Shown: positions 1 through 34,193 of the stretch, in pieces
Layout: the number at the start of each line of letters is the position of its first letter
How positions within the stretch are numbered: position 1 is the first letter of the stretch
From: a virus
Strand: one strand, 5' to 3'
Virus record (IMG/VR): IMGVR_UViG_3300032323_000774
Coordinates: 1-34,193 of that record
DNA: 34,193 nt
The notes under the pieces: generated by a model
What the model saw: the letters and a program-made list of their open reading frames with translations, nothing else
What the model was told of the DNA's origin: nothing
Database searches by the model: none
Program-made: the position numbers and the translations under genes

Positions 1-2
1 CA

Positions 3-89
3 CCGCACGAACGCATGATGTGCCGCAGCTACGACATAGATACAGCCATCGACAAAACGGAAGCCAAACTCAAGGAGAAGAACACATGA
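3..89 (+). CDS. 3' end of a small phage protein (partial)
   Basis: The frame is open from the first complete codon and ends at TGA 87-89, giving 28 residues ending in EAKLKEKNT. Two in-frame ATGs lie at 15 and 18, but neither has a Shine-Dalgarno sequence, so the true start probably lies before the window. The lysine/glutamate-rich end looks helical. The stop overlaps the ATG of the next gene (ATGA), the same coupling seen throughout this early block, which supports it being coding. Function unknown. Confidence 0.55.
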   Translation, partial: PHERMMCRSYDIDTAIDKTEAKLKEKNT

Positions 90-319
90 GAGACACGATA
101 GACATGGCCCGTGAGGCTGGAATTATTGACCCCCGTGATGCGTATTCGGAGGAGCATGTTCAAGCTGTTCTTGAAGACCTCAAAGCCTTTGAGGCCCTTG
201 TCCGTGCTGATGAGCGTGAGGCGTGTGCAAACGCGGCAGAGGATTTCCTAACAAGTGGCCGCAGCCCATTAGGCCGAAGCGTTGCCGCAGCCATCCGAGC
301 AAGAGGAGAAACAAAATGA
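86..319 (+). CDS. Small early phage protein, unknown function
   Basis: Encodes 77 residues. I chose the ATG at 86 because AAGGAGAAG sits just upstream and the ATG overlaps the previous stop as ATGA. An earlier in-frame ATG at 20 has no ribosome site. The protein is acidic and helical, with DEREACANAAEDF in the middle and AAAIRARGE at the end. From memory, this REAC...AAIRARG pattern recurs in many small phage proteins of proteobacteria, but I know of no proven function. It overlaps the next gene by 4 bases. No membrane segment or signal peptide is visible. Confidence 0.8.
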   Translation: MRDTIDMAREAGIIDPRDAYSEEHVQAVLEDLKAFEALVRADEREACANAAEDFLTSGRSPLGRSVAAAIRARGETK

Positions 320-549
320 CCAAAGACCAATTGAAGGAACACAACGCTGCTGTGGAAAAGATGTTCCAGCAGATCAAACCGATCATTGAAGGGCACGACA
401 GCAGCGTGGCACTCAACACCCTGCTGATCACCTTGGCTGCCTGTGGCAATCAAGTGGATCTGCCAGCTGAGCACTTCAAAGCCTTGGTGATCCAAGAGCT
501 TGATCGTCTGATGCTGGTCGAGGCAAAAGTGAGAGGGCTTCCATCATGA
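316..549 (+). CDS. Small early phage protein, unknown function
   Basis: Encodes 77 residues from the ATG at 316, preceded by GAGGAGA at 303-309 and overlapping the previous stop as ATGA. The sequence is predicted helical: a charged N-terminal helix (residues 2-25), then a more hydrophobic stretch VALNTLLITLAACG (about 31-44). That stretch is too short and too polar around its edges for a clear membrane segment. It lies in a co-directional run of overlapping genes and was not recognised as any family. Confidence 0.75.
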   Translation: MTKDQLKEHNAAVEKMFQQIKPIIEGHDSSVALNTLLITLAACGNQVDLPAEHFKALVIQELDRLMLVEAKVRGLPS

Positions 550-743
550 CCTGCAAACACAACTGGCACTTCACCAGCGAGACCTCCTTGACCTGCACAC
601 GCTGCGGTGCGGAGACCGGGCCAAAGACGCCGGACCAGCTTGCCAAAGAAATGTTGGAAAAGCCAAGGGCTTGGTTCACGGTGAGCGAAATAAACGACTG
701 GGCTGAAAAATACTTGGCCAAACAAAAGGAGGAACAAGCATGA
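546..743 (+). CDS. Small zinc-ribbon-like protein
   Basis: Encodes 65 residues from the ATG at 546, overlapping the previous stop as ATGA. The N-terminal third carries C3, H5, H8 and a C17-x-x-C20 knuckle followed by G21, which fits a small single-zinc ribbon. The C-terminal part is helical and ends in a KQKEEQA tail. Early phage proteins of this type often bind nucleic acid or host factors, but no specific function can be claimed. It is the first of three Cys-rich mini-proteins within 800 bases. Confidence 0.8.
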   Translation: MTCKHNWHFTSETSLTCTRCGAETGPKTPDQLAKEMLEKPRAWFTVSEINDWAEKYLAKQKEEQA

Positions 744-985
744 CGCTCGAAGAACTCGCAGCCATCCCGCTGCAATACACCTTCGGCTACAGCGCCGAGG
801 ACCACGGCCTGCGCCAATACCAAAACGTCGAGCACAAAATTGCCAAGCAGGTCTACACGCCGCGCAAGATCAGCACTGGCGAGTGGGGCAAAGGCAAGGC
901 CACTTTCAAACTGACCGACACCGGAGAAGAGTTCGACACCATCGACGGCTTGTTGGCCGGGATCAACGCAAGGGGAACCAAATGA
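740..985 (+). CDS. Small early phage protein, unknown function
   Basis: Encodes 81 residues. ATG 740 has AAAGGAGGAACAAGC directly upstream and overlaps the previous stop (ATGA). The middle and C-terminal part (about 40-77) has alternating hydrophobic and polar residues that suggest a small alpha/beta fold, including KATFKLTDTGEEFDT. No cysteines and no membrane segment are present. The gene was not recognised and sits inside the coupled early operon. Confidence 0.78.
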   Translation: MTLEELAAIPLQYTFGYSAEDHGLRQYQNVEHKIAKQVYTPRKISTGEWGKGKATFKLTDTGEEFDTIDGLLAGINARGTK

Positions 986-1173
986 CCCCCCTTCCCTTCG
1001 ACTACAGCCGCTGCCAGCCTGCCGCAGTGTGCGACAAATGCCAAAACTGCCGCCGGTGGATGGACCACCCCGAGCAACAAAACCACCCGTACAGGCAGTC
1101 GTTTGTGGCCGCGTCCAGCAGCCGCGACAAAGCCTGTCATTACATGCCGATCAGCCTTTTGGAAACCCCATGA
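982..1173 (+). CDS. Cys-rich mini-protein, possible zinc binding
   Basis: Encodes 63 residues from the ATG at 982, in ATGA overlap with the upstream gene and with AGGGGAA upstream as ribosome site. Visible metal-ligand candidates are C11, the cluster C17-x-x-C20-x-x-C23, H29, H35 and C52-H53. The density of Cys and His in 63 residues suggests a small zinc-stabilised fold. The closely spaced CxxCxxC also resembles iron-sulfur ligand spacing, but there are too few residues for a ferredoxin. Function unknown. Confidence 0.75.
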   Translation: MTPLPFDYSRCQPAAVCDKCQNCRRWMDHPEQQNHPYRQSFVAASSSRDKACHYMPISLLETP

Positions 1174-1304
1174 AACACTGCCACGACTGCGACCGCCCAC
1201 GCTTTCCAGAGGGTGGCGTCCAGATGACCCCCAAGCGCTGGATTTGCGCCAGGTGCTGGGGCCTGTTTTTGCAAGGCCGCCAGCCAGCTAAGGAGGCCGC
1301 ATGA
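1170..1304 (+). CDS. 44-residue zinc-ribbon mini-protein
   Basis: Encodes 44 residues from the ATG at 1170, overlapping the previous stop as ATGA. It contains two clean CxxC knuckles, C4-x-x-C7 and C26-x-x-C29, 18 residues apart, which is the classic layout of a four-cysteine zinc ribbon. Almost the whole protein is the ribbon plus a short basic tail. No family name is certain. Its place in a row of Cys-rich genes suggests a small nucleic-acid or protein-binding role. Confidence 0.72.
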   Translation: MKHCHDCDRPRFPEGGVQMTPKRWICARCWGLFLQGRQPAKEAA

Positions 1305-1444
1305 TTATTTACCGAGGGCCTGCCGAGCCCATCCGACTATGGCGCAGGCCCATGATTGACTATGTTGAGTCTGTTGTATTTTTGTCTGGAATTTTGATCG
1401 TTGGACTTGACGTTTATGTTTGGCGAGCGAACATCGTCCTGTGA
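1301..1444 (+). CDS. 47-residue single-pass membrane protein
   Basis: Encodes 47 residues from the ATG at 1301, with TAAGGAGG at 1289-1296 as a strong ribosome site and ATGA overlap with the previous stop. The N-terminal 17 residues are basic (R5, R12, R15, R16). They are followed by an uninterrupted hydrophobic run from about 24 to 40 (VVFLSGILIVGLDVYVW). This predicts one transmembrane helix with the N-terminus inside. Early small phage membrane proteins may alter the host envelope or block superinfection, but this is inference only. Confidence 0.7.
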   Translation: MIIYRGPAEPIRLWRRPMIDYVESVVFLSGILIVGLDVYVWRANIVL

Positions 1445-1451
1445 TTTGAAG

Positions 1452-1466
1452 GCCGGATTTCCCGGC
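1452..1466 (+). other. Small hairpin in short intergenic gap
   Basis: In the 54-base gap between two early genes there is a perfect 5-bp stem, GCCGG (1452-1456) and CCGGC (1462-1466), with loop ATTTC. It is followed by an A/T-rich stretch that is not a clean T-run. It may be a weak attenuator or a processing site. It is the only break in the otherwise overlapping gene chain from 1 to 1947. Confidence 0.3.
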
Positions 1467-1498
1467 GAATTTAACGGAAGCTGAAAGGAGCAACCAAA

Positions 1499-1741
1499 AT
1501 GGACAACTGGACACAAGAAGATGAGCGGCGTTTCAACGAAATGGCCGTTCGCAGAGGATTGGTGCGGGGAAAGCGGCGAGAAGCCGTTGAGCGCGCGGCA
1601 AATCATGCCAACTTATACGGTGCAACAACAAGCGACGAATTGGTGGAGTTGCTTATTGCCCATGCAGACCTTTTGCGCGACGCGCTTCAACCATACGACA
1701 GCGGCATTCGGGTTGCCGAACGCACCGGAGAACAACCATGA
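1499..1741 (+). CDS. Small basic helical protein, unknown function
   Basis: Encodes 80 residues from the ATG at 1499, with AAAGGAG at 1485-1491 as ribosome site. The N-terminal half is highly charged and arginine-rich (RRFNEMAVRRGLVRGKRREA), and the second half is amphipathic helix ending in a polar tail. The arginine cluster could support nucleic-acid binding, but no HTH or zinc motif is visible. It overlaps the next gene by 4 bases. Confidence 0.72.
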   Translation: MDNWTQEDERRFNEMAVRRGLVRGKRREAVERAANHANLYGATTSDELVELLIAHADLLRDALQPYDSGIRVAERTGEQP

Positions 1742-1947
1742 CAATCCACAAAGTAATGTGGTTCACCAGCGGCAAAGGCCTGATTGGCATCGTGGCCGCA
1801 ACGCAAGACGACGGCGAGCACGGGTTTTGGATCGCACCGTGCGACGGCTTCAATGAAGTAATCGACGCCAACATGGTGGCTGCTCACGGGGCGCGGTTCC
1901 CGGATGCGGCCGGAAAAATACTGCTGGGAGAACACCATGGCAACTGA
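1738..1947 (+). CDS. Small early phage protein, unknown function
   Basis: Encodes 69 residues from the ATG at 1738 (ATGA overlap). The first half alternates beta-like hydrophobic stretches (VMWFTSGKGLIGIVAAT, FWIAPCDGF) and the second half is helical, suggesting a small alpha/beta fold. Its 3' end overlaps the start of the exonuclease gene by 11 bases, so the two are probably co-translated. No family is assigned. Confidence 0.75.
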   Translation: MTIHKVMWFTSGKGLIGIVAATQDDGEHGFWIAPCDGFNEVIDANMVAAHGARFPDAAGKILLGEHHGN

Positions 1948-2890
1948 AATCATCGTCACCGCCAGTCAAGAGCAATGGCTGGAGCTGCGCAAGAAGGACG
2001 TGACCAGCACCGAGTCTGCGGCGCTGTTTGGCATGAGCCCATACGTCACGCATTTTGACCTTTGGCACCGCAAGCGCACCGGCATCGTGCCTGAGTTCAA
2101 GACCAACGACCGCATGGCTTGGGGCAACCGCCTCGAGGCCGCAATCGCGCACGGCATCGCCGAGGAGCAGGGCTGGGAAATCCGGCCGATGAAGGAATAC
2201 CTGCGCGACCCAGATCTGCGCATGGGCAGCTCGTTTGACTTCGTGATCACCAACCTTGGCGAGCCGGTGCATCTGGAGATCAAGAACGTGGATTACCTGG
2301 CCTTCCGCGACGGCTGGATCGAGCACGACGACAGCAGCATCGAGGCCCCAGAGCACATCGAAATGCAGGTGCAGCACCAGATGGCGGTCTCCGGTTTCAA
2401 ACGCGCATTCATCGGCGCTTTCATCGGCGGCAACAGGGGCGTGGTGATCGAGCGCCTGCGCGATGAGGCGGTGATCGCCGCCATCAAAGCCAAGGTGGCC
2501 GACTTCTGGCGCACGGTGGACGATGGCCTGGAGCCCGACCCGGTGATGCCGGGTGACGCCGAGGTGCTGATCCGCTTGAACCAGTACGCAAAGCCGGGCA
2601 AGGTGCTGGACGCCAGCAGCGACGATGTGCTGGCCGATCTGATCGAGCGCTACAAAAAAGCAGCGGCCGACGAGGCCAACGCCAAAGACGACAAGGACGT
2701 GGCCAAGGCCGAGATTTTCAAGCACATCGCAGACGCCGAGAAGGTGCTCACCGGAGCCTGGACGGTCAGCGCAGCCATGCAGGCCGAGACGCCGCCAACG
2801 CTGATCACCGCAAACATGGTGGGCACCAGTTACGGCGGGCGCAAAGGTTTCCGAAATCTCAGAATAAACCCACGCAAACCCACGAAATGA
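1937..2890 (+). CDS. YqaJ-family phage recombination exonuclease
   Basis: Encodes 317 residues. The protein resembles lambda-exonuclease/YqaJ enzymes, which digest one strand of double-stranded DNA 5' to 3' to expose ssDNA for an annealing protein. Visible family motifs in order are TSTESAALFGMSPY (23-36), the GNRLE acidic residue E67, D101 in GSSFDF, the catalytic E114-I-K116 pair, and the Q-rich helix around 144-148 (MQVQHQM). Residues past about 200 are helical and lysine-rich, like the C-terminal extension of this family. I chose ATG 1937 because GGGAG precedes it; upstream in-frame codons lack a ribosome site. RecT follows 67 bases later, so this is a two-component recombinase. Confidence 0.92.
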   Translation: MATEIIVTASQEQWLELRKKDVTSTESAALFGMSPYVTHFDLWHRKRTGIVPEFKTNDRMAWGNRLEAAIAHGIAEEQGWEIRPMKEYLRDPDLRMGSSFDFVITNLGEPVHLEIKNVDYLAFRDGWIEHDDSSIEAPEHIEMQVQHQMAVSGFKRAFIGAFIGGNRGVVIERLRDEAVIAAIKAKVADFWRTVDDGLEPDPVMPGDAEVLIRLNQYAKPGKVLDASSDDVLADLIERYKKAAADEANAKDDKDVAKAEIFKHIADAEKVLTGAWTVSAAMQAETPPTLITANMVGTSYGGRKGFRNLRINPRKPTK

Positions 2891-2957
2891 TGTTAAACTG
2901 TTTGGAAACAAGCAACACCGCCACCGGTCGGCCACCGGGTTTTAAGGAGCAACTCAC
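2891..2957 (+). promoter_or_regulatory. exo-recT spacer with dyad and weak hairpin
   Basis: This 67-base spacer holds a dyad, TGTTT (2899-2903) and AAACA (2906-2910). It also has a 5-bp hairpin CCGGT (2924-2928) / ACCGG (2934-2938), followed by GTTTT. It ends in the recT ribosome site AAGGAG (2944-2949). Just upstream, inside the exonuclease 3' end, AAACCCACG occurs twice (2866-2874 and 2876-2884), one helical turn apart. Together these could be an operator or attenuator setting the exo:recT ratio. No convincing -10/-35 pair was found. Confidence 0.3.
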
Positions 2958-3779
2958 ATGAGTCAAGTCGCTGTCATCAACGAAGTCCGAAGCGCCATCG
3001 AGCGCATGTCCCCGCAGTTCAAAGCTGCCCTGCCTGCGCACGTCAGTGTTGACCGCTTTGTGCGCGTCACGCTCACCGCTGTGCAGACCAACCCCAACTT
3101 GCTCAACGCTGATCGCCGCACGTTGTTTGCAGCCGCCACAAAGGCCGCGCAGATGGGCTTGCTGCCAGACGGCCGCGAGGGCGCAATCGTTACATTCAAA
3201 GACCAAGCGCAGTGGATGCCGATGGTCGCGGGCATCATGAAGCTGGTGCGCAACTCGGGCGAGATCAGCACCTGGTCGGTCCAGGCGGTCTACGAGAACG
3301 ATACATTCGATTTCTGCCTGGGCGATGAGGAGCACATCACGCACAAGCCCAACCTGGCCAACCGGGGCAAGCTGATTGCGGTTTACTCCATCGTCACCAT
3401 GAAGGACGGCGAAAAGTCCCGCGAGGTCATGAGTGTTGAGGATGTGCTGGCGATCAAGGCCCGCAGCCGCTCCGGCAGCTCCGGCCCCTGGGTGTCCGAC
3501 TTTGCCGAGATGGCCAAGAAGACCGTTATCCGCCGCCACAGCAAGCGCCTACCCCTGAGCACCGACATTGACGGCGTGCTGAAAGAGGACGACGAGCTGT
3601 TTATGCCAGAGCCACCCGCACCAGAGGCCGCACAAGCCGCTGAAGCGCCATCGGCAAGCAAGCGCCCCAGCCGCCTGCAAAAGGTCGCGGAACAGGCCCC
3701 AGCGCCAGCCGACGACGACGGCGTGATCGACATGCAGCAGTCTGACGCGCCAGCAGAAGACCACGACAGCCCCATCTGA
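2958..3779 (+). CDS. recT: RecT-family single-strand annealing protein
   Basis: Encodes 273 residues with a strong AAGGAG ribosome site. RecT proteins bind ssDNA made by the partner exonuclease and promote annealing during phage DNA recombination. Family features visible are the N-terminal SRxxxxxLP-like helical region with DRFVRVTLTAVQTNPNL (32-48), the conserved AATKAAQMGLLPDG segment (59-72), WMPMVAGIMKLVRNSGEI (86-103), and the C-terminal core signature SDFAEMAKKTVIRRHSKRLP (about 180-199). Residues after about 215 are an acidic Pro/Ala-rich tail, probably disordered, which in such proteins often contacts host SSB or nuclease. It directly follows the YqaJ exonuclease. Confidence 0.94.
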   Translation: MSQVAVINEVRSAIERMSPQFKAALPAHVSVDRFVRVTLTAVQTNPNLLNADRRTLFAAATKAAQMGLLPDGREGAIVTFKDQAQWMPMVAGIMKLVRNSGEISTWSVQAVYENDTFDFCLGDEEHITHKPNLANRGKLIAVYSIVTMKDGEKSREVMSVEDVLAIKARSRSGSSGPWVSDFAEMAKKTVIRRHSKRLPLSTDIDGVLKEDDELFMPEPPAPEAAQAAEAPSASKRPSRLQKVAEQAPAPADDDGVIDMQQSDAPAEDHDSPI

Positions 3780-3784
3780 TTTAC

Positions 3785-3908
3785 GGGCCGCAAAAGCGGA
3801 TGCTGTGACTGCGGTATTGGCAAACCCTGATAGCCAGTACCTCCACCAAACCAGAGTTGCAATGGGTGCAACGCAGTTCAGGACAACAGACGCAGCGAGT
3901 AGCGGCCC
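3785..3908 (+). ncRNA. Candidate structured RNA (three-way junction), possible 5' leader element
   Basis: The 147-base gap after recT folds into a nested design. An outer stem pairs GGGCCGC (3785-3791) with GCGGCCC (3902-3908). Inside, ACTGC (3808-3812) pairs with GCAGT (3873-3877). Abutting it with no spacer are two hairpins: 3813-3821 with 3833-3841 (9 bp, 11-base loop) and GTTGCA 3856-3861 with TGCAAC 3867-3872 (5-base loop). Loop bases CCC (3825-3827) can kiss GGG (3864-3866). One G-U pair in the 9-bp stem and a G-U pair extending the inner stem favour plus-strand RNA. A competing local hairpin CCGC-AAAA-GCGG (3788-3799) would open the outer stem, as in a switch. The ribosome site AAGGAG (3915-3920) of the next gene begins 6 bases later. 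Structure was read by eye; no family identified. Confidence 0.5.
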
Positions 3909-3926
3909 ACCTATAAGGAGAAGCAA

Positions 3927-4202
3927 ATGGCAATCGGAGCAATACAGGGAAGTCTGTACTACGACCCCAACCGCGACATGTACTACAGCGAGCGCGACCG
4001 CCTCGAGCGCGAGATGCACTACCGCCGACAAGAAGATGAGTATCGCCGGGCGCAGCAGCAAATGGGATACAACCCAGCGCAGCAGCAAGCCATTATTGGT
4101 CATGGGCAGGCAAACACAACGTCAAAGCCCGACCCTAAAGACCCGCTGAGTTTTCTCAGCAAAGCAGACAACAAACTTTTACTTACAGGAGAAGCACCAT
4201 GA
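3927..4202 (+). CDS. Tyr/Gln-rich helical protein behind structured leader
   Basis: Encodes 91 residues from the ATG at 3927, with AAGGAG 6 bases upstream. The N-terminus is unusual, with GSLYYDPNRDMYYSERDRLE at residues 8-27, followed by a charged, glutamine-rich helix (QEDEYRRAQQQMGYNPAQQQ). The C-terminal 30 residues look disordered. It starts directly after the structured noncoding stretch, so its translation may be controlled by that element. It overlaps the next gene by 4 bases. No family recognised. Confidence 0.78.
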   Translation: MAIGAIQGSLYYDPNRDMYYSERDRLEREMHYRRQEDEYRRAQQQMGYNPAQQQAIIGHGQANTTSKPDPKDPLSFLSKADNKLLLTGEAP

Positions 4203-4483
4203 AACTCAAACCATTCGCAGAAATCATCGCCATGTCCAAGGAGAAGCTGTCAGAAGCACTGGCACCCATCCGAGCACGCAAGGTTCGCAGCCAAGCCGAG
4301 CTGGAAATGGCCAAGCTGGACGACGAGTTGATTCGTTTGGAAGCCGACATTCAAGAGCAGTGCGCCAAGGAGGACATCAACTTCCCAAGCCTGCTGGACA
4401 AGCTGGACAAGGTCGCTCTGCTTGAGCGCCGCAAGGCGCAGTACGAATCCGTGCTGGCACAACTTTTCCCGGCCAAGACCTAA
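4199..4483 (+). CDS. Coiled-coil early protein, unknown function
   Basis: Encodes 94 residues from the ATG at 4199, in ATGA overlap with the previous gene and with ACAGGAG upstream. Nearly the whole sequence is predicted helical with heptad-like spacing (for example 34-60, ELEMAKLDDELIRLEADIQE and onward). A single Cys lies in the middle. This looks like a small dimeric coiled-coil protein. It is probably co-translated with the preceding gene. Role unknown. Confidence 0.78.
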   Translation: MKLKPFAEIIAMSKEKLSEALAPIRARKVRSQAELEMAKLDDELIRLEADIQEQCAKEDINFPSLLDKLDKVALLERRKAQYESVLAQLFPAKT

Positions 4484-4499
4484 ACAACAGGAGAAACAC

Positions 4500-4874
4500 A
4501 TGAAAACATTAATTGCAGCACTTGCGCTTGCGGCTCTTGCCGGTTGCCAGTCAGATGCGGACGTTGCCTCTCGTAACGTGTCCAAAGCTGCTGACAACTT
4601 TGAAGTTGCGCGTCGCGTCATCTTTTACAACGGCATCACGAACGACTACATGTTGTCCATTGAAGGCTATTGCTCATTGGGCAATCATGACAAGGATGGC
4701 AAGTTGTCTGTGACTTGCAAGACCGGCCCCGGCATTTACAAAAAGCACTTTCTCGGCCTGTCCGACAACGTGACATTTTTTGTGGAGCAGCTGGATGCAA
4801 AGAACGTCAGCACCAGCTTTTACCGCGTGGTGTTCAAGCCATCAACAATCATTCCCGACATCGAAATTCGTTAA
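4500..4874 (+). CDS. Beta-sandwich-type phage lipoprotein
   Basis: Encodes 124 residues from the ATG at 4500 with AACAGGAGA upstream. The N-terminus is a lipoprotein signal: M-K-T, a hydrophobic run, then lipobox LAGC with the lipidated C16. The mature part begins QSDAD and contains FEVARRVIFYNGITNDY, a C-x(about 15)-C pair around residues 59-75, and conserved-looking HFLGLSDNVTFFVEQL and TIIPDIEIR near the end. From memory, close relatives in other Burkholderiales and proteobacterial phages carry the name beta-sandwich lipoprotein. Early expression plus membrane anchoring suggests an envelope role such as superinfection exclusion, but that is inference. It would sit on the periplasmic face of a membrane. 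Confidence 0.85.
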   Translation: MKTLIAALALAALAGCQSDADVASRNVSKAADNFEVARRVIFYNGITNDYMLSIEGYCSLGNHDKDGKLSVTCKTGPGIYKKHFLGLSDNVTFFVEQLDAKNVSTSFYRVVFKPSTIIPDIEIR

Positions 4875-4885
4875 CAGGAGCACCC

Positions 4886-5092
4886 ATGGAATACCGCATT
4901 TACCTCATCCGCGAAGTCGGCAGCGACACCATTCGTTTGGTCCGCGCAGGCAGCAAAGCCCAAGTGCTGCGCCACCTGGTCAAAGACCGCTTTGTGATTG
5001 AGAACCCCAGCACTGCTGACGTCGGCGATTACGTCGAGGCCGGTGTGCCCATCGAGCGCGTTGCCAACAACGACAACGCGGACGCAATCTGA
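4886..5092 (+). CDS. Small alpha/beta phage protein, unknown function
   Basis: Encodes 68 residues from the ATG at 4886, with AACAGGAG (4874-4881) upstream; the longer in-frame upstream extension lies inside the lipoprotein gene and is not needed. The pattern is strand (YRIYLIREVG), strand (TIRLVRAGS), helix (KAQVLRHLVKDRF), then a loop, consistent with a compact fold. No catalytic motif seen. It starts 11 bases after the lipoprotein stop, in the same operon. Confidence 0.76.
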   Translation: MEYRIYLIREVGSDTIRLVRAGSKAQVLRHLVKDRFVIENPSTADVGDYVEAGVPIERVANNDNADAI

Positions 5093-5107
5093 AACCCGGA
5101 GATTTTT

Positions 5108-5305
5108 ATGAACGACCAAACCATCACCCTCAAGCTGTCCGTCAGCGAGTTCAACTTCCTGCACGCCATCCTGGGCGACCTACCCACCAAGACCAACGCA
5201 TGGGTGCTCTTGAATAACTTGGAGAGCCAGGCCAAGGCGCAAGCTGAGGCGCAAAACATCCCTGTGGTGAACCCCGCCGCAGAGCCCGCACCCGCTGCTG
5301 AGTGA
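5108..5305 (+). CDS. Small early protein with Ala/Pro tail
   Basis: Encodes 65 residues from the ATG at 5108, with CCGGAG upstream. The N-terminal 40 residues look folded (ITLKLSVSEFNFLHAILGDLP), while the last 20 are an Ala/Pro/Glu-rich disordered tail (NPAAEPAPAAE). It is the last gene before the hairpin at 5313. The function is unknown. Confidence 0.74.
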   Translation: MNDQTITLKLSVSEFNFLHAILGDLPTKTNAWVLLNNLESQAKAQAEAQNIPVVNPAAEPAPAAE

Positions 5306-5312
5306 TAACCCC

Positions 5313-5333
5313 GGGCCGCCTTCGGGCGGTCCC
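5313..5333 (+). terminator. GC-rich hairpin, weak terminator or mRNA stabiliser
   Basis: GGGCCGCC and GGCGGTCCC pair around a stable TTCG tetraloop with one bulged T, 8 bases after the previous stop. There is no T-run after it, so efficient intrinsic termination is unlikely. A partial terminator, pause or RNA-end protector is more plausible. It marks a boundary before the HTH gene. Confidence 0.5.
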
Positions 5334-5347
5334 ATCTGGAGAGCAAT

Positions 5348-5560
5348 ATGGAGAAGTTCGAAAACCAACTGCTCACGCCGCAGCAAGTGTCCGATCTGTT
5401 GCAGATCAATGTGGGCACCCTTGAAAACTGGCGGCTCAAAAATCATGGCCCCAAGTTTTTAAAGCTGGGCGGCCAATCAAAAAGCCCAGTTCGCTACCGA
5501 CTGCAAGACGTCGAGGACTGGATGTTTGAAGACGCCAAAGCACCAAAGGTTGAGAAATGA
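5348..5560 (+). CDS. Small HTH DNA-binding protein (MerR/AlpA/excisionase-like)
   Basis: Encodes 70 residues. The pattern LLTPQQVSDLLQINVGTLENW (8-28) is the winged helix-turn-helix of the HTH_17/AlpA/excisionase group. It is followed by GPKFLKLG (35-42) and VRYRLQDVEDWM (48-59), which forms the wing and the final helix of that fold. Such proteins act as excisionases or small transcription regulators. No integrase is in the window, so a regulator role is equally likely. GGAGAG lies upstream. The stop overlaps the next ATG (ATGA). Confidence 0.86.
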   Translation: MEKFENQLLTPQQVSDLLQINVGTLENWRLKNHGPKFLKLGGQSKSPVRYRLQDVEDWMFEDAKAPKVEK

Positions 5561-5676
5561 CCGATGCACAAATCGCCATGCTGACAGCCAATGTGTTCTT
5601 GGCCGCATGGCTTGGAAAGCACTGGCTTACAGGCCTGTTGTTTGTTTTCTACACCGTCGCAGCGTTCCTGAAATGA
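5557..5676 (+). CDS. 39-residue membrane mini-protein
   Basis: Encodes 39 residues, starting in ATGA overlap with the HTH gene and ending in ATGA overlap with the next gene. It is hydrophobic almost throughout, with two short segments, AMLTANVFLAAWLG (7-20) and WLTGLLFVFYTVAAFL (23-38), split by K21-H22. This could be one long or two short membrane helices. The tight overlaps on both sides are the main argument that it is real. Function unknown. Confidence 0.62.
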   Translation: MTDAQIAMLTANVFLAAWLGKHWLTGLLFVFYTVAAFLK

Positions 5677-5912
5677 ACCAGTCCCGCACTGCATCGCTGA
5701 TCGAATCCGTGTTCAACGTGGTGATCGGCTACGGCGTGGCGCTGGCCAGCCAGCTTGCAATTTTCCCGATGTTCGGCATTCACCTGCCGCTGTCGGACAA
5801 CCTGGCCATCGGAGCCTGGTTCACCATCATCAGTCTGGTGCGCAGCTATGCGATCAGGCGCTGGTTTAACGCACGGCTGCACAGAGCCGCACAGAAACTT
5901 GCAGGACTATGA
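5673..5912 (+). CDS. Two-helix phage membrane protein (DUF7220-like)
   Basis: Encodes 79 residues from the ATG at 5673 (ATGA overlap). The layout is a short basic N-terminus (NQSRTASLIES), a hydrophobic helix (VFNVVIGYGVALASQLAIF, about 13-31), a loop with PMFG, a second helix (NLAIGAWFTIISLVRSYAI, 43-61) and a basic tail RRWFNARLHR. This order matches a small phage family I know as DUF7220, by memory. It probably sits in the inner membrane. Role unknown; ATGA overlap with the next gene. Confidence 0.8.
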   Translation: MNQSRTASLIESVFNVVIGYGVALASQLAIFPMFGIHLPLSDNLAIGAWFTIISLVRSYAIRRWFNARLHRAAQKLAGL

Positions 5913-6430
5913 AAAAACAAAAACCCAAGCGGACGGTCTACGTCTACCGCTACACCCTCTTTGACGTGATGCTGGCCAGCCCCAGCGAGCCGCTGGCAGA
6001 GCACCTGCGCAGGCACCAGCTCACGCGGATGCACCAGGGCCTCGAATCTATGGAGAAGGCCCCAACGCCCACCACCGACGACTGGCGCGTGGTCAGCGAT
6101 GCCGTGAACATCATGGAGACGCTGGTCAATAACGGCCCTTGGTTTGACTGCGATGGCGACCCCGTGGAAATCACCGACGCCTCTGGCCTGCTATCCGACG
6201 CAGTGACGGCCATGGCCATGGCGGGCAAGCGCCACAAGACCGGTGGCAACATCCGACTGGACGGCGCAGGCATCCAGGCCGTGCGCGGCGTGCTGGCCGA
6301 TTACGGCGACCTGCTGGATGTACTGCCAGCCAGGACCATGATCAAAGCTCACCGCGAAACCGAGCGGCGCATCCATGAAATACTTGCGGGCAAGAAAAAG
6401 CCGCACGATGTGGAGGTAATGGACCTATGA
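5909..6430 (+). CDS. Conserved early phage protein, unknown function
   Basis: Encodes 173 residues from the ATG at 5909 (ATGA overlap). It is the largest early gene apart from the recombination pair. Predicted mostly helical, with distinctive segments RMHQGLESMEKAPTPTTDDW, CDGDPVEITDASGLL and RLDGAGIQAVRGVLADYGDL, and a C-terminal ERRIHEILAGKKKPHDVEV. From memory, similar proteins are common in Burkholderiales phages and prophages, always without an assigned function. No signal peptide, membrane segment or known catalytic motif is visible. Confidence 0.82.
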   Translation: MKKQKPKRTVYVYRYTLFDVMLASPSEPLAEHLRRHQLTRMHQGLESMEKAPTPTTDDWRVVSDAVNIMETLVNNGPWFDCDGDPVEITDASGLLSDAVTAMAMAGKRHKTGGNIRLDGAGIQAVRGVLADYGDLLDVLPARTMIKAHRETERRIHEILAGKKKPHDVEVMDL

Positions 6431-6708
6431 CACCGGAAGAACAAAACCTTGACATGCTGGTCGCTGAGCTGGACCGCGAGAACCGTTTGTTGCGGGCGCG
6501 CAATGAGCGGTTGGAGGCTGAAAACGAGGCACTGGAAAAGCAGGTCAAGGAGCTTCTCTCGATGGTTGACTCGCAAACACTGGCATCTGATCCTGCTGGT
6601 TTTTTCAAGCGGGGCACACAGGCCAACATGGTTTGGTGGGATGGTAATAAATTAATGTCCAAACCGGTACCGCTGGAAAACCTCTACAAAAATCCAGATC
6701 AGAAATGA
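6427..6708 (+). CDS. Coiled-coil early protein, unknown function
   Basis: Encodes 93 residues from the ATG at 6427 (ATGA overlap). Residues 8-48 form a clear leucine-zipper-like coiled coil (LVAELDRENRLLRARNERLE and onward), so the protein is probably a dimer. The C-terminal part (NMVWWDGNKLMSKPVPLENL) is non-helical and could be a binding tail. Not recognised as a known family. It overlaps the next gene by 4 bases. Confidence 0.78.
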   Translation: MTPEEQNLDMLVAELDRENRLLRARNERLEAENEALEKQVKELLSMVDSQTLASDPAGFFKRGTQANMVWWDGNKLMSKPVPLENLYKNPDQK

Positions 6709-6878
6709 ACCCCTGGACCTACATCCACGCCATTCTCGGCCCCGGCATGCACTGGTCACGCACACCCAACGAACTGCATGACGCCATCCGGCGCGCCGAG
6801 CTGGACGGTCAGAAGGCGGCTGCTGAGCACCTGCGCATCATTCTGGACCTGCGCAACAAGGTGGCGTTCGACCAATAA
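6705..6878 (+). CDS. 57-residue early protein, last of the plus-strand block
   Basis: Encodes 57 residues from the ATG at 6705, in ATGA overlap with the coiled-coil gene. The first 20 residues are Trp/His/Pro-rich, and residues 21-57 form an amphipathic helix pair (ELHDAIRRAELDGQKAAAEH). It ends at TAA 6876-6878, inside the A-run of the terminator that separates the two convergent blocks. Role unknown. Confidence 0.72.
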   Translation: MNPWTYIHAILGPGMHWSRTPNELHDAIRRAELDGQKAAAEHLRIILDLRNKVAFDQ

Positions 6879-6903
6879 AAAACCCCGCTGGGTGAGGGCG
6901 GGG
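6875..6903 (-). terminator. Intrinsic terminator between convergent blocks
   Basis: Stem CCCCGC (6883-6888) pairs with GCGGGG (6898-6903) around a 9-base loop. Read on the minus strand the stem is followed directly by TTTTTT (complement of 6877-6882), a textbook rho-independent terminator for the late block that ends at 6938. On the plus strand the same stem is followed by a weaker CTTTTT at 6910-6915, so it may partly stop early transcripts too. Confidence 0.85.
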
Positions 6904-6937
6904 TGAAAGCCTTTTTACAGGCGGGAGACAACTGCGT

Positions 6938-8956
6938 TCATTTGCGGCGCTTAAGCTCAGCCTCAAGGTCTGCCTCAATGTCGGCCTCAATGTCAGGAAG
7001 ACCGGCTTCTTGCGTTTTGCCGAGATCGGATTCAATGTCGGCATCAATGTCCATCCGCTGCGACGGGTCTTGCTCAACCATTGGCGCTGGGAAGATGGTG
7101 GCCGCGCTACCCGTCACAGCGCCACGCTCGAGAGCGGTGGAGCGGACGGCTTTTGGAGCCAGCCCCTTCTCGTACTGCTCAAGAAACTTCACCACCGAGG
7201 CCACCTCGCTTGGGTTTTTGGACATCAGCATGTCGGCCAGTTTGTCGGCCACTTGCGGGCTCAGCGTTGAGCTGCGTGCAACCCGGGCGGCCATGTGGGT
7301 CAGGGATGGCCAGAAGCCGCCGGTGACCGCATTTGCCACGGCCTCGCCAACGCCCGGACCCTCGTCCAGTGCCTCGCGCATTGCGCCGCGTTTGGCAGTT
7401 TGCGAGCCGCCCAAGATTTTGTTGGCTTGCTGGAACAACTGCGCCTCACGCTCCAGCGCCGTCTGAAACAGGCGAAAGTGCGCAGGGTCGTCAAACAATG
7501 GCTGCAGCTTGGCCACAGTCTCGGGCGAGTTGATGATGCGGCTGGCGGCGTTGAAGTTGGACGAAGGGTCCATCACCTGACCGTACAAATTGCGAGCCAC
7601 GCCTGTTCGGAACGCTTCCTTCTCAGCCTTGCTCATGCCTGCCATCATCTGGACAACCTGCTCGCTGTCCAGTTTTCTGAAATCAGCCAGGCCAGAGCGC
7701 ATGGCGTCAATCACCTCCACGTCACCCGCGTACTCTTGTCGGGCGGCGCGGTAAGCCGGGACGTTCTCGTCGATGGCCTTCACAAACTCTCGGCGCAAGT
7801 CGCGCAGGGCGCTGGCCTCTGCGGTGGACATTCCCTGCCCACGGAAGCCAGAATCAATACTGGCATCAATGCCGCGCTTGATATAGTCCAGCGTGCGCAC
7901 ATCGGGCAGCTTGGTCAGCTCCAGAATTTCCGCGCCACTGTCGGTGAATTTGCCGGTCGGCTTGTAAATCTCGGGCAACGCAAAGCGGCTGGGGTCTTCC
8001 CCGCGCAACTTGGCGGCCGACGCTTCGGTGTCTGCAATGCTTCGCGCTTTGGCAAAAAACTGCTGGAACTGGGGATTCTTCAAAGCCTCGACGATGCGGG
8101 GGTCGTCCACATCACCCATGGCATAAGCCTCGTCGTACATCGAGCCCGCTTTGCTGCGCAGGTCTTTGACCAGCTTGGCCTCGTCGGCATAGTAGTCGCC
8201 AGGCTTCAATCCCTTGGCCACTTGCTGGTAGGTGCGCTCGCGTGAGCCTGCTTTTTGCTGGGTCAGCGTTTTCTCAACCTTGCGCGTGCCCTTGCCAGTG
8301 CGCTGGGCCACGGCCTCAGCCAGATCGGCCATCGCATAGTCCACGTTGGCCATGGTGCTTGGAACGCCCATGGAGCGGTCCTTGGCCATCATCTGCTCGA
8401 TCTGCTGGGGCGTCAGGTTCGACTCCTTCATGGCCCCGGTGAACTTCTGGGCAGCGCGATTGGCAATCACGGCCTCGCTTGGATTGAGTCGGTCACGCAG
8501 CCATTGCCCAGCGCCTGTTGCGCCGCGCATAACGACAGGGGTTCCCAGTCCAATTCCTGCGCCCAGCGCTGCTCCTGACGTGCCACCGCTCAAGCGTCCG
8601 CCCTCTTCTGCCGAGCCAGCGCCGGACACAGCCCCTGTGCCCGCGCCAAGTGCTGACAAGCGGGCAAGGGTTCCAGCTGTGGTTCTTTTCGCCTGTGCAG
8701 CCGCTGCGGCCTGCCCCCCGGGCACAAACATCATGCCAAGCGCGGGAGCCATGCCGCCGCCAAACTCGGCCACGGTGGAGGCGATGGGGGCGTCTTTGGA
8801 ATACTGCGCGTATTCTTGGCGGATCTTTTTCAGGGCGTCCTCATACCCCTCGTCGCCAAGCCTTGAGCGAAAGAAGGCCTCGGCCTCGTCGCCCCAGCCC
8901 ATGCCAAGACCTTGGCCCAGAAACGCCCGTGCTGCGCCTTTGACTTTGTCGACCAT
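6938..8956 (-). CDS. Large internal virion / DNA-ejection protein
   Basis: Encodes 672 residues, the last gene of the late block. The N-terminus (GQGLGMGWGDEAEAFFRSRL, 14-33) resembles proteins encoded at the end of podovirus structural modules that leave the capsid with the DNA; this is family memory, not proof. A Gly/Ala-rich hydrophobic region (about 60-150) could insert in a membrane, as expected of ejection proteins. The middle is a long charged helical region. The C-terminus is strongly acidic, with repeated D-I-E-A-D units. Its start overlaps the previous stop by one base (TAATG). P22 gp16/gp20-like in role is my guess. Confidence 0.8.
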   Translation of the reverse strand: MVDKVKGAARAFLGQGLGMGWGDEAEAFFRSRLGDEGYEDALKKIRQEYAQYSKDAPIASTVAEFGGGMAPALGMMFVPGGQAAAAAQAKRTTAGTLARLSALGAGTGAVSGAGSAEEGGRLSGGTSGAALGAGIGLGTPVVMRGATGAGQWLRDRLNPSEAVIANRAAQKFTGAMKESNLTPQQIEQMMAKDRSMGVPSTMANVDYAMADLAEAVAQRTGKGTRKVEKTLTQQKAGSRERTYQQVAKGLKPGDYYADEAKLVKDLRSKAGSMYDEAYAMGDVDDPRIVEALKNPQFQQFFAKARSIADTEASAAKLRGEDPSRFALPEIYKPTGKFTDSGAEILELTKLPDVRTLDYIKRGIDASIDSGFRGQGMSTAEASALRDLRREFVKAIDENVPAYRAARQEYAGDVEVIDAMRSGLADFRKLDSEQVVQMMAGMSKAEKEAFRTGVARNLYGQVMDPSSNFNAASRIINSPETVAKLQPLFDDPAHFRLFQTALEREAQLFQQANKILGGSQTAKRGAMREALDEGPGVGEAVANAVTGGFWPSLTHMAARVARSSTLSPQVADKLADMLMSKNPSEVASVVKFLEQYEKGLAPKAVRSTALERGAVTGSAATIFPAPMVEQDPSQRMDIDADIESDLGKTQEAGLPDIEADIEADLEAELKRRK

Positions 8957-10221
8957 TATTCATCCCCTGGCATTTGGGTTGCACGATACGACCCAGCGTT
9001 GATATCGTTGAGGCGTTTCTTGTTGCGAACGTAGATGCTTTTCAGGGCGTCAGACGCGTTTCTCATGATGCGGCCCCGCTCTTCAATGCTCTTGGCTGAC
9101 ATACCTTGAGTGGCCAGCAGGGCAATCCGCTCGTCATTCGAGATCGCACCCGGGAACGTTGCCTTCAATTGAGACAACGCGGCTTTTTCCAGCATATTTT
9201 CCAACTCTCGGGTGTTGATCACCTTGGGGTCTTTGCTGCCGACGGCCTCCAGTGCTTTGCGTTGCGCGGTGTCCACAAGCGATGTGTCAAACGTATTCGG
9301 ATTGAGCTCCAGTGCTTTTTTCAGGTTGGTGTAAGCCTGAGACGTCTGCGCCAGCAAATCCTCTGTGTCGATCTTGAGCTTCAGTTCCGGCGCGGTCAGC
9401 TTTGTGGATTGCTCTTTAGTTAATTCAAACTTCTGCTGACTCAAGGCTTGATTTGCCTGAGCGTTGGTTATTCCAGCCAATGCCGCCTGAATCTGAGTCA
9501 TCTGCCGTTCGACGTTCATCTCAGCGATTTTTTCGACGCGCTTTTGGAATTCCGGTGTTCCGGGAACAAAGCCCTCATCCTTGGCTTGCTTGCCAGCAGA
9601 AGATTCTGGCTGGCCGGATTTCACGTAGTCTTTGATCAGCTCGGTGGCAATCGTGCGCTTGTCCTTCATGCCCTCAGTGGAAAGCTGACGCAAGGTAGCC
9701 AGGTCTTCTTTTGCCCCGGTCATGCGCAGCTTTTGAGCCTCAAGGCCCAACTGCAAACGGCGGTCGCGTGTCTCTTTATCGGAGGCGCGGCGCTCTTCCA
9801 GCATCTTGGACGCAGCGCCACCGGCCGTACCAAGCGACTCCATGAAGTTTCCGGTCTTGGTTGGAGCACCAAACGCAGCGGCCAGGCGGAAATACATCTC
9901 CGCCTTGCTTGGGCCAGACTCTCTGGGAGCTTTCATGGCCTCTTGCAGCAGATTGTTGAAAGCCTCGGACTCGCGGGTCATCGTGGCTCGCGCTGCTTTC
10001 AGGTCAGCGCTGTAGTCGTCGCCTTGTGGAAAATACTTACCCAGCATGGCCATGAGCGCCTGGTTGCGGTCGCCAGCAGGCATTCCGGGAGCAGCGGCAG
10101 GAGCTGCAGCGGCAGGAGCGGGCTGTGCCATGGCGACAGGCTGCTCCATCCGGACGGACATGGGCAGGCCCATCTCATCCGTCATTTCATAGCCTGCTGC
10201 AAGATCGTAAATTGATGCCAT
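8956..10221 (-). CDS. Internal virion / ejection-type protein
   Basis: Encodes 421 residues, with AGGAGAAAAAA upstream of the ATG. The N-terminus is short and folded, followed by an Ala/Pro-rich linker (about 30-48, PAPAAAAPAAAPGMPAG). The rest is long charged helix with coiled-coil character (MLEERRASDKETRDRRLQ, around 135-152). Composition and position between two other large helical virion proteins fit the three- or four-gene ejection set of podoviruses. No enzymatic domain is visible. Confidence 0.76.
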   Translation of the reverse strand: MASIYDLAAGYEMTDEMGLPMSVRMEQPVAMAQPAPAAAAPAAAPGMPAGDRNQALMAMLGKYFPQGDDYSADLKAARATMTRESEAFNNLLQEAMKAPRESGPSKAEMYFRLAAAFGAPTKTGNFMESLGTAGGAASKMLEERRASDKETRDRRLQLGLEAQKLRMTGAKEDLATLRQLSTEGMKDKRTIATELIKDYVKSGQPESSAGKQAKDEGFVPGTPEFQKRVEKIAEMNVERQMTQIQAALAGITNAQANQALSQQKFELTKEQSTKLTAPELKLKIDTEDLLAQTSQAYTNLKKALELNPNTFDTSLVDTAQRKALEAVGSKDPKVINTRELENMLEKAALSQLKATFPGAISNDERIALLATQGMSAKSIEERGRIMRNASDALKSIYVRNKKRLNDINAGSYRATQMPGDE

Positions 10222-10236
10222 TTTTTTCTCCTGCGA

Positions 10237-11922
10237 TTAAGTTCCGCCAATCAGCTTATTCAAACCGGCTGTTGCTGCAAATCCGGTGGCCAGCTGCTGC
10301 AGCGGAGAAGGTGCAAACGTCGCCCCTGTTGTTTGACCGGACTGCGTTTGCACAGACGCCACGTTTGGAGCCATGCCGCGCACTTGCGTGCTGAGCCAGT
10401 CCAGCTGAGATTTCGGGTAATTTTTCATGATCAAATCTTGCTGGTACTTTGCATCCGCCTCGCGCTGCGCTTGTTGCTGACGCGCCAGTCCCACGGCATC
10501 CAAAGCGGCAACATCAGTCGCACGCATCTGTTGTCCCTGCTGGGCCATGGCCGCCATTTGCGACAAAGCGGACTGCTGGCGCTGCAAATCGGCTTGCGTG
10601 ATCTGGCCCGCCTGAGCCCCAATGTTTGCAAGCAGTTGCTGCTGCTGACCTGTGAGGGCTCCGGTTTGCTGAGCCGCCTGCAATAAGGCTGACTGCTGCT
10701 GCTGGGTCAAAGCCCCCAATTGGGTGCCAATCTGACCGACCTGGCCAGCGCCAGACAAGCGCTGGGAAATCTCCTGCTGCTCGGCGGCCGACAAGGCCTG
10801 ACCGCCAGAAAGCAAAGCCTGCTGCTGAGCTTGGGTGAGCTGGCCAAGTTGAGCGCCCACCTGACCCAAACCTTGAGCGCGGGCCATTTCCTGCTGGATG
10901 GCTTGCTGCTGGGCGGAACTGAGCGCCTGGCCGCCAGACAGAATAGCCTGCTGCTGGGCTGTGCCGAGGCTGCCAGCGGTCGATGCCAACTGAGCCTGCC
11001 TTGCGGCATCCTGTTGAGCTGCGGACAAGGCCTGCCCAAAGCCTGCTTGCAAAGCCTGCGACTGTTGGCCAAGAATCGACTCTTGCGTGTCCCGCAAAGC
11101 CCGTCTGCCAAACTCGCCCATGCGCGTGCCGCCAAACTGGCCAGCACGAATGAATGAATCAGAAACCGCTGGCAGCAAGTTTTCCTGCAGGTTTCGAGCG
11201 CCCATCTTGGCGATCTGATTTGTCACGGACTCCGTGTAGGGGTTCATGAACTGGCTGATGTTTTGCGCACCGCTTTGGGCGGCTTGCTGCATGTAAGGTG
11301 CAGCTGCAGTCAGGCCGGAGCCTTGTAGGCTGGCCTGCACGTAGGGAGACAACGTGCGCGCCCCAGCTGATGTGTCAACACCGCCAAGAGCTGCGGCCTG
11401 CTGGTTCAGATACGGCGAAGCAGCGCCGACACCGCTGGTTTGCATGGCCGCTTGCACATACGGCGACAAAGCGTTTCCGGCGGCGTTGTAGTCAATCGCG
11501 CCAAGTTGGCCAGCTTGCTGGTTTAAAAACGGCTGAGCCGCACCAACACCGCTTGTGCCCACGGCTTGCGTCATCAATGGCTGAGCCGCAGACAGTGGGC
11601 TCATGTTTGCCGCTTGGCTCAAGTAAGGCGATGCGGCGGCCATTCCGCCAGGGCCTGTGCTCAAGGCCTGCATGCCAGTCTGCGCTTGGTTGAACGCAGG
11701 CTCAAACAAGCCTTGGTTCCTTCTTACGGCGGCATAAGCATCAAGCTGCTCTTGTTGCGCCGGAGCCACCAGCGTGCCTGCGTAAGGCGTGAACGGCGTC
11801 TTGGCAACGTTGGTCGCTTGATAGATCTGGTTGTAGATCGCGTCCTGCAACCACTTTGGCGTCTCTGTGGTGCTGGTGACGTAGGACGTCGCCTTTTGGG
11901 GTTCCCCTTGAAACAAGCTCAT
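10237..11922 (-). CDS. Gln/Ala-rich internal virion protein with tandem repeats
   Basis: Encodes 561 residues, extremely rich in Ala, Gln, Gly and Ser. Two repeat systems are visible. A 40-residue repeat begins GVGAAQPFLNQQ (from about 126) and GVGAASPYLNQQ (from about 166). A 43-residue repeat begins QQQAILSGGQALS (323) and QQQALLSGGQALS (366), with a decayed third copy near 408. Between them lies a non-repetitive segment (about 225-285, NPYTESVTNQIAKMGARNLQ) that is likely the conserved core. Position with the other ejection-type proteins suggests a virion-internal role. Ends in LIGGT. Confidence 0.8.
   Translation of the reverse strand: MSLFQGEPQKATSYVTSTTETPKWLQDAIYNQIYQATNVAKTPFTPYAGTLVAPAQQEQLDAYAAVRRNQGLFEPAFNQAQTGMQALSTGPGGMAAASPYLSQAANMSPLSAAQPLMTQAVGTSGVGAAQPFLNQQAGQLGAIDYNAAGNALSPYVQAAMQTSGVGAASPYLNQQAAALGGVDTSAGARTLSPYVQASLQGSGLTAAAPYMQQAAQSGAQNISQFMNPYTESVTNQIAKMGARNLQENLLPAVSDSFIRAGQFGGTRMGEFGRRALRDTQESILGQQSQALQAGFGQALSAAQQDAARQAQLASTAGSLGTAQQQAILSGGQALSSAQQQAIQQEMARAQGLGQVGAQLGQLTQAQQQALLSGGQALSAAEQQEISQRLSGAGQVGQIGTQLGALTQQQQSALLQAAQQTGALTGQQQQLLANIGAQAGQITQADLQRQQSALSQMAAMAQQGQQMRATDVAALDAVGLARQQQAQREADAKYQQDLIMKNYPKSQLDWLSTQVRGMAPNVASVQTQSGQTTGATFAPSPLQQLATGFAATAGLNKLIGGT
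10698..10960 (-). repeat. 43-codon tandem repeat inside a virion gene
   Basis: About 129-base tandem units coding for QQQA(I/L)LSGGQAL... recur twice with close identity and a third time in decayed form. Reading frame is preserved between units (129 = 3 x 43), so expansion or contraction by slippage or recombination would keep the gene intact. The phage recombinase pair could act on such repeats. Confidence 0.6.
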
Positions 11923-11923
11923 A

Positions 11924-13780
11924 TTAAGCGCCTTTCAAATATGCCAACGGCGATTTGGCGTTCGCGCTGAACTTGCCCCGGGCCATCGATTTGCCTTTGT
12001 GTTGACGGATTTTAGACCGCATCTGGTCCAGACGGCGAGCGCCCGCGTTGGTCGAGCCGTCGCCGATCAAAGCCACAGTCTCAGCGTCCATCACGTACTC
12101 GCCATCTGAGAGCTTGGCGTCGATTGAGTCAGACCGACCCGTGCCGCCACCAGATGCCAAATAAGCCACGCGATTCAATGCGCCGCCACGGGCCAGTTTT
12201 GGTTTTTCCTCTTCTTCTGGCTTGTCAAACGCTCCGCCGCCAACCTTGTCCCAGTTTAGGGCGATGTAGTTGCCAATAGGGATGCCTTCCATTTTTGCGG
12301 CAGCGTCCAGCATGTCCCAGTTCCACGTGCGCAATGGGCGGCTGAAATACTCTCGCTGTTCCGGCGACATGGTGCTGACCACCTGTTGGATTTCTTCTGG
12401 CGTCTGCGCGCCGCTGAACATTGACAGCAACGGCAGCATGGCCGCAGCGTTGCCCACGCTGAAACCTTTGTTGGCCGGAGCGGTTTGCTTTGCTGCGGGC
12501 TGTGTGGATGCCTGAATGGCAGACAAAGGTGACTGGACGGTGTTAACCCCCTGATTGGGGCCGATCTCGTAAGCCTTGACGTTGCGCATCTCCCCCAACT
12601 CTGGGTCCCAAACCTTACTGTCTGTTGTCATGGGCCTTGGCTGAGTGGGGGCACCAGGAATCTCGCTTTGATTCACAAAACGATAACCTTGTTGCTCCGG
12701 GTCCCAAATCTGCGTGTTTTCATTAACACCCTTACGCATGCTTTCGAGAGCCACATCCGATGGAGCGGCATAAGCTGCTGCCAAACCAGACAGAGCGCCT
12801 TGAGCCAAAGCGTCCTGCGGCGTTGCGCCCATGGTTAGCGCGTTGCCAAACTGCTGGCCCGCTGTCTGCAATCCAGCACCAACTTTCCCGCCAATACCAC
12901 TGGCCGCGCCGCCAAGCGTGCTGCCAAGGTAACCGCCTGTTGCACCTTGCAAAGCGCCAGCGCCAAAACCTTGACCAGAGATCGCGCCCTGAGCGCCGCC
13001 AATCAGCGAACTGCCGATCACGTTTTGCGCTGTTTTGCCCAGCGCCATTCCTGTTGCATCACTGACCGCACCACCCAAAGCGCCGCCAGCGCCAGCGCCA
13101 AGAGCGCCGCCCAGGGCACCCTGAAGCACGTTTCCGCCAGCCGCAGCAGAGGACAGTCCACCAATGGCTGCGCTACCAAGGATCCCAGCGCCAAGAGATT
13201 TAGCGGCCAACGCGCCGCCAGACAAGGCCGATCCAATTGCACCGCCCAGTCCAGGAGCCACAAAATTTAAAACAACTGGTAAAACAGGAGCGATCTTTTG
13301 AAAGACCTTTTTCAATCTCCGACGCAGGCTGTATTCGGGCATGTCGGTGTAGGGGTTCATTCCTCCCGAACCACCGTAAGCCTGCAGCAAGCGGCCTTCA
13401 AACGGAGTGATGTGCGCCAACTCCGAGTCGCCGCGACGACCCATTTGCGCAATCTTGTTTAAGCCGCCACGGGCAAAGCCTGGACCGCCATCGGCCATTT
13501 GTTGCTGCACAACCTTAAGGGCCAACAAAACAACAGTGAGCATTTCTGCGTTGAATTGATCAGGCAGGTCCTCGGCATCGAGCAGCTCACCCTGAACAAC
13601 GGTTTGACGGAACTCGTCATAGGAATCCGGGTTCTGCAACACAAACTCGATCATCCGAATGATCTGTTCGACCGACTCGCGATCAATATCCGGGTCTTGC
13701 AGCAACTCTTGCACGGCCATTTGGACCGATTGCATGATTTCTGGGTTGCCTTGAATGCCGTTCAAAATGTCTTGATTCAT
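11924..13780 (-). CDS. Large virion protein with GA-rich core and SDGEYV module
   Basis: Encodes 618 residues. Residues 1-95 are acidic and helical. About 165-320 is a very Gly/Ala-rich, hydrophobic region of glycine-zipper type (GGALGAGAGGALGGAVSD), suited to membrane insertion. Two short WDPE repeats follow (IWDPEQQGYRF and VWDPELGEMRN, around 360-395). The C-terminus carries SDSIDAKLSDGEYVMDAETV and an Arg/Lys tail. From memory, this SDGE(Y/F)V module recurs at the ends of internal proteins of many podoviruses. A likely ejection or membrane-pore protein. LARGG motifs link it to the GGKV-repeat protein at 25931. Confidence 0.8.
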   Translation of the reverse strand: MNQDILNGIQGNPEIMQSVQMAVQELLQDPDIDRESVEQIIRMIEFVLQNPDSYDEFRQTVVQGELLDAEDLPDQFNAEMLTVVLLALKVVQQQMADGGPGFARGGLNKIAQMGRRGDSELAHITPFEGRLLQAYGGSGGMNPYTDMPEYSLRRRLKKVFQKIAPVLPVVLNFVAPGLGGAIGSALSGGALAAKSLGAGILGSAAIGGLSSAAAGGNVLQGALGGALGAGAGGALGGAVSDATGMALGKTAQNVIGSSLIGGAQGAISGQGFGAGALQGATGGYLGSTLGGAASGIGGKVGAGLQTAGQQFGNALTMGATPQDALAQGALSGLAAAYAAPSDVALESMRKGVNENTQIWDPEQQGYRFVNQSEIPGAPTQPRPMTTDSKVWDPELGEMRNVKAYEIGPNQGVNTVQSPLSAIQASTQPAAKQTAPANKGFSVGNAAAMLPLLSMFSGAQTPEEIQQVVSTMSPEQREYFSRPLRTWNWDMLDAAAKMEGIPIGNYIALNWDKVGGGAFDKPEEEEKPKLARGGALNRVAYLASGGGTGRSDSIDAKLSDGEYVMDAETVALIGDGSTNAGARRLDQMRSKIRQHKGKSMARGKFSANAKSPLAYLKGA

Positions 13781-14004
13781 GATAGTGCTCCAACAAGCCT
13801 TTCAGCCCATTCTCTCCAGTCGGTAAATCCGTAAGGAATCGGCAAGTTACGGCCGATTGTTGTGTTGTTCAAAAACTGCATGCCCCAATCTTGCCAGCGA
13901 TCTGGGTCGTCAAGACGACCGAAAGCTCCAAAAGAATCCAAGTCCCAAATGACCTGAGACGCCCAGTCGAGCAGCTCCAAGTTGGCAGGACGTGTGATGA
14001 TCAT
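13777..14004 (-). CDS. Small conserved late protein, unknown function
   Basis: Encodes 75 residues from the ATG at 14004, in ATGA overlap with the preceding gp10-like gene, and overlapping the next gene by 4 bases. It is Trp- and Asp-rich (WASQVIWDLDSFG, WQDWGMQFLNN, FTDWREWAERL), compact and acidic. From memory, a protein of this type sits next to the gp10-like gene in other podoviruses, which hints at a tail role such as stopper or chaperone. No direct evidence here. Confidence 0.8.
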   Translation of the reverse strand: MIITRPANLELLDWASQVIWDLDSFGAFGRLDDPDRWQDWGMQFLNNTTIGRNLPIPYGFTDWREWAERLVGALS

Positions 14005-15830
14005 CCCAGCACCGTCTTGTCGCCAGATTCGATGTGCGCAATGATCTGGCCCATCTGGTAGTCACCGTACAAAGCGTTGGACTCAAAGCGAGCACGCAAC
14101 TCACGGCGCTGCTCTTTGAGCATGACGATCTGCTCGAACGGCTGGTTGGCCTGCTCGGGAAACGTGAAGATTGAGCTGATAACCTCGGGCGCACGCGCAT
14201 TGGCCCGGCCCGTGATTTGCACGGTCATGGGGCCTTTTTGCACAAAGTCCGGCTCGATGGTGCTGATGCGCAAATAGCTGTCCTGTCCTTGCACGATTGA
14301 GGACAGGTCGGCGGTCTCAAAGTATGACTGGATGGGCGCGGCCAGAGTGCCGTCGATCTCGTCCACACCCTGCTCATGCACCCAAGTGCGGTAGCCGCTA
14401 AGTGTTGGCACGGCGTCCACCAGGATGGGGGCCATGAAGGCGTTGTTGTAGCCACCGGCCGAGCGGCCCGATGCGGGCAAAGCAGTGTCGTACCAAGTGT
14501 TCTCGCGCACGTTGTAGATCACAGCGTGCGTGCATTCGGTGGCATCGCCCTTGGGGTAAGCCCACCAGATTTCACCAAAGCGCGGGACCTTCCAAGCAAA
14601 CACCTTGCTGTGCTGCTGGGGGTTCAGGCCTTCGAGGAAGTAGTTGATGTTCATCTGGTTTGGCACGTCGCGCACCACGCCGTTGAACATGAAAAACCGA
14701 TCAACGCCAGCCCAGTAAAAAACGCCGTCGTAGTCCACCACCGAGTCTGCGGACATGATCGATGTATCGGTGGCCACAGTATCAAACTGAAAAACAGTGG
14801 CCCCGCCAGTGAAAGTTGCTCGGATTACAGCGTCATAAGCCCAAAACAGCCCGGCAGGTGCTGATCCGGAGCCTGCGCGAAGGGGCATGCCTTTGATGAT
14901 TTTTTGGCCCCAAACCCGAGCAACGCCGGAGCCAGAGCCTGTTAAGTCCGTTGGCTCACCGGGCACTGACCAACCAATGATGCCAGCCGTGCCATAGTAG
15001 AAAGTGTAGGGGTGCAGCGCCACGATGCCACCCGTGGCGTTTGCGCCCGCAGGAAGCTGCACGCTCATCAAGGGAGCGGTGCCGAGAATGTCGCCGTAAA
15101 AAATCTGTCCGCCAACATCGTTACAGATGCAGTTTCCATTTGGAGCCACGTGTGCCAGCAGAGCGTTGTAGGTGGTCGAGCTGTCGTAGATCGACTGAAA
15201 CATCCAGCGGTTCGCGCTCGATGCCACCAACGCATCTGAGCCGCCCGCCATGTCGGTGTCCGTGGCCGTGATCGTTGTTGTTGTGGCCGTGACCACAAAC
15301 CCGTTGGTAGCCATGCCAGTCGTCACCGCCGTGATGGTGATGATCGGCCCAACAGCGACCGCCGTGTAATCAGGGCTGGATGTGTGCAGGTTGATGTTTG
15401 TCGCCACAGCCGTTGCCGTGGTGGCCAGGTCGGTGGCAAAGGACACAGCGCCCGACATGATCTGCACGCCGTTCACCGTGATGCCATTCACAGCGCCGGA
15501 AGCGCCGCCAGTCAGCGTCACCGTTCCCTTGGCCGCAATGTTCACAGGGGTGCGGTTGGAGATCAGGCTGGCGTTCTTGCTGGCATCAATCGTGAAGCGC
15601 TCCAGTGTGCCGGGACCGCCACTGTGGCAATACTGCAACAGTTGCTGCGTGAAGCTCATGAAGCCACGCGAAATCTCGGTCAGGTATTTGGAGATTGATC
15701 GGTACCCGCCGATCTTGCGCGGCAGGCCACGCTGAAAGCGAACCCACTGTCCGTCGACGTAGAAGTCGCCTTCGAACTTGGTGCCGTCGCGTTTGATGCC
15801 CGGCTGAGAGCGCAGGATCTGAGTTGGCAT
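14001..15830 (-). CDS. P22 gp10-like tail hub / DNA-stabilisation protein
   Basis: Encodes 609 residues. The N-terminus (SQPGIKRDGTKFEGDFYVDG, WVRFQRGLPRKIGGY) and later segments (NRWMFQSIYDSS, LLAHVAPNGN, RFFMFNGVVRDVPNQMN, WWAYPKGDATE) match the general pattern of P22 gp10-type tail proteins, which plug the portal-tail channel and hold the packaged DNA. Residues about 105-200 are a Thr/Ala/Val-rich insert (many ITAVTT and TATAVATN stretches), probably an extra beta domain. It is flanked by the adaptor and virion genes. It meets the previous gene with a single shared base (TGATG). Confidence 0.78.
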   Translation of the reverse strand: MPTQILRSQPGIKRDGTKFEGDFYVDGQWVRFQRGLPRKIGGYRSISKYLTEISRGFMSFTQQLLQYCHSGGPGTLERFTIDASKNASLISNRTPVNIAAKGTVTLTGGASGAVNGITVNGVQIMSGAVSFATDLATTATAVATNINLHTSSPDYTAVAVGPIITITAVTTGMATNGFVVTATTTTITATDTDMAGGSDALVASSANRWMFQSIYDSSTTYNALLAHVAPNGNCICNDVGGQIFYGDILGTAPLMSVQLPAGANATGGIVALHPYTFYYGTAGIIGWSVPGEPTDLTGSGSGVARVWGQKIIKGMPLRAGSGSAPAGLFWAYDAVIRATFTGGATVFQFDTVATDTSIMSADSVVDYDGVFYWAGVDRFFMFNGVVRDVPNQMNINYFLEGLNPQQHSKVFAWKVPRFGEIWWAYPKGDATECTHAVIYNVRENTWYDTALPASGRSAGGYNNAFMAPILVDAVPTLSGYRTWVHEQGVDEIDGTLAAPIQSYFETADLSSIVQGQDSYLRISTIEPDFVQKGPMTVQITGRANARAPEVISSIFTFPEQANQPFEQIVMLKEQRRELRARFESNALYGDYQMGQIIAHIESGDKTVLG

Positions 15831-17029
15831 CAGAATGTCCCGCCCACCACGACGCCGGAGGGGGCAACGCCCAAAGCAGCGTAAGCCGCAGGGCCGTCTG
15901 CGGCTGTAAAGACTGCGTCGCCAACAGCCGTGCCACCCAGGTTAATTCGAGCGGCTGCCGCCGTCGTTGCGCCTGTACCGCCATCAGATACCTGAATTGG
16001 AACGGCAATACCCCCTGTGTCCGCGTTGACCACATTGGTGCCATCGCAGTACAGGATCGAGCGGGAGCCAGAAGCCACCAGCACACCAGAGCCAGCCGCC
16101 GTCCTAATGGTGAAGTTGAAAGCCCCGGTGGTCTGGTTGTTCACCCAATACTGCTGCACCGTGGCGGGAACGATGATCGTGCGGTTGCCCGTCAGTGTGC
16201 CTGTGAAAGCGTAGGCGATGCGGTTCAGCTCCGTGCCGGTCAGCGTGTAATTGCCAGAGCCCGCCACGTTGATCGAGGTGTAGTCGAAGGCAAATGTTGC
16301 CGACTGGCCAAAACCAATGGTGAAATAAGTCGTGCCTTCCGAGACGATGATGGCCGACTCGCCAGGCTGAAAAGAAAGCGTCGGAGCGCCGTCAATCAGG
16401 ATGGTGCCGCTCGGGTCAGCCACGATGGCACCCGCGCCTTGGTTGCGCAGGTAGCAAAACCAATTCTCACCCACCGTGGAGGGGGCTGGAAGGGTCAGCG
16501 TGCCGCCAGCGCCAGTCCAGACAAACATCCTGGCTCGGTCTTGCACACCGGCGGTGTAGTTGCTGTTGAACTCCGTAACCGGAACCGACTGGGCCAGCAG
16601 CGTGCCCGTGGCCACGATACCGTTGCCAGCGAGCGAGGAGGCGTTCACCTGCGAGGTCGATGCGCCGTACTGGAGCGCAACCCAAGTGCCTGCGGCCGTG
16701 GTGTTGTTCGTGAGGTAAATCTGCCACAACGTGCCCGAGGCCACAGTGACCACTTGCACGCCGTCGTCGCGCTCAACCGTGAAAGTGTGAGCGCCCTTGT
16801 TGTTGAACAAGATTGTCTGGCCGGTACCGGTCTTGTTTGCCGGGGGCAGCGTGATCGTCAAACCAGCGGTTGCCGGAGTGACGTCCATGATCTTGGTGGC
16901 CAGGTTCTGGCTGGTCGATGTCTCATCGGGCCAGCTCAGCGTAATGTCGGCAACCAGTGCTGTGGAGCTGTAATCTATCTCGCTGGGGTAAATATTCGCC
17001 CCACCGAAAACGTCGGTGTATGTGGTCAT
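15830..17029 (-). CDS. Virion (tail fibre-like) beta-rich protein
   Basis: Encodes 399 residues, almost entirely beta-strand and Gly/Thr/Ala-rich. Starts MTTYTDVFGGANIYPSEI and has repeated short strand motifs (TLSWPDET, TLPPANKTGTGQTILFNN, NWFCYLRNQGAG). From memory, similar proteins occur in freshwater and marine podoviruses as tail or fibre parts. The C-terminal portion has a collagen-like IQVSDGGTGATTAAAARINL trimer-type motif common at fibre junctions. Ends in VVVGGTF, like the 820-residue fibre. Likely a trimeric tail appendage. Confidence 0.78.
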   Translation of the reverse strand: MTTYTDVFGGANIYPSEIDYSSTALVADITLSWPDETSTSQNLATKIMDVTPATAGLTITLPPANKTGTGQTILFNNKGAHTFTVERDDGVQVVTVASGTLWQIYLTNNTTAAGTWVALQYGASTSQVNASSLAGNGIVATGTLLAQSVPVTEFNSNYTAGVQDRARMFVWTGAGGTLTLPAPSTVGENWFCYLRNQGAGAIVADPSGTILIDGAPTLSFQPGESAIIVSEGTTYFTIGFGQSATFAFDYTSINVAGSGNYTLTGTELNRIAYAFTGTLTGNRTIIVPATVQQYWVNNQTTGAFNFTIRTAAGSGVLVASGSRSILYCDGTNVVNADTGGIAVPIQVSDGGTGATTAAAARINLGGTAVGDAVFTAADGPAAYAALGVAPSGVVVGGTF

Positions 17030-17655
17030 GCTTCAGTCCTTTGGGCGCTGCGGTCCATGATTTTCTTGAGGTCCTCACCGTTGAGCGCTTGTGCGGCTCG
17101 GTCGTACATGGCCTGCCATGTCTGAATCCGCTCATCCTTCTTCAAGAACGGAGCGGCCTCAAGCAGCGTGGCATACAGCAGCAAATCGGGAGCGTACTCG
17201 GTCAGCCAGTTGGTTTGGAAGTCATCGCCCAGGAAGCGCGGCTGCTCGTAGTACAAAACCTCCAGCGTGCTTGCAGCCGACGGCGTGGGAGCAAGCAACC
17301 AGTGGTTGTAATCGTAGTCGGCGTAAAACTGCGGAGCGGCTGTTTCAGCCTCATCGGGCCAGTACGAGCGGCAATACTCATAGGCACGGGCGAAAATCGG
17401 CTGGCCGTTGACCGTCATGCTGATCGTGTCGCGCCAGCGGTCGGGCTTGCGGTAGGTGGCCACGCCAATTTGCAGAGGGGTCTGGACGGCGCGGATGAAG
17501 CCTTGAATCTTCAGCTCACGCGAAATGCGGCGTTCGCCCAGCGTGATCAGGCGAGGGAGCTGCTCATAGACGATCTGGTCGCTCTCAGCGGTAAAACCCC
17601 GCTCAAGATAGCGGCGCACATCTTCCAGCAGGCTGCTGTACGTCATCGTGTACAT
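17026..17655 (-). CDS. Phage head-tail adaptor protein (SU10 adaptor-like)
   Basis: Encodes 209 residues. The N-terminus (MTYSSLLEDVRRYLERGF) and the pattern LPRLITLGERRISRELKIQGF (33-53), then TYRKPDRWRDTISMTVNG, YYEQPRFLGDD and the helical end WLTEYAPDLLLYATLLEAAP, fit a podovirus adaptor that sits under the portal. The name comes from memory. It is the first gene behind the strongest visible late promoter. It overlaps the next gene by 4 bases (ATGA). A second adaptor-like gene (24824) exists in the window. Confidence 0.8.
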   Translation of the reverse strand: MYTMTYSSLLEDVRRYLERGFTAESDQIVYEQLPRLITLGERRISRELKIQGFIRAVQTPLQIGVATYRKPDRWRDTISMTVNGQPIFARAYEYCRSYWPDEAETAAPQFYADYDYNHWLLAPTPSAASTLEVLYYEQPRFLGDDFQTNWLTEYAPDLLLYATLLEAAPFLKKDERIQTWQAMYDRAAQALNGEDLKKIMDRSAQRTEA

Positions 17656-17705
17656 TGGGACTCCATTTTTGTTGAAGCCGCTGGTGCAGTCGGCGCTGTT
17701 GCGGA

Positions 17706-17735
17706 ATTATAGGCTTGAGTGCGCATTTATGGAAA
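17706..17735 (-). promoter_or_regulatory. Late promoter before adaptor gene
   Basis: Minus strand: perfect -10 TATAAT (17711 down to 17706) with -35-like TTTCCA (17735 down to 17730), 18-base spacer. It lies in the only sizeable gap (17656-17747) between the endolysin and adaptor genes, about 50 bases before the start codon. The core CCTATAATT is identical to the element at 29748. Sigma-70-type, read by eye. Confidence 0.6.
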
Positions 17736-17747
17736 CACCCGCCTCTC

Positions 17748-18413
17748 TCATGCGCCCTCGAAAGACCGGATGCAAGCGTTGTAGCGCTTTTTGCGGTCCT
17801 CGATGCCAATCAAGCCACCATTGATCTTTTTGGTCAAACCCTCGATATCCCCGGCGTCTGCAAACTTGTTGCAGTTGTTTGTGGACCAAAACCAAGCGGC
17901 CGAGCGGGCGGCGTAAATCGGCTCCAGCAAAAGGTCCGGGTTTGCCACCAAGTCCACGCCCAGCCCAGCGCTGCAGGCGCGGTGATTGTCCTTGCCGGTG
18001 AGCTGCTTCAGACCCCTGCCCCGGTACAGCCACCCCTCGCCAGACTCGGTCGGGCCGTTGCCCATGCGGCCAGAATAGACCACGTTGGCGATCATCTCCG
18101 GCTTGCGGTGCAGGGCAAGGGCGAACTTGTTAGGCTGGTTCTTGCCGTCCTTCTTGGCTGGCTTGCCGTCGGGACCAAGAACCGCGAACCGCTTGGGCCA
18201 GATGCCTGCCATGCCGTCGGCGCTGTAGTTCAGGTTCTCCTGCAGGCGCTCAAAGCCGCCCGACTCGTGAGCGCACTGGGACAGGAAGCCAGCGATTCGC
18301 TGGGGCGTCTTGATGCCAAACTCCTGGCAAGCAGCCGCCACGGCCTCAACCCATCTCTCGGCGGTGGCCTGCTTAACCCCGGCGGCAACGATGTGCGCGA
18401 CCGTGACCGTCAT
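17748..18413 (-). CDS. Endolysin, glycoside hydrolase family 19
   Basis: Encodes 221 residues. GH19 (chitinase-like) endolysins cut the glycan chains of peptidoglycan to release progeny phage. Visible features are the FLSQCAHESGGFERLQENLN block (43-62) with catalytic-type E50 and second acid E59, NYSADGMAGIWPKRF (62-76), and the substrate-cleft segment WLYRGRGLKQLTG (around 127-139). No N-terminal signal peptide or SAR segment is seen, so export relies on the holin gene immediately upstream, with which it overlaps by 4 bases. Length is typical of a single-domain enzyme. Confidence 0.93.
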   Translation of the reverse strand: MTVTVAHIVAAGVKQATAERWVEAVAAACQEFGIKTPQRIAGFLSQCAHESGGFERLQENLNYSADGMAGIWPKRFAVLGPDGKPAKKDGKNQPNKFALALHRKPEMIANVVYSGRMGNGPTESGEGWLYRGRGLKQLTGKDNHRACSAGLGVDLVANPDLLLEPIYAARSAAWFWSTNNCNKFADAGDIEGLTKKINGGLIGIEDRKKRYNACIRSFEGA

Positions 18414-18886
18414 TTCTTGTCCTTGTTGCGGCTGCCCAGCGAAGAGCCAAGCAGGAACTGGAACATGGAAGCCACCATCGTGCCAAGGACAAAGCCAAGG
18501 ATGGTGTCAGCAAAACGGATGTTCTCGTCAGGAATGTCAACGAAAGTGATGCAGCCAATGTAAGTGGCCGACAGAACAGACCAGAAAGTCACGAAGTAGT
18601 AAACGAATCTGCGCACCAGCGGGTCGTCCGAATCCATGGCCTTGAGCTGCATATTGCGAGCCCCCTCCATGTTCTTCAAATCCAACTCACCCATGAACTC
18701 TTCGTGCTTCATTGCGGCTTCTTTGAGCTTGGCGTAATCCTCTTTGGTGGCTTCGCCCTCAGGCTTAAGCTCGATGCCCATCTTGTCCTGGACGTAGTCG
18801 ACGCCCTTCTCGATGACGGCATCAGCAACTTTGGGCAGACCGTTGGCGATCAGGCCAGAAACGATTGAAGCGATCATTGGCAGCAT
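18410..18886 (-). CDS. Holin, 3TM (GTA-type) family
   Basis: Encodes 158 residues. The N-terminal helix MIASIVSGLIANGLP is weakly hydrophobic, followed by a long charged soluble helix (about 40-80). Then DPLVRRFVYYFVTFW opens transmembrane helix 94-116, and a last one lies at about 126-148. The DPLVRR-Y-F-FW pattern and layout resemble the holin-of-3TMs group known from gene transfer agents and phages. It sits directly before the GH19 endolysin (ATGA overlap), and the previous gene ends in TAATG with it. It would open the inner membrane for the endolysin. Confidence 0.86.
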   Translation of the reverse strand: MLPMIASIVSGLIANGLPKVADAVIEKGVDYVQDKMGIELKPEGEATKEDYAKLKEAAMKHEEFMGELDLKNMEGARNMQLKAMDSDDPLVRRFVYYFVTFWSVLSATYIGCITFVDIPDENIRFADTILGFVLGTMVASMFQFLLGSSLGSRNKDKK

Positions 18887-19194
18887 TATTTTTTCTCCAG
18901 TCTGGTTTCAATGATGGCGATTCGCTGGCGGTTGTATTGAATGTCATCCCTGTTCTTTTGGATTTCAGACGCAAGGTCTTGACGCAAACGCTCTCGCGCC
19001 AGTTCAGCGCCAGTGTTGGTCGCCTGTTTGTTGTCTGATGTCACCACCAGACTGATCTTGCTGTTCAGCACAGTAACCTCGTGTGACAGGTTCGACAGTG
19101 AAGCCATCAAGTACACCACGCAGGAAAACAGCAGCGGGAGGATAGCGAATGTGATCTTCTCGATCAGCGCGCCTTTTGCAGATTGATCACTCAT
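18886..19194 (-). CDS. Membrane-anchored coiled-coil protein, inner spanin candidate
   Basis: Encodes 102 residues from the ATG at 19194, which lies inside the previous gene's ATGAGTGA end; a longer in-frame extension is not needed. One transmembrane helix at about 14-33 (ITFAILPLLFSCVVYLMASL) with a positively charged side first is followed by a periplasmic-type coiled coil to the end (ARERLRQDLASEIQKNRDDI). N-in/C-out membrane anchor plus coiled coil is the layout of an i-spanin. A Cys-containing lipoprotein lies two genes upstream. Candidate only: no family match is claimed. Confidence 0.72.
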   Translation of the reverse strand: MSDQSAKGALIEKITFAILPLLFSCVVYLMASLSNLSHEVTVLNSKISLVVTSDNKQATNTGAELARERLRQDLASEIQKNRDDIQYNRQRIAIIETRLEKK

Positions 19195-19486
19195 TGGGAG
19201 CCTCTTTCTTTTCCAAAACTTGTGCCACTGAGCTGACAGCTCGCTTGCCCATGATCCCGCCAATACCGCCAACAATTAGCAGAACAATGTCGTTGAGCAT
19301 CTTGGTATACGCCTGATCAATTGGGGCCATGGCTTTGATTGGCTGCGTCACGAATGTCACCGAGTAAAGCAAAGCACCCACAATAAACATCAAGATCAGC
19401 GTGACCGACACAACAACAAAAGCCCAGATGCGGACCTCAATCTGATCAGCGGATAGGTGTTGGTTCTGTTGGTTGGGTGAACTCAA
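19187..19486 (-). CDS. Two-helix membrane protein, TTG start
   Basis: Encodes 99 residues starting at TTG (19486). I chose this because CTTGGAG lies 7 bases upstream and no ATG fits before the first membrane helix. The frame extends further upstream but that part would overlap the lipoprotein gene fully. Membrane helices are at about 22-46 (WAFVVVSVTLILMFIVGALL) and 66-80 (DIVLLIVGGIGGIMG). From memory, similar small proteins appear near holin and endolysin genes of other podoviruses; antiholin, holin or lysis accessory roles are possible. It overlaps its neighbours by 41 and 8 bases. Confidence 0.72.
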   Translation of the reverse strand: MSSPNQQNQHLSADQIEVRIWAFVVVSVTLILMFIVGALLYSVTFVTQPIKAMAPIDQAYTKMLNDIVLLIVGGIGGIMGKRAVSSVAQVLEKKEAPNE

Positions 19487-19655
19487 TTTTTTTCTCCAAG
19501 ACAGGGGCCACCAAGTATTCGGGACAAGTCTGCTTAAACTCACAAACAGGCTTTTGACACTGAGGCTTTTTAAAGTTGTCAGGGTTCTGGCAAAAATACC
19601 TGTAGTTCTCATTGCATCCCGCCAGCAAGAACAAAGGCAATATCAGCTTCCACAT
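19446..19655 (-). CDS. Small Cys-rich lipoprotein, outer spanin candidate
   Basis: Encodes 69 residues from the ATG at 19655, with GGGAG upstream; an ATG at 19670 in the same frame has no ribosome site. Lipoprotein signal: M-W-K, hydrophobic core LILPLFLL, lipobox LAGC with lipidated C14. The mature part is short and has C22, C33, C38 and C44, likely two disulfides, and a Pro-rich C-terminus (FTQPTEPTPIR). Short proline-rich lipoproteins near endolysins are typical of o-spanins, which bridge to an inner spanin to disrupt the outer membrane. A structural lipoprotein is the alternative. Confidence 0.75.
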   Translation of the reverse strand: MWKLILPLFLLAGCNENYRYFCQNPDNFKKPQCQKPVCEFKQTCPEYLVAPVLEKKIEFTQPTEPTPIR

Positions 19656-20134
19656 TTGTACTCCCTGCAATACAGCATGATTTCAACGCCAATCCACAGC
19701 AGCACAGCCAGGACAGTGGCGGCTAATGTCATTGCAACCCAGAGTTCAAAGTTTTCCTTGCGCTTCTTGCGTGCCTGAATGGCAGCATCAGCGGCGCGGC
19801 GCTTTGCGGCTTTTTCATCCGCATCCATCTGCTGCCTGCGAGCGATGATCTTGTGCCACACATCCATGTTGTTCGGGAAGAATAGCTGCTTGACCTCCTC
19901 CTCGAACTCTCTGGCGCTGTGTATCGCCAACTCCAGTTCGACAGCCTTACCCATGTTGGAGCCCTTGAAGGAACCCTTGTTGACCTCCTCAAGCACCTTG
20001 ACCGCGTCGGCCTTGGCGTCAAAGTATTTGCCAAGCACGGGGCCAAGACTGCGAACATCATCAACAGTCTTGACAGCCTTCTTGACCAGATTCACCGCTG
20101 CTGATACTGCGGCTAGGGCGGTTAGCGGGTCCAT
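19643..20134 (-). CDS. Helical protein with C-terminal membrane anchor
   Basis: Encodes 163 residues; the ATG at 20134 overlaps the previous stop (TAATG). Residues 1-125 are helical and highly charged, including EFEEEVKQLFFPNNMDVWHK and a basic RRRAADAAIQARKKRKEN stretch. A membrane helix runs about 132-152 (VAMTLAATVLAVLLWIGVEI). From memory, proteins starting with this MDPLTALAAV-type segment occur in many freshwater and marine podoviruses without a known role. Its place at the head of the lysis genes makes a lysis-accessory or membrane role plausible. Confidence 0.78.
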   Translation of the reverse strand: MDPLTALAAVSAAVNLVKKAVKTVDDVRSLGPVLGKYFDAKADAVKVLEEVNKGSFKGSNMGKAVELELAIHSAREFEEEVKQLFFPNNMDVWHKIIARRQQMDADEKAAKRRAADAAIQARKKRKENFELWVAMTLAATVLAVLLWIGVEIMLYCREYKCGS

Positions 20135-20226
20135 TACAACAACACCTCAATTACCACTTTTACTGTCCAGTTGACGATAACCACGATGGAGACTGCCAAG
20201 ACCAGAGCCTCGGCAAAGTCTCGCAT
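20134..20226 (-). CDS. 30-residue membrane mini-protein
   Basis: Encodes 30 residues between two phage genes. Its ATG (20226) shares a base with the stop of the upstream gene (TGATG), and its TAA overlaps the next ATG (TAATG). It is short and hydrophobic (EALVLAVSIVVIVNWTVKVV), ending in IEVLL, and would span the membrane once. The perfect stitching at both ends is unlikely by chance. There is no independent ribosome site, so translation may depend on coupling. Function unknown. Confidence 0.62.
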   Translation of the reverse strand: MRDFAEALVLAVSIVVIVNWTVKVVIEVLL

Positions 20227-20576
20227 CAGGCAATCCAGGGCAGCGGAGGTGTCACCACGGGTGGGGTGATCTGGTTGTTGATTTGCTGCTGCACAGCGGC
20301 TTCTGTGGCTGCCTTGTCAACGCCATTGGCCCAAATCCAACCAAGGACTTGAGCTTCAGTCAGCTGGTCGTAGGGCGTGAACGCCGAGCCCGTAGGCGCT
20401 GGTACGCCGCAAGTGCTGTAGACGCTGCTGTTGTAGGTCTGGCCGCTGGCTGTCTGGCTGCCGGAGCAGGTCCAGTGCACGGTGAACACCACGTCGGTGT
20501 GGCCATCCTCTTGCGGGTAGCAGTCCATGGCTGTCACGTCCCAAGTCATGGTAACGGAGTTGAGGGTATCGGTCAT
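20226..20576 (-). CDS. Fibre-associated protein (DUF7936-like)
   Basis: Encodes 116 residues. The N-terminal half (TMTWDVTAMDCYPQEDGHTD, then VVFTVHWTCSG) and Y-N-S-S-V-Y followed by FTPYDQLTEAQVLGWIW (66-82) resemble a family that I know as DUF7936 in podoviruses and cyanophages. It sits immediately downstream of the S74-domain fibre and is likely a fibre-assembly chaperone or tail component. The C-terminus is Pro-rich. Family identity is from memory. The gene overlaps the next mini-gene by one base. Confidence 0.75.
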   Translation of the reverse strand: MTDTLNSVTMTWDVTAMDCYPQEDGHTDVVFTVHWTCSGSQTASGQTYNSSVYSTCGVPAPTGSAFTPYDQLTEAQVLGWIWANGVDKAATEAAVQQQINNQITPPVVTPPLPWIA

Positions 20577-20594
20577 GATGAGTCCTTTCGGGGT

Positions 20595-22034
20595 TTAAGG
20601 GTGCGATGCTTTGTAGGCATCAAATTCTGCTTTGAGTTCTTGAATTGCCGCTGTGAGGGTGGCGACCAAGAAGCTGGTGTCGATGCCTTGTAATTTGATG
20701 GAGCCATCTTCGTTGACTGCATCTTTCTCGCCAGTCACACACTGAGGAACAACTTCCGCAAGTTCGTGAGCAATGAATCCTTCGCCGTCAGAACCATCTG
20801 CTTTCCACTTGTATGTCACAGGCTTAAGTGCAGCAACCTTAGCCAAGGCACCAGTCATTGGCTGGATGTTTTCTTTCAGGCGGTAATCGGACGATGTGTT
20901 GTAGGCAGTGTTTGTTCCGTTGGTCGTGATTGATCCTGTAGCGGTAGCGCCAGCCCCAAACAAAAAGTAGCCGTTCGTGCCGGTGTTGGTGCGGTTCATG
21001 TAGAAGTTGAAATCGGCTGAACCTGATGTGTGCCACAAGTACGAAGAAGACTCACCTGACCCCGTGATATAGCAGCGTGGCGTGGTGTCAGAAAAGCTGC
21101 CGCTGATGCTTGTGCTGAGAAAACTAAAAGACCCGCCTGAGTGGATACGGGCGCGTTCGGCGTTGCCAGTTGATAGAACAACGACGTCTTGCGCGTTAAC
21201 GCTAACACTCCCGCCACTATTCAAGTACAGCGTCCTGTCGCCAGACGAACCAAAAGTCGATACAACAAGATAGCTACCGTCACTACGAATAGCGGGGCCG
21301 CCGTTAAAGATAATTCCCGGCTGGTTAAAGTCTGCGTTGACGCTAAGCGCGGGACGACCAAGGTTAAACGCAGTTACGACTGCTCTGGCACTCGAACCAT
21401 TGGTCGTCGTCCCTACCAACAAGTCACCGCTGGAGGTGATACGGGCGCGTTCGGTGGCGTTTGTGCCAAACACCATTGCAGCGTTGGCGTTGTTCCAGAT
21501 GTAGCCAATATTATCCGAGGCAGTAGCAAAACCTTGGCCAATTTCAAAACCGTTAGTAGTTTGTGCGTTGGCAAACATGCGGATAATTGAAGAAGAACCG
21601 GATGCACCTGTAACCGCCAAACGAACACCACTAGGTGGACTCGTAGTACCAAGTCCTAAATTCGTCCCATCAAACGTCAGCGCAGCCGAATCCACCAGCG
21701 CACTGCCTGAGCCAACATAAACCACCCGACCAGCGGTCAAACCCGAGTCAGCAAGATCAGCAACCGTCAGGCGTGTGCCGTTGAAGGTCATGTTGGCTGA
21801 AGCGCCGAACACACCGTTGTTGTTGAACTGCACCTGCGTGTTGGAGCCTGCGACAACGCCAGAGCCGCCAGTGCCCGCGAGCACCCTCACCGTGCCGCCG
21901 TTGTCCTTGTAGAACAAACGGCCGTCCGTGATGTTGATTGCCAGCTCGCCGTTGGCCAGGTTGCCAGCCGAGGGCGTTGCCGCAGCGGTCGTGCTGAAGT
22001 ACAGCTGTATTGGGGTAAATCCACTCTGGGCCAT
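20595..22034 (-). CDS. Tail fibre with C-terminal S74 chaperone domain
   Basis: Encodes 479 residues. The N-terminus (PIQLYFSTTAAATPSAGNLA, ELAINITDGRLFYKD) is a typical fibre attachment region. The middle is long Gly/Ser/Thr-rich beta structure with repeated ERARI(T/H)S segments. The C-terminus starts NTSSDYRLKENIQ (Ser382 and Lys387, the S74 auto-cleavage dyad pattern), then KPVTYKWKADGSDGEGFIAH (404-423) and a helical end. S74 domains trimerise the fibre and then cut themselves off. It probably contributes to host recognition. Confidence 0.9.
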   Translation of the reverse strand: MAQSGFTPIQLYFSTTAAATPSAGNLANGELAINITDGRLFYKDNGGTVRVLAGTGGSGVVAGSNTQVQFNNNGVFGASANMTFNGTRLTVADLADSGLTAGRVVYVGSGSALVDSAALTFDGTNLGLGTTSPPSGVRLAVTGASGSSSIIRMFANAQTTNGFEIGQGFATASDNIGYIWNNANAAMVFGTNATERARITSSGDLLVGTTTNGSSARAVVTAFNLGRPALSVNADFNQPGIIFNGGPAIRSDGSYLVVSTFGSSGDRTLYLNSGGSVSVNAQDVVVLSTGNAERARIHSGGSFSFLSTSISGSFSDTTPRCYITGSGESSSYLWHTSGSADFNFYMNRTNTGTNGYFLFGAGATATGSITTNGTNTAYNTSSDYRLKENIQPMTGALAKVAALKPVTYKWKADGSDGEGFIAHELAEVVPQCVTGEKDAVNEDGSIKLQGIDTSFLVATLTAAIQELKAEFDAYKASHP

Positions 22035-22052
22035 GATTTTTCCTCTCGAAAT

Positions 22053-24515
22053 TTAAAACGTGCCGCCGGAAATACCCGACCACACAGGAACACTTGAGCC
22101 CGCCGACGTGAGCACCTGCCCCGCCGTGCCATTGGCAATAAACGCTGTTGCACCAGAGCCTGTCTGATACGGGATTTGAGACGCTGCGCCGCCAGCCAAG
22201 TTTGTGGCTGTGGTGGCCGTCGTGGCGTTGCCGTTCAGCGCCGCCGTGATCGTGCCTGCTGAGAAGTTGCCCGACGCATCCCGCGCCACCACCTTGGAGG
22301 CCGTGTTGGCATCCGTTGCGTCCACGGCAAACGTCCGGGCCACCGAGCCGTTGTATGTCCCGCCGCTCGTCAGGTAAGTGCCTGCCGTCAGCGCGTTGGC
22401 CACAGAGCCAGCAGAGCCTGCAATGTTTCCAGACACCGCAGAGCCGTTGATGGCAATTGCCGTGTTTGTCACCGATGTGACTTGGCCCTGAGCATTGGTA
22501 ACAAAAACAGGCACCTGAGAGGCGGAGCCGTAAGTGCCCGCCGTCCCGATGTTGGTGATGCTAAATTGCGAGCCCGACAGCGTCAGGCCCGTGCCTGCCG
22601 TGTAGGTTCCAGCGCCGCTGAATTGAACCCAAACAACGGGATTGGTTCCGACCGTTACAACGTCATCAACCTGCACCCATCCTGTGTCCGCGTACAACGT
22701 TCCATTGGTGACAAAAGTGAAGTCACCTCCGGCAATTTCGATGGCTGTGTCAAAGTCGGTCGCCCGAGTCAAAACCGTCCCGCCTGTCGCCCAAGTATAA
22801 ATGCCGTTGTTGGCCTGCGCCGCCTCGTTCTTGACCAGCACCCGGTCGCCGTTGAGCAGGGTGTAGCCGTCCAGCACGGTCAAGGCAACCGAGAGCGTCA
22901 GCGTGGCTCCAACGCCAGCGGTGCCGTTGTTGTAGGTGACCGTGCCGCCCGTGATCGAGGCCAAAGTCGCAGGCGTTGCTGCCGCGCAGGAGGCATGCAC
23001 ATGCAGGCCCTCAGCCACCGCGTCAACATACTGTTTTGTTGCCAGCTGCAGGGCAGACGTGGGGTCTTGCGTCACCGCAACGGAGGTCAGGCCCGCCAAG
23101 GTCAGGCTGGTCGCGCCCAAAGCGATGCCCGTCGTGCCGATTGTCAGCGACGAGTTGGTCAGGCTTGAGTTGCCAATATTGGACAGCGTGTTGGCCGAGC
23201 CGCTGATGGTTTTGTTGGTCAGCGTCTGCGAGCCGGAAAGCGTCGCAACGCTGCTGTCAATCGAGATCGTCCGTGCGGCAGACCCGTCAAACGTTGTGCC
23301 CGAGCTGAGCTGCAAACCGGTGCCAACGGTAAGCGCGTTGGTTGTCACGGCCGTGATCGTGCCGGACCCGCCCAGGGCTACCGTGGTGCCGTTGAACGTG
23401 ACCGAAGGGAAGCTCAGCGCCGCATTCGGGATGTTTGAAAGCGTGTTCAACGAGGCGTCGATGGTCTTGTTCGTGAGTGCCTGCGTTCCGGTCAACGTCA
23501 CGCCGTCCGTGATGCCGTAGCCTGCAATCGTGGTGGGCGTGCCGGTCACGTTGGACCAAGCAGGCGTCACAGCCGTCGAGCTCGCGCTGGTCACCACGCC
23601 CTTGCTGTTCACCACCAGCACGGGCACCAGAGCGCCGGAGCCGTAGGTGTTGGCCACCACGCCCGAGGCAGGCAGGTCGTCGTTGACCATGGCCCGGAAT
23701 GTTGGATCAGCGTTGCCGCCGGACGTGGGGCCTGCAAAAAAACGATTTGCTGGGACAGGCGCAACAATCAGTGTTGAGCCCCAAGTGGGCGCGCCGGTAC
23801 CGCCTGACACCAGCACCTGGCCAGAAACCCCAGCGGGGCCAACATACAAACCATCACCACCGGACCAAACGACAGCGCCGGGCTGCATCGTCAGGCTCCG
23901 GCCGGTACCGCCTTGGTCAATCGGCAAAATGCCGTCGATCTGCGTCTGGTCGGCCAGGTCAACAGCCGGGTGGCGGTGGTCCGAGCGCGAAAGCGTCAGC
24001 GCCGCGCCTGCCGAGCCGGAGCCGGTACCGGTCAGCGGTGTGCCGCCGTAATTCACAGCAAGCGTGACATTCGATGACAACGGACCACCGCCGGTCAGGC
24101 CGTTTCCAGCGATCACCTCGCGGCTGGTGGGCACAAAGCCGGAAATCGACAGCGGTACCGATGTGGCCGACATCACGCGGCCCGTCGCGTCTACGGTAAG
24201 CTGGGGCACGCTGGTGCCATCGCCATAAACGCCAGGCGTCACGCCCGAGGCTGCCAGCTGCGTGGTCCCGATGCCGCCGTTGGCAACAAACAGGGTCACG
24301 TTCGAGGACAGAGCCCCGCCGCCTGTAAGCCCTGTGCCAGCAATCACCTGGCGCGAGGTCGGCACACCTGCGACGTTGAGCAGGTCACCGGCGCGGATTT
24401 TGTAGGTCACACCCTGATAAACGCCCACCAGCAGCGTGTCTTCCGATGCGGGGGTCGTGGGGATGGGCAGCTGCGTGATGCTGACCGGGATGAGGTTTGA
24501 TGGGACTTGTGCCAT
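22053..24515 (-). CDS. Large repeat-rich tail fibre
   Basis: Encodes 820 residues of Gly/Thr/Ser/Val-rich beta sequence. A repeat of about 77 residues begins PTSRQVIAGTGLTGGGALSS and recurs as PTSREVIAGNGLTGGGPLSS. LTNKTI(D/S)(A/G) repeats recur at about 350 and 430. Around residue 500 is YVDAVAEGLHVHASC and VLVKNEAAQANNGIYTWAT, a pattern from tail-fibre junction modules. Ends in PVWSGISGGTF. It lies just upstream of the S74 fibre, so it may be the proximal part of a two-protein fibre. No enzymatic motif is seen. Confidence 0.85.
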   Translation of the reverse strand: MAQVPSNLIPVSITQLPIPTTPASEDTLLVGVYQGVTYKIRAGDLLNVAGVPTSRQVIAGTGLTGGGALSSNVTLFVANGGIGTTQLAASGVTPGVYGDGTSVPQLTVDATGRVMSATSVPLSISGFVPTSREVIAGNGLTGGGPLSSNVTLAVNYGGTPLTGTGSGSAGAALTLSRSDHRHPAVDLADQTQIDGILPIDQGGTGRSLTMQPGAVVWSGGDGLYVGPAGVSGQVLVSGGTGAPTWGSTLIVAPVPANRFFAGPTSGGNADPTFRAMVNDDLPASGVVANTYGSGALVPVLVVNSKGVVTSASSTAVTPAWSNVTGTPTTIAGYGITDGVTLTGTQALTNKTIDASLNTLSNIPNAALSFPSVTFNGTTVALGGSGTITAVTTNALTVGTGLQLSSGTTFDGSAARTISIDSSVATLSGSQTLTNKTISGSANTLSNIGNSSLTNSSLTIGTTGIALGATSLTLAGLTSVAVTQDPTSALQLATKQYVDAVAEGLHVHASCAAATPATLASITGGTVTYNNGTAGVGATLTLSVALTVLDGYTLLNGDRVLVKNEAAQANNGIYTWATGGTVLTRATDFDTAIEIAGGDFTFVTNGTLYADTGWVQVDDVVTVGTNPVVWVQFSGAGTYTAGTGLTLSGSQFSITNIGTAGTYGSASQVPVFVTNAQGQVTSVTNTAIAINGSAVSGNIAGSAGSVANALTAGTYLTSGGTYNGSVARTFAVDATDANTASKVVARDASGNFSAGTITAALNGNATTATTATNLAGGAASQIPYQTGSGATAFIANGTAGQVLTSAGSSVPVWSGISGGTF

Positions 24516-24518
24516 TTT

Positions 24519-24827
24519 TTAATCCACGATGTAGATGAACCGCTGCCCATCCTCAGTCACAACAAAACGCGAACCGTCCTGCGTGATCATGCCGGAGGGG
24601 CTGGTTGTCAGGGGCACATCAGGCCGCACAAACGGCAAAACGATCTGATCCTCTTTGCGCGGAGCCAAACGGTACGGGTCGTAATCGTCCGTGTCCTCTT
24701 CGCAAACCATGAGCGCCGGGTAGTTTGGGTCCGGGTGCAGCTCGGCCAACCGGAACTTGCGCGAGCAACGGGCGCAAATGCCAATCCCGTAGGTTGGCTC
24801 TCCAGTGGGGTCGATGAACCTCGTCAT
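24519..24827 (-). CDS. Small Cys-containing late protein
   Basis: Encodes 102 residues from the ATG at 24827, in ATGA overlap with the gp4-like gene; a longer in-frame extension is not needed. The N-terminal part carries C18-x-x-C21 and C42, with D-rich sequence between (EEDTDDYDPYRL). It looks like a small zinc-stabilised domain. The C-terminal half has strand-type repeats (MITQDGSRFVVTEDGQRFIY). Between gp4-like and fibre genes, it may be a tail or fibre-assembly part. Function unknown. Confidence 0.78.
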   Translation of the reverse strand: MTRFIDPTGEPTYGIGICARCSRKFRLAELHPDPNYPALMVCEEDTDDYDPYRLAPRKEDQIVLPFVRPDVPLTTSPSGMITQDGSRFVVTEDGQRFIYIVD

Positions 24828-25816
24828 TTGGTATAGCAGCCAATGCCGGGGTTGATGTATGTGGGCGAGCCGTCGTTGTCTCCGTCCCACGCAGCCTGCC
24901 TTGCGAGGTACCACTTCTGGTCCAGCATGCCTACAAGGGATGGGTCCACAGAAGGCGTCTCAGCGGCCACCCGTGAGGCGAGCCCTGCCACGATGGCCTC
25001 AAGCCAGCGCTGCGGCACTTCGACGTCTTGGCGCAAATTTTCCGTGTCCATGATGTGGCGGTGACGCCACACAATCAGCTGTTGGTGCTCAGCCGCCAAG
25101 TTTGGCGATGGCCAGAGATTCATCACGGGCCGGGGCAGATCGCGCTGGAACCAGTACGTCAAAGGACGCCCCTGAAACACCTTGTTGCTCTGCGCCACGT
25201 AGGTGTCGCGGTTCAGAGCCCCCATGGGGATTTCTTGAGGCAAAGTGCCCAGATAGACTTCCTCCATCAGCAACGGCGCGCTGCTGGTGATGCGGAAAAA
25301 CTCTGTAGGCAGCGCAGGAACAATGTCCGTCCAGGTCCAATCGCCAGCGCCCGCAATCGTTGTTTGCGTGCCAACGGTTCTCCAGATGATGCCGTCGACC
25401 GAAGTCTGGAAAGTCAGATCAACGGCCGCGCCGAGCCATTTCACGCCGACAGTGTTCACAGTACCAACGCCGCCTTCTTGGTCGGTGAAGTCCACGGTGT
25501 AGCTCTGAGGCAGGGAAACGGTCGCGCCCGTCAGCTCCTGCAGCGTGCGCAGGTTGGCGTTCAAAACCTCAACGGTTCCGTTGCTCAGCGTGACAATCGG
25601 CTGGCCGACGTAAAACGGGTAAATCTGGCGCTCGATGCACCAGCTCGGGGTCTTTGTGTTGGCCAGGTCGCTCAGCAGCAAATACAGGGCTTCGAGCGCG
25701 TAGCTCTGCATTTCCGCTGTGATTGCTTGCGCTGGCAGGCGGCAACGACGAAAGGCGGTATCGACCACCTTCAGTGCATTGAATGTCGTGTTGCTGATGC
25801 TGCCGGAAAAGGCCAT
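24824..25816 (-). CDS. P22 gp4-like tail accessory factor with inserted domain
   Basis: Encodes 330 residues. Residues 10-60 (ALKVVDTAFRRCRLPAQAIT, ALEALYLLLSDLANTKTPSW) and 200-300 (FQGRPLTYWFQRD, NLWPSP, QRWLEAIVAGLASRVAAETP) match the gp4 family, which binds under the portal and completes the head-tail joint. Between about 96 and 190 is a beta-rich, Gly/Thr-rich insert (VSLPQSYTVDFTD, VDLTFQTSVDGIIW). This resembles a carbohydrate-binding-like domain and is longer than the usual family length. Follows a spacer that may hold a terminator and promoter. Confidence 0.8.
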   Translation of the reverse strand: MAFSGSISNTTFNALKVVDTAFRRCRLPAQAITAEMQSYALEALYLLLSDLANTKTPSWCIERQIYPFYVGQPIVTLSNGTVEVLNANLRTLQELTGATVSLPQSYTVDFTDQEGGVGTVNTVGVKWLGAAVDLTFQTSVDGIIWRTVGTQTTIAGAGDWTWTDIVPALPTEFFRITSSAPLLMEEVYLGTLPQEIPMGALNRDTYVAQSNKVFQGRPLTYWFQRDLPRPVMNLWPSPNLAAEHQQLIVWRHRHIMDTENLRQDVEVPQRWLEAIVAGLASRVAAETPSVDPSLVGMLDQKWYLARQAAWDGDNDGSPTYINPGIGCYTK

Positions 25817-25880
25817 GCTAACTCCGTGAGTGGTCGTCAGATGGCCGCCGATCCAGCGTGCCCTTTTGAGGGTTTGGGGA

Positions 25881-25928
25881 ATTGTAGATCAAGAGGTGGT
25901 GAGGCGGCAATCAAAGCCGCCCCCTCTT
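25881..25928 (-). promoter_or_regulatory. Spacer with hairpin and possible promoter
   Basis: The 114-base gap 25817-25930 holds a hairpin: inner stem GGCGGC (25903-25908) with GCCGCC (25916-25921), outer AAGAGG (25891-25896) with CCTCTT (25923-25928). It is probably a terminator of the upstream unit, though without a T-run. A TACAAT element follows on the minus strand (25886 down to 25881); no good -35 is at the right distance. Low certainty. Confidence 0.4.
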
Positions 25929-25930
25929 AA

Positions 25931-26470
25931 TCAGCTTTTGTAGGCCTTGCCGCCGCACATCATCTTGGCCACCTTGCCGCCAGACTTCATGGCCAGCATC
26001 GGCTCGCGGGAAGCCACGGGGACCATCTTGCGCACGGGCGCTTGCACCTTGCGGCTGGTCATGGCCGACTCGCGGCGCATGGTTGGCGTCTCCGCCATTT
26101 CACGCTTTTCCATGGCTTCGACGCGTGGCACCTTGCCGCCTTTGGCCAGCTTGGTCATGGGCTCACCCTTGTGCAGGGCTTTCTCATGCTTGTGAACAGC
26201 CTTGGCCACGACCTTTTTGTCCATCGCCACATCTTCATGCACTGCGCCGCCCTTGGCCAGCTTCAGTGTGGGGAGGTTGGGCGCGACGGGCTTGGAGCCC
26301 TTGATGCCAAAGTTCTTGTTGCCCTTAATGCCCAGCTTACTGTTTTCAGGGTGCATGTTCTGACCCTTGAAGCCGGGAGACTCAACCTTGCCGCCCCGGG
26401 CGTATTTCACTGCGCCGCCTTCGGATTTCTTGGTCCCGAAGTCGAACTCTTTAACGTATGTGCAACCCAT
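25931..26470 (-). CDS. Lys/Gly-rich GGKV-repeat virion protein
   Basis: Encodes 179 residues, strongly basic and low-complexity. The motif (A/S)(K/R)GG(K/A)V recurs: GGAV at 18, ARGGKV at 24, AKGGAV at 72, AKGGKV at 109, SGGKV at 163, CGGKA at 172. LGIKGNK and FGIKGSK repeat near 47-60. No membrane or enzyme segment is visible. Positive charge and position in the capsid gene set suggest DNA or membrane contact inside the virion, but that is inference. Related ARGG motifs occur in the 618-residue virion protein. Confidence 0.75.
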   Translation of the reverse strand: MGCTYVKEFDFGTKKSEGGAVKYARGGKVESPGFKGQNMHPENSKLGIKGNKNFGIKGSKPVAPNLPTLKLAKGGAVHEDVAMDKKVVAKAVHKHEKALHKGEPMTKLAKGGKVPRVEAMEKREMAETPTMRRESAMTSRKVQAPVRKMVPVASREPMLAMKSGGKVAKMMCGGKAYKS

Positions 26471-26491
26471 GGTGCGCTCCTTTAACCCCTC

Positions 26492-26725
26492 TCAGGGTTG
26501 GATTTTTAGATTGTCGATCTTGCGCTCAATCCGGTCAAACCGGTCGAGCAATTGCTGCACGTCGGCGCGAAACTCGGTGCGCGTGATGTGGTCGCGAGCA
26601 ACCTCCTCACGCGTCTTGTTCAGCAAAATGCTGATCCGGTTGAGTTCGGCAAACTTCTCCTTGAGCACGAACCCCAGCAATGCAACGATTGCTGTGAGCA
26701 CGATGTTCCAGACCATCATTTCCAT
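26492..26725 (-). CDS. Small membrane-anchored coiled-coil protein
   Basis: Encodes 77 residues. An N-terminal membrane helix (MMVWNIVLTAIVALLGFVL, about 3-21) is followed by a charged coiled coil to the end (DRFDRIERKIDNL). From memory, similar proteins occur near capsid genes in other freshwater phages without known role. The layout also fits an i-spanin or a virion-attached membrane protein. Gene order places it well away from the lysis cassette. Confidence 0.76.
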   Translation of the reverse strand: MEMMVWNIVLTAIVALLGFVLKEKFAELNRISILLNKTREEVARDHITRTEFRADVQQLLDRFDRIERKIDNLKIQP

Positions 26726-26735
26726 GATGGCCCTC

Positions 26736-27146
26736 TTAGGCAGTCGCGTAGGTTTTGATGGCCTCGATCACGATGGTGTAAGTGTCGCCAGCAGTGGGAT
26801 CGCCTGTCGTGAACAAAACATCCCCGGTGACACCAGCGCCCGCGTTGCTTGGCAAACCACCAAAAGATGAGAAGTCCATCAGGTAGTTTGTGTTTTGAGG
26901 CACCAACCAAGCATAAGCATCGGTGGTTGCATCAAACAAGATGCGAACGTTCATGCCGTGGCAAGAACTCCAAATCTTGTTGATCTTCACCCCGTTGCAC
27001 GCCAGCCCGGAAGCATTGGGTCGCAAGTCCGAGACGTTAATCTTGATCGCACCAGTCTCGCCAGTGCCATCGCTGATGTTGGTGAACTTGCCGATGAACA
27101 GGCGCTCACCGTCAAGTATCGTTTGTGAGGTGACTGCGTCAGCCAT
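26736..27146 (-). CDS. Virion structural protein, likely minor head/decoration
   Basis: Encodes 136 residues, beta-rich, beginning MADAVTSQTILDGERLFIG and containing TNISDGTGETGAIKINVS and GAGVTGDVLFTTGD. From memory, close relatives with this start and TNISDGTGE segment are widespread in aquatic phages next to capsid genes and are annotated as structural. No transmembrane segments. The neighbouring 110-residue protein is similarly small and beta-rich. Its precise place in the virion is unknown. Confidence 0.78.
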   Translation of the reverse strand: MADAVTSQTILDGERLFIGKFTNISDGTGETGAIKINVSDLRPNASGLACNGVKINKIWSSCHGMNVRILFDATTDAYAWLVPQNTNYLMDFSSFGGLPSNAGAGVTGDVLFTTGDPTAGDTYTIVIEAIKTYATA

Positions 27147-27158
27147 GTTTCACTCCGA

Positions 27159-27491
27159 TCAAGCGGCGATGACGATCACGCCAAAGGTCGCGGCAGCGGG
27201 GTCAACAGGGGAGGCGGTGATGTTGGACGCACGAATGGTCACGGTGTTTGCAGCCGAGACAAATGCGTTGAAGATCAAACCAGCAGCAGGAGCGGCGGGC
27301 AGAGCCATAACCACTTCATCACCCACGGCAGCGCCGGTCACGGTGATGGTCAGGTCGGCCTGAGCGGCAGCGGCAATCGAGCCAAAATTCAGGGAAGCGG
27401 AGCCGGACAGCACTTTGGTGATGGTGTTGCCGTTGCCAGCGATGAAGCCGTTCAAAGAGCGTACTGGGCCGGTGAAGGTGGTCAAAGCCAT
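27159..27491 (-). CDS. Small beta-rich virion protein
   Basis: Encodes 110 residues, with AAGGAAAC upstream of the ATG. Ala/Thr/Val-rich (ADLTITVTGAAVGDEVVMAL, AANTVTIRASNITAS), a pattern of a small beta-sandwich. From memory, proteins like this follow the capsid gene in several phages as decoration or fibre-like structural proteins. It is separated from the capsid gene by a 128-base structured spacer. Confidence 0.76.
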   Translation of the reverse strand: MALTTFTGPVRSLNGFIAGNGNTITKVLSGSASLNFGSIAAAAQADLTITVTGAAVGDEVVMALPAAPAAGLIFNAFVSAANTVTIRASNITASPVDPAAATFGVIVIAA

Positions 27492-27515
27492 GATGTTTCC
27501 TTACATGCAAGTTGT

Positions 27516-27608
27516 GCGCAGCCGTCTGCATGTCGTCGGCCAGGGCGGGCCGTCTGCTGCGCTGTTCAAAGGTACCCAACAAAGCCCCCGCTTTTTGAGC
27601 AGGGGCTT
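27516..27608 (-). terminator. Terminator-like stem and second hairpin after capsid gene
   Basis: The 128-base gap (27492-27619) contains a 10-bp stem with one G-T pair (27582-27591 with 27599-27608), loop of 7 bases. On the minus strand it is followed by TGTTGG, so termination would be partial. Nearer the next gene, GCGCAGC (27516-27522) pairs with GCTGCGC (27556-27562) and encloses CGGCC (27537-27541) with GGCCG (27548-27552). Partial read-through would keep capsid mRNA abundant. Confidence 0.65.
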
Positions 27609-27619
27609 CATTTGGCATC

Positions 27620-28534
27620 TTAGACGCCGGAGGTGCCGAACACACCGCGTGGGTCAGTCCAGCCCAGAACGTAACGCTCTGTGGCCTTGTAACGCATGCT
27701 GTCTGTTTCGAAGTCGCCTTCCATGGATTTCTCCAGGCCGCGACGCATCAACAGTTTCAGACCTTCGGGAGCGTCGGTCTGAACCCACCAGGCTGTGGTG
27801 GAGGTGATACGAGACAGGTTGGCTTGGCCTTCCGACAGCAAGCCCATGGATTTCACGGGGTTGATGTCGTTGTCAGCGGTGCCAGTGCGCAAAACAGACT
27901 TCAGCAGCACTTCAGCCGAGAACACATTGGAAGGACCAGTGACGATCTTCTTGGGTGTCAGGCGGATACGCTTGCCGTTGTTGTCCACTGCGTTGCGGAT
28001 CTGAATCAAGATCTGCTCAAGGGAGGTTTGCGACAGGGCGGCAGAGGTGGTCAGCTGGTTGCTGAACGTGCCGTTGACGATGGGGTGCGATGCGGACACC
28101 AGAGAAACGCCGTCGCCGCCTGTGTACGCGCCGTTGAAGGCACGGTTCAGGATGTTGGCAGCCAGAGTCTCTTTGGTCTCGATCAGCGACTGAGCCAAGT
28201 GCTTGGCGTAAGTCTGGCCGATACGGATGTGGTCGCCGTCTTCAACCAGAACTTTGGTCAAAGCGAAGGCCAAGCCGTACACCTTGTACAGGTAGCGCTG
28301 CAGGAACAGCACGCCGCCGGACTGATACGTCACTGCCATGCCGTCGGGCAGCTCAGGAGCTGCGCCGAAGCCGTACAAGACGGGCTCTTCATGGTAGTTG
28401 CGTGGGATGCCTTTTTGCTCGCGGAAGACTTGCTTCCACTCGTCGGCACGTTGCTCATAAACACCGTCGAACACCTCATTCAAGATGGGCTCGACTACGG
28501 AACGAAAGTCCGTACTGCGCATTGGGGTTGCCAT
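27620..28534 (-). CDS. Major capsid protein
   Basis: Encodes 304 residues, preceded by a near-perfect AAGGAGGG ribosome site (strongest in the window), as expected for the most abundant protein. Segments with capsid character are ANILNRAFNGAYTGGDGVSL, SASHPIVNGTFSNQL, LEQILIQIRNAVDNNGKRIR and RYKATERYVLGWTDPRGVFG. Length and pattern fit HK97-fold major capsid proteins of podoviruses, likely assembled on the scaffold encoded upstream. The next gene is reached through a leader with a terminator-like stem. Confidence 0.88.
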   Translation of the reverse strand: MATPMRSTDFRSVVEPILNEVFDGVYEQRADEWKQVFREQKGIPRNYHEEPVLYGFGAAPELPDGMAVTYQSGGVLFLQRYLYKVYGLAFALTKVLVEDGDHIRIGQTYAKHLAQSLIETKETLAANILNRAFNGAYTGGDGVSLVSASHPIVNGTFSNQLTTSAALSQTSLEQILIQIRNAVDNNGKRIRLTPKKIVTGPSNVFSAEVLLKSVLRTGTADNDINPVKSMGLLSEGQANLSRITSTTAWWVQTDAPEGLKLLMRRGLEKSMEGDFETDSMRYKATERYVLGWTDPRGVFGTSGV

Positions 28535-28547
28535 TTTTCAGCCCTCC

Positions 28548-29147
28548 TTAGATGCTGTTGACTGGAGCTTTGTAGTGGTGTTCGTTGATACGAACGGTCG
28601 CAACCACATAAGCGTCTGTCAAAGAGTCGTTGATGTTGTAACCAAAACCAGTGATCTGGAACTGGCCAGATGTGGATTGGATTACGCCGAGTTGAGTGCT
28701 GCTCAGGCCCGTGCGGGTCGAGCCGCCAGGAGAGGCCACAGTCCAGTCACACTCTTCGCCAACAGCCGTTTGCACGGTGGTGGTGCCGGGTGTACCTGGG
28801 TTTGTGTACTGCACATCAAACAGCGTTTCTGGGTCGTCATACACCCAAGCAACGATCTCGGTGCCTGTGGTGCCGCTTGGCCAGAAGGGGCTGATGGTAG
28901 GCTTGCCGGAGGCGTCCAGGTACTGGCAGCCAGCAAAGATTCCCAAGAGGGAAATGCCGTCTGTAGTGCCGTCACGGGTGCCGTCAGAGGTGCCCAGTTG
29001 AATAACACCAGCGTCGGTCAACTTCACGGGGTCACCCGAGAAAATGTTGGCGGCGTAGGCGCTCGCTACGGTGTAGGCTTTCGGACGCATCTGACCACTG
29101 TTGTGGAAAGAAGCACGGAAGCCAAAAGGTGCGCTTGTCGAGGACAT
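28548..29147 (-). CDS. Probable head decoration protein
   Basis: Encodes 199 residues, ATG at 29147 with AAGGAG upstream. Starts MSSTSAPFGFRASFHNSGQ, beta-rich, Gly/Thr-heavy (GTSDGTRDGTTDGISLLG). From memory, proteins with this SSTSAP(F/Y)GFR start lie directly before the capsid gene in aquatic podoviruses and are called structural. It probably decorates or stabilises the capsid. No membrane segment. Confidence 0.78.
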   Translation of the reverse strand: MSSTSAPFGFRASFHNSGQMRPKAYTVASAYAANIFSGDPVKLTDAGVIQLGTSDGTRDGTTDGISLLGIFAGCQYLDASGKPTISPFWPSGTTGTEIVAWVYDDPETLFDVQYTNPGTPGTTTVQTAVGEECDWTVASPGGSTRTGLSSTQLGVIQSTSGQFQITGFGYNINDSLTDAYVVATVRINEHHYKAPVNSI

Positions 29148-29187
29148 TTAGCGTTCTCCTTAAGGGATTGATGAATGGACCAAAGTT

Positions 29188-29718
29188 TCAGGTCAGCTCA
29201 AAACGAGCTTCTCTGCGTTGCCCAATCTCCGTCATGCCATCACCCATGTCAATCCGCGACTTTGATGCGCGAGCTTGCTGCTCCATAAACTCAGCCGTGT
29301 CGGTGAGCTTTTCCTCTTCGCGCATAGGCGCGTCGTGGTGAGCTTCCTGCATGTACTTCTCGTACAGGCTGATCGGGAGTTTGAAAGCGAGCATCTCGTT
29401 CACCCCAATAAAGCCCTGCCAATCGCCGGTTTTCAGCGTGACATATTCCCAGCCTGGAACATCCTCAGGCTTCAATGGCTCGTAACCCAGCCGCATTCTC
29501 ATGTGGATGGAGTCTCGGGGGTTGGTCGTGGTCAGCCAGCAGCAATGCCAGCCGTCGAGTTTGGGCAAGTCCGGTAGAGAGGACTGGTGGAACTGCTGTC
29601 GGAACATTTCAACCCGCTCGTCATCGGACAAAGCACGCGATTCTGTTGCAGCACGATCTACCATCGCACGGCCAACGCGGTTGTCACCAGCAGATTTCTT
29701 TAAGCGTTCATCGGACAT
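29188..29718 (-). CDS. Conserved late protein, unknown function
   Basis: Encodes 176 residues. The first gene behind the minus-strand promoter at 29748. Acidic and helical N-terminus (SDERLKKSAGDNRVGRAMVD), a Trp/Cys segment (GWHCCWLTTTNPRDS, 56-70), then GWEYVTLKTGDWQGFIGVNEM (89-109) and a helical, charged end. From memory, it resembles unnamed proteins located between scaffold and capsid genes in related phages. Possibly a head-assembly part. No enzyme motif was seen. Confidence 0.78.
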   Translation of the reverse strand: MSDERLKKSAGDNRVGRAMVDRAATESRALSDDERVEMFRQQFHQSSLPDLPKLDGWHCCWLTTTNPRDSIHMRMRLGYEPLKPEDVPGWEYVTLKTGDWQGFIGVNEMLAFKLPISLYEKYMQEAHHDAPMREEEKLTDTAEFMEQQARASKSRIDMGDGMTEIGQRREARFELT

Positions 29719-29747
29719 TTTTCTCGCTCCTTTCAGCGATTGGGAAA

Positions 29748-29775
29748 ATTATAGGACGGATTTCAAAAAACACAA
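29748..29775 (-). promoter_or_regulatory. Promoter before capsid transcription unit
   Basis: Minus strand: perfect -10 TATAAT (29753 down to 29748), 16-base spacer, and -35-like TTGTGT (29775 down to 29770). It lies in the 65-base gap between the scaffold stop and the next ATG, about 30 bases from the start codon. CGCGGTT occurs twice just upstream (29776-29782 and 29789-29795). The core is shared with the promoter at 17706. Confidence 0.6.
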
Positions 29776-29783
29776 CGCGGTTT

Positions 29784-30743
29784 TTAAGCGCGGTTGCTTC
29801 TGTCGTATTCGGCGTAACGTTTGACGTACTTGTTGCGCAGCACCGGGTCATCCCAAACACCTGCGTCAATCAGTGCCTGCTTTCGCTCAGGGCTGATGTA
29901 GACCTCGGTCCGGGTGGACGTTGGAGCGTGCTCACGGCCAGAGCCAACAGCCGGGCCACCACGGGGGGTGCGCTGAGCAGCGGGTGCCTTGCCGGAATCA
30001 GCCGTCTTGAACTTCTCAGGAATGCGGCGGGCGGCGCGCTCGCGCAACTCGTCCCAATACTCCTCAGTGTCGGGGCGCAAGCCCTCGCGGTGCAATGCTT
30101 GGTCGATGGCCAAAACAATCGCCGAGTCCTCGTCGCGGCCCTGCGGGTCGTACCACTTGTTCTCGTTGATGAACTCCTTGGCGTAGTGCAAGGTCATGTC
30201 ATCCATGCCTTCGCTTTTGGGCGCGGGGCGCTGCTGGGCGGCCTGCTGCTTGGCAAACGCCAGCTGCTGCGCCTTCTGCATGGCTTGGTCGCGGTAGCGC
30301 ATGGCCTGCGTGACGTCCTCGCCGTTTCCAGCAGCCACGGCCTTGGCGATCACTCGCTCAGCCATTTCTGCCTCGTTTCGAGCGTTTGCGATTTGCGCGT
30401 CAAACTGGCTAAGGTCCGCCTGATGCGTGCGCTGCTCAACGGTGCCCAGTCGGCGCTCCAGATCGTCGTTGCGCTTGCGCAGGAAGTCCAGCTCCAGCTT
30501 GTCACGGCTGATGGCCTCGTCGCGGCGCTTCTTGCGCTCGAGCTTTTCCAGACGGCGGCGCTCGCGGATTGCCTCGCGCTCGGGATCGTTGGCATCGCCA
30601 GATTGGTCGTCGTCGTTGTCGTTGTCGCTTAAACGCCGGTCGTCGCGATCATCGTCTTGGTTGTTGTTTTTTGGCTGGTCCTCGACGATGACGATTTCCT
30701 CGTTGTCGCCGGGCTTGCCGTCGTCTTCAGTCATGGTTGGCAT
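29784..30743 (-). CDS. Scaffolding-like protein
   Basis: Encodes 319 residues with GAGGAG upstream of ATG 30743. Residues 1-60 are extremely acidic (DDDRDDRRLSDNDNDDDQ), followed by a long coiled coil (about 55-170, RRRLEKLERKKRRDEAISRD), then a Pro/Ser linker and a small C-terminal helix pair (YISPERKQALIDAGVWDDP). An acidic, disordered start with central coiled coil and basic C-terminus is the usual form of phage scaffold proteins, which direct capsid assembly and are removed later. Position between portal and capsid genes supports this. Confidence 0.82.
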   Translation of the reverse strand: MPTMTEDDGKPGDNEEIVIVEDQPKNNNQDDDRDDRRLSDNDNDDDQSGDANDPEREAIRERRRLEKLERKKRRDEAISRDKLELDFLRKRNDDLERRLGTVEQRTHQADLSQFDAQIANARNEAEMAERVIAKAVAAGNGEDVTQAMRYRDQAMQKAQQLAFAKQQAAQQRPAPKSEGMDDMTLHYAKEFINENKWYDPQGRDEDSAIVLAIDQALHREGLRPDTEEYWDELRERAARRIPEKFKTADSGKAPAAQRTPRGGPAVGSGREHAPTSTRTEVYISPERKQALIDAGVWDDPVLRNKYVKRYAEYDRSNRA

Positions 30744-30753
30744 GGTGTTCTCC

Positions 30754-31260
30754 TCAAGAAATAATCATCCAGTCTTCAGCCAGCATGTCGGTCTGGCTGG
30801 CCAACCATCCCGGAAGCATGGCGCGTCGGCCGTTGGCGTTGACCGTCCACATGTCGATGTGCGACAGGATTTCGCAGTGCGTCGCTCCCAGCGCATCGGC
30901 GTATGGTGTGCCGGGCTTAAGCTCCACATTCGGCGTTCCGGGAATCAGCACCAGCCACATGCCCTTGCCATTCCAGCCGGTGCGGGCGACCTTTTGGCCA
31001 GCCTTCAACGCCTCGATTGCTTGGCCAAAGGTCATGCCGTCGCACTTGCGATAGGCGCGGTCGAACACTTCGGCGGGCGACCAGCTCACGTAGCCCGCGT
31101 AGGTGTCCGTGTTTCCCTTGCCGTTGTCCAGGTACTCGACAAGGTAACCAGCGTCGGCTGGGTTCTCGTCGGCCGGAACGGTCCAGCCACGGAAGGCGTT
31201 GTACTCAGCCCGGGTCATGGGCTTGGCGTTGATCAGTTTGGTTCCGATGTAACGTTCCAT
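30754..31260 (-). CDS. Tad2-like anti-Thoeris protein (DUF2829) with N-terminal extension
   Basis: Encodes 168 residues. Residues 76-168 match the DUF2829/Tad2 family: MTFGQAIEALKAGQKVARTGW (part, 76-96), NGKGMWLVLIPG (97-108), RRAMLPGWLASQTDML (145-160) and AEDW (161-164). Tad2 proteins are known to bind and hide the cyclic-ADPR-type signal made by the Thoeris defence system. Residues 1-72 are an extra domain (IGTKLINAKPMTRAEYNAFR, then GWTVPADENPADAGYLVEY), fused in other phage homologues from memory. Located between GroES-like and scaffold genes in a structural operon, which is unusual for an early anti-defence gene. Confidence 0.83.
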   Translation of the reverse strand: MERYIGTKLINAKPMTRAEYNAFRGWTVPADENPADAGYLVEYLDNGKGNTDTYAGYVSWSPAEVFDRAYRKCDGMTFGQAIEALKAGQKVARTGWNGKGMWLVLIPGTPNVELKPGTPYADALGATHCEILSHIDMWTVNANGRRAMLPGWLASQTDMLAEDWMIIS

Positions 31261-31269
31261 GTCGCCCCC

Positions 31270-31665
31270 TCAGATGAACGCGCGGATGGCCAGCGGGTCG
31301 CCGGTCACCTGGCCGATGATGTCCAGATCGTTGAAGATCACGAACAGGGCGGTCTCGCCGTTGGGCATGGGAACTTCCCAGCGGTCGCCGCCGTACTTGG
31401 CCACGCGAACGTAGTCGCCCGGCTTGCACCAGCTGCCCTCGGGCCACGGCTCCATGCTGTTTCGGTTCTTGAATGCCAGTGCGCCGACGTTGACCACCTT
31501 GGCGACTTGCGTGTTCCACTTTTCAGTGTCACGCGAGCCGTTGTCGATGATGATGCCGGAGGCTGTTTTTGTCTTGGGGCTACGGATTTGCACCAAGACT
31601 CGGCTTCCAAACGGGATGATGCCTGGCTCGGCATCCGGGAAAGCCTCGATCAACGCTTCACTCAT
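31270..31665 (-). CDS. Phage GroES-like co-chaperonin
   Basis: Encodes 131 residues with AAAGGAGC upstream. Core segments FGSRVLVQIRSPKTKTASGI (19-38) and KWNTQVAKVVNVGALAF (49-65), then WPEGSWCKPGDYVRVAKYGG (74-93), follow the GroES order of roof strand, mobile-loop region and base. It is longer than the host GroES of about 97 residues, with an extra segment NRNSMEPWPEG and a C-terminal extension. Such phage proteins can replace GroES so that host GroEL folds the capsid protein; this use is known for T4 gp31 and inferred here. No phage GroEL is in the window. Confidence 0.86.
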   Translation of the reverse strand: MSEALIEAFPDAEPGIIPFGSRVLVQIRSPKTKTASGIIIDNGSRDTEKWNTQVAKVVNVGALAFKNRNSMEPWPEGSWCKPGDYVRVAKYGGDRWEVPMPNGETALFVIFNDLDIIGQVTGDPLAIRAFI

Positions 31666-31690
31666 CTTCTGCTCCTTTCAGCAGTTGTAC

Positions 31691-31709
31691 GGCAGCCACA
31701 ACGGCTGCC
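31691..31709. other. 7-bp inverted repeat in gap before GroES-like gene
   Basis: GGCAGCC (31691-31697) and GGCTGCC (31703-31709) form a perfect stem with a 5-base loop. A 7-base A-run (31713-31719) follows on the plus strand, so on the minus strand the T-run comes before, not after, the stem. It is therefore not an intrinsic terminator. It may be a binding site or an mRNA stabiliser in the 73-base gap (31666-31738). Confidence 0.4.
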
Positions 31710-31738
31710 ATCAAAAAAACTTCACAGACCAGTGCGAA

Positions 31739-31936
31739 TCATAGGTCTCGGTCGTTGTTTCGCTCATCGTCCAGAAGATCGAGAAGGGATCGGATGGCTG
31801 CTTCGTATCCAGCAACCATGCCCACTCGGTATCCGTACTCGAAAGCGTCACGCTCGACCGGGCGCTTGAGGGCTTCAAGCGCAAAAACCTGCTGGTCAAC
31901 TTTGAGTTTGTGCAGCAGGCGATCTTCGACGGCCAT
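31739..31936 (-). CDS. Small helical late protein, unknown function
   Basis: Encodes 65 residues from the ATG at 31936, sharing one base with the previous stop (TGATG). Largely helical and acidic (AVEDRLLHKLKVDQQVFALE, then AIRSLLDLLDDERNNDRDL), with a short central GYRVGMVAGYEA. Lies between a 45-residue gene and the GroES-like gene. No family assigned. Confidence 0.74.
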   Translation of the reverse strand: MAVEDRLLHKLKVDQQVFALEALKRPVERDAFEYGYRVGMVAGYEAAIRSLLDLLDDERNNDRDL

Positions 31937-32073
31937 CAGGCGGGCGTCTTGGGTGTGCTGGGCGCTGCGGGCAGCGTCTGGCCCGTCACGGGCTGGCCAG
32001 CGGCCATGCGGTGGTGCTGCTTCACAAATGCGCCAGTCATGGGGACGGTGCCGGTGGTTGGTTTATCGCTCAT
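31936..32073 (-). CDS. 45-residue late protein, unknown function
   Basis: Encodes 45 residues from the ATG at 32073, with AAGGAG upstream. Rich in Pro, Thr, Ala and Gln (SDKPTTGTVPMTGAF, ending LPAAPSTPKTPA), probably disordered. Overlaps the next ATG by one base. It is too short for a family assignment. The ribosome site and the overlap support it being real. Confidence 0.65.
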   Translation of the reverse strand: MSDKPTTGTVPMTGAFVKQHHRMAAGQPVTGQTLPAAPSTPKTPA

Positions 32074-32092
32074 GGGATGCTCCTTGTAAAAA

Positions 32093-34193
32093 TTAACGTG
32101 TGCCGGGGTTGATGCCCGAGCCGGTGCTCACGGCGACTTTCTCGCCGGAGGCAATTTCTGCCGCTGCCAGGCGCATGGCCGTGGCGTTGTCGTCCGAGTT
32201 CATCTGCAGATCGGCCTGGATGTTTGCCTCCACGCGCTGGTTTTCCGCAGCCTGGCGAATCTGCTCGCGTTGCAACTCTTCGGCACGCGCCTGCTGCTTG
32301 TCGGCCAGCATCTGTTGGTCGGATTGCTGCTTTTGCACGAGCTTGGCCTGCTCGACTTGCAGACGTTGCGCATCGGTTTGAGCGCGCTGCTGCAAAGCCT
32401 GGCCTTGAACTTGCGCGTTGAGCTGCGCAATCTCCATGCTCTTGTCCTGCGGCATCTGGGGCGGCTGGGGGGCAAACTGCTGAGCCATCTCGTCGATTTT
32501 GGCCAACTCTTGCGCAAACTGCGCCAGCTGCTGCTCGATGATCTGCTGCACGCTCAAAATGACCTTGACCTGCTGGTTGGCGTCGTCTGTGATCAAGCCT
32601 TCCTTCTCCGCACGCTCGACGGCCTCATGCGACTGCGTGAGGTAGAAGTTCAGCAAGTGGTCACGCAGGTGCAGTGCCATCGGGTAAAGGTAGGTTTTCA
32701 CCAGCGCCGGGTTCATGCCAAACAGCGGCGACTTCAAAAACGCCAAGTGGGTCTGGATGTGCGCCACGTGGTCCTGCTTGGGCAGCACGTAAACAGGGCG
32801 GCCCATGGTGGCCGCGACGTTTTCGCTCACCGGGTCCACATCGTCTTGTCCAACCTCAGGCTGCAGCACGTCTTCCGGGCTGAGCTTCAGGTTGCGCAGG
32901 AACATCTCTTCGACCTTGCGGGCGTCGTACATCTGCGGCAAAACCGCTGCACGTTGCTGCACGGCAGTGACTTGCGCAAAGCGCTGGGCCTCGCTGAAGA
33001 TGGCCGGGTCGCTGACGGGAATAACGTCCATTGGGCCGTCAAAGTCCTCGGGGCGAACTTCCAGACCAGCGGCATCTGCCTCGATGTCCTCTTCGGTCAG
33101 GTACGCGCTGTTGATGCGGTGCAGGATTTTGAACACCCGCTCCATCGAGTTGTGCAGGCGCGAGTGGATGGAGCTGAACACCACCATGCCTTGCTCGATG
33201 AGCGCCAGCGTGGTACCAACCGGGGCGTTGGGGTTTTGGTCGGACAGCTTCTCGAAAGAAGTCTGCACCACGCCCTTGCCTGCGTCGACCAAGAAGCCGA
33301 GCAGCTGGAACAGGGTGGGGCTTGGGCCGTTGAACGGCAGGGCCATGGCCAGCTTGCGAATGTCGTCGACCAGCGCGCCGCCCTCGATCTCGACCACTTC
33401 GGTGGGCTGCACGTTGATCGTTTGGCCGTTGGGCCCGCCCTTGAGTTTCAAGAGCGTGGGGATGTTCTGGATGTGCGCCGAGTCCAGCAGCGCACGCAGC
33501 GCGCCGGTGGCCGCGCCCGACAGGCCGCCAATCATGTGGGTCAGGCCAATCGGGTAAGCGCCGCGCCAAGGCACGAATGGGAACTCGACAATCCAGTCCA
33601 GCTCCTTGCGGCGCTCGTCTTCGGCGTCCCAGTTGCGGTACAAGGCCAGCGCCATACGGGTGGACTTGTCGATGCTGATGATGTACGGCTCCATGCCGTC
33701 GCCAAAGTCCAGGTGCGTGTAAATCTCAAAGATCGTGCGCAGACCGTCCTCGTTGTAGCCGCTGTCCTCGCGCCCTTCGATTTTGTTGTTGGCTTTGGTC
33801 GCGTCGCTGAAATCGATCTGATCGGGTGAGCCAAGGTCAACGTCGATGTACATGCCCGCTTTGACGCGGCGGTTGAACTCGGCCTTGGTGACGTACTGGA
33901 CGTGCGTCTTGCGCTCGGCGCTGTAGAAGTTGGTGGCCGCGAACGGCAGGTACATGTCATCGATGGCGATGAACTCGGCCGTGGGGCGACGCCACTGGGG
34001 CGACCACATCAGCTTGAGGTATTGACCGCCACCCAAAGGCAGCTGCGTCGAGAGCTGCTCCAGCTCGCCACGGAACTCGGGCATCTGCTGGGTGGTCTGC
34101 CAGTTCATGAACTCGGACTTGCGGCGCGACTTGTCGAGCTTTTCCTTGTCCGCTGTGCCCAGAACTTTGGACTTCACGGGGCCAGAAGGCGGG
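32093..34193 (-). CDS. Portal protein (5' end outside the window)
   Basis: The frame is open to the window edge, so the start lies beyond 34193; a GTG at 34177 is possible but no ribosome site is visible. About 700 residues are present. Portal-type segments include LGGGQYLKLMWSPQWRRPT, MALALYRNWDAEDERRKEL, WIVEFPFVPWRGAYPIGLTH, IGGLSGAATGALRALLDSA and the later VGTTLALIEQGMVVFSSIH. The final 150 residues are a Gln-rich coiled coil (QGQALQQRAQTDAQRLQVEQ). Portal proteins form the dodecameric DNA entry ring and head-tail joint. P22-like by pattern, from memory. Terminase is expected just beyond the window. Confidence 0.88.
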   Translation of the reverse strand, partial: PPSGPVKSKVLGTADKEKLDKSRRKSEFMNWQTTQQMPEFRGELEQLSTQLPLGGGQYLKLMWSPQWRRPTAEFIAIDDMYLPFAATNFYSAERKTHVQYVTKAEFNRRVKAGMYIDVDLGSPDQIDFSDATKANNKIEGREDSGYNEDGLRTIFEIYTHLDFGDGMEPYIISIDKSTRMALALYRNWDAEDERRKELDWIVEFPFVPWRGAYPIGLTHMIGGLSGAATGALRALLDSAHIQNIPTLLKLKGGPNGQTINVQPTEVVEIEGGALVDDIRKLAMALPFNGPSPTLFQLLGFLVDAGKGVVQTSFEKLSDQNPNAPVGTTLALIEQGMVVFSSIHSRLHNSMERVFKILHRINSAYLTEEDIEADAAGLEVRPEDFDGPMDVIPVSDPAIFSEAQRFAQVTAVQQRAAVLPQMYDARKVEEMFLRNLKLSPEDVLQPEVGQDDVDPVSENVAATMGRPVYVLPKQDHVAHIQTHLAFLKSPLFGMNPALVKTYLYPMALHLRDHLLNFYLTQSHEAVERAEKEGLITDDANQQVKVILSVQQIIEQQLAQFAQELAKIDEMAQQFAPQPPQMPQDKSMEIAQLNAQVQGQALQQRAQTDAQRLQVEQAKLVQKQQSDQQMLADKQQARAEELQREQIRQAAENQRVEANIQADLQMNSDDNATAMRLAAAEIASGEKVAVSTGSGINPGTR

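Follow-up and report, generated by a model that had tools for sequence, protein, structure and literature searches.

Plus-strand phage RNAs with a constant handle and a head that is exchanged as a unit

Bacterial RNase P reads ACC and the G-C terminal pair on pre-tRNAs. tRNAs and tRNA-like RNAs share with the elements described here a terminal helix with a G-C end, an unpaired ACC, a tandem arrangement and, in some heads, T-arm-like hairpins; tRNAs differ in that they are cloverleaves, whereas the elements are rods with a loop E-like internal loop and a terminal helix (P1) of variable length, and tRNA models do not call them. The loop E or sarcin-ricin bulged-G motif, with AGUA opposite GAA and an additional G.A beside a Watson-Crick helix, appears in the same arrangement in the constant part, or handle, of the elements; the likeness is to a structural module only, and the AGUA/GAA consensus suggests non-canonical geometry at this loop. 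GOLLD, which has been studied by cryo-EM (PMC12286853), is likewise phage-associated, non-coding, structured, sometimes adjoining tRNA genes and of freshwater setting, but it is several times larger than these elements and its Rfam model does not match them. cabRNA, a structured RNA of staphylococcal phages that is sensed by bacterial cGAS (PMC10686824), shows that host immunity can be directed at a structured phage RNA and so offers a model for diversifying selection on the heads of the elements; it differs in that it comes from terminase genes, is larger and belongs to phages of Firmicutes, and we mention it because it sets a precedent for such selection, claiming no kinship.

The window, by which we mean the whole 34,193-nucleotide stretch of viral DNA that was analyzed, carries such an element at positions 3785–3908, 5 nt past the stop codon of a recT-like gene and 7 nt ahead of the AGGAG of the next gene. 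A structured RNA behind recT had been proposed here in the first-pass annotation; it is real, and it is one member of a large unnamed phage RNA family with at least about 190 distinct cores in IMG/VR. Its parts are the following:

2958–3779, plus strand: recT-like ssDNA annealing gene, 273 aa, C-terminus ..DHDSPI (open reading frame list)
3785–3791, plus strand: P1, 5' strand, GGGCCGC, pairs with 3902–3908 (fold, and P1 covariation among relatives)
3792–3795, plus strand: loop E-like internal loop, 5' strand, AAAA, where nearly all relatives have GAAA (173-member tally)
3796–3799, plus strand: P2, 5' strand, GCGG, pairs with 3893–3896
3800–3802, plus strand: 3x3 internal loop, 5' strand, AUG, faces 3890–3892 (ACG)
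3803–3806, plus strand: P3, 5' strand, CUGU, pairs with 3886–3889 (ACAG)
3807–3885, plus strand: hypervariable head, a three-way junction with a 5-bp stem bearing 9-bp and 6-bp hairpins (fold)
3886–3896, plus strand: 3' strands of P3, 3x3 loop and P2, ACAGACGCAGC (fold and position tally)
3897–3901, plus strand: loop E-like internal loop, 3' strand, GAGUA (position tally)
3902–3908, plus strand: P1, 3' strand, GCGGCCC (fold and P1 covariation)
3909–3911, plus strand: unpaired conserved ACC directly 3' of P1 (frequency among members)
3916–3920, plus strand: Shine-Dalgarno-like AGGAG of the next small gene (start 3927), outside the RNA (sequence)

The four stems of the original proposal are all present in the sequence, namely the outer 7-bp stem (3785–3791/3902–3908), a 5-bp stem (3808–3812/3873–3877) and hairpins of 9 bp (3813–3821/3833–3841) and 6 bp (3856–3861/3867–3872), but the lower half of the rod, with its loop E-like loop, P2, 3x3 loop, P3 and ACC, had been overlooked, and the complementary CCC and GGG loops to which that proposal drew attention lie in the hypervariable part and are not a feature of the family. 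The pairings of P3 and the head come partly from energy folding. For P2 the plain minimum free energy register (GCG/CGC) was rejected in favor of G-C, C-G, G.A, G-C, because the continuous pairing at loci L007, L019, L145, L204 and L219 fits only there; position 3798/3894 is G.A in the window and is replaced by A-U, U-A or C-G in the variants L219, L204, L019 and L007, which supports the same register. The window element folds to −48.1 kcal/mol in RNAfold, whereas dinucleotide-shuffled sequences average −37.3 ± 4.0 (z = −2.7), with 3 of 200 shuffles reaching its energy. Since its minus strand also beats shuffles (z = −2.3), folding energy alone leaves the strand undecided.

The earlier statement that no named family matches is borne out by Rfam 15, which at the gathering threshold gives no match in the window or in 15 recT relatives; 13 array- or tRNA-linked loci gave tRNAs only, and at the elements themselves, permissive scans gave nothing above chance level. 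A weak match to a plant-virus xrRNA (12.5 bits, E 6.4) and a match to twister-sister outside the element were both dismissed as chance. Neither GOLLD, suspected from the tRNA neighbors and the freshwater setting, nor other large ornate RNAs matched when the carriers, including the tRNA-linked loci, were scanned with cmscan. Weak isrG matches at L030 (282–546 and 1338–1505) arise from long GCTGCT repeats and are low-complexity chance. A 2017 survey reportedly described 224 candidate RNAs, whose motifs are expected to be among the Rfam models. A search of the open-access literature turned up no description of such an RNA.

The family was collected from two directions. Relatives of the window phage's RecT are found at 78 IMG/VR loci (the homologue at L008 matches Pfam RecT at 3.6e-43 and also phrog_148 in profile searches), and at about 30 of these the frame GGGCC-GAAAGCGGATGCTG-[...]-CAGACGCAGCGAGTA-GGCCC-ACC lies directly past the recT stop; at others the next gene follows directly behind recT without the frame. 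Two IMG/VR pattern scans that made no use of recT yielded at least 120 stretches each, so that all family counts are lower bounds; some pattern matches are due to chance inside open reading frames, for example at L093 and L161 and in the 26 seeds that have no right arm. The elements are about 60–125 nt long, and the window element scores 41 bits (E 1e-8) against the family model. Direct blastn of the window region against named phages found only mycobacteriophages, which were rejected as chance matches; a canonical member used as query picked up Alcaligenes phage CASP1 together with two phages from Manatee Spring, and against plasmids blastn gave only chance matches.

From outside to inside the handle consists of a P1 of 4–7 bp, the loop E-like loop (GAAA facing GAGUA or AAGUA), P2, the 3x3 loop and P3, and it encloses the head; its base is nearly identical across members and the tip is hypervariable. 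In a position tally of 173 of the ~190 collected cores all 173 have AGUA in the loop E-like loop, an invariance that is partly by construction because AGUA was required at collection. P1 is 3–7 nt long ahead of ACC (mostly 4–6), the 3x3 loop is AUG/ACG with AUG/UG as a common variant, and P3 starts CUG/CAG. An unpaired ACC directly follows P1 in 142 of 159 members, compared with 10% in nearby sequence, although ACC was one of four soft criteria in member scoring and the true share is perhaps somewhat lower. In phage CASP1 a continuous helix replaces loop E and the 3x3 loop is kept, and at L219, L204 and L019 the 3x3 loop is lost; each internal loop is thus separately dispensable, which argues against a catalytic core. 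Rfam ribozyme families give no match at the elements.

In a set of 62 diverse members, changes on both sides are seen at every one of the six P1 pairs and at two of the four P2 pairs, and 90% of cells are paired, against 72% when shuffled and at most 50% when slid; P1 pairing was one selection criterion for this set. An unbiased set was therefore picked by the 14 bases GAAAGCGGATGCTG plus the right-hand motif, without a P1 criterion (152 of 178 GAAAGCGGATGCTG seeds have that motif). In it the two innermost P1 positions are paired in 98%, where 51% and 48% are expected. This set includes loci from a GCC..GGC pattern scan, which fixes some P1 letters, but P1 occurs there as CG, GC, UG, UA and AU, and with that variety the pattern does not carry the 98% result. 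At the three innermost positions G-U is clearly more frequent than A-C, which points to an RNA of the plus strand, the strand that the first-pass annotation had preferred from two G-U pairs of the window. Homologues that keep an open reading frame through the stretch with uncompensated stems did not turn up.

The heads behave quite differently. They are 16–85 nt long (median 35), 91 of the 188 compared resemble no other head, and the listed head families include no relative with the same head as the window (3807–3885). Where the upstream 150 nt are more than 80% identical, most pairs have handle arms that are alike or identical, yet their heads are no more alike than those of random pairs. L017 and L018 are 96% identical over the upstream 600 nt, 100% in both arms, 24% in the head and 95% over the next 100 nt; L109 and L117 have identical arms and an identical downstream 600 nt (100% each) around unrelated heads; and L049/L050 and L132/L144/L146 likewise have heads swapped within a constant frame. 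Such swaps separate phages that are 96–99% identical upstream. The members of the family are thus plus-strand phage RNAs in which the handle and the flanking genes stay constant and the head is replaced wholesale.

The heads are specific folds, traded as units. One head type, shared by ten members, combines a hairpin of 3 bp, whose loop is mostly UNCG-like, with a second hairpin whose loop is ANYGA-like; all 70 cells are paired, five of seven pairs have changed on both sides and loop bases are invariant. This type occurs downstream of recT as well as of several further genes. In another group the loops are of the (A/G)GNN type. Averaged over the family, the folding energy of heads is little better than that of their shuffled versions (mean z −0.75). 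Their longest guide-like match to the collected DNA of their own phage is 8.9, against 8.7 for shuffled heads; this lack of excess complementarity gives no support to an antisense or guide RNA directed at the collected sequence of the phage itself.

Genomic context was examined in 156 non-redundant elements from context-free scans, 153 of which have an upstream open reading frame. Ninety-three of the 153 start 4–9 nt behind its stop codon, and 61 of the 156 have a profile-confirmed ssDNA-binding or annealing gene upstream (one representative per cluster scanned), drawn from the unrelated families RecT, phrog_18154 SSB, DUF669 and Gp2.5/Enc34. Many copies lie behind other genes, and some are in non-coding DNA. 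Among the genes downstream are those for DNA polymerase, primase, Cas4-type exonuclease and MazG-like proteins, besides many unknown ones. No promoter or intrinsic terminator was found at the element on the plus strand; a terminator was rejected as no GC stem is followed directly by a U-run, and TTTT occurs within 12 nt of 43 of 159 members. Tandem copies with different heads are present at L219 (three, about 8 nt apart), L283, L264, L204, L203 and L135, and elements adjoin tRNA genes at L113, L281, CASP1 and L314. A search of 40 whole viral records found a match in 35, exactly one in 31 of these; the 76-kb record G415 (L139), by comparison with the usual single copy, has two copies 37 kb apart (37709–37790 and 74817–74904). 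Only 2 of 399 host chromosomes, from the order of a Limnohabitans carrier, have a match. Where copies on bacterial contigs are convincing, the contigs are mostly betaproteobacterial, and some of them are probably phage contigs binned into MAGs. A blastp comparison of 18 carriers, which would miss remote homologues and small genes, shows no protein family in more than 11 of them. A phage-encoded partner common to all handles was rejected, none being found in these carriers; if the handles do have a partner in common, the host is its more probable source.

The reading that we tentatively prefer, with a probability of roughly 0.4, is a stand-alone RNA in which a constant handle would serve a host partner and an exchangeable head would carry specificity. 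It would be co-transcribed with the early replication operon and would function as a unit of its own, set tightly between genes in the manner of a tRNA, and processing might place its ends at the G of P1 and close to ACC. The handle would be held by a host factor common to a group of hosts and the head would make a phage-specific contact with a further partner; the rapid turnover of heads would then mean that new specificities are selected, or that escape from recognition of old heads is favored. Three observations lead us to prefer this reading: copies stand in tandem or beside tRNA genes, the ACC is conserved, and selection is visible inside heads. Its extension to a modular, fast-evolving counter-defence, in which heads on a constant protein-binding handle would antagonize, decoy or evade different RNA-sensing defences of hosts or rival phages and would pass from phage to phage through recombination in the handle, is speculative and, on balance, unlikely.

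The preference is only a narrow one over a cis-acting element of the 3' UTR, a possibility that we take seriously while thinking it somewhat the less probable. Here the element would be a rigid, nuclease-resistant intercistronic rod that stabilizes the mRNA of a highly expressed ssDNA-binding or annealing gene ahead of it, or sets this mRNA apart from the next cistron, and the head need only be a stable cap, free to vary and be exchanged. The 4–9 nt spacing behind the stop codons of such genes, themselves of unrelated families, fits a cis role as well as it fits a stand-alone RNA, and the barely better than shuffled folding of the heads counts in the same direction. However, many copies follow other genes, some beside tRNA genes or in non-coding stretches, and a passive cap would not predict a conserved ACC, invariant loop bases or compensatory changes in head stems.

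A recombination linker, that is, a conserved DNA boundary for module exchange through RecT-type annealing with the arms as homology arms, is improbable. It would account for cases in which the same recT and handle are followed by unrelated downstream genes, and for L025/L017, which share upstream sequence and head and are 45–48% identical downstream; but homology arms need no mutual pairing, yet P1 covaries strongly, G-U pairs in P1 and P2 favor RNA, and between L109 and L117 both flanks are kept and the head alone has changed.

Still less probable is a tRNA-like RNA, a decoy or modified relic that would enter tRNA processing through its G-C terminal pair and 3' RCC. The ACC behind the terminal stem agrees with this, as do the neighboring tRNA genes and the T-arm-like hairpins of the heads (7, where 0.4 are expected). 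When heads were compared with host tRNA and 23S rRNA only L305 stood out: the head of its element (start 4179, minus strand) has D-arm-like and T-arm-like segments and includes 18 nt identical to the T-arm region of a host tRNA-Ser; its handle encloses a captured remnant of a tRNA. Against this, P1, at 3–7 nt, lacks the constant length of an acceptor stem, a T-arm is missing from most heads, no cloverleaf with a 7-bp acceptor stem and T-arm is formed by the elements, and neither ARAGORN (no tRNA in the window, none called at elements) nor the Rfam tRNA model calls them.

A riboswitch or other leader switch for the downstream gene, which the first-pass annotation had offered beside a stand-alone RNA, is hardly credible, for although the element ends shortly ahead of a ribosome site and the window can form an alternative CCGC-AAAA-GCGG hairpin, that CCG(C)/(G)CGG hairpin can arise only where P1 is of the CC type and about half of the members are GG-type and cannot form it, the downstream genes are unrelated from case to case and make up no consistent regulated class, no promoter or terminator belongs to the element, and the head, the expected seat of ligand specificity, is hypervariable. 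The stand-alone half of that suggestion stays plausible, given the tandem arrays and the copies beside tRNA genes.

As a bare RNA family these elements would be one more orphan structured RNA. Their design, a constant handle with a wholesale-exchanged head, appears to be new, no RNA built in this way being described in the databases searched. Structured RNAs usually conserve a core and vary slowly at their tips, whereas here near-identical phages differ in a whole enclosed domain; exchanged head folds that covary imply frequent exchange of a phage RNA domain and probably strong selection. The family is widespread, is carried by many freshwater-type phages and is present in an isolated Alcaligenes phage, and it may lead to a factor with which hosts hold phage RNA, or to a sensor that phages evade by altering an RNA.

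Several other stretches also look structured. In phage CASP1 (L327) about 400 nt of non-coding DNA (about 5655–6080), before tRNA-Met and tRNA-Arg, hold several hairpins and a tRNA-like CCTGGGTGCAAGTCCCAGG segment and have no Rfam match. Handle arms without a clear P1 occur on the minus strand of an Achromobacter marplatensis scaffold (L321, 3129 b; 1420–1478 and 1781–1860) and at L319 (3552–3626), L324 (4218–4278) and L314 (2513–2574), inside long stretches that look rich in structure, one of them near a tRNA gene; these arms may be parts of larger unnamed RNAs. Structured-looking repeats with an ACGCATG(A/G)GGATTG motif adjoin the tandem elements of L281 (about 3940–4500, minus strand) and L219 (8080–8290) and are possibly a second RNA family.
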